Source: Youxingia wuxianensis (GTDB lineage Bacteria; Bacillota; Clostridia; Oscillospirales; Ruminococcaceae). Taken from it: a stretch of DNA of 64,000 bases. The position numbers were made by a program, and so were the translations under genes. Positions within the stretch are counted from its first letter, which is position 1. The number at the start of each line of letters is the position of its first letter. The DNA is taken from contig NZ_JACRTD010000003.1 in NCBI RefSeq assembly GCF_014385085.1, positions 186,001 to 250,000 on the forward strand. Direction: 5' to 3'. Shown here in pieces: positions 1 to 64,000 of the stretch. The notes under the pieces were generated by a model, which worked only from the letters and a program-made list of their open reading frames with translations, did not search any database and had not been told where the DNA came from.

Positions 1-2
1 CC

Positions 3-551
3 AAGATTGTGGATCCGGATACCGGAGAAACTTTAGGCCCCAATCAGCCGGGAGAGTTCTGTTCCCGGGGATACAATACGATGAAAGGCTATTATAAGAT
101 GGAGGAGGCCACCCGACAGGTGATTGATGAGGACGGCTGGCTTCATTCGGGCGATTTAGCGATGGTAGATGAAAACGGGTATTACAAGATCACCGGAAGA
201 ATTAAAGATATGATTATTCGCGGAGGCGAAAATATTTATCCCAAGGAGATCGAGGAGTTTTTATATACTCATCCCATGGTAAAAGATGTCCAGGTAATCG
301 GTGTTCCCAGCAAACAATATGGGGAAGAAGTGATGGCCTGTATTATCCTTCGTGAAGAAGCAAAGCTGAGTGAACAGGACGTGAAAGATTTCATAAGAGC
401 GAATATGGCAAGGCATAAAGTACCTAAATATGTGGCTTTTATGGATGATTTCCCCATGACGGCAAGCGGTAAAATTCAAAAATTTAAGCTGCGGGAAATG
501 GCGGTGGAAATGCTGCATTTGGAAGATGCGGCTTCCATAGAAACTGCGTAA
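3..551 (+). CDS. AMP-binding acyl-CoA synthetase, C-terminal part (5' end outside window)
   Basis: This open frame enters from the left edge, so only about 182 C-terminal residues are visible. It belongs to the ANL superfamily of adenylate-forming enzymes, which activate a carboxylic acid to an acyl-adenylate and then to acyl-CoA. Visible motifs in order are GWLHSGDLA, the hinge region [20 protein letters not shown], and the C-terminal lysine motif TASGKIQK. The spacing fits the fatty-acyl or medium-chain acyl-CoA ligase branch. The chain length of the substrate cannot be told from this part. It ends 36 bases before the next gene and shares its strand. Confidence 0.9.
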
Positions 552-587
552 GCGTCATGGATATGAAAATTAGGAGTGGTTACAAAC

Positions 588-2573
588 ATGGCAAATAAAA
601 TAAAGCTTTGTATGGGCTGTATGTCGCCGCTGTTTGATGAAAATAAATGCGGAGTATGCGGTTATGAAGCAGATACGCCCTATAGCTTGGATTTTCTGCC
701 TCCTGACAGCCTGCTTGCAGACAATTATATTGTGGGCAAGGTGTATTCCTATGACCCGGAAGGGGTATGGTACGTAGGTTATGACCAGGCAAATCAGGTA
801 CGGGTATGGCTCCGGGAATATGCCCCGGCGAATATCATCCGCCGCGACCATGAAACTTTTGAAATTATTCCTCTGGAAAGCTCCCAAGCGCAGTATAAAG
901 CTCTGCTTTCGGACTTTGAGGATCTGTGCCACTCAATACAGAGGCTGAATCCCAGCGAAAAGGTGATCCCCATTGTAGATATGTTCCGGGCGAACAATAC
1001 AACCTATGCGGTATATGCTTATATAAAAACAATTACTTTGGAAGATTTTCTTCAAAGAAGCGGTGGAAAGCTCTCTTGGCGGCATACCAAAAAACTGTTG
1101 ATGCCCTTATTCCATACCGTTTCTAATATTCATAAAACAGGGCTTATCCATCGGGGACTTTCTCCAGAGACAATTTTGTTGGATCAGTCGGGTGCTTTGT
1201 GGCTGAGTAATTTTACTATCGCGGCTGCCCGCACACATAAGAGCGAGCTTTCTGCTCAGTTGTTTGAAGGCTATGCGGCCCCGGAGCAGTATTCTCTTAA
1301 TAGTTGGCAGGGCACTTGGACGGATGTTTATGCTCTAGGAGCGGTTACCTATCGGGCAGTCGTTGGCAAAAATCCGCCGTCGGCTCAGGATCGGATCTAT
1401 GGCGATGATCTTCTGGATGCAGGCGATCTGCAGGCGGAGATGACGGAAAATACCATTTATGCGATCAATCATGCTTTAGCGGTGGAAGTGGAAGACAGAA
1501 GCCAAACGGCGGAGAGCTATATCGCCGAACTTTTGGTATCCACTACCGGCTCGGACACAGCTGTTTACACCGCCCCTGTTCCCAAACGCAGTTATGCCGG
1601 GGATACCAATGAGGTGCATCGGGATGAAATTCGCAGAGCGGTTGCTGCCCGAGAGCTGAGAGAGCAGGCGCAAGGAGCTCCTAGAAACAACGGCCGATTT
1701 GATGAATATGAGGATGGAATTGACTTGATCCCTATTCCCAACAGTTCAAAACAGACGGTAGCCGTGAAAGAAAGAAACAATCCTTCAGATAGACGTAAGA
1801 AAAAAGAAAAACGCCCGCATACTGTATTAATGGTAATTTTAGCTTTTTTGGTAGCAACCGTTTTTTTAGGCGGCGGTATGTGGTGGTTTGCCAATGCATT
1901 CCTTGGGGATTTGATCAGCCCTGATAAGGAAAAGGATAATAGCAGCGGATCAGTTAACATCGCAGGGGAAGATTTTGACAGCGAGGCATTTGCTTCCGCC
2001 GACGATAATAAAGTTCCCGGATTTATTGGAGTAACCGTATCTTCCATTAAATCCAACGAGGAGCTTCAGGCAAAATACCATTTTGAGTATGTGGAAGACT
2101 TTAACGCGGAATATGATGAAGGTGTGGTTTATGATCAGAATCCCGCCAGTGGAGCTCAGATTAACGACGGAGCTACAATCACCTTATCTGTATCAAAAGG
2201 AACAGAAAAGGTGGAAATGCCGGAAGTAGTAGATCTGGAACTGGAGGAAGCGATTAAACTGCTCAACGACCTTGAAATAGAGTACCAGGTAATTGAAGTG
2301 TTTAACGATTCTTATGAACCCGGATTAGTAGCGAGAACGGATAAAGAGGCTGGAACTATGCTGTCTAAAGGAAAAGATAAGGTTATCCTGTACACTCGGC
2401 TAATGCCGGAGGACGAACAAGAGGAAGAAGAGGAAGACCGAAAATCTTCCAGCAGTAAAAACAGCAGCAGTGAAAATTTAATAGGCAGAGAAGGTTATAT
2501 TGCTCCAAAGCCTGGCAAACCGGGCGGCTTTTATGATGAAAGCGGCAATTGGATTGTAGTATTTGATGATTAA
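588..2573 (+). CDS. membrane pseudokinase with N-terminal zinc ribbon and C-terminal PASTA repeats
   Basis: The 661-residue protein has a Cys-pair zinc-ribbon-like start (CMGC, then CGVC), a Ser/Thr-kinase fold at about 40-310, a basic linker, one membrane helix near 412-436, and two PASTA-like repeats at about 475-610 followed by an acidic, Ser-rich tail. This layout resembles PknB/PrkC kinases, which sense muropeptides outside the cell. The catalytic signatures are broken: the beta-3 Lys is Arg (LREYAP), HRD is HRG, DFG is NFT, and the glycine loop is lost. The APE-type motif (APEQY) remains. I infer a pseudokinase or scaffold. ATG at 588 is chosen over GTG at 576 because AGGAG lies at 572-576. 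Confidence 0.85.
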   Translation: MANKIKLCMGCMSPLFDENKCGVCGYEADTPYSLDFLPPDSLLADNYIVGKVYSYDPEGVWYVGYDQANQVRVWLREYAPANIIRRDHETFEIIPLESSQAQYKALLSDFEDLCHSIQRLNPSEKVIPIVDMFRANNTTYAVYAYIKTITLEDFLQRSGGKLSWRHTKKLLMPLFHTVSNIHKTGLIHRGLSPETILLDQSGALWLSNFTIAAARTHKSELSAQLFEGYAAPEQYSLNSWQGTWTDVYALGAVTYRAVVGKNPPSAQDRIYGDDLLDAGDLQAEMTENTIYAINHALAVEVEDRSQTAESYIAELLVSTTGSDTAVYTAPVPKRSYAGDTNEVHRDEIRRAVAARELREQAQGAPRNNGRFDEYEDGIDLIPIPNSSKQTVAVKERNNPSDRRKKKEKRPHTVLMVILAFLVATVFLGGGMWWFANAFLGDLISPDKEKDNSSGSVNIAGEDFDSEAFASADDNKVPGFIGVTVSSIKSNEELQAKYHFEYVEDFNAEYDEGVVYDQNPASGAQINDGATITLSVSKGTEKVEMPEVVDLELEEAIKLLNDLEIEYQVIEVFNDSYEPGLVARTDKEAGTMLSKGKDKVILYTRLMPEDEQEEEEEDRKSSSSKNSSSENLIGREGYIAPKPGKPGGFYDESGNWIVVFDD

Positions 2574-2614
2574 TAAGTTTATGCTGGTAAATGACGAAGG
2601 GTGGTTGTTAGCAT

Positions 2615-3427
2615 ATGAAAGTAGCTTTTTCGACCTTGGGATGTCCCGGATGGTCCTGGGATGAGATATTCGCTACGGCCAAAGATTTAGGGCTGGACGG
2701 TATTGAGATCCGCGGAGTGGAAAATCAGATGTTTGCTCCGGAAATCAAGGTGTTTAAAGAAGAAAATATCCCGGCGACCTTGGATCGCTTTCAAAAAGCA
2801 GGAATGGAAATCCCGATGCTTACTTCTGGCGCTTGCCTTGGGGTTTCGGGGTCAATTGAAGATTACATGGACGAAGCGAAGGATTATATTGATCTTGCCG
2901 CTAGGCTGGGAACGCCTTTTGTGCGTGTGATGATCACTCCAGTGCCGGAACCGGGCAAAGCGGATATTGCGCAGGCAAAGAAGCTGTATCTGCAGCTTTG
3001 TGAGTATGCAAAAGGAAAAAATGTTTGCGTGCTGATTGAAACCAACGGGCCTTTGGCTGAGAGCCGTGTGTTAAAGGAGTTTATGCAGGGAGTAGATGAA
3101 ACCAGCGGCGGCGTTTTGTGGGATTTGCATCATCCTTACCGTTATTTCCAGGAATCTCCGGAAACTACTTACGCAAACCTGAGCCCTTGGATAAAGTATC
3201 TTCATGTGAAAGACAGTGTCATGGAAAATGGAAAAGTCTCTTATCGTATGATGGGGTACGGCGACGTCCCGATTTTTGATACTATCCGTATGCTCTCCCA
3301 GCATGGTTATGAGGGATATATCACTTTGGAATGGGTAAAACGGTGGTGTCCGGACCTGCAGGAACCGGGAATTGTATTCGCTCATTTCGCCAATTATATG
3401 ACATTTCTGCTAAATCAGTTAAAATAA
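2615..3427 (+). CDS. sugar phosphate isomerase/epimerase-like TIM barrel protein
   Basis: The 270-residue protein belongs to the xylose isomerase-like / AP endonuclease family 2 TIM barrel superfamily. It begins with the family's first strand (AFSTLGCPGW) and continues with DGIEIRG, a glutamate in VLIETNG, the DLHHPYR segment and a final TLEWVKRW. These Glu, Asp and His positions are where the family binds a divalent metal. Relatives isomerise or epimerise sugars or inositol derivatives. The substrate is not predictable here and no sugar operon surrounds it. A weak GAAGG/GGTGG ribosome site precedes the ATG. It converges on the dnaI-like gene across a shared terminator. Confidence 0.8.
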   Translation: MKVAFSTLGCPGWSWDEIFATAKDLGLDGIEIRGVENQMFAPEIKVFKEENIPATLDRFQKAGMEIPMLTSGACLGVSGSIEDYMDEAKDYIDLAARLGTPFVRVMITPVPEPGKADIAQAKKLYLQLCEYAKGKNVCVLIETNGPLAESRVLKEFMQGVDETSGGVLWDLHHPYRYFQESPETTYANLSPWIKYLHVKDSVMENGKVSYRMMGYGDVPIFDTIRMLSQHGYEGYITLEWVKRWCPDLQEPGIVFAHFANYMTFLLNQLK

Positions 3428-3545
3428 TCTTATCGTCAATCAAATTAGCGGCGAAGCTGTCTGAATGAGAGAAGGGCCTGTAGGTACTTTTGCCATAGGG
3501 CCAAAGATTGTGAATATTCGTGTCAATTTAATGTTGCAAAATAAT

Positions 3546-3578
3546 AAACCGCCCGGTGTCGAAAGCACCGGGCGGTTT
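3546..3578. terminator. bidirectional intrinsic terminator
   Basis: A 13-bp perfect stem (AAACCGCCCGGTG, complement at 3566-3578) with a 7-base loop lies between two convergent genes. It has T-rich sequence after it on both strands, so it can end both transcripts. Confidence 0.9.
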
Positions 3579-3581
3579 TAT

Positions 3582-4568
3582 TTACTTTTGGTAGCGCTTT
3601 AACATCCGAATATCCCGACCATAGAATTTCAGCGGCCGGTAAGCGCACAACAAACGCGAAAGGATGCGGTCTCCATATCTTTCCTTCATTACCGAAGTAT
3701 CCAGATTGGTATTGATAATCGTAGGCTTTTTTTCAATGATACGGGTATTGATAATATTATATAGAGCGGCTACGGTAAAAGAAGTAGAAAATTCCGCGCC
3801 TAAGTCGTCGATAATTAAAAGATCGCATTCTAAGGCCAGCGATTGATAATCGGTAGTTTCCCCTCTGGAAAACTGCTGAGCTTGAAGCTGATCCATTAAC
3901 TTTTGGGAGGTAGTATATACCACACCATATTCTTTCTGGGTGATCTCATAGGCCATCGCCAGGGAAAGATGAGTTTTGCCAAGTCCGGTACCGCCGCATA
4001 AAAGCAAGCTTTCACTGTTTTGGGAGAAGGTATCCGCGTAGACGGCGCAGTAATGCACCACATCCCGCATAGCGTTTCTGGGAACAATCTGATACTCGCC
4101 TACAGGTTCCATGGGGTAATAGTTCAGGCTGAAGTTCTCAAACCGGCATTGATCCACATCGGAGATGGAACACATTTTTTCATAAGCCACCTGCCGCAGA
4201 AGTTTTTGCAGGCAGCTGCAGACCCTTTGTCCAATATATCCAGTATCCTGGCAATGGGGGCAGATATATTTCAAATCCAGATAATCTATGGGCAGACCCA
4301 AGGAAGCTAAAATATGATATCGATGCTGCTGCAGCTGCTGGTTTGCCTGTTTAAGCAGCTGAATTTGCTTCAGGGCGTCGTCACCGCCGCCTACGGCAGC
4401 TGCCGCCGCCGCCGCACCCGTTGCCGCTAAGGACTGTTCCAGCTCCAGCAGCTGAGGAACTTTGCTGTAGAGCTCCTGTTTATGCTGCTGCTGAATACGC
4501 TGTGCTTTTGCCCGACGGGAATCTAATATTTCATACGCTTGCTGATAAACATCTTTGGAGTATCCCAT
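3582..4568 (-). CDS. DnaI/DnaC-like replicative helicase loader ATPase
   Basis: The 328-residue protein has an N-terminal helical region, a treble-clef-like cysteine set (CPHCQDTGY then CSC, near 125-145) and an AAA+ ATPase core. The Walker A motif is CGGTGLGKTHLS and the Walker B motif is LLIIDDLGAE; a sensor-like INTNLD follows. This matches the DnaI/DnaC loaders that place the replicative helicase on DNA. It lies 21 bases downstream of a DnaD-domain gene on the same strand, a common primosome pairing. The linker near 48-85 is unusually Ala, Gly and Gln rich (runs of GCC/GCG codons), likely a flexible spacer. It ends at a strong shared terminator. Confidence 0.88.
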   Translation of the reverse strand: MGYSKDVYQQAYEILDSRRAKAQRIQQQHKQELYSKVPQLLELEQSLAATGAAAAAAAVGGGDDALKQIQLLKQANQQLQQHRYHILASLGLPIDYLDLKYICPHCQDTGYIGQRVCSCLQKLLRQVAYEKMCSISDVDQCRFENFSLNYYPMEPVGEYQIVPRNAMRDVVHYCAVYADTFSQNSESLLLCGGTGLGKTHLSLAMAYEITQKEYGVVYTTSQKLMDQLQAQQFSRGETTDYQSLALECDLLIIDDLGAEFSTSFTVAALYNIINTRIIEKKPTIINTNLDTSVMKERYGDRILSRLLCAYRPLKFYGRDIRMLKRYQK

Positions 4569-4589
4569 GATTTACCACCTTAATTGTAA

Positions 4590-5627
4590 TTATTCCTGAG
4601 AGAGCTGATGGAGCAGCTTGTCCAGTTCATCCGCGTCCAGGGAGGAATATTTTCCTGTTTGGGCGGATTTATTAAGTCCTGCATTATTTTTTTTCCCAGG
4701 GGCGCTGTTTAACTCTTCTATTGCCTGGGCGGGAGTTTTAATTCCTTTTTCACTCCAGGAAGTAAGAATTTTATCCGCATATGCAAAAGAAATTTTACCA
4801 GTATTTTCCATACTTCTTTGACAGGCAAGGGTAATAAGGGATTCGCTAAGCCCCAGATGATCAAACCATTTGTTTACCAGTTCTTTTTCCTTTGGAGTCA
4901 TTGACCGGTTATAAAGGCCAAATGCTTCGATGACTATCTTCTCCTGTTGGTTATTGCGGGTAAGACGGGTAATCTCCAACTCTGCCAGCTCATGGGTGTT
5001 AATTCCCTTTTCCAGCCAGCTGGCGGCGGCCTTTTCTACATAGTTCATACTTGCCTTGCCGATGGAAACACAATATTGAAGAAGCATCAATAGTACGTCG
5101 ATCTCCATACCATAATAGCTGACAATAGCGACTAATATCTCGCTTTCTATCGGGGTAAGAGGCGAACCGATAACCGATTGAGCCTCAATCAGCAGCTGGG
5201 AAATCGCCGGATTATCCTGCGACATCTGGGCAATATCCGACCGGGTAATTTTTGGCCGTGCGGAAACGGTAACAATTTTTTGACCGGAAGCGGAAAGGGT
5301 TTCCTGGGTAACGGGAGCCGCTGAGGGAGTTTTTTCAAAAGCGGCGGAACTTTCTTCCCGGGCCGGCGCACAATGAATTGCCGGACGGTCGGTGTCAAAA
5401 ATAATCCCGGCGTTTATCCAATAATGCAAAGCGTCCGAGATATCCGCCGGATCCTTGCTAAGATGCTGAGCAAGCCAGGCTTCGTCCACCGGCTGACCGG
5501 GATACCGAAGCATCAGAAGAAGCACTTGTAAGCAAAGGCGGGAACATATTTTTATATGTTGATCCACTATTGCGCTGGGAACAGCAAAAACAGAGGACCA
5601 AATACCGTTATCAACTATGTAAGCCAT
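4590..5627 (-). CDS. DnaD domain primosome protein
   Basis: The 345-residue protein has an N-terminal winged-helix-like region (LLLMLRYPGQPVDEAWLAQHL), a variable middle, and two DnaD_C-type helical segments near 140-215 and 215-290 (ESEILVAIVSYYG; TPKEKELVNKWFDHLG). DnaD proteins remodel DNA and act before the helicase loader in Firmicute primosomes. The dnaI-like gene lies directly downstream. The second ATG (5627) is preferred over the one at 5636 because GGA sits 8 bases upstream of it and the protein then begins MAYIVDNG. A good promoter is seen upstream at 5727-5755. Confidence 0.85.
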   Translation of the reverse strand: MAYIVDNGIWSSVFAVPSAIVDQHIKICSRLCLQVLLLMLRYPGQPVDEAWLAQHLSKDPADISDALHYWINAGIIFDTDRPAIHCAPAREESSAAFEKTPSAAPVTQETLSASGQKIVTVSARPKITRSDIAQMSQDNPAISQLLIEAQSVIGSPLTPIESEILVAIVSYYGMEIDVLLMLLQYCVSIGKASMNYVEKAAASWLEKGINTHELAELEITRLTRNNQQEKIVIEAFGLYNRSMTPKEKELVNKWFDHLGLSESLITLACQRSMENTGKISFAYADKILTSWSEKGIKTPAQAIEELNSAPGKKNNAGLNKSAQTGKYSSLDADELDKLLHQLSQE

Positions 5628-5726
5628 AATACACATCCAATTTCAAAAATAATTAACATCCGGCTTTGCCGGTGCGCAGCATAAAACAAAGCGGTGTCCT
5701 TCACCGCGCGGTACGATATGTTAGTT

Positions 5727-5755
5727 ATTATATCATAAAAATATTTCCTTTACAA
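5727..5755 (-). promoter_or_regulatory. sigma-A-type promoter for dnaD-dnaI
   Basis: On the minus strand TTGTAA (5755-5750) is followed after 17 bases by a perfect TATAAT (5732-5727), about 100 bases upstream of the dnaD start. The leader contains GC-rich inverted repeats near 5659-5672 and 5691-5708. Confidence 0.75.
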
Positions 5756-5763
5756 AATATAAG

Positions 5764-5793
5764 TTGCACGCATAGCGCAAATCGTTGTATAAT
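5764..5793 (+). promoter_or_regulatory. probable promoter for the PHP-domain gene
   Basis: A perfect -10 hexamer TATAAT lies at 5788-5793, with a weak -35 (TTGCAC, 5764-5769). Transcription would begin near 5800, which supports the internal start codon at 5832. Confidence 0.6.
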
Positions 5794-5831
5794 AGATTGT
5801 AATATGGATGACGGATAGGGGTGGGAAAAGG

Positions 5832-6668
5832 ATGATAGGAGATTTACATTGTCATACAAGATTTTCTGACGGCTCTTTAAGTGTAGACGACCTGGTATTT
5901 TATGCAAAACGGGCCGGACTGGACTTTGTAGCGGTAACAGACCATGATACGATGTCCGGTATCAGCCGCGCGGAACTGCTGGGAAAAAGATATGGAATCG
6001 GTGTGATCGGCGGGGTGGAAGTTTCCGCCTGGGATTATAAGCGTCAGCGTCGGGTGCATCTGTTGTGCTATCTTCCGGCCAATCCCGACCGTTTGGAAGG
6101 GATGTTGAAACACACCATCGAGGACCGGGATAAATGTATCCGGGAAAGTTTAAAAAAAGTAATGCAGCTTTTCCCTGTGACAGAAGAACATGTCAGCCGG
6201 TTTATGAAAGGCGCCCCTGCCTTATATAACGTACATATTATGCTGGCGCTGATGGATTTGGGATATACCGACTGCATTTATGGAGATCTGTTTCAGGAGC
6301 TATTGAGCCCTAAGGGAGGAAGCTGTTTTGTTCCCAGGACATATATAGACGTGCTTGAAGCGGCGCAGATCATTAAAAGCGCTGGGGGCATATGTGTTCT
6401 GGCACACCCTTCCGTATATGATTCTATCGAGATTATGAGGGAACTGGCGCAGGCCCAGGCGATTGATGGGATTGAACAGTTCCATCCCAGAAATAAGGAC
6501 GAGGACGCGCAGGCAATTGCCGATATAATACGGGAATATGATCTTATTCCTACTGGCGGCACTGATTTTCATGGAGCGCATACCAAAATTCCCCATCCTA
6601 TTGGAACCTGTGTCACACAGAAAGCTTCGTTGGAACGGCTGTTTAAACTCTCAAAAGCCAGGCAATAA
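5832..6668 (+). CDS. PHP domain metal-dependent phosphoesterase
   Basis: The 278-residue protein is a PHP-fold phosphoesterase. Metal-binding motifs are visible: DLHCHTRFSDGS at the N terminus, VTDHDTM, a glutamate in GGVEVSAWD, VLAHPSVYD, and the C-terminal GGTDFHG. These match the YciV/TrpH branch, whose characterised members hydrolyse 3',5'-bisnucleotides or short RNA. A longer reading from 5808 has no ribosome site and would start only about 8 bases after the predicted transcription start. AGGGG lies upstream of ATG 5832. It is followed after 40 bases by malic enzyme. Confidence 0.87.
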   Translation: MIGDLHCHTRFSDGSLSVDDLVFYAKRAGLDFVAVTDHDTMSGISRAELLGKRYGIGVIGGVEVSAWDYKRQRRVHLLCYLPANPDRLEGMLKHTIEDRDKCIRESLKKVMQLFPVTEEHVSRFMKGAPALYNVHIMLALMDLGYTDCIYGDLFQELLSPKGGSCFVPRTYIDVLEAAQIIKSAGGICVLAHPSVYDSIEIMRELAQAQAIDGIEQFHPRNKDEDAQAIADIIREYDLIPTGGTDFHGAHTKIPHPIGTCVTQKASLERLFKLSKARQ

Positions 6669-6708
6669 AGGAAATTAAAAAAACGACGCAAAAAACGTAG
6701 GAGGCAGC

Positions 6709-7893
6709 ATGGATATTAAAGAGCTAGCGCTGAAAAAGCATTACCAATGGCAGGGGAAAATAGAAGTAATTTCTCGGGCCCCGATTAATTCGCGGGAGGA
6801 TCTTTCCACTGCGTATACCCCGGGAGTCGCCCAGCCTTGCCTTGAAATAGAAAAGGATGAAAGTCTGTCTTATGAACTTACCCGCCGGGGGAATATGGTG
6901 GCGGTGATTACCGACGGCACCGCGGTATTGGGGCTTGGAGATATTGGTCCGGCGGCGGCGATGCCGGTGATGGAAGGGAAGTGCGCTTTATTTAAAGCGT
7001 TTGCGGATGTGGACGCATTCCCTTTGTGCATCGACAGCAAAGATGTGGATACCATCGTAAATACAATCCTTCTTATCTCCAAAAGTTTTGGCGGGATTAA
7101 TCTGGAAGATATTTCTGCTCCCCGGTGTTTTGAGATTGAGCGGCGGCTCAAGGAAAAGTGTGAAGTGCCAGTGTTTCACGACGACCAGCATGGCACAGCT
7201 ATTGTGGCTTCGGCGGCCCTGCTCAATGCTCTGAAGGTGACCGGGCGAAAGATGGGCGAGTGCAAAATCGTTATCAACGGGGCCGGCGCCGCTGGTATTT
7301 CCGTGGCGAAGCTATTGCTTTCCATGAATTTTGGAGAGATTGTCATGTGCGACATAAAAGGGATTATTTATGAAGGCGCCGATTGGCTGACCGAACCGCA
7401 GATGCAGATGGCGAAAGTGACCAATCCCGGCAAGAAAAAGGGTACCCTGGCAGACGCGCTGGTAGGTGCGGATGTGTTTATCGGGGTTTCCAAGCCTAAC
7501 CTGGTAAGCCAGGAAATGGTCGCGACTATGGAAAAGGACCCAATTATTTTCGCTATGGCAAACCCTATGCCGGAGATTATGCCGGAGCAAGCGAAGGCCG
7601 GCGGAGCGGCGGTAGTAGGAACCGGACGCTCCGACTTCCCAAACCAGATCAATAATGTCCTGGCGTTTCCTGGTATTTTTAAGGGGGCTTTAAAAGTGCG
7701 GGCTTCCAATATTACCGAGGAAATGAAGGTAGCGGCGGCGTACGCTATCGCGTCCATGGTAAAACAGGAAGAACTGACGCCGGAATATATTTTGCCGGAC
7801 GCTTTGAATAAAGAAGTAGCGGATTGCGTCGCGAATGCTGTTGCGGCGGAAGCGGTAAAATTGGGAATTGCTAGAATTTATAAAGAAAAATAA
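6709..7893 (+). CDS. NAD(P)-dependent malic enzyme (malate dehydrogenase, decarboxylating)
   Basis: The 394-residue enzyme matches the short bacterial malic enzymes, which oxidatively decarboxylate malate to pyruvate. The N-terminal malic domain shows STAYTPGVAQPC, the DGTAVLGLGDIGP block and the metal site in FHDDQHGTA. The NAD(P)-binding domain follows with VINGAGAAGISVAKLL and the FAMANPMPEI segment. The length is typical for the group lacking the phosphotransacetylase extension. TAGGAGG lies just before the ATG. The TSCPD gene follows after 15 bases, so they are probably co-transcribed. Confidence 0.95.
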   Translation: MDIKELALKKHYQWQGKIEVISRAPINSREDLSTAYTPGVAQPCLEIEKDESLSYELTRRGNMVAVITDGTAVLGLGDIGPAAAMPVMEGKCALFKAFADVDAFPLCIDSKDVDTIVNTILLISKSFGGINLEDISAPRCFEIERRLKEKCEVPVFHDDQHGTAIVASAALLNALKVTGRKMGECKIVINGAGAAGISVAKLLLSMNFGEIVMCDIKGIIYEGADWLTEPQMQMAKVTNPGKKKGTLADALVGADVFIGVSKPNLVSQEMVATMEKDPIIFAMANPMPEIMPEQAKAGGAAVVGTGRSDFPNQINNVLAFPGIFKGALKVRASNITEEMKVAAAYAIASMVKQEELTPEYILPDALNKEVADCVANAVAAEAVKLGIARIYKEK

Positions 7894-7908
7894 GGATTGA
7901 TAAAACAG

Positions 7909-8157
7909 ATGATCTATACCTATAAAACACACGGAGTCTGTTCCAGAGAAATGCGTATCGAATTGGAAGACGGCGTAATTAAAGATATTGAGATTATTGG
8001 GGGATGCAATGGGAACCTGAAAGGGATTTGCGCCCTGGTAAAAGGTTGTAAAGCCGAAGAGGTAATTCTAAAATTAAAGGGGCTTACCTGCGGATACAAA
8101 AATACTTCTTGTCCTGACCAACTGGCAATTGCTTTAGGTCAGGCGCTGGGAAAATGA
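7909..8157 (+). CDS. TSCPD domain small protein (TIGR03905-like)
   Basis: The 82-residue protein has four conserved cysteines and ends with the diagnostic TSCPDQLA segment. This domain is also found at the C terminus of some ribonucleotide reductases. Free-standing copies are common in Clostridia and their function is not established. A metal or iron-sulfur role is plausible from the cysteines but is an inference. The ATG at 7909 is preferred over TTG at 7897, because AAGGA (7892-7896) abuts the TTG and stands 12 bases from the ATG. Confidence 0.85.
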   Translation: MIYTYKTHGVCSREMRIELEDGVIKDIEIIGGCNGNLKGICALVKGCKAEEVILKLKGLTCGYKNTSCPDQLAIALGQALGK

Positions 8158-8189
8158 GAAATCCCAAGAGGAAGAGCGGAGGTGACAAA

Positions 8190-8744
8190 ATGACGTTTGA
8201 TGACAGCGATATTAAAATTATGCCCGACGACCCGTCGGAAGTATTTGACATGTCCGAAGGCGCGGCAAACGCTTTTGTCAGAGAAACGAATAACGGAAAT
8301 ATGGAAAAGGCAAAAAAGCTGGGGGCGCAGTTCGCCGCGGGACTGATCGATCCCAACTGCGTTTGTGTATTTGGCGTAGGGGAGCTGGATACGGTCAATA
8401 CCATCTCCCAAAGAAAAGTACTGTTTGCCTATGTGGTGAATCAGGTGATTGAAGAGATGGCGCCCAACTCTATTGTGGCACAATCGGCACTGTCCAGTTT
8501 TTATGATGCGGTTCAGCAGCAGGATGCCAAGACCTATGAGCTGATTAATGATTCTGCCGCTTTTACGATGTATATCCTTCAGGCCCGTCTCGTTCCCAAC
8601 GACGGACAGGGGATGGGAGAAGTATTTGCCAAACTTTGCGGACAGGAAGGGCAGCGGTTGTATATCAATTATGGAAAGGAATTATACAACTATTTTACTA
8701 TTACCTGTACAGAGCAGGTTCTGGCCGCGGATATGATACGATAG
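8190..8744 (+). CDS. uncharacterised protein, mostly helical, cytoplasmic
   Basis: I do not recognise this 184-residue protein. It is acidic at the N terminus (MPDDPSEVFDMSEGA), appears mainly helical, and has no signal peptide, membrane helix or clear catalytic motif. A GELDTVNTISQRKVLFAYVVNQVIEEM segment looks like a packed helical hairpin. The start at 8190 is supported by GGAGGT six bases upstream; the ATG at 8154 overlaps the previous stop but lacks such a site. A strong terminator follows, so it is the last gene of the malic enzyme-TSCPD transcript. Confidence 0.75.
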   Translation: MTFDDSDIKIMPDDPSEVFDMSEGAANAFVRETNNGNMEKAKKLGAQFAAGLIDPNCVCVFGVGELDTVNTISQRKVLFAYVVNQVIEEMAPNSIVAQSALSSFYDAVQQQDAKTYELINDSAAFTMYILQARLVPNDGQGMGEVFAKLCGQEGQRLYINYGKELYNYFTITCTEQVLAADMIR

Positions 8745-8755
8745 TTTTATGTAAG

Positions 8756-8785
8756 AATAATCCTCCTGTTTTCAGGGGGATTATT
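8756..8785 (+). terminator. intrinsic terminator after the malic enzyme operon
   Basis: A 13-bp stem with one G-T pair (AATAATCCTCCTG with CAGGGGGATTATT), a TTTT loop, then a short T-rich tail. Confidence 0.88.
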
Positions 8786-8788
8786 TTA

Positions 8789-8817
8789 TTGTAAATTGAT
8801 AGCGGTTAGGGTAAAAT
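8789..8817 (+). promoter_or_regulatory. sigma-A-type promoter for sbcDC
   Basis: TTGTAA (8789-8794), a 17-base spacer and TAAAAT (8812-8817) lie 40 bases before the sbcD start and directly after the preceding terminator. Confidence 0.7.
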
Positions 8818-8856
8818 AAAAAAAGGAGATTATTTTGATGATTCATAGGAGGAGCT

Positions 8857-9981
8857 ATGCGGATTCTACATACCTCTGACTGGCATTTAGGTCTTAACTT
8901 ATATAGTACCTCTTTGCAGGAAGATCAAAACGCTTTTGTAGATGAGATTTTAAAGATCATCAAGGACAAGCGTGTGGGAGCGGTAATTATTGCCGGGGAT
9001 ATTTTTGATCGGGCGGTAGTAAGTTCCGGGGCGATCGATATTTATAATCGGGCAATGACGCAAATTTGCATCGGCCTTCAAACGCCGGTAATTATGATAG
9101 CGGGCAATCACGACGGGGCCGCCCGCCTTGCTTCCTGTACCCAGCTTCTGGAGAAAGCAGGGCTATATGTGACAGGAAAACTGCGCCGGGAAGGGATTCC
9201 GGTGATTATTGGGGATACAGCGTTTTACTGTATTCCCTATTTCAGCATTGACGAGGTGCGTTATCTTTTCCCGGAGGAAGAGATAACTTCTTACTCCCAG
9301 GCGATGGAAAAGCTGACGCAGACGATCCGAAAAAATTTTCTCCCAGGGAAAAAACATGTTTTAATTGCCCATTGTTTTTCTATGGGCGGGCAGCTCAGTG
9401 ACAGCGATCGCAGCGCTGCGGTAGGAGGAGCGCTGGCAGTGGATACGGATGCTTTCCGCGGGTTTGATTATGTGGCTTTGGGCCACCTGCATCGGGCGCA
9501 GAATCTTGGGCCCCAGATCAGATACAGCGGCGCTCCGCTCAAATATTCTTTTGAAGAGGCAAAACAAAAAAAATCTGTAACTATTTGGGACAGTGAAACT
9601 ATGAAAATAGAAGAAGTACCCATCCGCCCTCTGCATGATTTAAAAGTGGTGCGGGGAGAATATGAAAGTCTTTTGATAGAGGCGCAGACGCATCCCGGTG
9701 CAGAAGAATATATAAAAGTAGAACTAACCGATAGCTATGCGGGCTTGGAAAAGCTAGACGCTTTTCGCGCTTGCTATCCCAATCTGCTTGCCCTGACAGG
9801 AAAGTCTTATGAGGCGGAGGAAAAAATGTTCACCCTTACTGCAAAGGAAGCGGCAACTTTTTCAGAAGAGGAAATATTGCTGCGCTTTTATGAAGAGATC
9901 GCAGGCGGCCGGCCGGAAAAAGAAATGTTAGACTGGTTTCACAAAGCCCAGGCTGCGATAGAAAAGGGGGAATTGCAGTGA
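8857..9981 (+). CDS. sbcD: exonuclease SbcCD subunit D (nuclease)
   Basis: The 374-residue protein is the Mre11-family nuclease of the SbcCD complex, which opens hairpins and trims double-strand ends. Phosphoesterase motifs are complete: TSDWHLG, AGDIFDRAVV, AGNHDGAARL, the AHCF segment and ALGHLHRAQ. The C-terminal capping and SbcC-binding part (from about 270) is normal in length. AGGAGG precedes the ATG. It overlaps sbcC by four bases, which points to translational coupling. Confidence 0.96.
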   Translation: MRILHTSDWHLGLNLYSTSLQEDQNAFVDEILKIIKDKRVGAVIIAGDIFDRAVVSSGAIDIYNRAMTQICIGLQTPVIMIAGNHDGAARLASCTQLLEKAGLYVTGKLRREGIPVIIGDTAFYCIPYFSIDEVRYLFPEEEITSYSQAMEKLTQTIRKNFLPGKKHVLIAHCFSMGGQLSDSDRSAAVGGALAVDTDAFRGFDYVALGHLHRAQNLGPQIRYSGAPLKYSFEEAKQKKSVTIWDSETMKIEEVPIRPLHDLKVVRGEYESLLIEAQTHPGAEEYIKVELTDSYAGLEKLDAFRACYPNLLALTGKSYEAEEKMFTLTAKEAATFSEEEILLRFYEEIAGGRPEKEMLDWFHKAQAAIEKGELQ

Positions 9982-12641
9982 CGCCGGTTACCCTTATTTT
10001 TTCTGCTTTTGGCCCTTATGTAGAAGAACAGAGAATTGATTTTTCTAATTTCCAAAAGGAAGGTTTATTTTTAATTCGCGGGGAAACCGGTGCGGGAAAA
10101 ACGACTATCTTGGATGGGATTACCTACGCCCTATATGGAAAAAGCAGCGGGGGAATGCGGGGGGAGATGTCCTCCATGCGCTGCCAATTCGCTCAATTGC
10201 AACAGGAAACCAAGATAGAATTTATCTTCTCTGTAGGCGGAAAAACTTATAAATTTTTCCGGTCGCTTCGTATCCGTAAAAAACGCGGTACAGGAGAAAT
10301 TGAATATATTCCTCAACAAAATGCCTTTTTTCTGGACGAGCAGGGACAGTGGGCGCCATTTTTTGAGAACCCTGGGATTAAAAACATGGAGGCCAAGGCG
10401 CAGGAATTGTTAGGGCTCAGCTATGAACAGTTTTGCCGGGTGGTTATTCTCCCTCAGGGGCAGTTTGAAAATTTTTTGATAGCGAAAAGCGATGAGAAGG
10501 AAAAAATCCTCGTAACCCTTTTTAACGCGGAAAAATGGCACAAAATCGCCGATTGGCTGTGTTCTCAAGCCAACGACCAGCTCTCAAAGATTACCGCTCG
10601 GCAGACGGCAATGTTAGAATCCCTTCGTCAATGGGATTGCGACACCTTCACACAAGCGCAGGAAAAGCAAGCAGCGCTGCTAAAAGAAGTGCAGCAGCTA
10701 ACGGAAAAATCTCTGGTGGCGCATAAAAATTTGGAGGAGCAAAAACAAAGATTTGATGAGGATAACCGGTTATTTGAACTGTTCTGCCAAAAGGAGAAGG
10801 CTCAAATACAGTATGAAGTACTGACGCAGCGGCAGGAGGAAATCCAGCATCAGACGGATAAGCTGGAGGCCGCTCGGAAGGCGTCGGCGCTTAACGGAAT
10901 GTGGGAGGAGCTTAGCCGGGCAAAACAAGAGCACGAAAACCGTATTCATCAGGAAAGGCAGGCGCAGGAAGCGTTTGTAAAGGCGCGGGAACTATTGAAG
11001 CTGGCGGAGGCTGGAATGAAGGAGATACAGGAGCAAAAACAGTCATGTACAGAGATAAACCAGCGATTATTAAAGCTCAAAAGCCTGCGGGAAATATATA
11101 AGACATTAGAAGAGACAAAACTTCAATTACAATTGATCGTTCGCACCGTGGAAAACGCTAAAAAGCAATGGGAAGAAGCGCAAGCGAACATGGAGAAGTT
11201 AGCCGCAGAAAAAGAGGCGGTTCTGGTAAAAAAAGAAAAGATTTCTAAAGAGCATATCAGGCTTTTATTTGAGAATGCGGCTGAGGCTCTTGCCCGGGAG
11301 CTCAAGGAAGGTATGCCTTGTCCGGTATGCGGAAGTATTCACCACTCGTCCGCTGTGAAAAGACAGGAGAGGCAAACGGAAAATTTTGCCTTGTCACAGA
11401 TAAGTGAGCGGCTGGAGCATCTTAGCTCGCGCTTGCAATCCCTTGAAACGGAGTTGCAGCGTCAGCAGGAGCAGGAGCGCGTCCGGCGCGGCGAGTGCGA
11501 AAGGGCGCTGAGCGCTCAAGCGGCGATCGCCGCGCAGCTGAACGCTTTAAGCGTTCAGCTGGATGGAGACATCCCGGACGCGCCCGCCTTAGAAAAGACC
11601 ATTTCTTTGCTGGAGGAGAAAACCGTCGGGACCGAAGAGCGGTATACTGCCGCCCAAGAGGAGCTTCTCCAGGCACAGCTTGCCTTTGAACGCAGAAAAA
11701 CCATTGCCCTTCATGAAGCACAGGAATTGGAAAAAGAGAAAGAGACATTTCTCAGACGGGAAAAACTGTTTTATCAGTCCCTAAGCTTCAACGGCTTTTT
11801 GGGAAAAGAGCAGTTTATACAGGCGCGCCTGTCAATGGAAGAGATTGCCGATTTGGAAAAACAACTTAAAGAATACGAGGTTTTAAAAAATACCATAAAG
11901 GTAACTTTGAGTGGTTTGGAAGAGCAGCTTGCGGGAAAGAAAAAGCCGGAAATAGAAGCGGCAAAAGAAACTCTTGCAGCTTTAGAAAAAGACTGTAAAG
12001 AATGTGATACTTCCCTGATTTTATGCCAGGAGACCAGCAAACGGATGCAAAATTTCTGCCAGGAGTATAAAAAGCGGCAGACGGAGCTTTCCAAAGAGAG
12101 AGAAAGCCAGGAGAGGCTTCGTATATTCGGTGTGATTTTACGGGGAGATAAAGGGATCAGTTTGCGCAGATACGTGCTGGGAGTAATGCTCACCTCTATT
12201 GTTAATGAAGCCAACCGGCTGCTGAAAAAGGTACACGGCGGACGCTATCAGTTGGTACGCACCTTGGAGGGAGTGGGACGAAGCCGCCATGTGGGACTGG
12301 ATTTGGAAGTGTTTGATGCTAATTCCGGGGAAAAACGGCCGGTAACCGGACTTTCCGGAGGAGAAAAGTTTCTAGCGGCTCTGTCGCTGTCCCTGGGGCT
12401 TTCTTCTGTAGTTCAGTCCCGGTCGGGGGGGATACAGATCAATTGTATGTTTATTGACGAGGGATTTGGCTCCTTGGATGAAAACTCCATCTATGATGCA
12501 TTAGAGGTGCTTTCTACTGTCCGAGGAAGCCACCGTCTGGTTGGAATTATCTCCCATGTGGCAATGCTCAAGGAAAATGTCCCCTGTGCCATCGAAGTGA
12601 AAAAATCCCGTCGAGGAAGCAGTTTAGCTATACATGGATAA
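9978..12641 (+). CDS. sbcC: exonuclease SbcCD subunit C (SMC-like ATPase)
   Basis: The 887-residue Rad50-type ATPase partners SbcD. An N-terminal Walker A (RGETGAGKTTILDG) and Q-loop half is followed by long coiled coil (about 170-720), broken near 450 by the zinc-hook CPVCGSIHH. The C-terminal half carries the ABC signature (TGLSGGEKFLAALSL) and Walker B (CMFIDEGFGSLDE). Hook-mediated dimerisation tethers DNA ends. The GTG start overlaps the sbcD stop. No terminator is evident after it; the AdhE regulatory region begins about 60 bases downstream. Confidence 0.96.
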   Translation: MTPVTLIFSAFGPYVEEQRIDFSNFQKEGLFLIRGETGAGKTTILDGITYALYGKSSGGMRGEMSSMRCQFAQLQQETKIEFIFSVGGKTYKFFRSLRIRKKRGTGEIEYIPQQNAFFLDEQGQWAPFFENPGIKNMEAKAQELLGLSYEQFCRVVILPQGQFENFLIAKSDEKEKILVTLFNAEKWHKIADWLCSQANDQLSKITARQTAMLESLRQWDCDTFTQAQEKQAALLKEVQQLTEKSLVAHKNLEEQKQRFDEDNRLFELFCQKEKAQIQYEVLTQRQEEIQHQTDKLEAARKASALNGMWEELSRAKQEHENRIHQERQAQEAFVKARELLKLAEAGMKEIQEQKQSCTEINQRLLKLKSLREIYKTLEETKLQLQLIVRTVENAKKQWEEAQANMEKLAAEKEAVLVKKEKISKEHIRLLFENAAEALARELKEGMPCPVCGSIHHSSAVKRQERQTENFALSQISERLEHLSSRLQSLETELQRQQEQERVRRGECERALSAQAAIAAQLNALSVQLDGDIPDAPALEKTISLLEEKTVGTEERYTAAQEELLQAQLAFERRKTIALHEAQELEKEKETFLRREKLFYQSLSFNGFLGKEQFIQARLSMEEIADLEKQLKEYEVLKNTIKVTLSGLEEQLAGKKKPEIEAAKETLAALEKDCKECDTSLILCQETSKRMQNFCQEYKKRQTELSKERESQERLRIFGVILRGDKGISLRRYVLGVMLTSIVNEANRLLKKVHGGRYQLVRTLEGVGRSRHVGLDLEVFDANSGEKRPVTGLSGGEKFLAALSLSLGLSSVVQSRSGGIQINCMFIDEGFGSLDENSIYDALEVLSTVRGSHRLVGIISHVAMLKENVPCAIEVKKSRRGSSLAIHG

Positions 12642-12703
12642 AGTATTTGGTAAGATGCACAAAATGACTGACGATCAACAGGGATGTTTAGAAGATTTAC
12701 CAA

Positions 12704-12721
12704 TTGTCAAAACTTTAACAA
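12704..12721 (+). promoter_or_regulatory. Rex-type operator 1 upstream of adhE
   Basis: TTGTCAAAACTTTAACAA differs from the clostridial Rex consensus TTGTTAANNNNTTAACAA at one position. Rex is the NADH-sensing repressor that controls adhE in many Firmicutes. The site lies 30 bases upstream of a second copy that overlaps the promoter. Confidence 0.75.
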
Positions 12722-12733
12722 TATGATATTATA

Positions 12734-12763
12734 TTGACAAAGAATTAACAAACAAAATAAAAT
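12734..12763 (+). promoter_or_regulatory. adhE promoter overlapped by Rex-type operator 2
   Basis: A perfect -35 TTGACA (12734-12739), an 18-base spacer and TAAAAT (12758-12763) precede adhE. The -35 is itself the start of TTGACAAAGAATTAACAA (12734-12751), which matches the Rex consensus except at two positions. A bound repressor would cover the -35 box. Confidence 0.75.
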
Positions 12764-12797
12764 AAGATCAATTCAGACAATAGGAGGTTATGTAAAA

Positions 12798-15416
12798 ATG
12801 GAAAAAACGAAAACCCCCGCAAAGACAAAAGAGCAGACGGTGGACATTAATGCGATGATCAACGAATTGGTTGAAAAAGCGGACAAAGCTCTTCGCGAGT
12901 ATATGAAGCTGGATCAGGAGCAGGTGGACAAAATTGTGCATGCAATGGCGCTGGCGGGCTTGGACAAACACATGTATCTTGCCAAGATGGCGATAGAAGA
13001 AACCGGCCGAGGCGTATATGAAGATAAGATCACCAAAAATATTTTTGCTACCGAATATATTTATCACTCCATCAAGTATGAAAAGACAGTAGGAATCATC
13101 GATGAGAATGATTTGGAAGGCTATGTGGAAGTTGCAGAGCCAGTGGGAATTGTGGCGGGAGTCACTCCGGTAACGAACCCCACTTCTACCACGATGTTTA
13201 AGGCTTTGATCACCCAGAAAACCAGAAATCCCATTATTTTTGGTTTCCATCCTTCCGCTCAGAAGTGTTCTGTGGAAGCGGCGAAAGTTGTCCGCGATGC
13301 GGCGATTAAAGCGGGAGCGCCGGAAAACTGTATCCAGTGGATTGAGTTTCCTTCCATCGAAGCTACCTCCGCATTGATGAACCATCCAAAAGTAGCGCTG
13401 ATTCTGGCCACCGGCGGTGCCGGTATGGTAAAATCGGCTTACAGTGCGGGAAAACCCGCTTTAGGCGTCGGCCCTGGAAATGTACCCTGCTACATTGAAA
13501 AATCTGCCAATCTGGAGCGGGCCTGTACCGACCTGATGCTTTCCAAAACCTTTGACAATGGTATGATCTGTGCTTCTGAGCAGGCGGTTATCGTAGATCA
13601 GGAAATTTCCAAAGATTTTGAAGCCTTTATGAAAAAATACTCCTGCTATTTCTTAAATAAAGAAGAAATTGAAAAGGTTACCAATTATGTTATGCCGGCG
13701 GAGAGGGGAGCGGTCAATCCGGTTGTCGTAGGGAAATCCGCGTATTGGATCGCCAAAGAAGCCGGTGTAAAGGTTCCGGAAAATACAAAAATTCTGATTG
13801 CCAAACTGCCCGAACCCTCTAGAGAATATCCTCTTTCCTTGGAAAAACTTTCTCCGGTGCTGGCATACTTTACTGTAAAAGATTCCAAGCAGGGATTTGA
13901 ATATGCTCAGCATATGCTGGACTTAGGCGGCCTTGGACATTCCGCAGTTATTCATTCCGCCAATAACGAACTGTGCAACGCTTACGGCGAGGCTATGAAG
14001 GTAGGGCGGGTTATTGTAAACTCTCCTTCCTCTCAGGGTGCGATCGGTGATATTTATAACACCAATATGCCCTCTTTGACTCTGGGCTGCGGATCTTTTG
14101 GACGCAACTCAACCACTTCCAATGTATCCTCGGTCAACCTGATCAACAAAAAGAGAATCGCCAAGAGGAGGGTCAACATGCAGTGGTTTAAAGTTCCGCC
14201 GAAGATTTACTTTGAAAACGATTCTATCCAGTACCTGGAAAAAATGCCGGATATCAAACGTGCTTTTATTGTTACCGACCCGATCATGGTGCAAATGGGA
14301 TATGTGAATAAAATTCTTTATTATCTGAGAAAACGTCAGGAATACTGCCACAGTGAAATTTATTCTGAGGTAGAGCCGGATCCTTCTGTAGAAACTATTA
14401 TGAAGGGCGTAAAGGCTATGAACCAGTTCCAGCCGGACGTGATTATTGCTTTAGGTGGGGGTTCTGCTATTGATGCCGCCAAGGGAATGTGGCTGTTCTA
14501 TGAACATCCAGATACTTCTTTTGACGGTTTGCGCCTAAAGTTTATGGATATCCGCAAACGTGCTTTCGCTTTCCCGAAACTGGGAGAAAAGACACAGTTT
14601 GTAGCGATCCCGACCACTTCTGGTACGGGTTCTGAGGTTACTGGCTTCTCGGTAATTACCGACAAAGAGAATGGGAACATCAAATATCCTTTGGCGGATT
14701 ATGAGTTGACCCCGGATGTTGCGATTATCGATCCGCAGTTTGCTGCTACTATGCCGAAATCTATCACGGCGGATACCGGTTTAGACGTTTTGACCCATGC
14801 CATTGAAGCGTATGTGTCCGTATTGGCTTCCGATTATACCGATGGTCTCGCCATGAAAGCTATCGAATTAGTATTTGAATACCTGCCAAGAGCATATAAA
14901 GATGGAAATGACATGGTCGCCAGAGAGAAGATGCACAACGCATCCGCTATTGCGGGTATGGCTTTCACCAACGCATTCCTGGGGCTGAACCACTCTATGG
15001 CCCATAAATTAGGGGGAGAATACCATATTCCTCATGGGCGGGCCAACGCTATCCTGCTTCCCTATGTGATCGCTTATAATGCGTCTGAGCCCACAAAGTT
15101 CACCATCTGGCCGAAATACGAAAAATTCGTAGCGGATGAAAAATATGCGAAAATCGCCCGCTATCTGGGACTGCCGGGCAGCAATACCCAAGAATGGGTA
15201 CAGAGCCTGATCAAAGCGATCCGCAAACTGATGAAAGAGGTCAATATGGTGTGTTCTGTCAAAGACTGCGGGATTGACGAGAAGGTATTTATGGCTGGCC
15301 TGCCTGGCTTGGCAGACAGAGCGTTTGAGGATCAGTGTACCACTGCAAACCCAAGACAGCCGCTGGTATCGGAGATCGAAGAGATTTATAAAAAAGCATA
15401 TTACGGCAAGGAATAA
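12798..15416 (+). CDS. adhE: bifunctional acetaldehyde-CoA/alcohol dehydrogenase AdhE
   Basis: The 872-residue fusion reduces acetyl-CoA to acetaldehyde and then to ethanol, using two NADH. The aldehyde dehydrogenase half (about 1-440) shows GVTPVTNPTST, ATGGAGMVKSAYS and the catalytic cysteine in DNGMICASEQ. The iron-dependent alcohol dehydrogenase half (about 460-872) shows GGGSAIDAAKGMW, TTSGTGSEVT and the metal histidines in LNHSMAHKLGGEYHIPHG. The length is normal for AdhE. TAGGAGG lies at 12781-12787. Two Rex-type boxes in the promoter indicate induction at a high NADH/NAD ratio, in keeping with an NAD-regenerating fermentation enzyme. Confidence 0.97.
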   Translation: MEKTKTPAKTKEQTVDINAMINELVEKADKALREYMKLDQEQVDKIVHAMALAGLDKHMYLAKMAIEETGRGVYEDKITKNIFATEYIYHSIKYEKTVGIIDENDLEGYVEVAEPVGIVAGVTPVTNPTSTTMFKALITQKTRNPIIFGFHPSAQKCSVEAAKVVRDAAIKAGAPENCIQWIEFPSIEATSALMNHPKVALILATGGAGMVKSAYSAGKPALGVGPGNVPCYIEKSANLERACTDLMLSKTFDNGMICASEQAVIVDQEISKDFEAFMKKYSCYFLNKEEIEKVTNYVMPAERGAVNPVVVGKSAYWIAKEAGVKVPENTKILIAKLPEPSREYPLSLEKLSPVLAYFTVKDSKQGFEYAQHMLDLGGLGHSAVIHSANNELCNAYGEAMKVGRVIVNSPSSQGAIGDIYNTNMPSLTLGCGSFGRNSTTSNVSSVNLINKKRIAKRRVNMQWFKVPPKIYFENDSIQYLEKMPDIKRAFIVTDPIMVQMGYVNKILYYLRKRQEYCHSEIYSEVEPDPSVETIMKGVKAMNQFQPDVIIALGGGSAIDAAKGMWLFYEHPDTSFDGLRLKFMDIRKRAFAFPKLGEKTQFVAIPTTSGTGSEVTGFSVITDKENGNIKYPLADYELTPDVAIIDPQFAATMPKSITADTGLDVLTHAIEAYVSVLASDYTDGLAMKAIELVFEYLPRAYKDGNDMVAREKMHNASAIAGMAFTNAFLGLNHSMAHKLGGEYHIPHGRANAILLPYVIAYNASEPTKFTIWPKYEKFVADEKYAKIARYLGLPGSNTQEWVQSLIKAIRKLMKEVNMVCSVKDCGIDEKVFMAGLPGLADRAFEDQCTTANPRQPLVSEIEEIYKKAYYGKE

Positions 15417-15443
15417 TTCCCTTAGTTTTCTAAGGCATTCACC

Positions 15444-15472
15444 TTGAAAAAATTCGCAAAATGTAGTATGCT
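15444..15472 (+). promoter_or_regulatory. possible promoter for the hydrogenase operon
   Basis: TTGAAA (15444-15449), a 17-base spacer and TATGCT (15467-15472) lie after adhE. A transcript from here would pass directly through the hairpin at 15495-15532, so either this promoter is attenuated or the -10, which is imperfect, is not used. Confidence 0.4.
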
Positions 15473-15494
15473 CATATCGTACTAAGTAACATTG

Positions 15495-15532
15495 AGAGCC
15501 GCATTATATTTATATAATTATGATGCGGCTCT
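15495..15532 (+). terminator. intrinsic terminator or attenuator between adhE and the hydrogenase operon
   Basis: A 10-bp stem (AGAGCCGCAT with ATGCGGCTCT) encloses an AT-rich 18-base loop and is followed by TTTTGT. It ends 27 bases before the next start codon. Confidence 0.75.
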
Positions 15533-15559
15533 TTTGTATGATGATGGAGGAAATGGTCT

Positions 15560-15805
15560 ATGGAGATTTATGTGTGTATTGGAAGTTCCTGTCACCTGAA
15601 AGGTTCTTATGCGATTATCAATGGGTTCAAGGACCTGATCGCCCAAAATCAACTGGAGGACAAAGTAAATTTAAACGCTTCCTTCTGCCTGGGCAGATGC
15701 CAGGACGGAGTTACAATCAAAATCGACGATCAGATTGTAACCGGACTTAACCCGGATAATGTAAAAGAGGTATTTGAAGAAAGGGTACTTAAGGAGATAA
15801 AATAA
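15560..15805 (+). CDS. thioredoxin-like [2Fe-2S] ferredoxin domain protein
   Basis: The 81-residue protein resembles the NuoE/HydC-type thioredoxin-fold [2Fe-2S] domain. Four cysteines sit in the expected pattern: CIGSSC near the N terminus, then CLGRC after about 35 residues. Such subunits pass electrons to or from hydrogenases and diaphorases. It overlaps the following sensory hydrogenase by one base, so it is likely its redox partner. A GGAGG site precedes the ATG. It is the first gene of a five-gene block ending at 20300. Confidence 0.88.
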   Translation: MEIYVCIGSSCHLKGSYAIINGFKDLIAQNQLEDKVNLNASFCLGRCQDGVTIKIDDQIVTGLNPDNVKEVFEERVLKEIK

Positions 15806-17499
15806 TGGACGTTTTGAGCTTAAAAAAAGCGAACTGTAAAAACTGCCATAAATGTATCCGTGCGTGTCCGGTAAAATCCATTCGTTTTGTGGATAATCAG
15901 GCAAAGATTATTACGCAGGAATGTATTTTATGCGGCCGATGCGTAGTTACCTGCCCACAGAATGCAAAACGGGTCCGCAACGACCTGACAGAGGTGATGG
16001 GGGCGATTGGTAGCGGAAAACGGGTCATCGCAAGCGTCGCGCCATCGTTTATTGCCCATTTTCCGGTAGCGGGGATAGAAGAATTTGAGACATATTTGAA
16101 ACAACTTGGTTTCTTTGCGGCCAGGGAAACTGCCCAGGGAGCGTACATTGTAAAATCGGAATATGAGAAAATGATCAAAGAGAAAAAACAGGATGTGATT
16201 ATTTCATCCTGCTGCCATACGGTGGTGACGCTGATTCAAAAGTATCATCCCATGGCAATATCGGCAATCGCGCCGGTACTTTCTCCTATGATGACACATG
16301 CCAAAATGATTAAAGAAGAATATCCTGACGCCTATGTAGTGTTTATCAGTCCTTGTATTTCTAAAAAGGACGAAATGTGCAAGGTGCCGGGGGTTGTGGA
16401 CTGTGTACTGACATTTGATGAAATGGAGCAGTGGCTGCAGAAAAAAGAGATCGTTCTTGAAAAACACAGTGTCCAGGAAGAAGAAGGGAGAGTTTCCCGT
16501 TTCTTTCCACGCACCGGCGGAATCATCGACTGTATGTACACTCAGGGTACCAATTATAAATATCTTACAGTAGATGGTATCGAAAATTGCATGGAAGCGA
16601 TCAAAGAGATTGAAAACGGAGGGCTCAAGGGTTACTTTATTGAGATGAGCGCCTGCGAGGGAAGCTGTATCAACGGTCCGTCCACCAAGGCTTATAGAGA
16701 AAATATTTTGGGAAGCAGAGTAAGGGTAAACGACTATGCCAAGCCGAAAGAAAATATCCGGGCGGACTTTGATCTGCCGTCGGTGAAGTTTAATCTTTCC
16801 CGTCAGATCCCAAGCGAATTTGTAGTGGAGCAGGAACCGCCCCAGAGCGCGATTATAGAAATCCTCGCTAAAATGGGGAAAACCAAGCCGGAGGACGAGC
16901 TTAACTGCGGGACCTGCGGTTATCCCACCTGCCGGGAAAAGGCGAAAGCGGTATATAAGGGAAAAGCGGATATTACCATGTGTCTGCCGTATATGAAGGA
17001 ACGGGCGGAGAGCTTTTCGGATAATGTATTTAACGTCAGCCCAAATGCAATTTTCGTATTGGATGACAAGCTGTGTATTCTGCAGATGAACAATGCCGCT
17101 TGCCACCTGTTTAATATCGGCAATGAAAAGGCTGTCAAAGGTTCTATGATCGTGGAGCTGCTGGATCCTACTGATTTTGAGCAGGTATTGGAAAGCGGAA
17201 ATGATATTATCGATAAAAAGATGTATCTGGCGGAATACGACAAATATGTGGAACTTTCTGTGGTTTTGGACAGCGAGCATCACTCTTTGTTTGGGATAAT
17301 GAAAGATATTACCCAGGAGCATCGGCGCAATGAGAAATACAAGGAACGCCGGGCAAAGACGATCGATATTACCGATAAGGTAGTAGAAAAACAGATGCGT
17401 ATCGTCCAGGAGATCGCATCCTTGCTGGGAGAAACTACGGCGGAGACCAAAATTGCCCTGACATCCATAAAAAGTACGGTTCTCTCGGAGGATGAATGA
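15805..17499 (+). CDS. PAS-containing sensory [FeFe] hydrogenase (group C-type)
   Basis: The 564-residue protein has two N-terminal [4Fe-4S] ferredoxin motifs (CKNCHKCIRACP; CILCGRCVVTCP), an H-cluster domain (about 70-330), a further Fe-S domain (CGTCGYPTC, then a fourth Cys about 20 residues later) and a PAS domain (about 400-500) ending in a helical output segment. H-cluster loops are present but divergent: L1 ISSCCHTVV, L2 SPCISKKDE, L3 MSACEGSCINGP, keeping all four cluster cysteines. This layout matches the sensory group C [FeFe] hydrogenases that are gene-linked to phosphatases. I infer a hydrogen or redox sensor, not a bulk catalyst. It overlaps the phosphatase gene by four bases. Confidence 0.88.
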   Translation: MDVLSLKKANCKNCHKCIRACPVKSIRFVDNQAKIITQECILCGRCVVTCPQNAKRVRNDLTEVMGAIGSGKRVIASVAPSFIAHFPVAGIEEFETYLKQLGFFAARETAQGAYIVKSEYEKMIKEKKQDVIISSCCHTVVTLIQKYHPMAISAIAPVLSPMMTHAKMIKEEYPDAYVVFISPCISKKDEMCKVPGVVDCVLTFDEMEQWLQKKEIVLEKHSVQEEEGRVSRFFPRTGGIIDCMYTQGTNYKYLTVDGIENCMEAIKEIENGGLKGYFIEMSACEGSCINGPSTKAYRENILGSRVRVNDYAKPKENIRADFDLPSVKFNLSRQIPSEFVVEQEPPQSAIIEILAKMGKTKPEDELNCGTCGYPTCREKAKAVYKGKADITMCLPYMKERAESFSDNVFNVSPNAIFVLDDKLCILQMNNAACHLFNIGNEKAVKGSMIVELLDPTDFEQVLESGNDIIDKKMYLAEYDKYVELSVVLDSEHHSLFGIMKDITQEHRRNEKYKERRAKTIDITDKVVEKQMRIVQEIASLLGETTAETKIALTSIKSTVLSEDE

Positions 17500-18671
17500 T
17501 GGATAGATTATTCATGGAAAACAGCTACATCTCCTTAAATAAGGTAGGGGAAGAGCTGTGCGGAGACCGGGTAGAAACTATGACCAGTCCCAATGGGGAT
17601 TTTACTATGGTGCTGGCAGACGGTCTGGGAAGCGGAGTGAAGGCCAATATCCTTTCCACCCTGACTTCAAAGATTATTGCCACCATGATGGAAAGCGATA
17701 TGCCAATTGAGGAATGTGTGACCACCATCGCTCAAACCCTGCCGGTATGCTCGGTGCGCGGGGTTGCCTATGCGACCTTTACGATTGTAAAGGTATATCG
17801 GAATAAAGATGTATACCTGATTCAGTATGACAATCCGGATGTGATTATGATCCGGGACGGAAAAAGCTATGATTATCCCAAGGAAGAAAAATTGATAGCG
17901 GGAAAGAAAATTTTCGAATCCCGTTTTAAGCTTCAGTTGGGAGACATGTTTATTCTGATGAGCGATGGAGTTATCAACGCCGGGGTCGGCCAGGTGCTCA
18001 ACTTTGGCTGGCAGCGGGAAAATGTACTTAATTACGCCGTGGAGCGGTATCATCCGGAGATTACTGCCAAAGCCATGGCGGGTGTGGTTTCTGACGCCTG
18101 CAAAGATTTGTATATGGGAAAACCGGGGGACGACACCACTGTGGCGGTGCTGCGTATCCGGGAACGGGAGCTGGTGAACTTGATGATCGGTCCGCCGGTC
18201 AACAAGGGCGACGATGAAAAGGTCATGGAGCTTTTCTTTTCCAAAGAGGGCAAGAAGATTGTATGCGGGGGAACCACTTCCACCATCGTAAGCAAATATC
18301 TGGGCAAAGAGATTAAAACCAAGATTGATTACTTCGATCCGGATATTCCCCCTATCGGCTATATCGAAGGAGTGGATCTGGTCACCGAAGGGGTGCTTAC
18401 CATGGGCAGGGTAGTGGAAATTGCCCGGCAGTACGCATCCAATTCTGATTCCAGCTGTGAATGGATTGGAAAGAAGGATGGAGCGTCGCTGATCGCTCAG
18501 CTTCTGTTTGAGGAGGCCACCGACGTAAACCTATTTGTAGGCAGGGCAATGAATCCGGCCCATCAAAATCCAAACATGCCCATTGATTTAAGCATTAAGC
18601 TGCGGCTGATTGACGATCTGGCGGAGTATCTTGAAAAGATGGGAAAACATGTGAAAGTAAGTTATTTTTAA
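17496..18671 (+). CDS. SpoIIE-family PP2C-type protein phosphatase
   Basis: The 391-residue protein has a PP2C/SpoIIE phosphatase domain in its first about 225 residues. The metal-binding aspartates are visible in VLADGLGSGVKAN, LMSDGVINAG and GDDTTVAVL. The remaining about 165 residues form a second region that I do not recognise; it has a glycine-rich CGGTTSTIV segment. Its coupling to the PAS hydrogenase (ATGA overlap) suggests that the hydrogenase senses a redox cue and controls this phosphatase. The target phosphoprotein is not encoded nearby. It is followed after 41 bases by a second hydrogenase-type gene. Confidence 0.87.
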   Translation: MMDRLFMENSYISLNKVGEELCGDRVETMTSPNGDFTMVLADGLGSGVKANILSTLTSKIIATMMESDMPIEECVTTIAQTLPVCSVRGVAYATFTIVKVYRNKDVYLIQYDNPDVIMIRDGKSYDYPKEEKLIAGKKIFESRFKLQLGDMFILMSDGVINAGVGQVLNFGWQRENVLNYAVERYHPEITAKAMAGVVSDACKDLYMGKPGDDTTVAVLRIRERELVNLMIGPPVNKGDDEKVMELFFSKEGKKIVCGGTTSTIVSKYLGKEIKTKIDYFDPDIPPIGYIEGVDLVTEGVLTMGRVVEIARQYASNSDSSCEWIGKKDGASLIAQLLFEEATDVNLFVGRAMNPAHQNPNMPIDLSIKLRLIDDLAEYLEKMGKHVKVSYF

Positions 18672-18712
18672 TTTTGATAGCGGCGGGGTCGCCCTTAGAT
18701 ACGGGAGGAACT

Positions 18713-20140
18713 ATGAGAAATTTTGATACTAACGTACAGCTTTTAAAATATAATGTTTTGAAAGGCGTGGCCAAACACGCCTATGAAGGGACCTTGAGAG
18801 AGTGTTACCACGACATTCCCATAGAGATTATCCCAGGACCGGAACCGACCATGCGCTGTTGTATTTACAAAGAACGGGCGATTGTAAGCGAACGGATAAA
18901 ATTGGCTATGGGAGGGGATAAAAACAATCCCAATGTCATTGAAGTGCTGAATATCGCTTGTGATGAATGTCCAGTCAACCGTTATACGGTAGGGGAGGCT
19001 TGCCGCGGGTGTATCGCCCATCGCTGCCAGCATGTATGCCCGGTGGGAGCCATTGAAGTTCACGGCACAAAAGCGCATATCAATCCAGATAAATGTATTG
19101 AGTGCGGCAGATGCGCCAGCGTATGCCCTTACAGCGCGATTATAAAGTCGGTTCGTCCCTGTGAGAATGCATGTAAAATTAACGCTATTAAAATGAACGA
19201 TGAGAAAAAAGCTCAGATTGACAATGAAAAATGTATCTCGTGCGGCGCCTGTGTCTACCAGTGCCCGTTCGGCGCCATTGTGGATAAGTCCTTTATTTTG
19301 GATGCGATCAATATTTTAAAAGAGTCTCAGGATAATAAAAAATATCGGGTCTATGCGGTCATTGCCCCATCGATTTCCAGCCAGTTTGCATACGCTAAAA
19401 TTGGGCAGGTAGTAACCGGATTGAAGCATCTGGGCTTTCACAGTGTGGTAGAAGCGGCGTTAGGCGCGGATATGGTGGCGTATCAGGAAGCTTTGGAGCT
19501 GAAAGAAAAAGGATTTTTGACCTCCTCCTGCTGTCCGGCGTTTGTACAGTACATTAAGACTGCGTTTCCAAAAATGGTAGAGCATATTTCTCATAATCCA
19601 TCCCCCATGGTAGCGATCGCACAGTTTATTAAAAAATTGGATCCGGGAGCGAAAACCATCTTTATCGGGCCGTGTACCGCCAAAAAGATGGAATTTCAGC
19701 AGGAACCTACCCACGCTATCGATTGTGTTATTACCTTTGAAGAACTGCAGGCGTTGCTGGACTGTCGTGATATCACCATTGAAAATTTAGAAGAGGGCGT
19801 ATTGGATAACGCTTCCTATTATGGAAGAATTTTTGCCCGCAGCGGCGGCCTTTCGGACGCGGTGGCACAGGCGTTGAAAGAACATGGGATTACACCCCAG
19901 GAGTTTGAGGCGAAGCCGGTGGCCTGCGACGGAATAGAGCAGTGTAAAATCGCCTTGCTCAAAGCGGGGAAAAATATGCTGGACGCAAACTTTATTGAGG
20001 GTATGGCTTGTGTTGGCGGCTGTATTGGCGGCGCGGCATGTATTACCCATGGACCCAAGGATAAAAATGAAGTGAATAAGTATGGCGAGCTGGCAAAAGA
20101 AAAGACCATTTCCGACGCCGTGGCCATTACCAGAATGTAG
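18713..20140 (+). CDS. [FeFe] hydrogenase, monomeric group B-type
   Basis: The 475-residue protein carries many N-terminal Fe-S cysteine motifs (CRGCIAHRCQHVCP, CIECGRCASVCP, CENAC, CISCGACVYQCP) and a full H-cluster domain. The loops are L1 TSSCCPAF, L2 GPCTAKKME and L3 MACVGGCIGGA, retaining the four cluster cysteines. The architecture fits the poorly studied group B [FeFe] hydrogenases, thought to be ferredoxin-linked. The start at 18713 has GGGAGGA just upstream; a frame extension back to 18674 lacks a ribosome site. It is the probable effector partner of the upstream sensory hydrogenase and phosphatase. Confidence 0.9.
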   Translation: MRNFDTNVQLLKYNVLKGVAKHAYEGTLRECYHDIPIEIIPGPEPTMRCCIYKERAIVSERIKLAMGGDKNNPNVIEVLNIACDECPVNRYTVGEACRGCIAHRCQHVCPVGAIEVHGTKAHINPDKCIECGRCASVCPYSAIIKSVRPCENACKINAIKMNDEKKAQIDNEKCISCGACVYQCPFGAIVDKSFILDAINILKESQDNKKYRVYAVIAPSISSQFAYAKIGQVVTGLKHLGFHSVVEAALGADMVAYQEALELKEKGFLTSSCCPAFVQYIKTAFPKMVEHISHNPSPMVAIAQFIKKLDPGAKTIFIGPCTAKKMEFQQEPTHAIDCVITFEELQALLDCRDITIENLEEGVLDNASYYGRIFARSGGLSDAVAQALKEHGITPQEFEAKPVACDGIEQCKIALLKAGKNMLDANFIEGMACVGGCIGGAACITHGPKDKNEVNKYGELAKEKTISDAVAITRM

Positions 20141-20153
20141 GGAGCTGTTTGTT

Positions 20154-20300
20154 ATGGCATGCGAACATGTAAAGGTATGTCCCTGTACAAATAGAGACTG
20201 CGAATATAACCGGCATTGCTGCAAGTGTGTGGCTTATCATCGGGACAGGGGAGATCTTCCCATCTGTCTGAGAAACCTTAAGAAAAAAGAAAAGGAATAA
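20154..20300 (+). CDS. small Cys-rich protein (DUF6485-like)
   Basis: The 48-residue cytosolic protein contains eight cysteines, spaced CEHVKVCPC, DCEY, HCCKC and ICLRN, followed by a Lys-rich end. The pattern resembles the small Cys-rich DUF6485 proteins of anaerobes; this assignment is from memory. It probably binds a metal or an Fe-S cluster. It starts 13 bases after the group B-type hydrogenase, behind a GGGAG site, so it likely belongs to that operon. A perfect hairpin follows directly. A longer frame from 20082 overlaps the hydrogenase and is not supported. Confidence 0.75.
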   Translation: MACEHVKVCPCTNRDCEYNRHCCKCVAYHRDRGDLPICLRNLKKKEKE

Positions 20301-20307
20301 GATCCGT

Positions 20308-20338
20308 GTCTCCCAAAAGGCCGTTCCTTTTGGGAGAC
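20308..20338 (+). terminator. terminator-like hairpin after the hydrogenase operon
   Basis: A perfect 13-bp stem (GTCTCCCAAAAGG) with a 5-base loop. The T tail is weak (TGCCTTTA), so termination may be partial and rbsD may be reached by read-through. Confidence 0.7.
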
Positions 20339-20363
20339 TGCCTTTACGGGAAGGAAGAGGACA

Positions 20364-20759
20364 ATGAAAAAGGCAAAACTTTTAAACAGCGAGATCAGTT
20401 ATGAAATTGCAAAGCTGGGCCACACCCAGACACTGACTATTGGAGACGCAGGCTTGCCGGCGCCTGCTGGAGTGAAGAAGATTGATCTAGCGGTGAGCGG
20501 AGGGGTACCGGGACTGCTGCAAGTACTGGATGCGGTGATCAGCGAAATGTGTGTAGAGCAGATTTACTTGGCGGAGGAAACCCAGGAACAAAGCCCGCAG
20601 ATGCATGAGGAGATTGTAAAACGGTTTCCTGGGATAAGGGTGGATTATATACGCCATGAGCAGTTCAAAGTGATGACCAGGGATACAAGAGCGCTAATCC
20701 GCACTGGAGAAACGACGCCTTACTCCAATGTTATCTTGGTTTCAGGCGTGACATTTTAA
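20364..20759 (+). CDS. rbsD: D-ribose pyranase RbsD
   Basis: The 131-residue protein matches RbsD, which interconverts the pyranose and furanose forms of ribose. The family N terminus is clear: LLNSEISYEIAKLGHTQTL with the catalytic histidine near 20, then GDAGLP. The C-terminal tyrosine and asparagine of the active site (PYSNVILVSG) are also present. It stands alone, without rbsA, rbsB, rbsC or rbsK. The nearest gene downstream is an RpiR-type sugar-phosphate regulator with its own promoter. Transcription probably comes by read-through from the operon upstream. Confidence 0.93.
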   Translation: MKKAKLLNSEISYEIAKLGHTQTLTIGDAGLPAPAGVKKIDLAVSGGVPGLLQVLDAVISEMCVEQIYLAEETQEQSPQMHEEIVKRFPGIRVDYIRHEQFKVMTRDTRALIRTGETTPYSNVILVSGVTF

Positions 20760-20774
20760 TATAATATTCCATAT

Positions 20775-20806
20775 AAATGCAGGATTTTTTTCAAAATCCT
20801 GCATTT
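20775..20806 (+). terminator. intrinsic terminator after rbsD
   Basis: A perfect 14-bp stem (AAATGCAGGATTTT) with a 4-base loop. It is followed by GTTGTTG, a modest T-rich tail. Confidence 0.8.
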
Positions 20807-20831
20807 GTTGTTGAAAAGTCCGGAAATTTTC

Positions 20832-20867
20832 TTGATTTTTGCAGGAGATTACGCTATCATTAATGAT
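20832..20867 (+). promoter_or_regulatory. promoter and palindrome before the RpiR regulator
   Basis: TTGATT (20832-20837), a 17-base spacer and TATCAT (20855-20860) form a promoter. The -10 overlaps the perfect 12-bp palindrome ATCATTAATGAT (20856-20867), which is followed by another TATCAT. This could be an autoregulatory operator. Confidence 0.6.
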
Positions 20868-20918
20868 GTATCATTAGCATTTGTTAAATAATAAATGAAA
20901 ATAGAAGAGGGAATGAAT

Positions 20919-21812
20919 ATGGAAAAGGATCTGTTGTCAGTCATTGAACAAATGACTCCGCAATTTTCCAAAGGCCAACGTTTGATTGCCGGATATATCA
21001 TCCATCATTTTGATAAGGCGGCGTTTATGACCGCTTCCAAACTGGGCAGTACTGTGGGGGTAAGCGAATCCACGGTAGTGAGGTTTGCTTCGGAGATTGG
21101 GTTTGAGGGCTATCCCCAGCTTCAGAAGGCTCTTCAGGAATTAATACGCAATAAATTGACTACCGTTCAGCGTATGGATGTTACCAACGACCAGATGGGC
21201 GATACGAATATTTTGGCGAAGGTGCTTAATAAGGATATTGATAAGATCCGCCACACGCTGGAAGAAACCAGCATGGATGATTTTTCTAAAGCGGCGGATA
21301 CGATTGTATCCGCCCGGAATATTTATATTATCGGCGTACGCTCTTCTTCAGCGCTGGCGCAGTTTTTAAGCTTTTATTTCAATCATATTTTTCCAAGTGT
21401 GCGTCTGATCAATACTACCAGCACCAGTGAAATGTTTGAACAGATTATGCGTATCGGGCCGGAGGATGTGTTTATCGCTATCAGCTTTCCCAGGTATTCC
21501 AAGCGCACGGTAATGTCCTGCCGTTACGCCAGAAACAATGGCGCCAAAGTAATCTCTATTACCGATTCCGGGAAGTCGCCTATTGCCCAGTATGCGGATT
21601 GTGTCTTGATGGCCCGCAGCGATATGGCTTCTTTTGTGGATTCCCTAGTAGCGCCTTTGAGTTTAATTAATGCATTGATTGTGGCGGTAGGAATGAAAAA
21701 GCGGGAGGAAATATCCCAGACTTATGCCCGGCTGGAACAGATTTGGGATGAATATGAAGTATATGAAAAACGCTCAGATGAAAACCGGGCGTTAAAAGAG
21801 GAAGAGCAGTGA
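20919..21812 (+). CDS. MurR/RpiR family transcriptional regulator
   Basis: The 297-residue protein has an N-terminal RpiR-type helix-turn-helix (about 1-77; ASKLGSTVGVSESTVVRFASEIGF) and a C-terminal SIS sugar-phosphate-binding domain (about 120-255; IYIIGVRSSSALAQFLSFYF and VFIAISFPRYSKRTV). Family members repress or activate sugar-phosphate genes in response to an effector. The start at 20919 is favoured by GAGGG at 20906-20912. Neighbouring rbsD suggests a ribose or pentose-phosphate ligand, but this is an inference. It overlaps the flavoprotein gene by four bases. Confidence 0.92.
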   Translation: MEKDLLSVIEQMTPQFSKGQRLIAGYIIHHFDKAAFMTASKLGSTVGVSESTVVRFASEIGFEGYPQLQKALQELIRNKLTTVQRMDVTNDQMGDTNILAKVLNKDIDKIRHTLEETSMDDFSKAADTIVSARNIYIIGVRSSSALAQFLSFYFNHIFPSVRLINTTSTSEMFEQIMRIGPEDVFIAISFPRYSKRTVMSCRYARNNGAKVISITDSGKSPIAQYADCVLMARSDMASFVDSLVAPLSLINALIVAVGMKKREEISQTYARLEQIWDEYEVYEKRSDENRALKEEEQ

Positions 21813-23035
21813 ACAAAAAAGCAGTCATTATCGGCGCTGGGGCCGCTGGACTTCTCTGCGGAGGGTTTGCCGCCCGCCGGGGATTGGAAGTCACAATTGT
21901 AGAAAAGAATGCGCGTGCGGCCCGCAAGGTGATGATTACTGGAAAAGGCCGCTGCAATGTTACCAATGATTGTTCCCCGGATGATTTTATTAAAAACGTG
22001 CGCACGAACTCCCGTTTTATGTATGGAGCGATCAACAGCTTTCCTTCCAGTGAAGTAATGGCCTTGTTTGAAAGCTTAGGAGTAAAATTAAAAACCGAAC
22101 GGGGAAACCGGGTGTTTCCAGTTTCGGATAAAGCGGTAGAAATTGTGGACGCATTGGTAAAATTTGCGAAATCCGGCGGGGCAAAGATTGTTCAGGGACA
22201 GGCAAAAGAAGTCCTTACACAAGATAGGAAAGTGACGGGCGTTTTGCTGGAAGACGGGCGGGTTTTGCCGGCGCAGGCGGTAATGATCGCTACAGGAGGT
22301 CTGAGTTATCCATTAACCGGCTCCACAGGAGATGGTTATCGTATGGCGGAAAAACTGGGGCACAGGGTGGTGCCTGCCCGTCCATCGCTGGTGCCGATTG
22401 TAGTAAAAGAACCCTGGTGCGCTCAGCTGATGGGACTTTCATTAAAGAACGTTACCTTGAGCCTGAAAGAACAAGGCAAATCCAAACCCATATTTTCTGA
22501 ACTGGGAGAGATGCTTTTTACTCATTTTGGCGTATCCGGACCGCTGGTATTAAGCGCGTCTGCCTATATGAATGAGAATCCGGAAAGGTATCGGCTGTTT
22601 ATTGACCTAAAACCGGGACTGGACGAGGCCCAGCTGGACGCAAGGCTGCTTCGGGATTTTGAAGGGGAGAAAAACAAAGATTTTATCAATTCTTTGTCGA
22701 TGCTTCTTCCGAAAAAAATGATTCCCGTAGCGGTTCGTTTATCAGGGATCGATCCGCAGACGAAGGTAAACAGCATTACAAAAAAACAGCGCAGGGAATT
22801 TGCGGCTTTGCTTAAAGCTCTTCCGCTGACTCCCAAAGGGTTTCGTCCCATGGAAGAAGCGATTATTACTTCCGGCGGGGTGGATGTGGGACAAATCAGC
22901 CCAAAAACGATGGAATCCAAACTGGTGGAAGGATTATTTTTTGCCGGGGAAGTGATTGATGTGGATGCCTTTACCGGCGGGTTTAACCTGCAGGTAGCCT
23001 TCTCCACAGCCTATCTTGCGGCACAGAACATGTAG
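21809..23035 (+). CDS. NAD(P)/FAD-dependent oxidoreductase, HI0933/YhiN family
   Basis: The 408-residue flavoprotein opens with a Rossmann FAD-binding motif (IIGAGAAGLLCGGFAARRG) and has the family segments KVMITGKGRCNVTN, ATGGLSYPLTGSTGDGYRMAE and the C-terminal GGFNLQVAFSTAYLA. The family includes YhiN and BaiN, whose physiological substrate is uncertain. In Clostridia it is commonly found upstream of cmk, as here. The GTG start overlaps the stop of the regulator, so the two are likely co-translated. Confidence 0.9.
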   Translation: MNKKAVIIGAGAAGLLCGGFAARRGLEVTIVEKNARAARKVMITGKGRCNVTNDCSPDDFIKNVRTNSRFMYGAINSFPSSEVMALFESLGVKLKTERGNRVFPVSDKAVEIVDALVKFAKSGGAKIVQGQAKEVLTQDRKVTGVLLEDGRVLPAQAVMIATGGLSYPLTGSTGDGYRMAEKLGHRVVPARPSLVPIVVKEPWCAQLMGLSLKNVTLSLKEQGKSKPIFSELGEMLFTHFGVSGPLVLSASAYMNENPERYRLFIDLKPGLDEAQLDARLLRDFEGEKNKDFINSLSMLLPKKMIPVAVRLSGIDPQTKVNSITKKQRREFAALLKALPLTPKGFRPMEEAIITSGGVDVGQISPKTMESKLVEGLFFAGEVIDVDAFTGGFNLQVAFSTAYLAAQNM

Positions 23036-23055
23036 CGGACAAGGAGGAATGCAAT

Positions 23056-23730
23056 ATGGTATCAATCGCGATCGACGGGCCGGCGGGTGCGGGAAAAAGC
23101 ACCATTGCCAAACACCTGGCAAAAAAGTTTGGCTATATCTACGTGGATACCGGCGCGTTATACCGTGCCATCGGCTTATATGCTTATGAAAAGGGAAAGA
23201 ATACCGCCTCCGAGCAAGAGGTTGTTCCTTTGCTGGAGGAAATAGAAGTGAAACTTGCGTTTGTTCAGGGGGAACAGCGGGTTTTCTTAGGGGAGCGGGA
23301 TGTCTCCCAAGCAATCCGTCAGCCGGAGATTTCCATGGCGGCGTCCAATGTAAGCGCTATCCCAAAGGTGAGGGAATTTTTGTTTGATTTGCAAAGGGAT
23401 ATAGCCAAACAAAACAATGTGGTGATGGACGGCCGGGATATTGGAACCGTAGTGCTTCCGGACGCCCAGGTAAAAATCTTTTTGACGGCGACTCCGCAGG
23501 ACCGTGCCCGCCGTCGTTATGAAGAACTTATCCAAAAGGGTCATAAAGTGGATTATGATCAGCTGCTGGAAGAAGTGATTCAGCGGGATTACAACGACAG
23601 CAACCGGGCGATTGCCCCCCTTCGCCAGGCCAAGGACGCCACGCTTCTTGATACAACTAATTTTACATTGGAGCAGGCGGTGCAGGCTATGACGGAGCTG
23701 GTAGAAGGGAAGCTGAAAGATGTTTTATAA
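23056..23730 (+). CDS. cmk: cytidylate kinase
   Basis: The 224-residue kinase phosphorylates CMP and dCMP. The P-loop GPAGAGKSTIAK is at the N terminus, followed by YVDTGALYRA, the nucleoside-binding MDGRDIGTVVLPDA and the lid region with ARRRYEEL. An AAGGAGG site lies just before the ATG. It overlaps plsC by 11 bases, and the plsC-ispH/S1 arrangement that follows is widespread in Clostridia. Confidence 0.97.
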   Translation: MVSIAIDGPAGAGKSTIAKHLAKKFGYIYVDTGALYRAIGLYAYEKGKNTASEQEVVPLLEEIEVKLAFVQGEQRVFLGERDVSQAIRQPEISMAASNVSAIPKVREFLFDLQRDIAKQNNVVMDGRDIGTVVLPDAQVKIFLTATPQDRARRRYEELIQKGHKVDYDQLLEEVIQRDYNDSNRAIAPLRQAKDATLLDTTNFTLEQAVQAMTELVEGKLKDVL

Positions 23731-24316
23731 GATCATTCGCGGATTGGCGGTTGTGCTGTGGCGGCTGTATTTCAATATAAAATGTGTCGGAGAAGAAAAT
23801 ATTCCTGAAAGCGGAGGATATATTCTGGCGGCAAATCATCAGACCATGAACGATCCTGTATTTGCAGCCGAAAAAGTAAAAAGACAGATGTATTTTATGG
23901 CGAAAGCAGAACTGTTTGAGAATGGGTTTCTGCGGTGGTTTTTCAACAAACTGGGGGCTTTTCCTATCCAGCGGGGAAAAGGGGACAGCGGGGCCATCCA
24001 GTGGGCGGCCAAGCTGATTGAAGAGGGAAAAATTCTCGCTATGTTCCCAGAAGGAACCCGCTCAAAAGACGGAAAGACTCTGCGGCCCAAATCGGGAGTG
24101 GCGGTCATCGCCCATCAGACCAAGGCGAGCGTCCTGCCCTGCGGGATTAAGCTTGTGGGAGGAAAGGCGCATTTTCGCAGCAAGGTAATAGTTTCTTATG
24201 GAAAATTGATAACATACGAAGAACTGGGTTTTCACGAAGGGTCCACCCATGAGATTAAAGAAGCAAGCATTAAAATCATGAACAGCATTAACCAGTTATT
24301 GGAGGAACAGCCGTGA
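23720..24316 (+). CDS. plsC: 1-acyl-sn-glycerol-3-phosphate acyltransferase
   Basis: The 198-residue acyltransferase makes phosphatidic acid from lysophosphatidic acid at the membrane. The HX4D catalytic motif is seen as NHQTMNDP and the substrate motif as FPEGTRSKDG. An N-terminal hydrophobic stretch (IIRGLAVVLWRLYF) probably anchors it. It overlaps cmk at its start and ispH/rpsA by four bases at its end, suggesting coupled translation across the three genes. Confidence 0.95.
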   Translation: MFYKIIRGLAVVLWRLYFNIKCVGEENIPESGGYILAANHQTMNDPVFAAEKVKRQMYFMAKAELFENGFLRWFFNKLGAFPIQRGKGDSGAIQWAAKLIEEGKILAMFPEGTRSKDGKTLRPKSGVAVIAHQTKASVLPCGIKLVGGKAHFRSKVIVSYGKLITYEELGFHEGSTHEIKEASIKIMNSINQLLEEQP

Positions 24317-26361
24317 TAACCATAGCGCAAACAGCAGGTTTTTGCTTTGGAGTACAGCGGGCGGTGGACACGGCTTTCGCCCAGGCAAAAAAACCGGAAA
24401 AGACCTGCACCTTGGGAGAAATCATTCATAATCCCCAGATTGTAGAGAGCCTGCAGGAGCAAGGGATAAAGACGATTGAAACGATTGAGCAGGCGCCGCC
24501 TGGGAGCACGGTGATTATCCGTTCGCACGGGGTGCCTAAAAAAGTATATGAACAGTTGGCGGCCTCCGGTCATAAGGTGATCGATGCTACTTGTCCTTTT
24601 GTAAGGAAAATTCATCTGACAGTAGAGAAATACTCTAAAGATCATACGATTTTAATTGCCGGAGATATTTCCCACCCGGAAGTGGAAGGAATTGCAGGAT
24701 TTTGCCAAGGGAGTTATTTGGTGTTTCCCTGTGCGGATCAGTTGGATTCTCTAATAAACAAACAAATGTTACCGGAAGATTGCCCATATATACTGGTAGC
24801 TCAAACAACTTTTTCTACAGTAGAATGGAAAAAATGTGTAGAAAAACTAAAAAAGGTGTGTACAAACCTAAAAATATTTGATACAATATGTATTGCTACT
24901 GAAAAAAGACAGCAAGAAGCGATGGAGTTAGCCGCGAAAAGCGACGCGATGATTGTTATCGGCGGAAAACATAGCTCCAATACGGCTAAACTTGCGAGCT
25001 TGTGCGGCGGACTATGCGATACCTTTTCCATTGAGCGCCCACAAGAGGTGTATGACCTGGATTTGATGGGTTATACTAATATTGGTGTCACAGCGGGCGC
25101 CTCAACGCCGGCTTGCATAATTAAGGAGGTACATAAAACAATGAGTGAGATTTTAAAAGATCAGGACGAGCTTTCTTTTGAAGAGATGTTGGATCAATCC
25201 TTCAAAACAATATATAATAGGGAGAAGGTAACCGCTGTAGTTACCGGCATAGCGCCGAATGAAATTTCGGTTGATATCGGTACAAAACATGCGGGATATG
25301 TTCCGTTATCAGAACTTACGGACGATCCGAATGCAAAACCGGAAGATATTGTTAAAGTCGGCGATGAGCTGGAGTTGCTGGTCATTCGCGTAAACGATGT
25401 GGAAGGTACCGTAATGCTTTCCAAAAAGCGCTTGGATGCGGCTGCCGGTTTTGAAAAAGTTATGAACGCGGTAGATACCCAGGAAGTCTTGGAAGGCGTT
25501 GTTGTAGAAGTAATCAAGGGCGGTATTTTAGTGCTGACCAATGGGGTAAAGGTGTTTATTCCTGCTTCTCAGGCAACCTTGTCCCGTTCGGACAATCTGG
25601 AGGACCTTCTCAAGAAGAAAGTTCAGTTTAAAATCCTGGAGGTCAACAGACAGCGTAAACGCGCGGTTGGCTCCATTAAGGTGATCCTTAAAGAGCAGAG
25701 AAAAGAGTTGGAGGAGAAATTCTGGGCGGATGCGCAGGTTGGCAAAGTGTATACCGGCGTTGTAAAATCTCTGACCAGCTATGGCGCGTTTGTTAACCTT
25801 GGCGGTGTTGACGGTATGGTGCATATTTCCGAATTAAGCTGGAATCGGATCAAACATCCGTCTGAAGTTGTCAATGTGGGCGATACGATCGAAGTATATA
25901 TTAAAGATATCGATGCGGATACCAAGAAAATTTCCTTGGGTTACAAAAAGTCCGAGGACAATCCTTGGGAAATCATGAAGAAAGATTATCCTGCAGGCGC
26001 TGTAGTTACTGTCAAGATTGTTTCCATGACTCCGTTTGGGGCTTTTGCTCAGATTATTCCCGGGGTAGACGGCTTGATTCATATCAGCCAGATCTCCAAC
26101 GAGAGAATTAATAAACCTTCCGATGTGCTTGCTATCGGTCAGGAAGTTCAGGTAAAGATCACAGAGGTTGATTTGGAGAAGAAACGTGTCAGCCTTTCGA
26201 TGAGAGCGCTGATCGAGCCTGAACAGAAGGAAGAGAATGTTGCTCCGGTGGAAGAAAAAGACGAAGTAGTCTACGAAGCGGCTCCGGCTCAGGAAGGGAA
26301 AACCCAGGAAGCTCCTGCAGAGCAGACTGCCGAGGAAGAAGCGCCCTCTAGCGCGCAATAA
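24313..26361 (+). CDS. ispH: IspH (HMBPP reductase) fused to ribosomal protein S1
   Basis: The 682-residue protein joins two enzymes. Residues 1 to about 280 are IspH, the [4Fe-4S] enzyme of the last methylerythritol phosphate step; its three cluster cysteines are in TAGFCFGVQRA, DATCPFVRKIH and FDTICIATEKRQ. From about 300 follow four S1 RNA-binding repeats (for example GVVKSLTSYGAFVNLGGVDG and KIVSMTPFGAFAQIIPGVDG), then an acidic, Glu/Ala/Pro-rich tail. This fusion is known in Clostridia. The GTG start overlaps plsC. A terminator follows at once. Confidence 0.96.
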   Translation: MITIAQTAGFCFGVQRAVDTAFAQAKKPEKTCTLGEIIHNPQIVESLQEQGIKTIETIEQAPPGSTVIIRSHGVPKKVYEQLAASGHKVIDATCPFVRKIHLTVEKYSKDHTILIAGDISHPEVEGIAGFCQGSYLVFPCADQLDSLINKQMLPEDCPYILVAQTTFSTVEWKKCVEKLKKVCTNLKIFDTICIATEKRQQEAMELAAKSDAMIVIGGKHSSNTAKLASLCGGLCDTFSIERPQEVYDLDLMGYTNIGVTAGASTPACIIKEVHKTMSEILKDQDELSFEEMLDQSFKTIYNREKVTAVVTGIAPNEISVDIGTKHAGYVPLSELTDDPNAKPEDIVKVGDELELLVIRVNDVEGTVMLSKKRLDAAAGFEKVMNAVDTQEVLEGVVVEVIKGGILVLTNGVKVFIPASQATLSRSDNLEDLLKKKVQFKILEVNRQRKRAVGSIKVILKEQRKELEEKFWADAQVGKVYTGVVKSLTSYGAFVNLGGVDGMVHISELSWNRIKHPSEVVNVGDTIEVYIKDIDADTKKISLGYKKSEDNPWEIMKKDYPAGAVVTVKIVSMTPFGAFAQIIPGVDGLIHISQISNERINKPSDVLAIGQEVQVKITEVDLEKKRVSLSMRALIEPEQKEENVAPVEEKDEVVYEAAPAQEGKTQEAPAEQTAEEEAPSSAQ

Positions 26362-26369
26362 TAAATTTC

Positions 26370-26393
26370 ATCCCCTGTCTTTTGACAGGGGAT
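26370..26393 (+). terminator. intrinsic terminator after ispH-rpsA
   Basis: A 10-bp stem (ATCCCCTGTC with GACAGGGGAT), a TTTT loop, and the T-rich tail TTTCTTTTAT. The 3' arm can also pair with a downstream copy at 26409-26421. Confidence 0.88.
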
Positions 26394-26438
26394 TTTCTTT
26401 TATAAAAACCCCTGTCAAAAGGCAATTTAGGGGTTATA

Positions 26439-26478
26439 TTGTAATTTGGAGCAAAAAGTGGTAAAATAATACCACTTT
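26439..26478 (+). promoter_or_regulatory. recJ promoter with overlapping palindromic operator
   Basis: TTGTAA (26439-26444), a 17-base spacer and TAAAAT (26462-26467) form a promoter. The 9-bp inverted repeat AAAGTGGTA/TACCACTTT (26455-26463 and 26470-26478) flanks and covers the -10, as expected for a repressor site. Confidence 0.65.
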
Positions 26479-26511
26479 AAGAATCTCTTGGGAAACACGG
26501 AGGAGTATGGC

Positions 26512-28551
26512 GTGCCGATAAAACATTGGAAAATAAAAAGCCCAGAGGAAGCTCTTGTGACATCTTTAGCGCAGCAGGCAAAACTTCCGGTTGTAATGAC
26601 AAGAGTGTTGACATCCAGGGGATACGATACACCTGAGAAAATACAGGCGTTTTTTTCTGTAGAAGAAAAACTTTCCGATCCCTTTGCGCTTAAGGACATG
26701 AAAAAAGCGGTGCAGCGTATTGTCAGAGCGGTCAACGAAGGCGAAAAGATTGCTGTATACGGAGACTATGACTGCGACGGCATTATGGCAACCGTACTGG
26801 TATATTCTTATTTGGAAACTATCGGCGCTGATGTGTGTTATTATATCCCTCAGCGTGACCGGGAAGGATATGGACTTAATAAGGAGGCCCTAAAGCTGAT
26901 TTTTGACAGCGGGGTTCGCCTGGTGATTACTGTGGACAATGGTATTACCGCCATAGAAGAAATTGAGTACGCCTCCCTTTTAGGATTGGATGTGGTGATT
27001 ACCGACCACCACAAACCCCGGGAGGTGATCCCGCAAGCGGTGGCAGTTGTAGATCCGCATCGCTTGGAGGACGAGAGCGGCTGTGAATATTTGGCCGGCG
27101 TGGGAGTTGCATTTAAATTGGTATGCGCTCTGGAAGGGGAAGATTCCCATATGATGCTGGACCAGTACGGCGATTTGGTGGCAGTGGCGACCGTTGCGGA
27201 TATTGTACCGCTTATAGGAGAAAACCGCTTAATTGTTCGCAGAGGGCTGCAAATTCTTCAGGAAACTGAAAATGCGGGGCTGGCGGCGCTTGCCAAGGTG
27301 TGCGGCTTGGGCGAAAAAACGCTCAGCTGTGAAAATATTGCCTTCACTCTGGTGCCGCGGATCAATTCTGCCGGCCGATTTGATCAGGTGGATAAAGCGG
27401 TTGAACTTTTATTATGTGATGATCAAGAGCGGGCGGAGGAACTGGCCGTACAGATCAACTCCCTTAATGAGAAACGGCGTCAAATAGAGGATCAGATCGT
27501 TGTACAGATCTTGGAAAAATTAGAACAAAGCCCGCAAATTACTAAACAAAGGGTAATTGTCATTTATGGGGAGAACTGGCATCATGGGATCGTAGGTATC
27601 GTAGCGTCCCGGATGGTGGAGCGGTTTGGAAAGCCGTGTATTGTTTTGTCGGTGGAAGGGGAGATAGCCCGAGGTTCCGCAAGAAGTGTGGATGGATTTT
27701 CTATTATTGATGCGATTCACGCCTGCTCTCAACAGCTTACCCGTTACGGAGGACATAACCAGGCGGCGGGGCTGACGCTATATGCCAAAGACCTGGATCA
27801 ATTTATTTCTTCTATCAACGCCTGGGCCCAGGAACACTATCCCCAGATGCCGCTGCAATCGCTGACGGTAGACTGTGATATTCTGCCCAGCGAGCTTACG
27901 GTAGACGCGATTGCTCCGATTTCTATGCTGGAGCCGTTCGGTTCAGGAAACGAGGCTCCTCTTTTTCAAATCAGGCAGGTTCTTTTGCAGGGGATTTATC
28001 CTATCGGCGACGGAAAACATCTGCGTCTGCGCTTTGCGGGAGGAAATACGGTGTTTTATGCGGTTTATTTTGGTATGACGCAGCAGAGTTTTCCTTATAC
28101 TATAGGAGAAACGCTAGATTTGGCGGCCTCTTTGGAAGTAAATGAATATAATGGAGAAGAGCGCTTATCTATAAAGATTAAAGATATTCATCTGTGTGGG
28201 TTGGATTATGATCGTATTCATCAGTCCGAACAAATTTACCAACAGGTGATGCGTAAGGAAGAATTGGAGACTTCAGAAAAAGAAGAGATTGTGCCAAGCA
28301 GGGAGGATATTGCGGTAGTCTATCGCTACCTTCGTTCCAAGCGCCAGCTGCGCCTGAGCGACGAGGTGCTTTATTCTAAGCTGCGGCCCAATATTTCCTG
28401 TTTATGCAAGATGAAAATTGCTATTGACGTGCTTTCAGAAATGGAGTTGATCCAATTGACAGCGGATGGCAGTAATAAGAATGTGACGGTAGTCGAAAAT
28501 CCGCAAAAGGTGGATATTTCTACTTCTAAAATATTACAGAGCATCAGCTGA
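26512..28551 (+). CDS. recJ: single-stranded-DNA-specific exonuclease RecJ
   Basis: The 679-residue enzyme degrades single-stranded DNA 5' to 3' in repair. DHH-domain motifs include YGDYDCDGIMATVL, VDNGITA, VITDHHKPRE and VVDPH. The DHHA1 motif appears as GSARSVDGFSI and RYGGHNQAAGLTL. An OB-fold region and a C-terminal extension complete the protein. A GTG at 26512 is chosen as start because GGAGGAG lies six bases before it; the TTG at 26488 lacks a site. It has its own promoter with a palindromic operator. Confidence 0.94.
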   Translation: MPIKHWKIKSPEEALVTSLAQQAKLPVVMTRVLTSRGYDTPEKIQAFFSVEEKLSDPFALKDMKKAVQRIVRAVNEGEKIAVYGDYDCDGIMATVLVYSYLETIGADVCYYIPQRDREGYGLNKEALKLIFDSGVRLVITVDNGITAIEEIEYASLLGLDVVITDHHKPREVIPQAVAVVDPHRLEDESGCEYLAGVGVAFKLVCALEGEDSHMMLDQYGDLVAVATVADIVPLIGENRLIVRRGLQILQETENAGLAALAKVCGLGEKTLSCENIAFTLVPRINSAGRFDQVDKAVELLLCDDQERAEELAVQINSLNEKRRQIEDQIVVQILEKLEQSPQITKQRVIVIYGENWHHGIVGIVASRMVERFGKPCIVLSVEGEIARGSARSVDGFSIIDAIHACSQQLTRYGGHNQAAGLTLYAKDLDQFISSINAWAQEHYPQMPLQSLTVDCDILPSELTVDAIAPISMLEPFGSGNEAPLFQIRQVLLQGIYPIGDGKHLRLRFAGGNTVFYAVYFGMTQQSFPYTIGETLDLAASLEVNEYNGEERLSIKIKDIHLCGLDYDRIHQSEQIYQQVMRKEELETSEKEEIVPSREDIAVVYRYLRSKRQLRLSDEVLYSKLRPNISCLCKMKIAIDVLSEMELIQLTADGSNKNVTVVENPQKVDISTSKILQSIS

Positions 28552-28555
28552 TGCT
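28540..28555 (+). terminator. weak terminator overlapping the recJ stop codon
   Basis: A short 6-bp hairpin (AGCATC/GATGCT) overlaps the recJ stop and is followed by a T-rich run (28556-28575). It is weaker than the other terminators in the window. Confidence 0.4.
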
Positions 28556-28618
28556 TTCGTTTGTTTTTCTTTTTAAATTCTGATGGTTGCGGCCAATAGG
28601 CTGTGATGGAGGAGCAGA

Positions 28619-30814
28619 ATGAAATATTATACTATCGACGAACTGATGGACGCCATCGATAAAAGTGGCAAAGCATACGAAAAAGAAAAGATTATGGTCG
28701 CCTACGAGCTGGCGAATAAGGCGCATGTAGGTCAGTGCCGAGTTTCCGGCGAACCTTATATTTCTCATCCAATCGCTGTTTCGATTATCCTGGTAGATCT
28801 TGGTATGGACAGCGAGTGTATTCAGGCTGCCCTGCTGCATGATGTGGTGGAAGATACAGATACCGCTTTGGAGTCTATTGAGAAACAGTTCGGTCAAGAT
28901 GTGGCCCTTCTTGTCAACGGTGTTACCAAACTGGGAAAAATCAGCTTTTCCTCCCGGGAAGAACAGCAGGCTGAGAATGTTAGGAAAATGCTGCTTGCCA
29001 TGGCCCAGGATGTGCGGGTAATTATTATTAAACTGGCGGATCGGCTCCATAATATGCGTACCATTGAAGTAATGCCGGAGCAAAAACGCCGGGATAAGGC
29101 CCTGGAAACAATGGAAGTGTATGCTCCCTTGGCGCACCGGTTAGGTATCCGGGCGGTAAAGGAGGAACTGGAGGATATTTCACTTCGTTATCTGGATCCG
29201 GTCGCATACAATGAAATTGAGCGGATGCTGGAACTGAAAAAGGCCGACCGATTGAGATTTCTTGAGAAGATTAAACAAAAAATCAGAGAACGGTTAGCGG
29301 ATGAATATTCGGATATTTATATTGAGGGCCGGGTAAAAAGCGTTTATGGCATCTATCGGAAGGTGTATGTCCAGGGGCGGGCGTTTGAAGAAATTTTCGA
29401 TATTTATGCAGTGCGTATTATCGTAGATTCCGTTTTTGAATGTTATAACATCCTGGGAATTATCCACGATCTGTTCCGGCCGATACCCAACCGGTTTAAA
29501 GATTATATTTCCACTCCAAAACCAAATATGTACCAATCGCTGCATACTACGGTGATCGATAAGGAAGCGATTCCTTTTGAGGTCCAGATACGGACCTGGG
29601 ATATGCATCATACGGCGGAATACGGGATTGCCGCTCACTGGAAGTACAAAGCGGGTATTTCCGGCCGGGATAAGTTGGAAGAACGCTTGGCATGGATCAG
29701 GCAGCTGATTGAAAATCAGAAGGAAACAGACGATGTGGAAGATATCGTCCGTTCGATAAAAAGCGACCTTTCCCCGGAGGAGGTGTATGTATTCACCCCG
29801 AAAGGGGATGTGATCAATCTGCCGGTAGGCGCCACTGTGATCGACTTTGCCTACGCTATCCATACGGAAGTAGGTAACCGGATGGTGGGAGCGAAAATTG
29901 ACGGACGAATAGTATCGCTGGATACCCAGGTGCGTACCGGGATGATTGTGGAGATTATCACCACCAACGCCAAGGATCATTCTCCCAGCCGTGACTGGCT
30001 GAAAATTGTCCGTACTACCGAGGCCAGGAATAAAATTCGCAACTGGTATAAAAAAGAGCGCCGGGAAGAAAACATCGCTCAAGGAAGAGCAGAACTGGAA
30101 AAAGAGTTTCGCCGCAATATGATCACTTTGACTGAAACGCAAGGAGTAGAGTTTTTACTTGCTATTGCGAAGCGTCAGCATTTTGAGGTGGTGGATGATT
30201 TTCTGGCCGCTATCGGTTACGGCGGGGTGCTGCTCTCTAAAATTATGCCTCGGGTCAAAGAGGACTACAATAAAATGTACCGTGCGGCGGAAGAGCAAAA
30301 CCCAGCGGATAAAGTGCTGATCGCTCAAAAACCTAAAAAGGGAAAGAGCGTGTCCGGCGGGGTTATTGTGGAAGGGCTGGACAGCTGCCTTGTAAAGTTT
30401 GCCCGGTGCTGCAATCCCCTTCCTGGAGACGATATTATTGGATTTGTCACCCGCGGCTATGGGGTATCCATTCATAAAAAGGACTGCTTAAACGTAGTAA
30501 ACTCTTTAAATGATCCTAACAATGCGGAACGTTGGGTTCATGCGGAATGGGCGATGGAAGCGGCCAAAAAAGAACATTTTAAAAGTACAATTGAAATTGT
30601 TACCGACGGCCGATTTGGTATTCTGGCAGATGTAAGCGTGGCGCTCAGCTCGATGCGGATTGCGATCTCTACCTTAAACGCCAGGGAGCTGAAGGTTGGA
30701 AAAAATGAGATATCTGTGACATTTCATGTCACAGATATTGAGCAGCTGAATTTTATCATTAATAATCTTAAAAAAATTGACGGCGTGGAGAGCGTTACCC
30801 GTTCTATCCAATAA
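28619..30814 (+). CDS. relA: bifunctional (p)ppGpp synthetase/hydrolase Rel
   Basis: The 731-residue stringent-response enzyme has an N-terminal HD hydrolase domain (SHPIAVSIILVDLG; ALLHDVVEDT), a synthetase domain (RVKSVYGIYRK; PNMYQSLHTTVI), a TGS domain near 385-450 (VYVFTPKGDVINLPVGAT), a Cys-containing zinc-finger-like region (FARCCNPLPGDDI) and a C-terminal ACT domain. The intact HD motif supports both synthesis and hydrolysis. GGAGGA precedes the ATG. It heads a run with dtd, a metallo-hydrolase and hemZ, a common clostridial order. Confidence 0.97.
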   Translation: MKYYTIDELMDAIDKSGKAYEKEKIMVAYELANKAHVGQCRVSGEPYISHPIAVSIILVDLGMDSECIQAALLHDVVEDTDTALESIEKQFGQDVALLVNGVTKLGKISFSSREEQQAENVRKMLLAMAQDVRVIIIKLADRLHNMRTIEVMPEQKRRDKALETMEVYAPLAHRLGIRAVKEELEDISLRYLDPVAYNEIERMLELKKADRLRFLEKIKQKIRERLADEYSDIYIEGRVKSVYGIYRKVYVQGRAFEEIFDIYAVRIIVDSVFECYNILGIIHDLFRPIPNRFKDYISTPKPNMYQSLHTTVIDKEAIPFEVQIRTWDMHHTAEYGIAAHWKYKAGISGRDKLEERLAWIRQLIENQKETDDVEDIVRSIKSDLSPEEVYVFTPKGDVINLPVGATVIDFAYAIHTEVGNRMVGAKIDGRIVSLDTQVRTGMIVEIITTNAKDHSPSRDWLKIVRTTEARNKIRNWYKKERREENIAQGRAELEKEFRRNMITLTETQGVEFLLAIAKRQHFEVVDDFLAAIGYGGVLLSKIMPRVKEDYNKMYRAAEEQNPADKVLIAQKPKKGKSVSGGVIVEGLDSCLVKFARCCNPLPGDDIIGFVTRGYGVSIHKKDCLNVVNSLNDPNNAERWVHAEWAMEAAKKEHFKSTIEIVTDGRFGILADVSVALSSMRIAISTLNARELKVGKNEISVTFHVTDIEQLNFIINNLKKIDGVESVTRSIQ

Positions 30815-30841
30815 AACCGCCGCATAGAATGGAGGCACAAT

Positions 30842-31303
30842 ATGAAGGCGGTCCTTCAAAGAGTATCTAAGGCATCAGTGACCATTGATGGCAAGATTGT
30901 GGGAGAAATCGGACAGGGACTGATGGTGCTTCTAGGCGTCACAGAGCAGGACGATGTGGAACAGGCAGATTTTTTAGCTGCAAAAACAGCAGGCCTTCGT
31001 ATTTTTTCGGATGAAAAGGACAAGATGAACCTTTCTTTACTGGATGTTGGAGGCGGAATGTTGGTGGTGTCTAACTTTACCTTGTGCGCCGACGCTAAAA
31101 AAGGAAAACGTCCCTCTTATACCAAAGCGGCCCCTCCTCAACAGGCAAATGCCCTTTACCAGCGATTTATCGCAGCGGTAAAGGACGAAGGGGTAGCTCT
31201 TGTTCAAACTGGGGAATTTGGGGCGGATATGCAGGTAGACATCAGCAATGACGGCCCGGTGACAATCCTTCTGGATACGGAAGAGATTATGCCGAAGAAT
31301 TAG
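30842..31303 (+). CDS. dtd: D-aminoacyl-tRNA deacylase
   Basis: The 153-residue enzyme removes D-amino acids (and glycine) mischarged on tRNA. Family motifs are visible: MKAVLQRVSKASV at the start, MLVVSNFTLCADAKKGKRPSY with the SNFTLC signature, and NDGPVTILLDT with the C-terminal cis-Pro-type motif. The length is normal. It begins 27 bases after rel and is followed after 16 bases by the metallo-hydrolase, so all four genes probably form one operon. Confidence 0.96.
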   Translation: MKAVLQRVSKASVTIDGKIVGEIGQGLMVLLGVTEQDDVEQADFLAAKTAGLRIFSDEKDKMNLSLLDVGGGMLVVSNFTLCADAKKGKRPSYTKAAPPQQANALYQRFIAAVKDEGVALVQTGEFGADMQVDISNDGPVTILLDTEEIMPKN

Positions 31304-31319
31304 ATGGGGGTGCGGCTTT

Positions 31320-31964
31320 ATGAAACTCTATATCAAACCAGTAGGTCCCATAGGGACTAATTGTTATATTGTGGCGGATGATAACAACATCGCGGTGATT
31401 ATCGATCCCGGCGCCCAGGCAGAAAAATTGATGGAGTTTATCAAAAAGATGCAATTAAAACCGGAATATATCCTTTTGACCCATGGCCATTATGACCATA
31501 TTGGGGGCGTAAAGTGGCTAATAGAGGATTATGGCTGTAAGCTGGTAATAGGCGAAAAGGATGCAGAGCAGCTTGCGGACCGGGAAAAAAGCCTTGCCAC
31601 CATGCGGGGTATGACCCCGGATATTTATATTTTGCACCCGGATATCTTAGTAAAAGAAGGGGATGTGCTTACTGCGGGGGAGCTCAGCTTTGAGGTAATC
31701 GACACACCGGGCCATACAAAGGGCGGCGTTACCTACCGCTGTGGGGGGCTGCTGTTTACAGGTGATACTCTGTTTGCCGGCGATATTGGACGTACCGACC
31801 TGTACGGAGGAGATTATCATACCTTATTGGCTTCGGTAAAAAAACTAGCGGAGCTGCCGGGGGACTACCGAGTATTGCCAGGGCATGGTTCGGACAGCAC
31901 TTTGGATATGGAACGAAAATTAAATCCCTATATAAGGAAGCCAAAACATGACGATTTTTATTGA
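31320..31964 (+). CDS. MBL-fold metallo-hydrolase (glyoxalase II-like)
   Basis: The 214-residue protein has the metallo-beta-lactamase fold. Zinc ligands are visible in THGHYDHIGG, DTPGHTKGG, FTGDTLFAGDIGR and LPGHGSDS. It fits the YcbL/YqgX group, often called hydroxyacylglutathione hydrolase-like, whose natural substrate is mostly untested. It overlaps hemZ by 17 bases. Confidence 0.9.
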   Translation: MKLYIKPVGPIGTNCYIVADDNNIAVIIDPGAQAEKLMEFIKKMQLKPEYILLTHGHYDHIGGVKWLIEDYGCKLVIGEKDAEQLADREKSLATMRGMTPDIYILHPDILVKEGDVLTAGELSFEVIDTPGHTKGGVTYRCGGLLFTGDTLFAGDIGRTDLYGGDYHTLLASVKKLAELPGDYRVLPGHGSDSTLDMERKLNPYIRKPKHDDFY

Positions 31965-33420
31965 TCGCCATCCCTATCGGTATGAGATGGAGCGGGTGTC
32001 CCAGATGTTTTTTCCGGGAGATAAAATCCAGGTAAAAGAAGGGGTGCCTGATCAGCAGGAATATATTTATACCGGAATGAATCAGAATAAAATTCAGGTT
32101 GCTGTTTGTATAAGCGGCAGCCTTTTTACCCGTGAAGAAGAAATCTCTCCTCAGGATGAGAAAAATGAGATCGAACGGAAAATGGCAGTAGCAGTTTATA
32201 AACTGCTTTCTCCGATTACAAAAATCAAGCCAAAATGGGGCATTTTAACAGGGATTCGTCCAGTAAAGCTTTTGGCGGCCCGTCGGATGGCGGGACAGAA
32301 ACCACAGGAGATAGAAAAGCATTTTAAGGAAACCTGTTTGGTGAGCGGCGAAAAATTTGCATTGGCGCAGCGTACCGCCTGTCTGGAAGAGAAAATATTG
32401 TCCAGAAATACGCCGGATAGTTTTAGTTTGTATGTCTCTATTCCTTTTTGTCCTACCCGGTGCGCATATTGTTCGTTTGTCTCCCATGCCATTGAGAAAA
32501 CACAAATCTTGATACCGGAATATGTAGAGCTTCTCTGCCGGGAACTGGAATATACAGGGAAGATTGCCAGAAAACTGGGCCTTTCGCTGCGGACGATTTA
32601 TTTTGGCGGAGGAACTCCCACCGCCTTATCCGCGGAGCAGTTAAAGAGAATTTGCGGTGCTATCCGGGAAAATTTCAGTTTTGAAAATCTATGGGAATAT
32701 ACTATCGAGGCCGGCCGGCCGGATACGATTACCCGGGAAAAACTGTTAGCTATGAAAGAAGCCGGGGTAGGGAGGATTTCCATCAACCCCCAAACGCTAA
32801 ACGATCGGGTGCTGGAGATTATCGGCCGCCGTCATACTACAGCGCAGACGTTGGACGCGTTTTATTTAGCAAGGCAGTGCGGCTTTGATAATATCAATAT
32901 GGACCTGATCGCAGGGCTTCCGGGAGATACCTTGGAAAGTTTTCAGAACACGATTGACGGTGTTCTCTCCCTTTTACCGGAAAATATTACGGTACATACG
33001 TTGACGGTAAAGCGTTCCGCCAGCCTTTCTTATAATCAGGAGTTGGTGGAGCGTACCGGCGAAGTGGAGAAGATGGTCGATTACTCCCAAAGCAAAATTA
33101 TGAACAGCGGCTATGAACCGTATTATCTTTACCGGCAGAAAGGCACCATTGGAAATTTGGAGAATGTAGGGTATTGCAGGCCGGGAAAAGAGGGGGTCTA
33201 TAACGTATATATCATGGATGAGACTCACTCCATATTCGCCGTGGGCGCCGGGGCGGTAACGAAGCTGCGGGAGCCTGCGGGGGAGGATATTCAAAGGATT
33301 GCCAATTATAAGTTCCCTTATGAATATCTTGGCCAATTTGATGAGATGCTCGCCAGAAAAGATAAAATTCTGGAGTTTTACGATAGGAAAGGCAAACATC
33401 TTGCCAGCGGGAAAGAATAG
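31948..33420 (+). CDS. hemZ: coproporphyrinogen dehydrogenase-like radical SAM protein HemZ
   Basis: The 490-residue protein is a radical SAM enzyme of the HemN/HemZ family. The cluster motif CPTRCAYCSF appears near 172, preceded by an about 160-residue HemZ-type N-terminal domain and followed by IYFGGGTPTAL and a NMDLIAGLPGDT segment. HemZ is annotated as oxygen-independent coproporphyrinogen III dehydrogenase, but its activity in anaerobes without a full heme pathway is uncertain. No other heme gene is in the window. It is the last gene of the rel-dtd-MBL-hemZ run. Confidence 0.88.
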   Translation: MTIFIDRHPYRYEMERVSQMFFPGDKIQVKEGVPDQQEYIYTGMNQNKIQVAVCISGSLFTREEEISPQDEKNEIERKMAVAVYKLLSPITKIKPKWGILTGIRPVKLLAARRMAGQKPQEIEKHFKETCLVSGEKFALAQRTACLEEKILSRNTPDSFSLYVSIPFCPTRCAYCSFVSHAIEKTQILIPEYVELLCRELEYTGKIARKLGLSLRTIYFGGGTPTALSAEQLKRICGAIRENFSFENLWEYTIEAGRPDTITREKLLAMKEAGVGRISINPQTLNDRVLEIIGRRHTTAQTLDAFYLARQCGFDNINMDLIAGLPGDTLESFQNTIDGVLSLLPENITVHTLTVKRSASLSYNQELVERTGEVEKMVDYSQSKIMNSGYEPYYLYRQKGTIGNLENVGYCRPGKEGVYNVYIMDETHSIFAVGAGAVTKLREPAGEDIQRIANYKFPYEYLGQFDEMLARKDKILEFYDRKGKHLASGKE

Positions 33421-33429
33421 GTGTATAAT
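33401..33429 (+). promoter_or_regulatory. sigma-A-type promoter for the zinc-ribbon gene
   Basis: TTGCCA (33401-33406), a 17-base spacer and TATAAT (33424-33429). The -35 lies inside the 3' end of hemZ. Confidence 0.7.
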
Positions 33430-33481
33430 TTAGACCAGTAGCATTGGTAAAGCGCTATAAGATAGATGGAGGTAATGGTTG

Positions 33482-33967
33482 ATGAATCGGTTTGATGAAA
33501 TTATCAATAAAGCAAAAGAGATTGTCGATGTTGCGGGAAATAAAACAAAAGAAATGGCAGAGCTGACAAAACTTCGCTTGCAGGCGTCTCAACTTCGCTC
33601 GGAAATAGATAAAAACTATTTGAAATTAGGAGAGCTGATCTATCAGCTTAACAAAGCGGGCACGCAAAATCAGGAGCTAATCGACATGTCGGTAGCGGAA
33701 ATTGAAAGCCAGCTGGTAGCGTTGAGCGAGTTGGAAGATAAGGTCAACGAGATGAAAAAGGTAGTTAAATGTCCGCAGTGCGGAGCGGCCAATGTCATTG
33801 GCTCTTTGTATTGTTCCCGCTGTGGAGCCTCCCTGGAAAACTGCGAAGCATGCAGTGAGGAAGAGGCAAACGAGCAAGAAGACTGCGGCTGCCATGACGG
33901 GCAGGATAATCAGATTTGTGAGAGCTGCCAGTCGCAGGAAGTCAGCGAAGAAAAAACAGAAGAATAA
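33482..33967 (+). CDS. zinc-ribbon protein with N-terminal coiled coil
   Basis: The 161-residue protein has a charged helical N terminus (about 1-90) likely to form a coiled coil, then a zinc ribbon (CPQCGAANV, CSRCGASLE) and a second Cys-rich, very acidic tail (CEACSEEE; CGCHDG; CESC). Similar proteins occur in many Clostridia without a defined role. The ATG at 33482 is used because GGAGGT stands eight bases upstream; the TTG one codon earlier is less likely. It has its own promoter and terminator, so it is a single-gene unit. Confidence 0.82.
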   Translation: MNRFDEIINKAKEIVDVAGNKTKEMAELTKLRLQASQLRSEIDKNYLKLGELIYQLNKAGTQNQELIDMSVAEIESQLVALSELEDKVNEMKKVVKCPQCGAANVIGSLYCSRCGASLENCEACSEEEANEQEDCGCHDGQDNQICESCQSQEVSEEKTEE

Positions 33968-33973
33968 ACAGTA

Positions 33974-34000
33974 AAAGCTCCTGTCCAGACCAGGAGCTTT
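33974..34000 (+). terminator. intrinsic terminator
   Basis: A perfect 10-bp stem (AAAGCTCCTG) with a 7-base loop, followed by TTTAATT. Confidence 0.88.
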
Positions 34001-34093
34001 TTTAATTATAAAACCTTGTTCTGCCTTATCTTCCGAATGAAAAAGAACTTGCGTATCCTGCCCGGCCGTGTTGTTTTATAAGACCTTTTCCCA

Positions 34094-34122
34094 TGGACAG
34101 GAGAAAATATATGATGTATAAT
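34094..34122 (+). promoter_or_regulatory. sigma-A-type promoter for the EamA transporter
   Basis: TGGACA (34094-34099), a 17-base spacer and a perfect TATAAT (34117-34122), 33 bases before the start codon. Confidence 0.75.
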
Positions 34123-34154
34123 ATCCTTCGTATGAAGAAAAGAGGACAGGACGT

Positions 34155-35051
34155 ATGAAAAAAACACCATACATCAGCATTATTGCGGCAGCTGCTTTGT
34201 GGGGGCTGATAGGAGTATTTGTACGGGATTTAAGTTCCCGCGGCTTTACCTCCATTGAACTAACTTCCCTGAGGGCGTTTGTGTCCGCGCCGGTGCTGAC
34301 TATTCTTTTACTGATAAAGGACCGCAGCCTTTTAAAAATCAGACCGAAGGACTGTTGGTGTTTTATAGGTACTGGACTTTGCAGTTTTGTGTTTTTTAAT
34401 GTCTGTTACTTTATTTCCATCAGCTACACTTCCTTGGCGGTATCTTCTATTTTACTGTATACAGCGCCGGTTTTTGTGATGCTCCTGTCCCTTGTGCTGT
34501 TCCGTGAAAAGATGACCTTGCAAAAGACGATATCCTTAGCGTTGGCTTTTGTAGGCTGCGTTTTAGTGGCTGGGATCGGTCAGGCAGCGGCGGCGCAGGT
34601 GACGGCCGCAGGTATTATTGCCGGGGTTCTGTCCGGCTTTGGCTATGCGCTTTACAGTATTTTTGGCCGGTATGCGTTGGATAAAAAATATGACTCTCAG
34701 ACCATTACCGCCTATACCTTTGTGTTTGCGGCGATAGGGTGCAGTTTTTTAGTGGACTTTGGCGGACTTTGGGAAAAGATCGGTATGAATTTGCCGCTGA
34801 TTTTAGAAATTTTAGCTTTCGGGCTGCTTTCCAGTACAATACCATTTTTATTGTATACCTGGGGACTGACCTATGTGGAATCCAGCAAAGCGTCTATTAC
34901 GGCCACAGTGGAGCCTATGGTAGCTACGCTGGTAGGAATCTTTGTTTTTCATGAGGAAATGACGGCTGCCAGCGGAATTGGAATTTTATGTGTATTAGCG
35001 GCGCTGATTTTACTTAATATAAATCCCAATTCGGGAAAGCGTTCCCGATGA
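34155..35051 (+). CDS. EamA/DMT-superfamily transporter
   Basis: The 298-residue membrane protein shows ten hydrophobic segments in two EamA repeats. The first repeat begins PYISIIAAAALWGLIGVF and the second near residue 155 (GIIAGVLSGFGYALYSIFGRY). It ends with the typical PMVATLVGIFVFHEE segment. Family members export amino acids, nucleobases or other small metabolites; the substrate is not predictable. It has a near-consensus promoter and is followed closely by a small membrane protein. Confidence 0.92.
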   Translation: MKKTPYISIIAAAALWGLIGVFVRDLSSRGFTSIELTSLRAFVSAPVLTILLLIKDRSLLKIRPKDCWCFIGTGLCSFVFFNVCYFISISYTSLAVSSILLYTAPVFVMLLSLVLFREKMTLQKTISLALAFVGCVLVAGIGQAAAAQVTAAGIIAGVLSGFGYALYSIFGRYALDKKYDSQTITAYTFVFAAIGCSFLVDFGGLWEKIGMNLPLILEILAFGLLSSTIPFLLYTWGLTYVESSKASITATVEPMVATLVGIFVFHEEMTAASGIGILCVLAALILLNINPNSGKRSR

Positions 35052-35092
35052 AGAGATGCGACCAATTTCAGTTTGTCTGCGAGGAAAATCAA

Positions 35093-35281
35093 ATGAGTAA
35101 GAAATCTTATTGGTCAAGTATTAGCGCGTCTGTGTTAGTGCTGACATGGACAATTTATTATTATGCAAAGCAATACACGGGAGGATTTGCAGATCTAAAG
35201 GATACTGTTATTTGCGGTATTGTAGGTTTGATATGTGTAGTATTAATCGTGAAAAGAACGATTGACTTTTTAAAAAATTAG
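35093..35281 (+). CDS. small two-helix membrane protein
   Basis: The 62-residue protein has two hydrophobic helices (SSISASVLVLTWTIYYYA and CGIVGLICVVLIV) joined by a short loop and ends with a basic tail. I do not recognise the family. The ATG at 35093 is preferred because GAGGA lies about eight bases upstream; the ATG at 35048 overlaps the transporter stop and would add 15 soluble residues. It is likely co-transcribed with the transporter. Confidence 0.6.
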   Translation: MSKKSYWSSISASVLVLTWTIYYYAKQYTGGFADLKDTVICGIVGLICVVLIVKRTIDFLKN

Positions 35282-35344
35282 AAGCTGTGAAATTTCCATT
35301 TATCGGTGGGAACACAAAAGGAAAATGGGATTAATATAAAAAGA

Positions 35345-35375
35345 AAGAAGCCGGTTATTAGTTAACCGGCCTCTT
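35345..35375 (-). terminator. terminator for mtnN, probably bidirectional
   Basis: A 13-bp stem with one G-T pair (AAGAAGCCGGTTA, pairing with 35363-35375) and a 5-base loop. Reading on the minus strand it is followed by a strong T run (CTTTCTTTTT region, 35345 downward). Confidence 0.82.
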
Positions 35376-35378
35376 AAT

Positions 35379-36056
35379 TTATATACGTTCAATTAGCCCC
35401 AGCGTGATCTGCGCGCAAAGCTGAGCCGCTTTAGAAGAAAACTCTTCATAAGTAATATCACCCTGGTCGTCCGCGTTGTCTGAAATGCAGCGAACTACTA
35501 AAAAAGGGATGCTGTTAAGGTAGCAGACATGTCCGGTGGCGGCCCCTTCCATTTCCACTGCGACCCCGCCTGTACGGGAGATAATATCCTCCTTTACCTT
35601 GCTGTCAGTGATAAACCGGTCGCCGGAAACAATCCTGCCGCTTATACAATGGATATTTTTTTCCCGGCAGATCTCCTGTGCTAAAGCGGACAGGGCTTTA
35701 TCCGCACAAAAGATGCTGCGGAAAGGGAGGTAATCCTCCAGTACACCTTGCTCTATATCGTGTTCTGTCACTTCGTCTGAGATAGCCACATCAAACACAT
35801 TTAGTTCCTTTGAAAGAGCGCCGGCAACTCCGCTGTTGATCACAACGTCTACGCCAAAATGGGAGATTAAAATTTGAGTATATGCGGCGGCGTTCACTTT
35901 GCCTATGCCCGATTGTCCTACGATGATATTTTTATTCCCCCGTACGGCGATATAAAAGGAAAAAAAACCGATCTTTTCCATTCGGCCATCAGAAAATTCC
36001 TCTTTTAAAAGGGCGAGTTCACTGTCCATAGCGCAGAGCACGCCAATTTTTGTCAT
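35379..36056 (-). CDS. mtnN: 5'-methylthioadenosine/S-adenosylhomocysteine nucleosidase
   Basis: The 225-residue nucleosidase splits adenine from methylthioadenosine and S-adenosylhomocysteine. Motifs include IGVLCAMDSELALL at the start, VVINSGVAGAL, the catalytic-region GDRFITD, AVEMEGAATGHVC and the catalytic aspartate in RCISDNADD. A start at 36056 is chosen because AGGAGG lies about seven bases upstream; six extra codons from 36074 would run through that site. A promoter is seen just upstream. Confidence 0.95.
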   Translation of the reverse strand: MTKIGVLCAMDSELALLKEEFSDGRMEKIGFFSFYIAVRGNKNIIVGQSGIGKVNAAAYTQILISHFGVDVVINSGVAGALSKELNVFDVAISDEVTEHDIEQGVLEDYLPFRSIFCADKALSALAQEICREKNIHCISGRIVSGDRFITDSKVKEDIISRTGGVAVEMEGAATGHVCYLNSIPFLVVRCISDNADDQGDITYEEFSSKAAQLCAQITLGLIERI

Positions 36057-36089
36057 ATTTTCTTCCTCCTGCATAAAACTATGATTTTT

Positions 36090-36118
36090 ATTTTACACTA
36101 AGGCTGTAAAGATTGCAA
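36090..36118 (-). promoter_or_regulatory. sigma-A-type promoter for mtnN
   Basis: On the minus strand TTGCAA (36118-36113), a 17-base spacer and TAAAAT (36095-36090) precede mtnN by about 33 bases. Confidence 0.7.
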
Positions 36119-36195
36119 TAATGCTATAGTAATAAAACCTGTACCATGATAATATAGTATACATATCGATAATTGACAGAAAAGGAGAAGCCCGG

Positions 36196-37941
36196 ATGAC
36201 GCGACGTTCCAAAAAACAAGGCTATTTGTACGGTACGGTGGTTCTTGCTTGTGCCATGGTTGTGGTAAAGCTGATTGGCGCTCTCTTTAAAATACCTCTG
36301 ACCAATATTTTAGGCGGCGTTGGAATGAGTTATTTTAACGTAGCGTATGATTTGTACTATCCGTTGTATGCGTTATTTGTTTCTGGGCTGCCGATCGCTG
36401 TATCTAAACTTGTCAGCGAAAATATAGCCCAGCGCCGTTATCATAACGTGAAAAAAATACTGCGCTTGTCCAGTTTTGTTTTTGTCGGAGTAGGGCTGCT
36501 AGGCTCGGTGCTGATGTTTGCAGGCGCCGGATGGTTCAGCGAGGTAGTGAAAAATCAGCAGGCGAAGCTGGCGGTAATGATGCTGGCTCCTGCTTTGTTT
36601 TTTGGCTGCGTTATGGCCGCGCTGCGGGGATATACTCAGGGAATGCAGAATATGACGCCGACGGCAATGTCCCAGGTGGTGGAAGCAGCGTGCAAGATGA
36701 TTTTCGGCCTGGCACTGGCCTATGGGATTACATCCTATGGTCTGCGCCAGTTTGAGGAAAGCAGGCGGGTATTTTCTATTACCTGTGACAGCCTGCAGCA
36801 GGCTCAGCTGGCGGTGCTGCCTTTCGCGGCGGCAGGAGCGATTTTTGGAGTGACGCTAAGCACCTTATGCGGCAGCGTCTATTTGCTGTTGCGCCAAAGG
36901 ATAAAAGGGGATGGCATTTCCAAAGAAATGTTAAAAAGTTCCCCCCCTTCGGATACCTCTCGTCACTTGACGAAAAAGCTGTTGGAGATTTCCATACCGG
37001 TATGCGTTGCCTCGGTGATCACCAACTTAACCTCGTTTATTGATTTGATCTCGGTGATGAATCGTCTCTCAGCGGCTATTGTCGCATCGCCTCAAACCAT
37101 CCTTCAAATGTATGCAGGGGCGATTCCCCAGGGGATTGACACCTCTATGCTGGGTTCTTATCTGTATGGCTGCTACAGCGGTCTGGCGGTGCCTATTTAT
37201 AATTTGGTACCTTCTCTTACCACCACCATCAGCGTAAGCATCCTGCCCGCGGTAGCAGGGGCTTGGGCGGCGGGAAATCGGAAAGGCCTGCAAGACAATG
37301 TGGAATCATCCTTGAGGATAGCCTCTCTCATTGCGTTTCCTGTTGGGATCGGTATATTTTCTCTTTCCCAGCCAATATTAAGTTTACTCTACTTTACCAA
37401 GCCAATGGAAGTAGCCGTAATTGCCCCCGCCTTAAAAATAATGGGGATCAGCGCGATTTTTGTAGCGCTTACTCTTCCTATTAACGCATTGCTTCAGGCA
37501 GTAGGCAGGGCAGACCTTCCGGTAAAATTTTTGATAATCGGCGGGCTGATTAAGCTTTCTCTTAATTATCTATTGGTGGCGGTTCCTGATATAAACATTC
37601 AGGCCGCTCCTATAGGAACGCTGGTTTGCTACTTATTTGTTATGGTGGCGGGGCTGGCGGTACTGATTAAGACAACCGGAATTTCTTTTCACTTTTACCG
37701 AGTGATAATAAAGCCTTTGTTTGGGGCCGTGGGATGTGGATTAGGAGCTTGGGCGGCCTATGGTTTATTATCCCGAGCGATCGATTCCAAGTTTTCTACG
37801 CTGGTTGCAATTGGAATTGGAGGAATAATTTTCCTAATTATTATCCTAACTTCCAAAACCTTAACAAAAATGGATGTTTTAATGTTGCCAAATGGAGAAA
37901 AGTTTGCTAAGATACTTGAAAAAATGAACCTAATAGGGTAA
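36196..37941 (+). CDS. MOP-superfamily polysaccharide/lipid flippase (YabM/SpoVB-like)
   Basis: The 581-residue protein has about 14 membrane helices and belongs to the MviN/MATE-like flippase superfamily. The opening GTVVLACAMVVVKLIGALFKIPLTNILG is typical for SpoVB/YabM proteins, which move lipid-linked glycans during cell wall or spore cortex synthesis. Gene order supports the YabM identity: mazG, an S4 protein, yabP, yabQ, divIC and yabR follow, as in Bacillus. An AAAGGAG site precedes the ATG. YabM and SpoVB cannot be separated on motif alone. Confidence 0.88.
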   Translation: MTRRSKKQGYLYGTVVLACAMVVVKLIGALFKIPLTNILGGVGMSYFNVAYDLYYPLYALFVSGLPIAVSKLVSENIAQRRYHNVKKILRLSSFVFVGVGLLGSVLMFAGAGWFSEVVKNQQAKLAVMMLAPALFFGCVMAALRGYTQGMQNMTPTAMSQVVEAACKMIFGLALAYGITSYGLRQFEESRRVFSITCDSLQQAQLAVLPFAAAGAIFGVTLSTLCGSVYLLLRQRIKGDGISKEMLKSSPPSDTSRHLTKKLLEISIPVCVASVITNLTSFIDLISVMNRLSAAIVASPQTILQMYAGAIPQGIDTSMLGSYLYGCYSGLAVPIYNLVPSLTTTISVSILPAVAGAWAAGNRKGLQDNVESSLRIASLIAFPVGIGIFSLSQPILSLLYFTKPMEVAVIAPALKIMGISAIFVALTLPINALLQAVGRADLPVKFLIIGGLIKLSLNYLLVAVPDINIQAAPIGTLVCYLFVMVAGLAVLIKTTGISFHFYRVIIKPLFGAVGCGLGAWAAYGLLSRAIDSKFSTLVAIGIGGIIFLIIILTSKTLTKMDVLMLPNGEKFAKILEKMNLIG

Positions 37942-37981
37942 TATATGTAAAGTAATCAATTAGTCGGCGGAGGTAAGGGAT

Positions 37982-38782
37982 ATGTCTGTGCAGTATCCAA
38001 AGAAAGAGCGGTATGGAATAGACGACCTTATCGAGATTATGAAAATTTTGCGAAGCGAAGACGGCTGTCCCTGGGACAGGGAACAGGACCATAAATCGAT
38101 CCGTAATAATTTTTTAGAAGAAACCTATGAAGTACTGGACGCCATCGATCGGCAGGACCCGCAGGATCTATGTGAGGAACTGGGGGATGTGATGCTGCAG
38201 GTGGTTTTTCACTCCAGGATGGAGGAGGAAGCCGGCGGTTTTGATTTTGGCGATGTATGCGATGGGATTTGTAAAAAACTGATCATCCGGCATCCCCACG
38301 TGTTTTCCACTATTGAGGTAAGCGGCTCTGAGGAAGTGCTGAGCAACTGGGATAAGATAAAACAAAAGACCAAAGGCCAGACAACGGCTGCACAGACGCT
38401 GCGCAGCGTGCCCGCGGTATTTCCGTCGCTAATGCGCAGTGGAAAAGTTCAGCATAGAGCGGCAAAGGCGGGTTTTGATTATCCGAATGTCCAGTGGGCC
38501 ATCAACGACCTTAAAAGCGAGATGGACGAGCTGGAACAAGCGATCGCGCAGCAGGACAAGGAAAATATTCAGGAAGAATTAGGAGATCTGTTGTTTTCTG
38601 TGGTGAATGTTTCCCGGTTTGTGGGTGTGGATGCGGAGGAATCGCTGGCTGCCTCCTGTGAAAAATTTATCCGTCGGTTTGAGCAAGTGGAAGAAATGGC
38701 AAGTCAGCAGGAAATAAATATGAAAGAAAGCTCTATTGAGCAATTGGACGAGCTTTGGAAACAAGCAAAGAAAAAGCTCTGA
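37982..38782 (+). CDS. mazG: nucleoside triphosphate pyrophosphohydrolase MazG
   Basis: The 266-residue protein has two tandem MazG domains. The first shows CPWDREQDHKSIRNNFLEETYEV and DLCEELGDVMLQVVFHS; the second shows DELEQAI and IQEELGDLLFSVVNVSRF. The EExxE...ExxD metal-binding pattern is kept in both. MazG hydrolyses NTPs to NMPs and pyrophosphate and helps remove aberrant nucleotides. It corresponds to the YabN C-terminal part of Bacillus; the tetrapyrrole methylase-like N-terminal domain of YabN is absent here. GGAGG precedes the ATG. Confidence 0.95.
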   Translation: MSVQYPKKERYGIDDLIEIMKILRSEDGCPWDREQDHKSIRNNFLEETYEVLDAIDRQDPQDLCEELGDVMLQVVFHSRMEEEAGGFDFGDVCDGICKKLIIRHPHVFSTIEVSGSEEVLSNWDKIKQKTKGQTTAAQTLRSVPAVFPSLMRSGKVQHRAAKAGFDYPNVQWAINDLKSEMDELEQAIAQQDKENIQEELGDLLFSVVNVSRFVGVDAEESLAASCEKFIRRFEQVEEMASQQEINMKESSIEQLDELWKQAKKKL

Positions 38783-38896
38783 TATTTTTATTTCGCACCT
38801 GATAGTTTATCATCGGCCGATTATCGGCTGATAAAAAGGTACCCGCCTTTTAAACTATGGTATAAATTAAAATAAAATATAATGGAGGTCACTAAC

Positions 38897-39175
38897 ATGA
38901 CAAAAGCAGAACTCATTAGCGCAGTAGCTGAAAAATCCGCCCTTTCTAAAAAGGACAGTGAAAAAGCGGTATCCGCAGTAGTGGAGGCCATTACAGAGGC
39001 TTTAAAAGCAGGCGAAAAAGTAGCTCTAGTTGGCTTTGGTACCTTTGAAACTAAAAAACGCAACGAGAGAAAAGGTATCAACCCTATTACCAAAGAAGAA
39101 ATCACGATTGCTGCTGCTACAGTTCCCTCCTTTAAAGCTGGTAAAGCCCTGAAAGATGCTGTTGCTGGCAAGTAA
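38897..39175 (+). CDS. hup: HU family DNA-binding protein
   Basis: The 92-residue protein is a standard bacterial HU. It begins MTKAELISAVAEKSALSKKD and carries the DNA-intercalating beta-arm region with GFGTFETKKRNERKGINPIT, ending in VPSFKAGKALKDAV. HU bends and compacts DNA. The ATG at 38897 is preferred over 38882, because GGAGGT (38884-38889) lies seven bases upstream of it. HU at this point of the mazG-yabO cluster is a clostridial variant of the Bacillus order. A terminator follows. Confidence 0.96.
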   Translation: MTKAELISAVAEKSALSKKDSEKAVSAVVEAITEALKAGEKVALVGFGTFETKKRNERKGINPITKEEITIAAATVPSFKAGKALKDAVAGK

Positions 39176-39192
39176 TTTTTAAAAACTAGAAG

Positions 39193-39223
39193 CAGTCTGC
39201 CGTGTTTTTTATGCGGCAGGCTG
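39193..39223 (+). terminator. intrinsic terminator after hup
   Basis: A 10-bp stem with one G-T pair (CAGTCTGCCG with CGGCAGGCTG), an 11-base loop and TTTTATA. Confidence 0.85.
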
Positions 39224-39248
39224 TTTTATATCACAAAGGAGTTTCTTT

Positions 39249-39491
39249 ATGAGACTGGATAAGTATTTAAAGGTAACACGGCTGATCAAACGGCGTACAG
39301 TTGCCAATGAAGCCTGCGATGCTGGAAGAATTGAAGTGAACGGAAAAGTGGCCAGAGCTTCTTATGATATAAAAGAAGGCGATATTATCTCTATTAACCT
39401 GGGAAGCAAACCTTTAAAGGTGAAGGTGCTGAAGGTAGATGAATACGCCACAAAGGATACTGCCGCCGAAGGGTACACAGTGATAGAATAA
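39249..39491 (+). CDS. rqcP: S4-domain RNA-binding protein (RqcP/YabO)
   Basis: The 80-residue protein is almost wholly an S4 RNA-binding domain (MRLDKYLKVTRLIKRRTVANEACDAG and GRIEVNGKVA). It matches YabO, renamed RqcP in Bacillus, which works with RqcH in tagging nascent chains on stalled 50S subunits. The neighbours mazG, yabP, yabQ and divIC support this orthology. AAAGGAG precedes the ATG and a long terminator hairpin follows. Confidence 0.93.
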   Translation: MRLDKYLKVTRLIKRRTVANEACDAGRIEVNGKVARASYDIKEGDIISINLGSKPLKVKVLKVDEYATKDTAAEGYTVIE

Positions 39492-39533
39492 AACCTTCCC
39501 CCGCAAAGACAACGTCTTGCGGGGGAAGGTTTT
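39490..39533 (+). terminator. long intrinsic terminator after rqcP
   Basis: A 17-bp perfect stem (39490-39506 with 39517-39533), extended by three further pairs across a single bulge, with a short loop and ending in the T run of the 3' arm. It separates rqcP from the sporulation pair yabP-yabQ. Confidence 0.88.
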
Positions 39534-39538
39534 ATAGC

Positions 39539-39567
39539 GCATAATGTCCCTGCCAGGTGCATACACA
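39539..39567 (+). promoter_or_regulatory. sigma-E-like sporulation promoter for yabP-yabQ
   Basis: GCATAATG (39539-39546), a 13-base spacer and CATACACA (39560-39567) each match the mother-cell sigma-E consensus (GHATANTT and CATACANT) at seven of eight positions. It lies directly upstream of yabP, which is sigma-E controlled in Bacillus. Confidence 0.65.
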
Positions 39568-39602
39568 TATATGGACAATATCTATATCTGGGAGGTACAA
39601 AA

Positions 39603-39896
39603 ATGCTGATGAATGAAAGAGAAGAAAAAATGACGGTAAAAACACCTCATAATATTATTATGGAACAGCGCAATAAATTAACAATTACCGGAGTTACAGA
39701 TATTGATAGTTTTGACGAGCAGACGGTGCTGCTTTTTACTGGCCTTGGGGAACTGGCGATCCGAGGGGAGAATCTGCACATCAACCGCATTGATGTGGAT
39801 ACGGGAGAAGTAAATTTGGAGGGAGAGATTGACAGCCTAACCTATGCGGATAACCAGCCGAACAAAGGCGGATTTTTTGGTAAGCTATTCAAATAG
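39603..39896 (+). CDS. yabP: sporulation protein YabP
   Basis: The 97-residue protein belongs to the YabP/YqfC family of spore-formation proteins. Family features are the HNIIMEQRNKLTITGV segment and the LFTGLGELAIRGENLHI beta strands, which form a compact beta fold. It is made in the mother cell in Bacillus and acts with YabQ in cortex formation. It has GGGAGG upstream, a sigma-E-like promoter, and yabQ follows after 14 bases. Confidence 0.93.
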   Translation: MLMNEREEKMTVKTPHNIIMEQRNKLTITGVTDIDSFDEQTVLLFTGLGELAIRGENLHINRIDVDTGEVNLEGEIDSLTYADNQPNKGGFFGKLFK

Positions 39897-39910
39897 AAAT
39901 GAGGGGGACC

Positions 39911-40456
39911 ATGGAGATAACCATTGCGGGGCAGACATGGATGTTTTTAATGGCGATCGCCTTGGGAGCGGCGCTAGGGGCATGCTATGATGTTTTTCGG
40001 GTTATAAGGATTGCGGTTGTACATCCGCCTGTAATCGTAATGGTACAGGATATTATTTATTGCTTTGTGTGTGCGGTTGCTACCTTTCTTTATATGATCA
40101 GTGTGGATTGTGGGCAAATCAGGATGTTTGTATTAATCGGAGAAATTATCGGATGGGTATTGTATTATTTCACTCTGGGGACGCTGGTGATTGGAATTTC
40201 CAAACATATTATACAAGGTGTGAAATATATTTTAGGACTGCTGTACAAAATTTTCTGTGCACCTATTTTTTCGATTTTAAAAAAAATAAAAGGAATTTTG
40301 TTAAAATTAGTAAAAAATTTGGGAAAATATCTAAAAAAGAAGGCAAAAATTTCAAAAAATCACTTGAAAAAGCCCTATAGTTTATTGTATAATTTAAAAA
40401 AGCGACATAAAACAGGTGTTATGACAGAAGAGAATAATAATATAAGGAACGCCTAG
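39911..40456 (+). CDS. yabQ: spore cortex biosynthesis protein YabQ
   Basis: The 181-residue membrane protein has four hydrophobic helices in its first about 110 residues (FLMAIALGAALGACYDVFRV is typical for the family), followed by a Lys-rich tail (LKKIKGILLKLVKNLGKYLKKK). YabQ localises to the outer forespore membrane and is needed for cortex. The ATG at 39911 is chosen because GAGGGGG lies about six bases upstream. It is immediately followed by divIC. Confidence 0.92.
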   Translation: MEITIAGQTWMFLMAIALGAALGACYDVFRVIRIAVVHPPVIVMVQDIIYCFVCAVATFLYMISVDCGQIRMFVLIGEIIGWVLYYFTLGTLVIGISKHIIQGVKYILGLLYKIFCAPIFSILKKIKGILLKLVKNLGKYLKKKAKISKNHLKKPYSLLYNLKKRHKTGVMTEENNNIRNA

Positions 40457-40458
40457 TC

Positions 40459-40749
40459 ATGAAAAATAATAGAAGTAGAAAAAAAAGCCTTATAATGAGA
40501 ATATGTATATTCTGTTTTGCTGCCTATATTGTAGTATCGCTGGTATCGTTACAGGTGGAAATCTCCTCCAAGCGCAAGGAGCTCACCCAGGTGCAACAGC
40601 TGGTAGAGGAGCAGCGCTTAGCGAACAAAGAAACGGAACGGCTGCTTAATTTGGGTGACGATAGGGCCTATCTTTCCCGTATTGCCAGAGATAAATTGGA
40701 TATGGGAAATTCTGACGAGCGGGTTTTCCGTGATGCATCCGGCTCTTAA
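40459..40749 (+). CDS. divIC: FtsL/DivIC-type septum formation protein
   Basis: The 96-residue bitopic protein has a basic N terminus, one membrane helix (IMRICIFCFAAYIVVSLVSL) and a coiled coil (about 35-70). It ends with the conserved LSRIARDKLDMGNSDERVF region of DivIC/FtsB proteins. It stabilises the divisome with FtsL and DivIB. Position after yabQ and before yabR supports DivIC rather than FtsL. Confidence 0.9.
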   Translation: MKNNRSRKKSLIMRICIFCFAAYIVVSLVSLQVEISSKRKELTQVQQLVEEQRLANKETERLLNLGDDRAYLSRIARDKLDMGNSDERVFRDASGS

Positions 40750-40835
40750 AGAATTGTTGCCGCAGTGTTGTTGATTGACCCACAGAGGGAAAAGGATAAA
40801 GATATAAGGATTTTAAGGAGGCAACATTTCAGATT

Positions 40836-41345
40836 ATGCAGCTTGAGGTAGGAAATATTTTAGAGGGCAAGGTTACAGGCATTACAAAATTTGGTGCTTT
40901 TATTGAGTTATCTGGCGGAAAAACAGGGATGGTACATATCTCGGAAGTAGCGTCTTCCTATGTAAAAGAGATTTCGGATCATCTTACTCAAAACCAGGTA
41001 GTAAAGGTAAAAGTAATCGGAATCAGCCCTGAAGGAAAGGTAAGCTTGTCGATTAAGCAGGCGAATCCTACACCGACCCCCCAGCCGGCACAGACTTCCC
41101 CCCGCAGTTTTAATAACAATGCGCAAGGAAGCGGCGCGCCGGCCCGTAACAATGCTCAATCCCGCAGACCTTCTCGTCCGGTGTCTTATGGTTTTGAGCG
41201 GCGGATGAATGAGAATACCCAGGAGATGTCCTTTGAAGATATGATGGCCCGTTTTAAGCAGACCAGCGACGATAAGATATCGGATCTTAAAAAGTATACC
41301 GATGCTAAACGTGGTTCTGCAGGACGGCGCGGACAATCAAAATAA
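40836..41345 (+). CDS. S1-domain RNA-binding protein YabR-like
   Basis: The 169-residue protein has one S1 domain in the first about 75 residues (GNILEGKVTGITKFGAFIELSGGKTGMVHISEVA), then a low-complexity Pro, Asn, Gln and Arg-rich linker and a helical C terminus (MSFEDMMARFKQTSDDKI). This matches YabR/general stress protein 13-type proteins that follow divIC in Firmicutes. The binding RNA is unknown. A GGAGG site precedes the ATG and a terminator follows. Confidence 0.92.
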   Translation: MQLEVGNILEGKVTGITKFGAFIELSGGKTGMVHISEVASSYVKEISDHLTQNQVVKVKVIGISPEGKVSLSIKQANPTPTPQPAQTSPRSFNNNAQGSGAPARNNAQSRRPSRPVSYGFERRMNENTQEMSFEDMMARFKQTSDDKISDLKKYTDAKRGSAGRRGQSK

Positions 41346-41350
41346 GAGCG

Positions 41351-41374
41351 AAAAGGGTGCTGCGGCACCCTTTT
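41351..41374 (+). terminator. intrinsic terminator after yabR
   Basis: A perfect 10-bp stem (AAAAGGGTGC) with the tetraloop TGCG, then further Ts. It closes the yabM-yabR region. Confidence 0.9.
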
Positions 41375-41397
41375 TTAATGAATAGAAGGAGAGTAGC

Positions 41398-42552
41398 ATG
41401 TTAATTATTAACGCGGATATCCGAACTATGGCAGAAAAGAACTATCCATGCGGATATATCCAAATAGAAAAGGATAAAATTACTGGCGTTGGTCCTATGG
41501 AAAACTGCCCAAAAGAAACAGGGGAGCTGCTTGACGCCCGGGGGGCGATAGCGATCCCTGGCTTGATCGATTCCCACTGTCATATTGGTATGTGGGAAGA
41601 CGGCATGGGATTTGAAGGGGACGACGGAAATGAAGATACCGATCCTTCCACCCCGCATCTGCGCGGGATAGACGGAGTAAACCCTATGGACAAGTCGTTT
41701 AAAGAAGCTCTGGAATGGGGAGTTACTACAGTGGTTACCGGTCCGGGCAGCGCCAACCCCATCGCAGGTCAAATGTGCGCTTTGAAAACCTATGGCCGTC
41801 GGGTGGACGACATGGTTCTACGGGAGCCGTTGGCGATTAAGATGGCGATGGGGGAAAATCCGAAAACCAGTTATCATGCCCGCAGTCAGTCGCCGGTGAC
41901 TCGGATGGCCATTGCAGCCATCATCCGGGAACAGCTGATGAAAGCGAAGAAGTATCAGGAGCTTTTGGAAGAGGCAGCTCAGGACGATGAAATGGAGGAA
42001 CCGGAATATGATGCGAAATGCGAGGCGCTGCTTCCTTTGTTAAAAAGGGAAGTGCCCGCCCACATCCATGCCCACCGGGCAGACGACATTTTTACTGTGC
42101 TTCGCATCGCCAAAGAATTTCAGTTTGATTATGTGATTGTCCACGGTACGGAAGGCCATTTAATAGCTGACTTATTGGCACAGGAACAAGCAAGAATAAT
42201 CGCAGGTCCGATTATTGGAGCCAGAACGAAACCGGAGCTTTCCAATGCGAGCGCTCAGGGCGTTGGAATATTACACAAAAGCGGGGTGTCGGTGGCGATC
42301 TCTACCGACCATCCGGAAGTGCCCTGTTATTATCTGCTTCTCAGCGCCCAGATTGCAATGGACGAGGGACTAGCTCCCCAAGCGGCCCTACGGGCAATTA
42401 CCATTGACGCGGCGAAGATTTGCGGAATTGATGGACGGGTTGGTTCGATTGAAGTGGGAAAAGACGCGGATATTCTTTTATTCGAAGAGGAGCCGATGAC
42501 TACCCGGCATCCGCCGAAAAGCGTAATTATCAATGGGAACAAGGTGAAATAA
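41398..42552 (+). CDS. amidohydrolase family protein
   Basis: The 384-residue protein is a metal-dependent TIM-barrel amidohydrolase. The HxH motif is DSHCHIGMWEDG; further metal ligands appear in VPAHIHAHRADD, VIVHGTEGHL and STDHPEVPC. It ends with the typical GSIEVGKDADILLF segment of the small beta-domain. Close relatives are annotated as imidazolonepropionase-like without proven substrate. It is joined to the fumarase alpha-type gene with no spacer, so the two form an operon. Confidence 0.9.
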   Translation: MLIINADIRTMAEKNYPCGYIQIEKDKITGVGPMENCPKETGELLDARGAIAIPGLIDSHCHIGMWEDGMGFEGDDGNEDTDPSTPHLRGIDGVNPMDKSFKEALEWGVTTVVTGPGSANPIAGQMCALKTYGRRVDDMVLREPLAIKMAMGENPKTSYHARSQSPVTRMAIAAIIREQLMKAKKYQELLEEAAQDDEMEEPEYDAKCEALLPLLKREVPAHIHAHRADDIFTVLRIAKEFQFDYVIVHGTEGHLIADLLAQEQARIIAGPIIGARTKPELSNASAQGVGILHKSGVSVAISTDHPEVPCYYLLLSAQIAMDEGLAPQAALRAITIDAAKICGIDGRVGSIEVGKDADILLFEEEPMTTRHPPKSVIINGNKVK

Positions 42553-43392
42553 ATGAGGATCATTCATAGTGATGATATAGTAATGTCGGTAAAAGAACTA
42601 TGTATCCAGGCGAACAGGATTTTACCAGAGGACTTAAAAACTTGTCTGCGCCATGCTTGCCAGCAGGAGGTCTCTCCTTTGGGAAAGGAAGTATTGGGGG
42701 ATATTGTGCGCAATTACGAAACCGCGGAAAAACTATCGGTTCCTGTTTGTCAGGATACGGGTATGGCGGTAGTGTTTGTTCAGTTGGGACAAGAGGTTTC
42801 TATTCAGGGACAGGATCTTGTCAGCGCTATTAATGAGGGAGTACGCCAGGGATATACACAGGGACTTCTGCGCTGTTCGGTGGTAAGAGATCCCTTGCGC
42901 CGGGAAAATACCAACGATAATACCCCGGCGGTAATCCACATGACTATGACGCCGGGGGACAAGCTTTCGCTGACGGTGGCGCCTAAAGGCGCAGGCAGTG
43001 AAAATATGAGTTCTATCAAGATGATGACCCCTGCCTGCACTGAGCGGGATATTATCGATTATGTAGTACAGGCGGTAGAAACCGCAGGAAGCAATCCCTG
43101 CCCGCCGGTTGTGGTTGGAGTAGGGATCGGCGGAAATTTTGAAGGATGCGCCCTTTTGGCTAAAAAAGCTCTCTGTCGGGAGCTTTCAGGCAGCCAGGAC
43201 AGTTTTTATCGGGAGATGGAGAAAAAAATACTCGAGGAGATTAACCGCACAGGGATTGGTCCTCAGGGATTTGGAGGCAAAGTAACGGCTTTGGCGGTAA
43301 ACATCGAAGCGGGGCCGACCCATATTGCCAGTTTGCCGGTAGCGGTGAATATGGGATGTCATGTGACGCGTCATGCTACCCGGGTAATTTAA
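42553..43392 (+). CDS. class I fumarate hydratase/tartrate dehydratase alpha subunit, orphan
   Basis: The 279-residue protein matches the alpha (N-terminal) part of iron-sulfur fumarate hydratases and L-tartrate dehydratases. Visible features are PVCQDTGMAVVFV, the APKGAGSENMSSIKMM segment and the C-terminal GIGPQGFGGKVTALAV with VNMGCHVTRHA. The three cluster cysteines are expected in QDTG-, MMTPAC- and GCAL-containing regions, and Cys is seen there. The usual beta subunit gene does not follow; hpf is next after 175 bases. The beta partner may lie elsewhere or be dispensable. Confidence 0.9.
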   Translation: MRIIHSDDIVMSVKELCIQANRILPEDLKTCLRHACQQEVSPLGKEVLGDIVRNYETAEKLSVPVCQDTGMAVVFVQLGQEVSIQGQDLVSAINEGVRQGYTQGLLRCSVVRDPLRRENTNDNTPAVIHMTMTPGDKLSLTVAPKGAGSENMSSIKMMTPACTERDIIDYVVQAVETAGSNPCPPVVVGVGIGGNFEGCALLAKKALCRELSGSQDSFYREMEKKILEEINRTGIGPQGFGGKVTALAVNIEAGPTHIASLPVAVNMGCHVTRHATRVI

Positions 43393-43410
43393 AACAAAGG
43401 ATGAAAAAAG

Positions 43411-43453
43411 ATAGGTTTTCTTGTTAAAATTTTCATTTTACAGGAAAACCTAT
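43411..43453 (+). terminator. intrinsic terminator after the fumarase alpha gene
   Basis: Arms ATAGGTTTTCTTGT (43411-43424) and ACAGGAAAACCTAT (43440-43453) pair with one G-T, and an inner TAAAAT/ATTTTA extends the stem. The tail (TGTAAATTC) is poor in T. Confidence 0.75.
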
Positions 43454-43481
43454 TGTAAATTCATACAAAATGCAGTATAAT
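43453..43481 (+). promoter_or_regulatory. sigma-A-type promoter for hpf
   Basis: TTGTAA (43453-43458), a 17-base spacer and a perfect TATAAT (43476-43481), about 85 bases before the start codon. Confidence 0.75.
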
Positions 43482-43567
43482 ATATTCAACAGACAAACAG
43501 AATTTGTTACTTTTCACTGTAAAAAACGGGGAAACCTGTTTTTATACAATATAAAGGGGTTGAATAT

Positions 43568-44104
43568 ATGAACATCACCATCACAGCTCGAAAAACCTCC
43601 GTAAGAGATTCTTTTAAAGAGAGAATCGAGAAAAAACTCTCAAAGTTGGATCGTTTTTTTGACGATAATGCGAAAGCTATCGTTACGGTGACCAATGAGG
43701 GAGACAGGGAAACTGTGGAGGTTACGATTCAGTCACAAGGCATGTTCTATCGTGCAGAGAAAACAACCTCCGATCGTTTTGATTCGCTGGAAGCGGTGAT
43801 CGACTCTCTTTTCCGCCAGATTGTAAAAAATAAAAATAAGCTGGCAAAACGTTTGAGAGAATCTGCTTTTGATGCTTCAAATATTGAAGCCGGCGAGGAA
43901 ATGGAAGTGGATACCGGCGCTTTTGACGTGGTTAGAGTGAAACGTTTTTCCCTGCGCCCCATGGATGTGGATGAGGCGATTCTTCAGATGAATCTGCTGG
44001 GACATGAATTCTTTGTTTTTCTGAACGCGGAAACCAGCGAGACAAATGTTGTTTATAAACGGCACAACGGCACCTATGGCGTGCTGGAGCCGGTAAAAGA
44101 ATAA
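43568..44104 (+). CDS. hpf: ribosome hibernation-promoting factor, long form
   Basis: The 178-residue protein is the long HPF/RaiA type that dimerises 70S ribosomes into inactive 100S particles. The N-terminal domain (about 1-100) begins MNITITARKTSVRDSFKERIEKKL. The C-terminal dimerisation domain (about 118-178) shows RVKRFSLRPMDVDEAILQMNLLGHEFFVFLNAET and ends GTYGVLEP. An AAAGGGG site precedes the ATG. It is a single-gene unit with its own promoter and terminator. Confidence 0.96.
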   Translation: MNITITARKTSVRDSFKERIEKKLSKLDRFFDDNAKAIVTVTNEGDRETVEVTIQSQGMFYRAEKTTSDRFDSLEAVIDSLFRQIVKNKNKLAKRLRESAFDASNIEAGEEMEVDTGAFDVVRVKRFSLRPMDVDEAILQMNLLGHEFFVFLNAETSETNVVYKRHNGTYGVLEPVKE

Positions 44105-44119
44105 TTCTTATAATTTTAA

Positions 44120-44153
44120 AATAAACTGCCCGCAGCAATGCGGGCAGTTTATT
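44120..44153 (+). terminator. intrinsic terminator after hpf
   Basis: A perfect 14-bp stem (AATAAACTGCCCGC) with a 6-base loop. The 3' arm carries the T-rich end. Confidence 0.9.
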
Positions 44154-44230
44154 GTCAATAGATACTTCTTGAACACGAACAAATTCCATGATAGAATAAG
44201 GGCACAGCTATGATCTTGGAGGTGGGCGGC

Positions 44231-44992
44231 TTGATCTGTAAAAATTGCCATGGAAATGTGAAATCTGATTTTAAATTCTGCCCGTTCTGCGGCCAGCGGG
44301 TAATCAATGATTTCCGTGACCAATATGAGGAACTTTCGCCGCCTTATGTGATTTCTCCTGCGCATGTATGGCAAGAGGAAGAAGATACGGCCAGCGCTTA
44401 CTACGCCGGCGCTCCAAGGGAGCAGGTTCCAGAATTTGACGGACAGGCCAGAGGGCCGTTTAAAAATTCGCCGCCATATGAGAGCCAGGAACCGTCTTAT
44501 CAGGAGGCAGATTATGAAGGCAGGTATCAGCGGCCGTCCTATCAGAATCTAGAAAAGGAGCTCCCCAGACATCAGGAGCCGGAATACAGGGAACAGGGAT
44601 ATTCTACAGCAGAGTATGAAGAGTCTGCCGGCGTCTATGACGAGCCGGAAGCGCCCTACTTTGTATACCATCCCCAAGAAACCGGCGCTTCTTTTGCCAG
44701 CGGATATGAGGAAGCGGGGAAGGAAAATTATCCGCCGCCCCTGGATGAGTATGCGCCGCCGTCCCGGCTGAACGGAAAATTTGGTCCGGATGGATTTGCC
44801 GCGCAGCAGCATGGGCAGGGGAAAAAACGAAAGTTAGGAATCGGATGGAAAATTTTGATCATTTTATTGATTTTGGTTGCCGGCGTGGGCGGGGCGGTTT
44901 TCCTTTTTCAGATGCTGATGACCCCAGATCCATTTGCCAATTTTAATATCTCCAGCCTTTTTACACGATTTTTATTCCATTACTGTATGTAA
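44231..44992 (+). CDS. zinc-ribbon membrane protein with Pro/Tyr/Glu-rich linker
   Basis: The 253-residue protein starts with a zinc ribbon (CKNCHGNVK then CPFCGQ), continues with about 180 residues rich in Pro, Tyr, Glu and Gln, and has a single membrane helix near 213-237 (ILIILLILVAGVGGAVFLFQ). Only about 20 residues follow the helix, fewer than usual for zinc-ribbon membrane proteins of this type. The TTG at 44231 is the likely start: GGAGGT lies seven bases upstream, whereas the ATG at 44210 has no site. Function unknown. Confidence 0.75.
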   Translation: MICKNCHGNVKSDFKFCPFCGQRVINDFRDQYEELSPPYVISPAHVWQEEEDTASAYYAGAPREQVPEFDGQARGPFKNSPPYESQEPSYQEADYEGRYQRPSYQNLEKELPRHQEPEYREQGYSTAEYEESAGVYDEPEAPYFVYHPQETGASFASGYEEAGKENYPPPLDEYAPPSRLNGKFGPDGFAAQQHGQGKKRKLGIGWKILIILLILVAGVGGAVFLFQMLMTPDPFANFNISSLFTRFLFHYCM

Positions 44993-45007
44993 ATTTTGTC
45001 GGTTGAC

Positions 45008-45036
45008 TTGAAAATTTTGATTACACAGTGTATAAT
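45008..45036 (+). promoter_or_regulatory. sigma-A-type promoter for mnmA leader
   Basis: TTGAAA (45008-45013), a 17-base spacer and a perfect TATAAT (45031-45036). It predicts a leader of about 165 bases before mnmA. Confidence 0.7.
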
Positions 45037-45042
45037 CAACTT

Positions 45043-45194
45043 AGATCACATAATTAGGTATCACAGGAGATTCGGAGGGGGGCTTCCAAAAGAAGCGACC
45101 GATACCCAATACCTTAGTGTGTCTAGGAACAGGCGGAAAACCCACGATAAAAATGGGATTTTCGCCTGTTATGCTGTCCTGAAACTAATTGAGG
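45043..45194 (+). promoter_or_regulatory. structured leader RNA upstream of mnmA, class unknown
   Basis: The leader folds on paper into a closed structure. AATTAG (45052-45057) pairs with CTAATT (45185-45190), and CAGGA (45064-45068) with TCCTG (45177-45181). Inside lie GGTATC/GATACC (45057-45062 with 45101-45106) over GCTTC/GAAGC, and a long hairpin AACAGGCG...CGCCTGTT (45128-45170) with A/T and CCCA/TGGG extensions. The outer closing helix ends next to the mnmA ribosome site. Some helices exclude each other (AGGA at 45125 can also take TCCT), as in a switch. I cannot assign it to a known riboswitch; a 6S-like RNA is a weak alternative. Confidence 0.45.
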
Positions 45195-45206
45195 GAGGGA
45201 AAGCCC

Positions 45207-46244
45207 ATGAAAAAGAAAGTGCTTGTGGCTATGAGCGGCGGAGTAGACAGTTCTGTGGCCGCTTTGCTTTTAAAAGAGAGGGGATATGAAGTAGGCGGGG
45301 CGACATTCGTACTTTTTGACGGCTGTTTGGAAAGCAATGTAACAGATGCAAAAAAGGTTTGCGAGCGGCTTGATATTCCCCATTACGTGCTGGACTACCG
45401 GGAGAAATTCGCGGCTCAGGTAATGGATTATTTTGTGGATACCTATTGCAATGGAGCGACTCCCAACCCCTGCATCGCCTGTAATCGGGCTATCAAATTC
45501 GGCGCTTTTATAGAGGATGCCAAACGCTTGGGATATGATTATATCTCCACTGGCCATTACGCCGGGGTAGAATATGAGCAGGCCGCCGGGCTGTATCATC
45601 TGGTAAAAAGCGCCAATGAGAAAAAAGATCAGTCCTATGTACTTTATCATCTCTCCCAGAAGCAGCTTTCAATGCTTTTGCTCCCGATTGATACGTATGA
45701 TAAACCTAAAATCCGGGAGATTGCCGCGGAACACGGGTTGGGCGTACAAAGTAAATCCGACAGCCAGGATATTTGTTTTATTCCCGATGGGGACTATGTT
45801 TCCTTTATCCAAAGATACTCCGGTTTTGTACCCCAGGAAGGCAATTACCTGGATACGCAGGGAATGGTCCTTGGGCGGCACAAAGGAGCGCTTCATTATA
45901 CAATCGGTCAGCGCAAAGGGCTGGGGGTCGGTTTTGGCAGGCCTATGTATGTGTCCTCGGTGAATATGGCGGAAAATACCGTTACTCTTTCCCAACAGGA
46001 TATTTACGGGGATACCCTGTTGGCAGACGATCTGAGGCTTACAGAATTAAACGGCTTTTCTGGAGAACTTACCGTTATGGCGAAAATCCGTTATGCTCAT
46101 CGGCCTGCACCAGCCACGGTATATTCTTTGGGAGAAGGCAAGGTAAAGGTTATTTTTAAGGAACCTCAAAGGGCGATTACCAAAGGACAGGCGGTTGTTT
46201 TTTATGACGGCCGGCGGGTGATCGGCGGAGCCACTATTCTGTAA
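45207..46244 (+). CDS. mnmA: tRNA-specific 2-thiouridylase MnmA
   Basis: The 345-residue enzyme puts sulfur on uridine 34 of tRNA-Lys, -Glu and -Gln. The PP-loop is MSGGVDSSVAALLL; the catalytic cysteines are in NPCIACNRAIKF and DSQDICFIPDGDY. Also visible are YISTGHYAGV and KKDQSYVLYHL. It is slightly short but complete. GGGAGG before ATG 45207 sets the start. A sulfur-donor gene (iscS) is not adjacent. It follows a structured leader. Confidence 0.96.
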   Translation: MKKKVLVAMSGGVDSSVAALLLKERGYEVGGATFVLFDGCLESNVTDAKKVCERLDIPHYVLDYREKFAAQVMDYFVDTYCNGATPNPCIACNRAIKFGAFIEDAKRLGYDYISTGHYAGVEYEQAAGLYHLVKSANEKKDQSYVLYHLSQKQLSMLLLPIDTYDKPKIREIAAEHGLGVQSKSDSQDICFIPDGDYVSFIQRYSGFVPQEGNYLDTQGMVLGRHKGALHYTIGQRKGLGVGFGRPMYVSSVNMAENTVTLSQQDIYGDTLLADDLRLTELNGFSGELTVMAKIRYAHRPAPATVYSLGEGKVKVIFKEPQRAITKGQAVVFYDGRRVIGGATIL

Positions 46245-46247
46245 ATA

Positions 46248-46281
46248 AAAATCCACAGCGGTCTTGGCCGCTGTGGATTTT
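46248..46281. terminator. bidirectional intrinsic terminator
   Basis: A perfect 14-bp stem (AAAATCCACAGCGG) with a 6-base loop between convergent genes; T runs lie on both sides. Its edge overlaps the stop codon of the minus-strand gene by two bases. Confidence 0.9.
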
Positions 46282-46822
46282 ATTCTTTTACCGTGATTGT
46301 GACAGGACACTGAGTAGTCCAGATAATCTCCAAATTTTCCGGATCAACCGCTTGGAAATAAGCGGTAGCCGGATATTGACCCGGATTCAAGGATTCCTGC
46401 AGACAAATAGACGGAAGATACTGGCCCGGCGCGAGATATCCGGATTGATAAACTTCCAGCCGGTCGCTGGTTTCCAGTTCCAGTATCATTAAATACGCAT
46501 TAATAGACGGATTTTCGACAAGAATATTTCCCTCGCTTCCATCCCGGCGAAATACTGGGGTAGAATTAATACGGTAGGAAAAAAACTGACTCCCGGATTG
46601 GGTAAATTCCTCTTGAGTTCCGGGAAGGGCGCCGGTGATTGCCTTTGGTTCCAAATCCAGCCCTTGAAACTGAGCGGGAAGCGAGGATTTGTCAGAGTCT
46701 TTTGGCTGAACGGCAGTTTCCTGTGTAAGCAAGATAAAGAGGACGAGCCCGATAACCACAGCGCAAAGGAACAAGACGACCGTTAGCGCAGCTTTTGAAT
46801 TTGATTGTTTTCTAAGACGCAT
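46280..46822 (-). CDS. membrane-anchored extracytoplasmic protein, unknown
   Basis: The 180-residue protein has a basic N terminus, one membrane helix (ALTVVLFLCAVVIGLVLFILL) and an outside domain that looks beta-rich, with short regular strands (YRINSTPVFRR; AYLMILELET) and a conserved-looking YLAPGQYLPSICL segment. I do not recognise the family. It is the last gene of a four-gene minus-strand run with a DUF5685-like gene, a J-domain gene and another membrane protein. Confidence 0.75.
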   Translation of the reverse strand: MRLRKQSNSKAALTVVLFLCAVVIGLVLFILLTQETAVQPKDSDKSSLPAQFQGLDLEPKAITGALPGTQEEFTQSGSQFFSYRINSTPVFRRDGSEGNILVENPSINAYLMILELETSDRLEVYQSGYLAPGQYLPSICLQESLNPGQYPATAYFQAVDPENLEIIWTTQCPVTITVKE

Positions 46823-46844
46823 TGACGTCCCTCATTTCCCTAAG

Positions 46845-47381
46845 TTACCCGATTTTACGCAAAATTTTGGGACGGAACCAATGTAAATAAATATGTTCCA
46901 TATTGCTCAAAAGAAAATCATACACAAAGAAGGTAAAATCCGCCATCCCCAAGGCCACATAAGCGGTATATTTTCCAAAATTTCCGAAATCCTCCAACAG
47001 ATCGGGGATGCCGAATACATAAATTACTACATAGTAAAAAGCGATGATCGCTACGTTAAAGAATATAAACTTCACAACATAGGCCAGCGGCTTTGGAAAT
47101 TTCTCAACAACAGGTTTAACAATGGGGTAGTACCCTAAAAACAAGATAAAAAGCATCACCGCCTGACGGTCGGGAACAATCAGCAGGGAGAGGATGGAAA
47201 TCACCACATAAGTAAGCCAAGCAGTACCCGCGCCGTTCTCTTCCCGAACGACAATTAACACAATTCCCGCCATGGCGGGAAATACATAAGAAGAAAAGGG
47301 GATAAGCCCCGTCATAAACATAAGAAGAAGACACAGAGCGGCGGTCAGCCCGCCGATAGCAACCTGTGTGCTTTTTTTCAT
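46845..47381 (-). CDS. multi-pass membrane protein, ECF S-component-like
   Basis: The 178-residue protein has five or six hydrophobic helices. The start (STQVAIGGLTAALCLLLMFMTGLIPFSSYVFPAMAGI) resembles the substrate-binding S-components of ECF vitamin transporters. No ECF ATPase or T-component is near, so it may share a general module, or it may be something else. It lies 22 bases before the preceding gene's start in the same operon. Substrate unknown. Confidence 0.65.
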   Translation of the reverse strand: MKKSTQVAIGGLTAALCLLLMFMTGLIPFSSYVFPAMAGIVLIVVREENGAGTAWLTYVVISILSLLIVPDRQAVMLFILFLGYYPIVKPVVEKFPKPLAYVVKFIFFNVAIIAFYYVVIYVFGIPDLLEDFGNFGKYTAYVALGMADFTFFVYDFLLSNMEHIYLHWFRPKILRKIG

Positions 47382-47413
47382 TCAAAGACCCCCAAAACCA
47401 AACTAACACCTTT

Positions 47414-48034
47414 TTAGAAGCATCCGCCTCCGCAACATTCCATACAGCAGTTAGCGCAATACATCGCGGCGCACACATCACAACAGGTACACTGGCCCAT
47501 ACTTCCGCCGGGAGCGCCGTGCTGTCCATAGCCGGGCGTACCAGTCTGACGCTGCCAGAGAAGCTGGTTATAGGCGGCGGAGTATTCCGGATTATTTGGA
47601 TTTAGGGAGCAGGCTTTCTGGAAGCTGCTCAGGGCCTCGTCCAGCCAGCCGCGGGTATGGTAGATACAGCCTTTCAAAAAGTACCACTCCGCATCCCGCG
47701 ACGCGTTGGCAACGCCGTCCAAAAGCTCCTGAGCCTCTGCAATTCGTCCGGAATTAATCAGCCTGCGGATATCTGCAAACTGGGAAGAACCCTGAGAGTA
47801 AGAGCCGCTTTCCTGTCCGTAAACCCGTTGGCCGTTCTGTCCGGACTTTCGCTGGGCCACAATAGCGTCGTATGCTTCATTGATCTCTTGCATCTTTTCT
47901 CCGGCGAGGTCAGACAGAGGATTATTTGCATAGTTATCCGGATGATATTTTTTAGCGAGCTCCCGATATGCAGTTTTAATCTGATCGTCGGTGGCATTGG
48001 GAGATACTCCCAGCACCTTATATGGATCTGCCAT
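47414..48034 (-). CDS. J-domain protein with TPR-like middle and Cys-rich C terminus
   Basis: The 206-residue protein opens with a J domain ([34 protein letters not shown]), keeping the HPD motif that stimulates Hsp70. Residues 95-165 look like a tetratricopeptide-type helical repeat ([31 protein letters not shown]). The last about 30 residues hold ten cysteines (CTCC, DVC, YC, NCC, ECC, GC), which suggests metal binding or lipidation. It overlaps the DUF5685-like gene by 17 bases. Client protein unknown. Confidence 0.85.
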
Positions 48035-48908
48035 CTGTGTTCCGTCTCCTTTGAGAAAAAATTTGTTCCGTGTTACCTTTCAGTCCCAGGTAAACGATAT
48101 TATCTAAAATAGGTTTAAACCGGGTTAATTCCAAAAGCTCATATGCTTTTATTATTTCAGCAATTGTCAGAAATAATGAGCCTTTTGCATTTTCACGGAT
48201 ATTTTCCAACTGTTCGTTGGTAGGATTGGCGATATCTTCCCGAACCAAAAAAGGATTATAACTATTTTGTTTGATATCCTGTTCCAAATCATCCAGAGCA
48301 TCGGACAGATATACAAACCTGCCGATTAAATATCCAAATCGTTCTAATACACGTTTTTGATCCGGTATATCACACAGAAGAGACAAAAGCCCCGAAAGGG
48401 CCAAAGCGGAAGGCTCGCTGGCAAGATCGGTGCTGGAACAACGCTCCTGTTCCAACTGGCTTTGGCGGCTGATGGTTTCATAGATAATAGAAGCAACCTC
48501 AGGATATTTTTCAGCGGCCTTATGATAAGCTCGTTTGGCAAAAGGCAGGCAAAGTATAGACAAGGCGCGTTGGGCCAGTTTGCCGTCGTTATAATTATCC
48601 AGCACTTTATAATAGAACATAATCATGGCAACGCCGCTGGAGAAATCCAACGATTGGCATTGACCACAACAAGGAGATTTTTTTAAAGGATTGACAATAC
48701 ACCGCTGCCGAGAAAATTCCAATTCCGTTTCCTTGTGCATGGCCATGTCCAAAATGGCCAGAAAAGTAAAATCAAAGCTTAAAGTCAGGCGGGAAAAGGG
48801 GCCGTAAGACTTGCCAAGCTGTTTACACAATCCGCAGTAAACCGCTTTATAGGTTTCGTATTCACAGATTTTCATTTCCGGCTTAAAAGGTTTAATATAC
48901 CCAAACAT
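48018..48908 (-). CDS. DUF5685 family protein
   Basis: The 296-residue protein matches the clostridial DUF5685 family, which characteristically begins [11 protein letters not shown]. It is mainly helical, has Cys pairs near the N terminus (YCGLCKQLG) and a CCGQCQ motif, so a metal site is possible. Function is not established. In many gut Clostridia it is adjacent to a J-domain gene, as here. The start at 48908 follows the family start; an ATG at 48920 would add four residues and both have poor ribosome sites. Confidence 0.8.
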
Positions 48909-49055
48909 ATCCCCGTTCATCCCAACTGGGACTGATGATTGTCCCGTATTTATTCATAACAGTATAATTTTACACTAAACGATTTGATATTTGTTGAATA
49001 AACTATGAATTGTTATTATAGAGGGAATTACTGTAGGAAAAAGTAACTGGATTAT

Positions 49056-49084
49056 TTGACGGGGCATGTTAAGAGTAGTATAAT
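49056..49084 (+). promoter_or_regulatory. paaK operon promoter P1
   Basis: TTGACG (49056-49061), a 17-base spacer and a perfect TATAAT (49079-49084), one mismatch from the full consensus. Confidence 0.75.
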
Positions 49085-49143
49085 AAAATTTATATGCTGA
49101 GGCTTATTTTTCCCAGGAAAAGGGGGAAAATCTTGGAACTTAC

Positions 49144-49172
49144 TTGACCTGCCGAGGGAAAAAAGGTATGAT
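49144..49172 (+). promoter_or_regulatory. paaK operon promoter P2
   Basis: TTGACC (49144-49149), a 17-base spacer and TATGAT (49167-49172), 88 bases downstream of P1 and immediately upstream of the palindrome. Confidence 0.7.
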
Positions 49173-49179
49173 AAAAAGA

Positions 49180-49198
49180 GCGTTTAACGATTAAACGC
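49180..49198 (+). promoter_or_regulatory. palindromic operator candidate at the P2 start site
   Basis: GCGTTTAACGATTAAACGC is a perfect inverted repeat (8-bp arms, 3-base centre) placed 7 bases after the P2 -10, where a repressor would block both promoters. A related half-site (GCGTTAAA) lies at about 49203-49212. No regulator gene is adjacent. Confidence 0.65.
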
Positions 49199-49272
49199 AT
49201 TGGCGCGTTAAAGCAGCGAGCCAAAAGAAAAATATCATCGCGGCGGAAAATGAATGAAGGAGTGATCAACCG

Positions 49273-50571
49273 ATGATTTACAACCCGGATATGGAAACAA
49301 TGAATCGTGCGGATATGGAAAAACTTCAATTAGAAAGATTAAAAAGGATTGTACGATATTGTTACGATAATGTAAAATTGTATCATGACAGGTTTGATTC
49401 CATCGGTTTGGATCCCGATAAATTTAAAACCTTGTCAGACATTCAATATATTCCCCCTACAACAAAAGAGGATTTGAAAAACAATTATCCCTTTGGTATG
49501 TTTGCCGTACCCAAAAAAGAAATTGTACGTATCCATGCGTCCAGCGGTACCACAGGAAAACCCACTGTTGTGGGTTATACCAGGAATGATCTGAATATGT
49601 GGTCGGAGATTATGGCCCGCCTTTGTGTTGCGGCTGGCGCCACCGAAGAGGACGTTGCCCAGATCGCTTTTGGCTATGGACTGTTTACCGGCGCGTTGGG
49701 ACTGCATTACGGCTTGGAACGCTTGGGAGCTATGGTAGTCCCCACCTCCAGCGGGAATACGGAAAAAAATCTGATGCTGATGAAGGATTTTGGCGTTACA
49801 CTTCTGATCGCTACTCCTACCTACGCCCTTTATATGGGCGAGTTGGCAAAAGAGTTGGGATACAAAAAGGAAGACTTCAAACTGCGAATCGGAATGTTCG
49901 GTTCCGAAGGATGCACGGTGGAAATGCGCTCTAAAATTGAGGAAGTGCTGGGCTTGTTCGCCACAGATAACTATGGTATGAGCGAACTTATCGGCCCGGG
50001 GGTTTCCGGTGAGTGCATCTATCGGGAAGGCCTACATATTGCGGAGGATCATTTCTTGATAGAGATTTTAGACTCCAATACCCTGGAAGAAAAGCCGGAA
50101 GGGGAAGCAGGGGAAGTGGTGGTCACCACCCTTACTAAAGAATGTATCCCGCTTTTACGCTATCGTACCAGAGACATTTCTCGGATGAATAAACAGCCCT
50201 GTAAATGTGGAAGAACCAGCGCTCGTATGGATAAAATTATGGGCAGAAGCGACGATATGCTCATAGTAAAAGGCGTCAATGTATTTCCGTCCCAGATTGA
50301 AAGCGTGCTGCTGCCAATCGAGCAGATCGGAAATAACTATATGATTTATGTGACCAAGGAAGGGTATTCCGATGCGCTGGAAGTCAAAGTTGAGCTGATT
50401 GATGCCAGCCTCTTAACCAAGTATTCCGAGCTGGAAAACCTCACCCGGCACATCCGTGGAAAATTGCGCGCCACACTTGGTATCGACGCAAAGGTGAACC
50501 TGGTAGAACCCAAGAGCATCGAGCAGTTCACAGGAAAAGCAAAGCGTGTTGTGGATTTAAGAAATAAGTAA
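49273..50571 (+). CDS. paaK: phenylacetate-CoA ligase family protein
   Basis: The 432-residue ANL enzyme matches PaaK-type phenylacetate-CoA ligases. The ATP-binding motif is IHASSGTTGKPTVVGYT, followed by YGMSELIGPGVSGEC and the GRSDDMLIVKGVNVFPSQIE hinge. In fermenting anaerobes it can run in reverse, making ATP from aryl-acetyl-CoA. The iorA and iorB genes directly downstream supply the arylacetyl-CoA, which supports that role. AAGGAGTG lies before the ATG. Substrate range (phenyl-, indolyl- or hydroxyphenylacetate) is not decided. Confidence 0.93.
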   Translation: MIYNPDMETMNRADMEKLQLERLKRIVRYCYDNVKLYHDRFDSIGLDPDKFKTLSDIQYIPPTTKEDLKNNYPFGMFAVPKKEIVRIHASSGTTGKPTVVGYTRNDLNMWSEIMARLCVAAGATEEDVAQIAFGYGLFTGALGLHYGLERLGAMVVPTSSGNTEKNLMLMKDFGVTLLIATPTYALYMGELAKELGYKKEDFKLRIGMFGSEGCTVEMRSKIEEVLGLFATDNYGMSELIGPGVSGECIYREGLHIAEDHFLIEILDSNTLEEKPEGEAGEVVVTTLTKECIPLLRYRTRDISRMNKQPCKCGRTSARMDKIMGRSDDMLIVKGVNVFPSQIESVLLPIEQIGNNYMIYVTKEGYSDALEVKVELIDASLLTKYSELENLTRHIRGKLRATLGIDAKVNLVEPKSIEQFTGKAKRVVDLRNK

Positions 50572-50596
50572 CTTGGGAAAGAGGAGTCGATATAGA

Positions 50597-52339
50597 TTGA
50601 AACAGTTAATGTTGGGCAATCAGGCGGTTGCCAGAGGATTATATGAGGCCGGATGTACGGTTGCGTCCAGTTATCCCGGCACACCGAGCACTGAAATTAC
50701 AGAGTATGCAAGTACTTATGAAGAAATTTATGCGGAATGGGCGCCCAATGAGAAAGTGGCGTGCGAGGTAGCGGTAGGAGCGTCTATCGGCGGCGCAAGA
50801 TCTTTCTGTGCGATGAAACATGTGGGGTTAAACGTAGCGGCGGATCCGCTGTTTACTTCTTCTTATACAGGAGTGAACGCAGGGATGCTGATTGTGGTAG
50901 CGGATGATCCGGGAATGCACTCCTCTCAGAATGAACAGGATTCCCGCCACTATGCCATTGCTTCTAAAATTCCCATGGTCGAACCTTCCGATTCTCAGGA
51001 ATGTAAAGATTTTGTGGGAATTGCTTATTCGGTTTCGGAAGAATTTGATACTCCGGTTATTTTGCGTACCTCCACCAGAATTGCCCATTCTCAAAGCATT
51101 GTGGAACTTTGCGACCGGCAGGAAGTACCTTTAAAGGAGTATGAGAAAAACCCTTCCAAGTATGTGATGATGCCAGGAAACGCCAAAGGCCGCCATGTGT
51201 TTGTAGAAGAGAGAATGAAACGTCTTGGCCAGCTGGCGGAGAAGATTTCGATCAATCGTATAGAGATGGGCGACACAAAAATCGGCGTGATTACCTCAGG
51301 CGTGGCCTATCAGTATGTAAAAGAAGCGCTGCCAGAGGCCAGTATTCTAAAATTGGGACTTGTGAATCCTCTGCCGGTGGAAATGATCAAAGAGTTCGCT
51401 TCCAAAGTGGAAAAACTGTATGTGGCAGAAGAACTGGATCCAGTGATTGAAACCCACTGCAAAGCTAACGGCATTTCTGTCATAGGAAAAGAGATATTCT
51501 CCTTATTGGGTGAATATTCTCAGCGTTCCATTCGGGATGCCCTTGGGAAAGCAAATCCTTCTGTAACAAGCTTTGGGGAGAATGTGCCGGTGCGTCCTCC
51601 GGTCATGTGTCCTGGCTGTCCTCACAGAGGCTTATTCTACACCCTGGGCAAGATGAAAGTAATGGTCAGCGGTGATATTGGGTGTTACACACTGGGGGCT
51701 GCCTCTCCGCTGAACGCGATGGATACCACTGTGTGTATGGGGGCGTCTATCTCTGGCCTGCACGGCTTTAACAAAGCCAGAGGGCCTGAGCAGGCGAAAA
51801 AATCTGTAGCGGTGATTGGCGATAGTACTTTTATGCATTCCGGCATTACTGGCTTGATCAATATTACATACAACTTGGGAACCTCCACAGTGATTGTACT
51901 GGATAACTCAATTACTGGAATGACCGGTCATCAGCAGAATCCCACAACCGGGCTTACATTAAAGAATGCGCCGACTCCCAAGGTAAGTATTGAAAAGGTA
52001 TGCGAAGCCGCTGGAGTAAAACGTATCCGGGTCATAGACCCTAACGATTTAAAAGGGATGGAGGCTGCGGTAAAAGAAGAGCTAGCGGTGGAAGAACCTT
52101 CGGTAATCATCAGCCGTCGTCCCTGTGCCCTTTTAAAATGTGTAAAGCATGAGCCGGCTTTTGTTATTGATCAGAATAAATGTAAAACCTGTAAGGCCTG
52201 TATGAAACTGGGCTGTCCGGCGATCAGCATTACCGACGGCAAGGTTTCTATTGATGAAACTTTGTGTGTGGGATGCGGATTGTGTAAAAAGATGTGCGCC
52301 TTTGACGCGATTAAATCTTCTCAGGAGGTGCAGGGATAA
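50597..52339 (+). CDS. iorA: indolepyruvate:ferredoxin oxidoreductase alpha subunit
   Basis: The 580-residue subunit, with IorB, decarboxylates aryl pyruvates from Trp, Phe or Tyr to aryl-acetyl-CoA and reduces ferredoxin. Features are the opening MLGNQAVARGLYEAG, a thiamine diphosphate-binding region (GDIGCYTLGAASPLNAMDTT and VIGDSTFMHSG) and two C-terminal [4Fe-4S] motifs (CKTCKACMKLGCPA; CVGCGLCKKMCAF). A TTG at 50597 is preferred, as GAGGAG is ten bases upstream and the family start follows. It overlaps iorB by one base. Confidence 0.95.
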   Translation: MKQLMLGNQAVARGLYEAGCTVASSYPGTPSTEITEYASTYEEIYAEWAPNEKVACEVAVGASIGGARSFCAMKHVGLNVAADPLFTSSYTGVNAGMLIVVADDPGMHSSQNEQDSRHYAIASKIPMVEPSDSQECKDFVGIAYSVSEEFDTPVILRTSTRIAHSQSIVELCDRQEVPLKEYEKNPSKYVMMPGNAKGRHVFVEERMKRLGQLAEKISINRIEMGDTKIGVITSGVAYQYVKEALPEASILKLGLVNPLPVEMIKEFASKVEKLYVAEELDPVIETHCKANGISVIGKEIFSLLGEYSQRSIRDALGKANPSVTSFGENVPVRPPVMCPGCPHRGLFYTLGKMKVMVSGDIGCYTLGAASPLNAMDTTVCMGASISGLHGFNKARGPEQAKKSVAVIGDSTFMHSGITGLINITYNLGTSTVIVLDNSITGMTGHQQNPTTGLTLKNAPTPKVSIEKVCEAAGVKRIRVIDPNDLKGMEAAVKEELAVEEPSVIISRRPCALLKCVKHEPAFVIDQNKCKTCKACMKLGCPAISITDGKVSIDETLCVGCGLCKKMCAFDAIKSSQEVQG

Positions 52340-52914
52340 TGGTTAAAAGTATTATGATTGTCGGAGTTGGCGGCCAGGGGTCCCTGCTTGCCAGCAAACT
52401 AATGGGAAATGTTCTGATGGACGAAGGATATGATGTGAAAGTATCGGAAGTCCATGGCATGGCCCAGCGCGGAGGTTCGGTAGTAACTTATGTAAAATAT
52501 GGCGAGAAGGTTTACTCCCCAGTAATCGAACAGGGGGAAGCCGATTTGATTATGTCCTTCGAAAAGCTGGAAGCGGCAAGGTGGATGCCATATCTTAAGC
52601 AGGGCGGAAAGATTGTAGTGAACGATCAGCAGATTTCCCCAATGCCGGTAATTACCGGCGCTGCTCAGTATCCCCAGGATATTATCCAGAAGATGAAGGA
52701 CAAAGGAGCGGACGTCCTGGCGATTGACGCACTGAAGCTGGCCCATGAGGCGGGCAACGCCAAGGCGGTTAACGTAGTGCTCATCGGCGTAGTATCAAAA
52801 TTTTTGGACTTTCCACAAGAGGTATGGCTCAAAGCGATTGAAAAATGTGTTCCGGCTAAATTCTTAGAGCTGAATAAAAAAGCATTCGCCCTTGGGAGAA
52901 GCGTGGAATTTTAA
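52339..52914 (+). CDS. iorB: indolepyruvate:ferredoxin oxidoreductase beta subunit
   Basis: The 191-residue gamma-type domain subunit completes the Ior enzyme. The start IMIVGVGGQGSLLASKLMGNV and KVSEVHGMAQRGGSVVTYVKYG are family signatures, and the length is normal. It overlaps iorA by one base. The reaction yields aryl-acetyl-CoA for PaaK and reduced ferredoxin, which could feed the hydrogenases encoded earlier in the window. Confidence 0.95.
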   Translation: MVKSIMIVGVGGQGSLLASKLMGNVLMDEGYDVKVSEVHGMAQRGGSVVTYVKYGEKVYSPVIEQGEADLIMSFEKLEAARWMPYLKQGGKIVVNDQQISPMPVITGAAQYPQDIIQKMKDKGADVLAIDALKLAHEAGNAKAVNVVLIGVVSKFLDFPQEVWLKAIEKCVPAKFLELNKKAFALGRSVEF

Positions 52915-52920
52915 AGGCCA

Positions 52921-52949
52921 TCGACAAATGGAAAAATTGATGTTATAAT
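52921..52949 (+). promoter_or_regulatory. promoter for the ACT-domain gene
   Basis: TCGACA (52921-52926), a 17-base spacer and a perfect TATAAT (52944-52949). The leader has inverted repeats CGCTAC/GTAGCG and TTGTGC/GCACAA downstream, possibly regulatory. Confidence 0.65.
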
Positions 52950-53019
52950 AAAACAGCGCTACAATCTTGTGCGGTAGCGTACAACTGCAGTGCCGGCGCA
53001 CAACGGCAGGGGGTATCGT

Positions 53020-53451
53020 ATGGCAATAAAACAATTATCAATTTTTGTAGAAAATAAACCGGGAAGACTTGCGGAGATTACCAATGCGCTTTCCCAGAAA
53101 AATATTGATATCCGGGCGTTGTCCATTGCGGATACCACGGATTTTGGTATTTTAAGATTGATTGTTGATAATCCTGCACAGGCGGAAAGCATCTTAAAAG
53201 AAGATGGCTTTACTGTATCCCAGACCGATGTAATAGCGATTGGATTGGTAGACCGTCCAGGTCAGTTGGCAAAGGCGTTGTCTGTTTTGCAAAACGCCGG
53301 CGTAGGCGTGGAATATATGTACGCTTTTGTCAGCCGGGAGGATGGTACGGCCGCGGTTATTTTCCGTGTGGAAAACAGCGCCTTAGCGGAAGCCAATCTT
53401 GCAAAAGAAGGATTTGAAATCCTTTCTAAAGAGGATGTTTGCAAACTTTAA
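53020..53451 (+). CDS. tandem ACT-domain protein
   Basis: The 143-residue protein consists of two ACT domains (IKQLSIFVENKPGRLAEITNAL and AIGLVDRPGQLAKALSVL). ACT domains bind amino acids; such stand-alone proteins commonly follow ior operons and may sense aromatic amino acids. Start codon 53020 is chosen because CAGGGGG is upstream and the domain begins there; a frame back to 52990 lies in the leader. It has its own promoter and is followed by ybaK. Confidence 0.88.
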   Translation: MAIKQLSIFVENKPGRLAEITNALSQKNIDIRALSIADTTDFGILRLIVDNPAQAESILKEDGFTVSQTDVIAIGLVDRPGQLAKALSVLQNAGVGVEYMYAFVSREDGTAAVIFRVENSALAEANLAKEGFEILSKEDVCKL

Positions 53452-53495
53452 ATTAATCTAAAGACCCGACGTACATTGGAGGAGTTACACAGAAA

Positions 53496-53981
53496 ATGGC
53501 GATTGACAAGGTGAGAGAATATCTTAAACAATGGGGTATTGAAGGCGAAATCCAAGAATTTAATACCTCCAGCGCAACGGTAGAACTGGCTGCTCAAGCG
53601 CTGAATGTAATACCTGCGCGCATTGCAAAAACCCTTTCCTTTAAACATGAAGACGGCTGTATTTTGATTGTCACCGCAGGGGACGCCCGTATCGACAATG
53701 GAAAGTATAAAAAGGAATTTGGCTTGAAGGCTAAAATGCTTACTCCTGAAGAAGTACTGGAATATACCGGCTATGAAATCGGTGGAGTATGCCCTTTTGC
53801 TATCGAGAATGATAAGGTAGAGGTTTACACGGATATTTCTCTTAAACGCTTTGATCAGGTGTATCCCGCCTGTGGAAGCAGCAATTCGGCGATTGGGCTG
53901 AGCTGTGACGAATTGTATGAATATTCTGGCGCTTACCGATGGATAGACGTCTGTAAGGACTGGGATGAGGAGCTAGAGTAA
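53496..53981 (+). CDS. YbaK/EbsC-type aminoacyl-tRNA deacylase
   Basis: The 161-residue protein belongs to the YbaK/ProX editing family, which hydrolyses mischarged Cys- or Ala-tRNA(Pro). The conserved lysine is in IAKTLSFKHEDG, and CPFAIENDKVEVYTD and PACGSSNSAIGL follow. Trans-editing specificity cannot be told from sequence. GGAGG precedes the ATG and a strong terminator follows. Confidence 0.9.
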   Translation: MAIDKVREYLKQWGIEGEIQEFNTSSATVELAAQALNVIPARIAKTLSFKHEDGCILIVTAGDARIDNGKYKKEFGLKAKMLTPEEVLEYTGYEIGGVCPFAIENDKVEVYTDISLKRFDQVYPACGSSNSAIGLSCDELYEYSGAYRWIDVCKDWDEELE

Positions 53982-53984
53982 ACC

Positions 53985-54015
53985 AAAGCGCCTGTTTTAA
54001 TAAAACAGGCGCTTT
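53985..54015 (+). terminator. intrinsic terminator after ybaK-type gene
   Basis: A perfect 14-bp stem (AAAGCGCCTGTTTT) with a 3-base loop, then GTTGTTTT. Confidence 0.9.
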
Positions 54016-54039
54016 GTTGTTTTAAGTGGAGGAAGCAAT

Positions 54040-54372
54040 ATGGCAAAGCATGAATTTGCAATTCTGCCGTGGGAACCTAAAGGCCGCTATGACGAATATG
54101 ACCCTTGGAAATATAATTTTATCAAGGTGGATGATGAACTGATCGAACCTTTACTGCCTTCTTTTTGCGGAATAAAGACGTTCGCTCATACACTGGAGGA
54201 ACCCTGGGATGGACTGAATTACTGTGGCATTACCCTGATACCGCCCCAAAGTATTCCTGCTTTTCAAATCTCACTTTTGCAATCGGAGCATTTGGGGAGG
54301 CTTCAAGAGCTGCTGGCCCTTTTGAAAACGGCGCAAAGCCAAAATAAGTTTGTAATTCATTATGGAATATAA
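54040..54372 (+). CDS. uncharacterised protein
   Basis: I do not recognise this 110-residue soluble protein. It has many aromatic and acidic residues in its first half (LPWEPKGRYDEYDPWKYNFIKVDDE), then a central TFAHTLEEPWDGLNYCGITLIPP segment and a C-terminal helix. There is no signal or membrane segment. GGAGGA stands before the ATG. It forms a one-gene unit between two strong terminators and converges on the amidase gene. Confidence 0.75.
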   Translation: MAKHEFAILPWEPKGRYDEYDPWKYNFIKVDDELIEPLLPSFCGIKTFAHTLEEPWDGLNYCGITLIPPQSIPAFQISLLQSEHLGRLQELLALLKTAQSQNKFVIHYGI

Positions 54373-54376
54373 AAAG

Positions 54377-54416
54377 AAAGCCCTTCTGGAAGCGAATCTG
54401 CTTCCAGAAGGGCTTT
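54377..54416. terminator. bidirectional intrinsic terminator
   Basis: A perfect 17-bp stem (54377-54393 with 54400-54416) with a 6-base loop lies between convergent genes. It is followed by T runs on the plus strand and by CTTTTTA-type sequence on the minus strand. Confidence 0.92.
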
Positions 54417-54422
54417 TTTACA

Positions 54423-57245
54423 CTAGGCAAAAAGTTTGAGTACCGCATCGGTGATTGCATAAGCATAGGCAGTCATACTGTTGGGGTCGGCCAAATTTTC
54501 ATACTCTGAAGGACTGGTGATATAACCGGATTCTACCAGGACCGCCGGACAAGAATAGAGCATAGTCACCCGATAATAGGTCTGCTCTGTAAAGCGAAGC
54601 GCCCTTCCGGTTTGAGCGCAAAGCAAATCACCAATATCTTGAGCAAATGGACCGGACTGATCGTTGTAATAATACACCTCGATACCGCCGATATCCGTGG
54701 CGTTTGTAGATTCTACCAGCGAATTGTGGTGCATGGAAATAAACACATCCGCATCATATTTCTCAGTAAAGGCCATGCGGTCGTTTAAAGTCATGGTTTC
54801 ATCCTGCTGGGTGATATATACGGTAGCCCCTAAAGCCTGCAGCCGTTTCTGCGTCGCCAGGGCGTCCGCTAGATTGAGCACCTTTTCCGTAGGACCTGTA
54901 ATAGAAGGAACGCCCAAAGCGCCGGGATCTTCGCCTCCGTGACCAGGGTCGAGCACTACCGTGATACCAGTAAGGGGAGCGGCGGTATCTACCTGAAGCT
55001 TGGGTTTCTCTTTGAGATAGATAATCGTATCCTTCCCTTCAAAATCCACATTGAAACCATTGATAGAAACCCCTTCATTAAAATGAAAAGTAAGGGTAAC
55101 GCTGCCATCCTCATTGATAACAGGTTCAATGGAAGAACAAAGCTTTGGTTCCAGCATACCCATATTCATATTTTCGAAGCCGGCGATATTATATAAGGTA
55201 AGGACCAATTTTGAGGAATCCAGCTGGCCGGAAAATGCCGGGCGGGCAGAACCGGTGAGCTTTATTTTATCGCCCTTTTCCGAAGGCATGGTCGAAATAG
55301 CGGAAATAGTATTTACCGCGCTGTTGTCTCCTTCTAAGATATTGATGCTGTCCTTTGTAACATAACCGCCGCAGGAAAGCTTATAATACCCTTCTTCCTG
55401 ATCCACATTTTCTGTAATATAATCTACACATTCCGGTTTAAGCACGGTTAAGTAAACGCCTTTTTGTTCCATCGTAGAGCGTACAGGGGTATAAAATTTC
55501 ATCTGTGCAACTGGGGTAGCGCCCTCTCCCGCCAGATATACTTCACCGGAAGAATCCTGAGTATTGTTCATACCATTATAGTTAAGGCTGAAAGTTACTG
55601 GGCCTAGATTTTTCACCTGCCCGGTCTGGGCCAGGGAAGAAAGATCGATAGTTGCCTGATGGGTGGTAGCCACACCCGATTGGGCAGAGGTAACCGGCTG
55701 CAGCTGAACGCTCAGTCCGCCGATAGAAGCAGAAACGGTGCCGCCGTAAGGTGCGGTGCAGGAGACTTTTAATTCTTTCCCCGGAAGCACCAGTTCAGGG
55801 GAAGAAGGATAGAGATTGTATTTAGAGATAACATTGAGATAGGTTGCAGTTGGCTGGTTGCGGATAATCGTTGCAGTTTTTGTTACTCCGCCCTGGATAA
55901 ACGTGTATGTATTGGTTCCAAGAGGAACTTGTACCTGTACTCCCCAAAGCCCTGTAGAGGTCTGGCTTTCCAGTTCTTCGCCCTGGTACATCACCGGCTG
56001 GGAAGGATCGGAAGTACCGGTAATATAATAAGTTTCATAGGAAGTAATCAGTTGCTCGGAAGGGCGAGTAATTTCAAAATCAGTAGGGTAAGTAAGGTCT
56101 ATCTCCAAAGAATTATCCGACTCCTGGAAGGAGGCAGCCAGCAGATAGGCGCTGGTACGGGCCTCGGTATTTAGGGAGCTGTAGTTGCTGATCACCAGTC
56201 CGGAAGCTCCGTTGTCCTTAGCTAAGGCAGCGTCTCTTTCTATAGTATGCTCAAAAGCGGTTTCGTCCTGTGAGCCAAACAGAGGGTAAAAAAGGACGCC
56301 TCCTTGGGAACAAAATTGGCTCCACTCATGCAGCTGCTGGGAGTAAACCTGTGTATCAGACGTATCTCCTGGCGCCGCCAATACAGCAAAATCCACATTT
56401 CCAGACTGAATAGCGCCGGTGACGTCTATCTGGGGTACTGTATTGAGAATGATACCAGATCTCTGCACTTGAGGGGTGCTCATATTTTCTTTGATCTGAA
56501 GAGAAATATTTTCAATACACTGGGAGTAATTGGGGATAGAGGCATACAGTTTCGTATCCACGCCGGAAAGTACAACGCCGGCGATATTATACCCCTCCGT
56601 AAGCTCTTTAGCGATCTCGCCGATAAATGCCTGCACTTCCGCGTTTTCTGGATCAAGATAACAGCCGTTGCCATTATTGATCAACCATTCGGGATTTTTA
56701 ATCGCCGGACTTTTTCCGTCCAGCTGATTTTTTAGTTGTTCGGCGCTTAAAGTAGAGGCAGCCACGTCCAGAGGATCAATGGCCGCATATACCTGAATAC
56801 CAATCTCAGAAGCCGCATTGGTGAGATACTCCAACGGATCGAACGAATCAAAAAAGGAATGTTTGGCTTCACCGTCTTGCCAGAACCTGCTTACAGGAAG
56901 AAGGCTGGACTTATAAAACGCATCGCACTGGGGGACCGCTTCAAAGAAAATGGCATTATAACCATAGGTGGCGGCAAACGTAACGATTTGATCCAGTTCT
57001 GATTTCAGCTCATCTGAGGTAAGGGAGGAGCTGGAAGGAAAATCCGCGTTATTTTGAGTGCGCACCGTCATAGCGCGCAGATCGCCTTCCAAGGCGGGCA
57101 CCTCCGCCGGGGCTGATTTCGGAAGAGAAAAACCCCCGCCAAGCAGTTCAAATCCCATGAAAACTGTAATTATCAAAGCAATGACTATTAAGCACAGCAC
57201 CAATACTTTGGTAATGACAGAAGAGTGATTTTTTCTTAAATACAT
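54423..57245 (-). CDS. large cell-wall protein: GHL10-like N-terminal part plus N-acetylmuramoyl-L-alanine amidase (amidase_3)
   Basis: The 940-residue protein has an N-terminal signal anchor (VLVLCLIVIALIITVFMGFELL), a glycoside hydrolase-like 10 (DUF187-type) domain at about 50-390 (FEAVPQCDAFYKS; ISNYSSLNTEA), a beta-rich middle with SH3- or Ig-like segments, and a C-terminal amidase_3 domain (about 755-940). The amidase zinc motifs are VVLDPGHGGEDPG, SMHHNSL and LVESGYITSPSEYENL. It would cut the stem peptide from MurNAc outside the cell. It is the last gene of an operon with ylbJ and a small Cys protein, which suggests a sporulation link. Confidence 0.88.
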   Translation of the reverse strand: MYLRKNHSSVITKVLVLCLIVIALIITVFMGFELLGGGFSLPKSAPAEVPALEGDLRAMTVRTQNNADFPSSSSLTSDELKSELDQIVTFAATYGYNAIFFEAVPQCDAFYKSSLLPVSRFWQDGEAKHSFFDSFDPLEYLTNAASEIGIQVYAAIDPLDVAASTLSAEQLKNQLDGKSPAIKNPEWLINNGNGCYLDPENAEVQAFIGEIAKELTEGYNIAGVVLSGVDTKLYASIPNYSQCIENISLQIKENMSTPQVQRSGIILNTVPQIDVTGAIQSGNVDFAVLAAPGDTSDTQVYSQQLHEWSQFCSQGGVLFYPLFGSQDETAFEHTIERDAALAKDNGASGLVISNYSSLNTEARTSAYLLAASFQESDNSLEIDLTYPTDFEITRPSEQLITSYETYYITGTSDPSQPVMYQGEELESQTSTGLWGVQVQVPLGTNTYTFIQGGVTKTATIIRNQPTATYLNVISKYNLYPSSPELVLPGKELKVSCTAPYGGTVSASIGGLSVQLQPVTSAQSGVATTHQATIDLSSLAQTGQVKNLGPVTFSLNYNGMNNTQDSSGEVYLAGEGATPVAQMKFYTPVRSTMEQKGVYLTVLKPECVDYITENVDQEEGYYKLSCGGYVTKDSINILEGDNSAVNTISAISTMPSEKGDKIKLTGSARPAFSGQLDSSKLVLTLYNIAGFENMNMGMLEPKLCSSIEPVINEDGSVTLTFHFNEGVSINGFNVDFEGKDTIIYLKEKPKLQVDTAAPLTGITVVLDPGHGGEDPGALGVPSITGPTEKVLNLADALATQKRLQALGATVYITQQDETMTLNDRMAFTEKYDADVFISMHHNSLVESTNATDIGGIEVYYYNDQSGPFAQDIGDLLCAQTGRALRFTEQTYYRVTMLYSCPAVLVESGYITSPSEYENLADPNSMTAYAYAITDAVLKLFA

Positions 57246-57260
57246 TATGCTAACAATCCT

Positions 57261-57479
57261 TTACAATTCAAAATCAGATTTATCAAATGTTAACAGGGCG
57301 TTAGGCCGCCTGGGAATACGTTTTAAGGGAGCGTATTGATATTTTCGGCAGCGATCAAAAGGATCGGCAACTCCCTTTTTTTCACAAAGGACAGATTTCC
57401 CATCCCGGGTAATAAATCCATATTTACAATACTGGCACGCCGGAGAAATCTCTTTGGAAAACAGCCGGAGTCGGTTCAT
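57261..57479 (-). CDS. small Cys-motif protein
   Basis: The 72-residue protein carries CQYCKYG, then two further cysteines (VLCEKKG; DRCRKYQYAPL). Together they may bind one zinc or an Fe-S cluster. The C terminus is basic and proline-rich. Similar short proteins are common in Clostridia, but I know no function. It lies 15 bases upstream of the amidase gene in the same operon, after an AAGGTGAT site. Confidence 0.75.
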   Translation of the reverse strand: MNRLRLFSKEISPACQYCKYGFITRDGKSVLCEKKGVADPFDRCRKYQYAPLKRIPRRPNALLTFDKSDFEL

Positions 57480-57560
57480 CCTATCACCTTCTAAAAAACA
57501 GTATAGTGATATTATATAATAATTAGTGACACATTTCTACAGAAATCGTGCCTGAATTTT

Positions 57561-58667
57561 TTAACAATTTTTTCTGGCGGCGGTAAATACCAGAATACTG
57601 CACATACACATCAGGCAAACACTGCTTATCATCATTTGCGGGGTGATCTGGGCGGCGGGAAGGGCCTGACCGCCAGAGAAAACCATCAAATCGGCCGGGG
57701 GCAGAAAACGCAGTGATATTCCAAAAAGAAAGCAAGTCAGTCCCCCATGAACCAGCCGGGAAAGATAAAAGGGAACAAAGTTTATCTGTGAAAGACCGGC
57801 AAAGGCAGATTTGATCTGAAAAATAATACTCAGAGAAGAGAAAGAAACCAAAAAGCCAAGAAGGAGAACGCCCCCCTGTGTATGCAGTCCGCTGGCGGCG
57901 GCACATCCGGAGGTTACTTCAATTATTCCGGTAAAGGCTGCAATATAAAAGTCTTTGTTTTGCAAGGGAAGGATTGCTGTGAGTATATCGGCGAAAAGAC
58001 CGGTAATACCTATAGCGCTTAAAAAGGCAATTATAGCGGAAAATGCAACTACAAAAGCGCAGGTGCTTAAAATAGCGGCGCTGGCAGCGGTAACAGAGGA
58101 TACAAAAACGTCCTTTCCGTATAAGATATCCGATCCTCTTTGACGTTGAGAACAAAGGTCTCTCTTTCGCCGAAACACGATTACTCCAATTGCCAAAGCG
58201 GAAAGTATTTGGGAAAAATACAAAGAAAGACCGGCGCTGCGGCTGGACAGCATTCCGGCGCCTACCGCGGAGATTAGATAAGAAGGTCCGGCGTTGACGC
58301 AAAAACACAGCGCTCGGGAAGCCTCCTGCGGGCTGATTTCGCGGTTTTTTACTTTAGAGGCAATCATCCTGGCGCCTACTGGATAACCTCCGATAAAGCT
58401 CATAAGCACTACACAGCCTAAGTGTTCCGGCAGTCCGAGAATTTTTTTTGTAAATCCGGCTACCGACTTGTTCAAATAGGCCCCCGAACGGGAAAAAGCG
58501 ATTATATTTGCTAAAATCATAAAAGGAAATAGAGAAGGAATAATGACATTGGCGCAGGCGACCAGCCCGGCACGCACACCTGCGGATACCGCCTGGGTTT
58601 CCCACAAAAGGCCGATTGATAAAAGTACCAGTAAAGGGGATAAAAATAAATATCGTTTCCCTTTCAA
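57561..58667 (-). CDS. ylbJ: sporulation integral membrane protein YlbJ-like
   Basis: The 368-residue protein has about eight membrane helices and the nucleoside-recognition (gate) segments seen in YlbJ and the SpoIIIA-adjacent Spm proteins (IIPSLFPFMILANII; FIGGYPVGARMIASKVK). YlbJ is needed for spore cortex and spore maturation in Bacillus. A TTG at 58667 is the likely start: GGAG and GGGAGGG lie upstream, while an ORF back to 58868 would overlap yqfC and runs through its promoter. The gene is divergent from yqfC. Confidence 0.85.
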   Translation of the reverse strand: MKGKRYLFLSPLLVLLSIGLLWETQAVSAGVRAGLVACANVIIPSLFPFMILANIIAFSRSGAYLNKSVAGFTKKILGLPEHLGCVVLMSFIGGYPVGARMIASKVKNREISPQEASRALCFCVNAGPSYLISAVGAGMLSSRSAGLSLYFSQILSALAIGVIVFRRKRDLCSQRQRGSDILYGKDVFVSSVTAASAAILSTCAFVVAFSAIIAFLSAIGITGLFADILTAILPLQNKDFYIAAFTGIIEVTSGCAAASGLHTQGGVLLLGFLVSFSSLSIIFQIKSAFAGLSQINFVPFYLSRLVHGGLTCFLFGISLRFLPPADLMVFSGGQALPAAQITPQMMISSVCLMCMCSILVFTAARKNC

Positions 58668-58763
58668 AACTCCACGCCCTCCCCTGAATAATAAAATGGT
58701 CTTTTCTGTAATATCTATGTAGTATAACAGGGTAATAACACTTGGACGGAGGTTTCGAGGTTT

Positions 58764-59060
58764 ATGTTTCATAAAAAGAAAAGGCGCAGAGAAGAGGAGA
58801 TATCTTTTGGAGATAGGTTGTCCGGCGTACTTCAATTGCCGGTTAATGTGGTGGAAGGACTTCCTCAAATGGAAGTGATGGGAAACAAAGAAGCGGTTAT
58901 TGAAGGCTGTGACGGCGTGTTGGAATATAATGAAAACGTGGTGCGGCTGAGCACAGGAAAACTGGTGATTAAATTTATGGGCCGGGGACTAATTTTAAAA
59001 TGTATGACGGATACCGGCGTTATTGTTACAGGATATATCACTTCGATTGAATTTTCCTAA
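58764..59060 (+). CDS. yqfC: sporulation protein YqfC
   Basis: The 98-residue protein belongs to the YabP/YqfC family. It shows the same beta-rich pattern as YabP (QLPVNVVEGLPQMEVMGNKEAVIEGC and TGVIVTGYITSIEF). YqfC and YqfD are linked to sporulation in Bacillus and always occur together. A GACGGAGG site precedes the ATG. It is followed by yqfD after 14 bases. Confidence 0.93.
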   Translation: MFHKKKRRREEEISFGDRLSGVLQLPVNVVEGLPQMEVMGNKEAVIEGCDGVLEYNENVVRLSTGKLVIKFMGRGLILKCMTDTGVIVTGYITSIEFS

Positions 59061-59074
59061 AAGAAGGTGGCGCT

Positions 59075-60292
59075 GTGTATATCGTAAAATTGCTTCGATT
59101 TCTCAAAGGTTATGTAAAATTTGACGCGATTTCCGGGAATATCGAACGCTTTATCAATATCTGTGTAAAGAACTGTGTTTCCCTCTGGGGATGCAGAAAG
59201 GAAGAGGAACATTTAACCGGTTTTACGACAGTAAGCGGATATAAAAAAATGCATCGATATGCCCGACGGACCCAGGTGCGGCTAAGAGTGAAAGAACGCC
59301 GGGGTCTGCCATTTTATATTCATCGATATCGTAAACGCATCGGTATTTTGGCAGGTGCGTTATGTTTTGTGCTGTTTTTAGGAATTATGTCGAATTTTGT
59401 CTGGGTAATTCAGATAGAAGGTAATGAACGGCTAAGCTCGCAGCAGCTGATAAACGCTTTGAAAGAGGCGGGAGTAAGCCGCGGAACGTTAAAAAGCTCT
59501 ATTGATAATGAACAGGTGGCCCAGACTCTTATGATAAAAGTGGATGATCTGGCTTGGATATCAGTAAATGTTCGGGGAACTACGGTGTTTTTACGGGTTC
59601 GGGAAAGGACGATGCCGCCTCAGAAGATAGATACCAATGTGCCGGCGAATGTGGTGGCCGCCCAAGACGGACAGATTCGACATATGGAAGTGTATGACGG
59701 TACTCCCGTTTTAAAGGTGGGGGACGCGGTGCGCAAAGGGGAAATTATTGTCAGCGGAATCAACGAGGACCGGTGGGGGCTTACTCATATTCTCCGGGCC
59801 AACGCTAAGGTGACCGCTTATGTGCCTCAGACGCTGGAGGTGGAGATTCCCTTAACCCAAACTCATTGTTCCAGTGCGGGAAAAATAATAAAACGAAAAT
59901 ATTTGAATATATTTGGTGCCCAAATTCCACTATTTATCTATAGCGGGATTGAAGAACCGTATAAATTGGAAAAACGGGAGTTTTACCCTCAGGTGATGGG
60001 CGTCTCCATGCCTTTTACCGTGACCCGGGAGAACTATATTTTAACGGTGGAAACCAAGGAACGAATTTCCGAGGATACGGCACTGAAATTAGGAAAAAAG
60101 CAGCTTGCTTTGTTAGAAAAACAGAAACTGAACGGGGAAATTATTTCCTTTGATGTGAAGGCGCGTACAGAAGAAGAAAAGGTAATTTTGACCGGAGAGT
60201 ATATTGTGGAGATGGATATTGCCAAGCAGGTGGAGTTTTCTGTCTTTGATACCAAGGATGAAAAAGGAAAGTTTGAAAAGAGCGGATATTGA
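59075..60292 (+). CDS. yqfD: sporulation protein YqfD
   Basis: The 405-residue protein has an N-terminal soluble part (about 1-85), one membrane helix (about 90-115; IGILAGALCFVLFLGIMSNF) and a C-terminal outside domain that begins with a POTRA/FtsQ-like VIQIEGNERLSSQQLINALKEAG. This is the known YqfD layout. The GTG start is preceded by AAGAAGGTGG. It is the second gene of the yqfC-recO cluster; the next, phoH, has its own promoter. Confidence 0.92.
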   Translation: MYIVKLLRFLKGYVKFDAISGNIERFINICVKNCVSLWGCRKEEEHLTGFTTVSGYKKMHRYARRTQVRLRVKERRGLPFYIHRYRKRIGILAGALCFVLFLGIMSNFVWVIQIEGNERLSSQQLINALKEAGVSRGTLKSSIDNEQVAQTLMIKVDDLAWISVNVRGTTVFLRVRERTMPPQKIDTNVPANVVAAQDGQIRHMEVYDGTPVLKVGDAVRKGEIIVSGINEDRWGLTHILRANAKVTAYVPQTLEVEIPLTQTHCSSAGKIIKRKYLNIFGAQIPLFIYSGIEEPYKLEKREFYPQVMGVSMPFTVTRENYILTVETKERISEDTALKLGKKQLALLEKQKLNGEIISFDVKARTEEEKVILTGEYIVEMDIAKQVEFSVFDTKDEKGKFEKSGY

Positions 60293-60338
60293 TACAACAA
60301 AATACATAAAAAATTCATAAAAAACTGTGGAAAATTAC

Positions 60339-60367
60339 TTGTTTATTGTGTTGCTATTTGGTATAAT
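60339..60367 (+). promoter_or_regulatory. sigma-A-type promoter for phoH-ybeY-dgkA-era
   Basis: TTGTTT (60339-60344), a 17-base spacer and a perfect TATAAT (60362-60367), about 67 bases before phoH. Confidence 0.7.
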
Positions 60368-60433
60368 ATGTAATAGTTGTAAATAGCCCTTTTTTGCAAA
60401 GGGAATTTGTATAAAGAGAAAGAAGTAAAAAGG

Positions 60434-61402
60434 ATGATAGAACAGCTTGTTAATATTGACCGGATGGAACATGCCCTGGCGTTGTTTGGGAGCTTTGATG
60501 AAAATGTCCGGTTGATCGAGCAGGAGTATAACGTGACCGTGACCTGCCGCGGCACAGAGATTAAGGTATTCGGAGATGAGCAAGGAGTATCCCTGGCGGT
60601 GCGCGCTATCACAGGGCTTCTTTCTCTTATTAATAAAGGGGAAGCGATTACCGAACAGAATGTGCGTTATGTTATGTCTATGGTCAGGGAAGGTACGGAA
60701 GAGAAAGTAGCTTCTTTGGCGGATGACGTTATCTGTATTACCACTACCGGAAAACCGTTAAAAGCCAAAACTTTAGGGCAAAAAAAATATATCCAGGCGA
60801 TCAAGGACAATACCATTGTTTTTGGCGTAGGGCCGGCGGGCACCGGAAAAACTTATTTGGCCGTAGCTATGGCGGTGCGGGCGTTCCGTGCTCACGAGGT
60901 GAACCGGATTATTTTAACGCGTCCGGCGGTGGAGGCAGGCGAAAAACTTGGCTTTTTGCCAGGGGATTTGCAAAATAAAGTAGATCCTTACCTGCGCCCG
61001 CTCTATGATGCTTTGTTTGATATGCTGGGGGCGGAGAATTATCAGAAATATGTAGAGCGGGGGAATATTGAAGTTGCTCCGCTGGCGTATATGCGGGGGC
61101 GCACATTGGATGACTCATTTATCATTTTAGATGAGGCGCAGAACACCACTCCGGAACAGATGAAGATGTTTTTAACCCGTCTTGGGTTCAATTCGAAAGC
61201 GGTAATTACCGGAGATGTTACTCAAATTGATCTTCCGGACAGCAAACGTTCGGGGCTGGTGGAAGCAGTAAAAATACTGAAAAACGTAGAAGATATCGCA
61301 ACCATTTATTTTACAGAAAAAGATGTGGTCCGGCATCGGTTGGTGCAGGCGATTATTAAGGCATATGAGAAATATTTTGAGGAGGGTAAACGTAACAGAT
61401 GA
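60434..61402 (+). CDS. phoH: PhoH family ATPase
   Basis: The 322-residue ATPase has the KH-like N-terminal region (DENVRLIEQEYNVTV) and a RecA-like core with Walker A FGVGPAGTGKTYLAV and Walker B FIILDEAQNTTPEQMKMFLTR. PhoH/YbeZ proteins work with YbeY in ribosome RNA maturation, which fits the adjacent ybeY. ATG 60434 begins the family's typical IEQLVNIDRMEHALALFG stretch; a TTG at 60407 with a nearby AAAGGGA is an alternative. It overlaps ybeY by four bases. Confidence 0.94.
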   Translation: MIEQLVNIDRMEHALALFGSFDENVRLIEQEYNVTVTCRGTEIKVFGDEQGVSLAVRAITGLLSLINKGEAITEQNVRYVMSMVREGTEEKVASLADDVICITTTGKPLKAKTLGQKKYIQAIKDNTIVFGVGPAGTGKTYLAVAMAVRAFRAHEVNRIILTRPAVEAGEKLGFLPGDLQNKVDPYLRPLYDALFDMLGAENYQKYVERGNIEVAPLAYMRGRTLDDSFIILDEAQNTTPEQMKMFLTRLGFNSKAVITGDVTQIDLPDSKRSGLVEAVKILKNVEDIATIYFTEKDVVRHRLVQAIIKAYEKYFEEGKRNR

Positions 61403-61908
61403 ATGAAAGTTTGAAAGTATTGATTTCCAACCGGCAAAAAGATGTAAAAATCCCAAGCGGAATGCGGCTGCTGATTCGCCGTTGTTGTCATGCGGTTTTG
61501 CTCTCTGAGAATTTCCATCAAAATGCAGAAGTAAGCGTTAGCTTTGTAAATAACGAACAGATTCGAGAACTGAACAACGAATACCGTCAGAAGGACGCTC
61601 CGACGGACGTACTATCCTTTCCTCTTGGGCAAGATGGGGTATATGATAAAAATATGGAAACCGGCGCTATCATGCTGGGGGACATTGTTATCTCCGTTGA
61701 AAAAGCCATAGAACAAGCGAAGATTTACGGCCACTCCCTTCAGCGGGAAATCGGCTTTTTAACAGTACATTCCATGCTGCATCTGCTGGGGTATGATCAT
61801 GAAAAGGGCGGATTGGAAACTTTGCGGATGCGGGAGAAGGAAGAAGAAGTACTTACCAAGCTGGGACTGCAAAGAGACGCCAGCTACGTATTGGATGTCA
61901 ATGAATAA
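61399..61908 (+). CDS. ybeY: endoribonuclease YbeY
   Basis: The 169-residue metal-dependent enzyme helps mature 16S rRNA. The zinc motif HSMLHLLGYDHEK (HxxxHxxGxxH) is intact near residue 126, and the substrate region shows NDEYRQKDAPTDVLSFPLG-like sequence. The start overlaps phoH. The C terminus overlaps dgkA by eight bases, so the three genes are translated as a unit. Confidence 0.96.
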   Translation: MNESLKVLISNRQKDVKIPSGMRLLIRRCCHAVLLSENFHQNAEVSVSFVNNEQIRELNNEYRQKDAPTDVLSFPLGQDGVYDKNMETGAIMLGDIVISVEKAIEQAKIYGHSLQREIGFLTVHSMLHLLGYDHEKGGLETLRMREKEEEVLTKLGLQRDASYVLDVNE

Positions 61909-62395
61909 TAAGCTGAAGAGGCTGATAAACAGCTTTCGGTACGCTTTTCATGGAATAGGAAGCTGTATCCGGTACGAACGCAATTTTCGAATTCATATGG
62001 TGATTGCCCTTTATGTGATAGCTGCCGCTGTGGCAATGCAGGTTTCTAGGGTAGAGTTTTGCGTATTGGTGCTGACCATTGGAAATGTGCTGGTGATGGA
62101 GATGCTCAATACTGCCGTCGAAAAGACGGTGGACCTTTCCAAAACCGGAATTAATCATACAGCGAAAATCGCCAAAGATGTGGCTGCGGGAGCAGTGCTT
62201 GTAAGCGCTATAATCAGTATTGTCATCGGTGCTGCGCTGCTGTTGCGTTGGGACAGGCTGTTAACGCTGCTGGGGGTATTGACGGCGGGACCATTTTTCT
62301 GGATTGCCCTGGTGATTTCTGCTGTTTTAGCTGTTTGTTTTATTTTTGCGTTTCCTGATTTGGAGGAGCGCACTGTGAAAAAGGAGAGAGAATGA
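61901..62395 (+). CDS. dgkA: diacylglycerol/undecaprenol kinase DgkA-like with C-terminal membrane helix pair
   Basis: The 164-residue integral membrane kinase has the core signature NFRIHMVIALYVIAAAVAMQ, VLVMEMLNTAVEKTVDL and KIAKDVAAGAVLVSAII. Gram-positive members phosphorylate undecaprenol. ATG 61901, just inside the end of ybeY with TTGGA eight bases upstream, is preferred over 61895. It is a little longer than usual and ends in two additional hydrophobic segments (LLTLLGVLTAGPFFWIALVI). It overlaps era by four bases. Confidence 0.92.
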   Translation: MNNKLKRLINSFRYAFHGIGSCIRYERNFRIHMVIALYVIAAAVAMQVSRVEFCVLVLTIGNVLVMEMLNTAVEKTVDLSKTGINHTAKIAKDVAAGAVLVSAIISIVIGAALLLRWDRLLTLLGVLTAGPFFWIALVISAVLAVCFIFAFPDLEERTVKKERE

Positions 62396-63303
62396 AATAT
62401 ACTGAACCAACGTATGATACAAAATCTGCATTTGTAGCTATTGTAGGGCGGCCGAATGTGGGAAAGTCCAGCCTGCTGAACAGTATGGTAGGGGAAAAGG
62501 TGGCGATTGTTTCCAATAAACCCCAGACCACCAGAAACCGAATTACCGGAGTATTGACAAAAGACAGCACTCAGTTTGTATTTATTGATACTCCGGGTCT
62601 GCATAAGCCTCGTACAAAGTTAAGCGAATACATGGTAAAACAGGTAACAGACAGCGTTGCGGATGTGGATGTGGCAGTGCTGGTGACGGAACCTACGGGG
62701 GAAATTACCAAGGCGGAAATGGATTTGATAGAATCTTTTAAATCCATGAGACTGCCTGCGATTTTAGCGATAAATAAGATAGATACCCTTTCCCGGAAAG
62801 AATTAATGATGCCCAAAATGCAAGCGTTTTCCCAGCAGTTTGAGTTTGAAGCGCTCATTCCCATCTCTGCGCTTACTGGATATGGGGTAGAGACTATTTT
62901 AGATGAATTGGATAAGTTTGCGTCTTCGTCTCCTTTCTTTTTTGAGGAGGACACCCTTACCGATCAACCGGAGAGAGTAATTGTTGCGGAAATCGTACGG
63001 GAAAAGCTCCTTCGCAATATGCGGGATGAGATCCCCCATGGAACAGCTGTTTCTGTGGAAAGTATGAAGGAGAGGGAAAACAGCGATATCATAGATATTG
63101 AGGTGCAGATCTACTGTGAAAAAGATTCGCACAAAGGCATGATTATTGGCAAAGGCGGCGCCATGCTTAAGAAGGTGGCCTCCCAGGCCAGGGAAGATAT
63201 GGAGAGCTTCTTAGGGTGTAAGGTCAATCTTCAGTGCTGGGTAAAAGTTCGGGAGGATTGGCGCAACCGGGAAAATATATTGAAATCCTTTGGTTACAAT
63301 TAA
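62392..63303 (+). CDS. era: GTPase Era
   Basis: The 303-residue GTPase assists 30S subunit assembly and binds 16S rRNA. G motifs are GRPNVGKSS (G1), the switch region NRITGV, FIDTPGLHKP (G3), NKIDT (G4) and ISALTG (G5). The C-terminal KH domain has MIIGKGGAMLKKVASQ. It overlaps dgkA by four bases. Its position before a yqzL-like gene and recO is the standard Firmicute order. Confidence 0.97.
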   Translation: MKYTEPTYDTKSAFVAIVGRPNVGKSSLLNSMVGEKVAIVSNKPQTTRNRITGVLTKDSTQFVFIDTPGLHKPRTKLSEYMVKQVTDSVADVDVAVLVTEPTGEITKAEMDLIESFKSMRLPAILAINKIDTLSRKELMMPKMQAFSQQFEFEALIPISALTGYGVETILDELDKFASSSPFFFEEDTLTDQPERVIVAEIVREKLLRNMRDEIPHGTAVSVESMKERENSDIIDIEVQIYCEKDSHKGMIIGKGGAMLKKVASQAREDMESFLGCKVNLQCWVKVREDWRNRENILKSFGYN

Positions 63304-63406
63304 TGTTGCGAAAAGGCATCGTCAATTTATTTCATTTGTCAAGCTGTAAATAGTGGAAGGTATGAGATACATTACCACTGATATTGATAGTCACGGAGGA
63401 AAAAAT

Positions 63407-63421
63407 ATGACTACTAAGTAA
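63407..63421 (+). CDS. possible four-codon minigene upstream of the yqzL-like gene
   Basis: ATG ACT ACT AAG TAA follows a good CGGAGGA site (63394-63400) by six bases. It ends 19 bases before the next start. It may be a leader peptide or chance; there is no further support. Confidence 0.3.
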   Translation: MTTK

Positions 63422-63440
63422 GTTTTACGGAGGCAGTCAT

Positions 63441-63608
63441 ATGGAAAAGAAAAATGAAATGAATGCATATAATATTTTTTTGAACTCCGGTAAGGTAGAA
63501 GACTATCTAAACTATGTGAATATAAAAAAGAATGAACCCCAGTCCCCTTACAGGGACGACACAGGAGAAAACAGTGCATATAACGACGGATGGTATCGTG
63601 CTACGTGA
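63441..63608 (+). CDS. YqzL-like small protein
   Basis: The 55-residue protein is encoded exactly where Bacillus has yqzL, between era and recO. Its stretch AYNIFLNSGKVEDYLNYVNI resembles the YqzL pattern of a tryptophan- or tyrosine-led short helix followed by G-x-[IV]-x-x-YL. ACGGAGG lies seven bases before the ATG. It overlaps the start of recO by 35 bases in another frame. Function is not known. Confidence 0.7.
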   Translation: MEKKNEMNAYNIFLNSGKVEDYLNYVNIKKNEPQSPYRDDTGENSAYNDGWYRAT

Positions 63609-64000
63609 GCGCGCGATTGAGGATGAAGACAGTATTTTAACGCTGCTGACAAAAGATCGGGGCGTAATAAGCGCTTATGCACGGGGAGCCAGGAAGCTAA
63701 GAGGAAACCTTCGGGTTTCCAGCGAGCTTCTAAGCTACTCGTGCTTTGTGTTGTTTTCAAATAAAGAAAAATATTCCGTTGATAAAGCTGATTTAAATAA
63801 TGTGTTTATGAAAGTACGAGGGGACATATTGAAACTGTCGCTGGCCTCCTACTTATGCCAGCTGACGGGGGAAGTAGCCCCCAGGGAAGAAAATGCGCAG
63901 GAATATCTGCGGCTGCTCCTGAACAGCTTATATTTTTTGGACAGTGATAAACGTACCTGTGAGTTTATCAAGCCTTTGTATGAGCTGCGGATAATGACTA
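63574..64000 (+). CDS. recO: DNA repair protein RecO, N-terminal part (continues beyond window)
   Basis: The frame starts at GTG 63574, six bases after AGGAG, and runs to the window edge, giving about 142 residues. The start MHITTDGIVLRERAIEDEDS and the segment ILTLLTKDRGVISAYARGARK match the OB-fold of RecO, which anneals single strands in the RecFOR pathway. The sequence continues with LRGNLRVSSELLSYS. Position after era and the yqzL-like gene supports it. It is cut by the window. Confidence 0.92.
   Translation, partial: MHITTDGIVLRERAIEDEDSILTLLTKDRGVISAYARGARKLRGNLRVSSELLSYSCFVLFSNKEKYSVDKADLNNVFMKVRGDILKLSLASYLCQLTGEVAPREENAQEYLRLLLNSLYFLDSDKRTCEFIKPLYELRIMT

Follow-up and report, generated by a model that had tools for sequence, protein, structure and literature searches.

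The operon hfsABCD of Thermoanaerobacterium saccharolyticum, T. thermosaccharolyticum and Clostridium thermocellum is described as encoding a PAS hydrogenase, a serine-phosphatase-like protein and a ferredoxin-linked hydrogenase (PMC5707799, PMC11837493). In T. saccharolyticum, deletion of hfsA or hfsB is reported to increase adhE mRNA and ethanol, with adhE and rex mRNA tracking the high-ethanol state, and to raise NADH-ADH but not NADH-ALDH activity, for which the authors consider post-transcriptional control possible (PMC5707799). Deletion of hfsB also raises hydrogenase activity, and deletion of hfsC slightly lowers hfsD mRNA (PMC5707799), so that the hfsC phenotype may be polar. When hfsABCD is absent from T. 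thermosaccharolyticum, adding hfsD by itself suffices for high ethanol, provided that hydAB and nfnAB are present (PMC11837493), which argues that HfsC is not needed for the high-ethanol state. The related hydS-hydA2 locus lies on plasmid pRUMAL01 of Ruminococcus albus 7, where adhE, a 2Fe-2S protein gene, hydS, a SpoIIE phosphatase gene and hydA2 are accompanied by genes for LysR, Rex, an APH-type phosphotransferase and a second 2Fe-2S protein; the R. albus cluster shows a 111-fold drop in co-culture with an H2 consumer. A sequence-only reading of the locus studied here had called such phosphatase-linked systems little studied and had proposed deletion of each gene. That description is outdated, as single deletions of hfsA, hfsB, hfsC and hfsD have been published for T. 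saccharolyticum, with fermentation profiles, RNA-seq and enzyme assays (PMC5707799).

We analyzed a 64-kb window (64,000 nucleotides) of the genome of Youxingia wuxianensis, a gut-type anaerobe. The five ORFs of the sequence-only reading are present as a packed run at positions 15560-20300, and profile matches bear out the identities given to the [2Fe-2S] protein, the PAS-bearing group C-type hydrogenase, the SpoIIE-type phosphatase and the group B-type hydrogenase. The run is what has been named hfsABCD in Thermoanaerobacterium and hydS-hydA2 in R. albus, and thus of a kind already described: the 2Fe-2S protein, PAS [FeFe] hydrogenase, SpoIIE phosphatase and [FeFe] hydrogenase genes follow one another on one strand. 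Gene order is the same as in the Thermoanaerobacterium and C. thermocellum operons, and both are tied to adhE, by its output or by the gene itself, the two being equated from the descriptions in the papers (PMC5707799, PMC11837493); in contrast to those operons, adhE of the window physically adjoins hfs. Order also agrees with that of R. albus, including adhE, and identity to the R. albus proteins is 48% for HfsB, 54% for HfsC and 65% for HfsD, whereas AdhE is only 47% identical. The position of adhE directly upstream of hfs, missing from the sequence-only reading, is part of the story.

Table. Features of the adhE-hfs region (window positions).
Feature	Position	Strand	Basis or remark
Rex-operator-like site	12704..12721	+	1 mismatch to TTGTTAANNNNTTAACAA; overlaps promoter-like first hexamer at 12704
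Second Rex-operator-like site	12734..12751	+	2 mismatches; overlaps promoter-like TTGACA-18-TAAAAT at 12734-12763
adhE, bifunctional acetaldehyde/alcohol dehydrogenase, 872 aa	12798..15416	+	NF010378, 1411.5 bits (cut-off 951)
Promoter-like TTGAAA-17-TATGCT	15444..15472	+	Single consensus match, weak alone
Strong hairpin, then short T-rich stretch	15494..15533	+	-24.8 kcal/mol for the stretch, z -5.5
hfsA, thioredoxin-like [2Fe-2S] protein, 81 aa	15560..15805	+	PF01257
hfsB/hydS, group C-type [FeFe] hydrogenase	15805..17499	+	Profile matches, conserved Cys
hfsC, SpoIIE/PP2C phosphatase with C-terminal alpha/beta domain	17496..18671	+	PF07228, conservation
hfsD/hydA2, group B1-type [FeFe] hydrogenase	18713..20140	+	TIGR04105; probable start, by ribosome-binding site
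Cys-rich ORF, 48 aa, 8 Cys	20154..20300	+	Likely start 20154; DUF6485-like, below cut-off
Hairpin 3' of the run, possible terminator	20308..20338	+	-25 kcal/mol for the stretch, z -4.35

HfsA matches PF01257 with 37.2 bits over the C-terminal half of the profile only. HfsB consists of an N-terminal 2x[4Fe-4S] region, an H-cluster domain (PF02906, 164.4 bits), a C-terminal [4Fe-4S] domain (PF04060) and a PAS domain, and is without an output domain. The H-cluster ligands together with PF04060 and PAS mark it as a sensory (group C) [FeFe] hydrogenase, the group to which its R. albus relative has been assigned (PMC6776011), and its TIGR04105 score (204.1 bits) is below the cut-off of 450. All sixteen presumed cluster-ligand Cys are kept in 43 of 43 aligned sequences, and the proton-transfer position is Cys in 40 of the 43 (the window and 39 of 42 relatives). 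The sensory hydrogenase TmHydS of Thermotoga maritima likewise combines an H-cluster domain with PAS but has Ala (A131) at this position (PMC10055695); because HfsB, unlike this sensor, keeps the Cys, it may in addition be active as a hydrogenase. The third H-cluster motif contains S282 in the window, which by our own positional reading matches S267 of TmHydS (S in 32 of the 43 sequences, N in 10 and W in 1).

The PF07228 match in HfsC spans residues 33-221, the PP2C-type Asp residues are invariant in a 42-row alignment, and SpoIIE-type phosphatases are the nearest in fold to this catalytic domain (36 of the 42 rows entered the structure job). By fold and conserved Asp residues HfsC is thus a SpoIIE-type PP2C, and we infer that it acts as a protein phosphatase. 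Although SpoIIE and RsbX-type phosphatases have these features in common with HfsC, HfsC differs in starting with the catalytic domain, which is followed by a conserved alpha/beta domain of its own (about residues 223-391) that gave no match in a Pfam scan. The literature found on the hfs or hydS-hydA2 operon names no HfsC substrate, and no target gene was recognized among the recurrent neighbors of hfsC.

HfsD scores 565.8 bits against TIGR04105 (curated cut-off 450), which places it in group B1; its 65% identical R. albus counterpart, a ferredoxin-only hydrogenase, is classed as group A1 in PMC6776011, whereas the B1 assignment is that of NCBIfam. Translation of hfsD probably starts at ATG 18713, behind GGAGG, and not at TTG 18674. 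The tiny Cys-rich protein of the sequence-only reading exists as an ORF, likely in a 48-aa rather than a 72-aa form. It falls short of DUF6485 (PF20095; 18.1 bits versus a gathering cut-off of 24), a word-based protein search, which has little sensitivity for 48 aa, gave no candidate, and BLAST found none in 45 related loci; it is only a candidate member of the conserved operon. The hairpin that follows has no long T run and is absent from the terminator scan list.

Overlaps and short gaps suggest that hfsA to hfsD form one transcript: hfsA and hfsB share 1 nt (TAATG), and the overlap of hfsB with hfsC is 4 nt (ATGA). As in some but not all hfs operons, adhE is linked to hfs and carries putative Rex operators at its promoters. 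Across the window, Rex-like matches with at most 3 mismatches number 8 versus a mean of 4.8, a count reached by 13 of 100 shuffles and thus not above chance. A sequence resembling the promoter-like TTGAAA-17-TATGCT was also seen by eye in the leaders of loci L001 and L002. The hairpin between this element and hfsA, which a terminator scan with a loop limit of 8 does not list, could be either an adhE terminator or an hfs attenuator; because it lies between adhE and hfsA, the two may be only partly co-transcribed. Among the hfsC places of one order, only 15 of 67 have adhE on the same strand and no more than 10 kb away (one of the 67, a fragment, was not fetched), so the link is common but not general.

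We compared 112 distinct loci, from which the duplicated loci L129, L106 and L101 were excluded. hfsB is immediately 5' of hfsC in 109 and overlaps it in 81 of these 109, and therefore the arrangement is not due to chance; the counts are not independent, since the loci stem from related lineages. hfsD is optional: hfsB and hfsC occur together without it in 32 of 102 testable loci, the testable number being set by metagenome-assembled contigs that end early. The conserved unit thus looks like HfsB plus HfsC. Three further regulators recur in the runs, namely Rex, LysR and an APH-fold kinase (labels assigned by BLAST at E 1e-6, on ORF-based gene calls), and an Ldh gene was seen inside some hfs operons. 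The kinase is inside the run in 35 of the 112 loci and also occurs beside adhE away from hfs. In a set of 245 genomes, 29 of 67 hfsC places have the kinase on the same strand no more than 10 kb away, always on the upstream side. Of 85 kinase places, 52 are no farther than 1.5 kb from adhE, and 39 of those are not close to hfs. The tree for kinase state dropped 3 of 115 rows (HfsC <300 aa), kept duplicates and had 12 rows with no kinase state. The locus studied here is not of the kinase-bearing variant: the 64-kb window holds no kinase match and no relatives of the R. albus Rex or LysR families, and in its nearest relatives, too, the hfs locus lacks a kinase.

We consider it rather probable that hfsABCD (hydS-hydA2) is a hydrogen or ferredoxin redox-sensing module on the hydrogen/ethanol branch, acting from HfsB through HfsC on an unlinked target. 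Gene content, order, conservation, intact active-site residues and the Rex-like sites are the observed part of this model. HfsB, with its complete set of cluster ligands, would read H2 or reduced ferredoxin, and HfsA would probably pass or buffer electrons to it. The state of the clusters would alter the PAS end and so control the phosphatase encoded next to it, the HfsB-HfsC contact and the sign of control being ones we infer. HfsC would dephosphorylate a Ser/Thr protein encoded elsewhere, whose state would set the output of adhE and of HfsD, a presumed ferredoxin-dependent H2-evolving enzyme, and Rex would add NADH control at the adhE promoter. The sequence-only reading had proposed the same flow from H2 or redox state through the PAS hydrogenase and phosphatase to a target. 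This flow has also been hypothesized in the literature for the cluster of R. albus (PMC6776011), and it fits the conservation of HfsB Cys and HfsC Asp residues; however, published genetics put the need for the phosphatase in the ethanol outcome in doubt, as hfsD alone gives high ethanol (PMC11837493).

A different role for HfsB would be as mainly a metabolic partner or inhibitor of HfsD through shared ferredoxin or subunit exchange, with the ethanol shift arising from redox balance and HfsC a minor modulator. High ethanol from hfsD without hfsABC, requiring hydAB and nfnAB (PMC11837493), the rise in hydrogenase activity after hfsB deletion (PMC5707799), the retention of HfsB ligands and proton-transfer Cys, and the presence of nfnB-like and of hydB/hydA genes, each in 4 of 112 hfs runs, are all consistent with such a role. 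We nevertheless hold it to be possible but rather unlikely, as hfsB and hfsC persist together without hfsD and as transcript levels of adhE and rex go along with high ethanol upon hfsA or hfsB deletion (PMC5707799).

Two other explanations retain a phosphatase signal but differ in its target. RsbU, RsbX and SpoIIE are phosphatases that act in partner switching with STAS anti-sigma antagonists, and the SpoIIE-like fold of the HfsC catalytic domain would fit dephosphorylation of an unlinked STAS antagonist, with a sigma factor reading out the signal. We think this improbable: inspection by eye and a few Pfam scans of the 31 recurrent unlabelled families, from the runs of at least 2 of the 112 loci, revealed no gene for a STAS protein, an anti-sigma kinase or a sigma factor. 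The frequent proximity of the APH-fold kinase to hfsC and adhE would fit a reversible switch on fermentation enzymes, in which the adhE-linked kinase would phosphorylate AdhE or another dehydrogenase such as Ldh, and HfsB-gated HfsC, docking this common substrate via its C-terminal domain, would reverse the modification at high H2 or reduced ferredoxin. APH-fold kinases frequently act on small molecules, however, and gene neighborhood does not show a substrate. In addition to the lack of a kinase at the locus in the window and its closest relatives, no kinase lies within 1.5 kb of any of the 12 adhE genes that share the window's type, 17 of the 85 kinase places are close to neither hfs nor adhE, and both presumed catalytic Asp residues are Asn in the Marasmitruncus copy. 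Even with the rise of NADH-ADH without NADH-ALDH activity in the T. saccharolyticum hfsA and hfsB deletions (PMC5707799) in its favor, we give such a switch only a slim chance.

The sensing-module reading bears on the hydrogen/ethanol split, which decides how fermenters feed methanogens and what biofuel yield they give. The operon itself was known and has been partly dissected in other bacteria; new here are the 112-locus survey, the kinase linkage counts and the HfsC C-terminal domain, which, as a conserved extra domain of its own, is a target for mutation. The survey narrows the search for the regulatory step to the HfsB-HfsC unit, Rex, LysR and the adhE-pairing APH-fold kinase. If the kinase-phosphatase switch were true, fermentation products would be set by protein phosphorylation under the control of a hydrogen-sensing metal cluster.

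All five open reading frames of the sequence-only reading were confirmed in the window at the positions it had given, and Pfam and NCBIfam upheld its protein identities: a thioredoxin-like [2Fe-2S] protein (HfsA), an [FeFe] hydrogenase with an additional [4Fe-4S] cluster and a PAS domain (HfsB), a SpoIIE-type phosphatase (HfsC) and a B1-type [FeFe] hydrogenase (HfsD). The starts of hfsD and of the Cys-rich ORF that follows it were corrected to the most likely ATG codons. Overlaps of 1 base (hfsA/hfsB) and 4 bases (hfsB/hfsC) join the first three genes, and adhE lies directly 5′ of the run. The hairpin 3′ of the run is absent from the terminator scan's list, and the hairpin before hfsA could be an attenuator and not only the adhE terminator.

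Features of the window and of hfs loci in other genomes (L labels)
Locus	Position	Feature	Remark
Window	576-2573	PASTA-repeat Ser/Thr protein kinase	~10 kb 5′ of adhE; link to HfsC unsupported
Window	15444-15533	Promoter-like site, then strong hairpin and short T-rich stretch	Ahead of hfsA
Window	15805-17499	hfsB	Residue 182 (second H-cluster motif) Ser; Gly in 42 of 43 sequences
Window	18713	Probable hfsD start (ATG)	GGAGG ahead
Window	20154	Probable Cys-rich ORF start (ATG)	48 aa
Window	20308-20338	Stable hairpin	3′ of hfs run
L049	7955-8704	APH-fold kinase	Marasmitruncus
L082	10588-11535	Lactate/malate dehydrogenase	Between hfsC and hfsD; Pfam
L086	9747-10694	Lactate/malate dehydrogenase	Between hfsC and hfsD; Pfam
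L091	6667-7614	Lactate/malate dehydrogenase	Between hfsC and hfsD; BLAST label
L123		Lactate/malate dehydrogenase	BLAST label
L086	2716-6289	HydB-/HydA-like electron-bifurcating hydrogenase	With kinase; Pfam
L087	7544-11127	HydB-/HydA-like electron-bifurcating hydrogenase	With kinase
L039, L121		HydB-/HydA-like electron-bifurcating hydrogenase	
L083	4438-6723	nfnB-like	Just 5′ of kinase; Pfam
L087, L128, L135		nfnB-like	
L020	6826-7338	FlK-like hotdog thioesterase	Pfam (this locus only)

A plasmid search returned three records, including the pRUMAL01 locus of R. albus 7, where the genes are annotated in the order LysR, rex, adhE, phosphotransferase, two 2Fe-2S genes, PAS hydrogenase, SpoIIE phosphatase and a 4Fe-4S protein, the last being the HydA2 counterpart by BLAST. 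The window proteins are 47% (AdhE), 43-46% (HfsA), 48% (HfsB), 54% (HfsC) and 65% (HfsD) identical to those of pRUMAL01, and two Thermoanaerobacterium papers equate HydS with HfsB and HydA2 with HfsD (PMC11837493, PMC13277313). From this gene order, these identities and this equivalence, we conclude that the window locus is an hfsABCD operon. In contrast to the B1 match of the window HfsD, the R. albus ferredoxin-only hydrogenase is labelled group A1 in PMC6776011.

Among 245 genomes from the taxonomic order to which the closest relative belongs, 65 carried 67 HfsC places, of which 66 were fetched (the omitted one is a fragment). With 45 loci bearing a related HfsC from species genomes, the three plasmid records and the window, these made 115 loci, or 112 without three duplicates. 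Operon-like runs (same strand, gaps <300 bases) contained hfsB at 109 loci, hfsA at 96 and hfsD at 73, and hfsB and hfsC overlapped in 81 of 109. Regulatory genes in the runs were those for an APH-fold kinase (35), LysR (28) and Rex (24); metabolic ones were full-length adhE (26) and bifurcating-hydrogenase, lactate dehydrogenase and nfnB-like genes (4 each, the nfnB-like gene being accompanied by an nfnA-like one in three). An FlK-like thioesterase gene lay between hfsA and hfsB in 9 runs. According to PMC11837493, nfnAB is among the genes required for high ethanol in Thermoanaerobacterium.

At the 102 loci with >1500 bases after hfsC, hfsD was in the run in 69 and absent from 33, 32 of which kept hfsB. 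The two closest relatives, Marasmitruncus and Anaerotruncus sp. G3, lack hfsD at the locus, and no orthologue was found in their genomes (best matches 41% and 39%). The Marasmitruncus hfsABC precedes the rpiR-HI0933-cmk-plsC-ispH-type run that the window also has; thus, adhE, hfsD, the Cys-rich ORF and rbsD flank a separable hfsABC core.

Upstream of adhE in the window are two promoter-like sites, each starting within a Rex-operator-like site (1 and 2 mismatches to the consensus). Over the whole window, Rex-like sites with ≤3 mismatches showed no excess (8 versus a shuffle mean of 4.8). Among the surveyed loci, sites with ≤2 mismatches occurred in 25 of the 156 intergenic regions that precede hfsA, hfsB, adhE or kinase genes of the runs and in 8 of 482 control intergenic regions from those loci (mean GC 0.43 and 0.44; Fisher p 2e-10, with related loci non-independent); counted per locus, they occurred in 24 of 102, likewise non-independent.

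The kinase (PF01636) was found at 85 places in 73 of the 245 genomes (E up to 1e-40), and adhE at 89 places in 87 (E up to 1e-120). At 29 of the 67 hfsC places a kinase gene lay on the same strand no more than 10 kb away, always upstream; adhE was within 10 kb at 15. Near the 85 kinase places were both adhE and hfs (13), hfs only (16), adhE only (39) or neither (17). Co-occurrence of hfsC and kinase in 40 genomes compares with 19.4 expected, uncorrected for kinship. A quick tree of HfsC (112 rows, 109 different) requires 12 changes of the kinase label, of which at least 3 fall on branches with good support, and shows the label to be clustered (shuffled mean 28.1); the window clade falls outside the kinase-bearing part. 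Zheng et al. 2014 reportedly place hydS and hydA2 of R. albus in one transcriptional unit, together with genes encoding an aldehyde/alcohol dehydrogenase, a Ser/Thr kinase, a phosphatase and a redox-sensing repressor, in which case the R. albus kinase link would already be published. No kinase relative was found in the 64-kb window, and the 12 window-type adhE genes had none within 1.5 kb. The Marasmitruncus kinase, beside another adhE, has Asn at both presumed catalytic Asp positions and is possibly a pseudokinase. A kinase explanation therefore fits the relatives and not the window directly.

In T. saccharolyticum, ethanol yield rose ~1.8-fold and adhE mRNA two- to three-fold when hfsA or hfsB was deleted, with no such rise on deleting hfsC, hfsD or the whole operon (PMC5707799). 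For R. albus co-cultured with an H2 consumer, published values are a 111-fold drop for the eight-gene cluster (PMC6776011) and a 90-fold drop for HydA2 (PMC10838669). The deletions and the co-culture drop both fit a reading in which HfsB would act as a brake, released at high H2. The proposed flow from H2 or redox state through the PAS protein to the phosphatase matches the published hypothesis; the need for HfsC is doubtful, since hfsD alone gave high ethanol in a T. thermosaccharolyticum strain lacking hfsABCD (PMC11837493). The slight decrease in T. saccharolyticum hfsD mRNA on hfsC deletion also counts against a required phosphatase (PMC5707799). The deletion experiments suggested earlier have already been carried out in other organisms. 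Short of proof, the survey yields candidates for the HfsC substrate, and the window locus is a real, well-conserved and known system in a new host.
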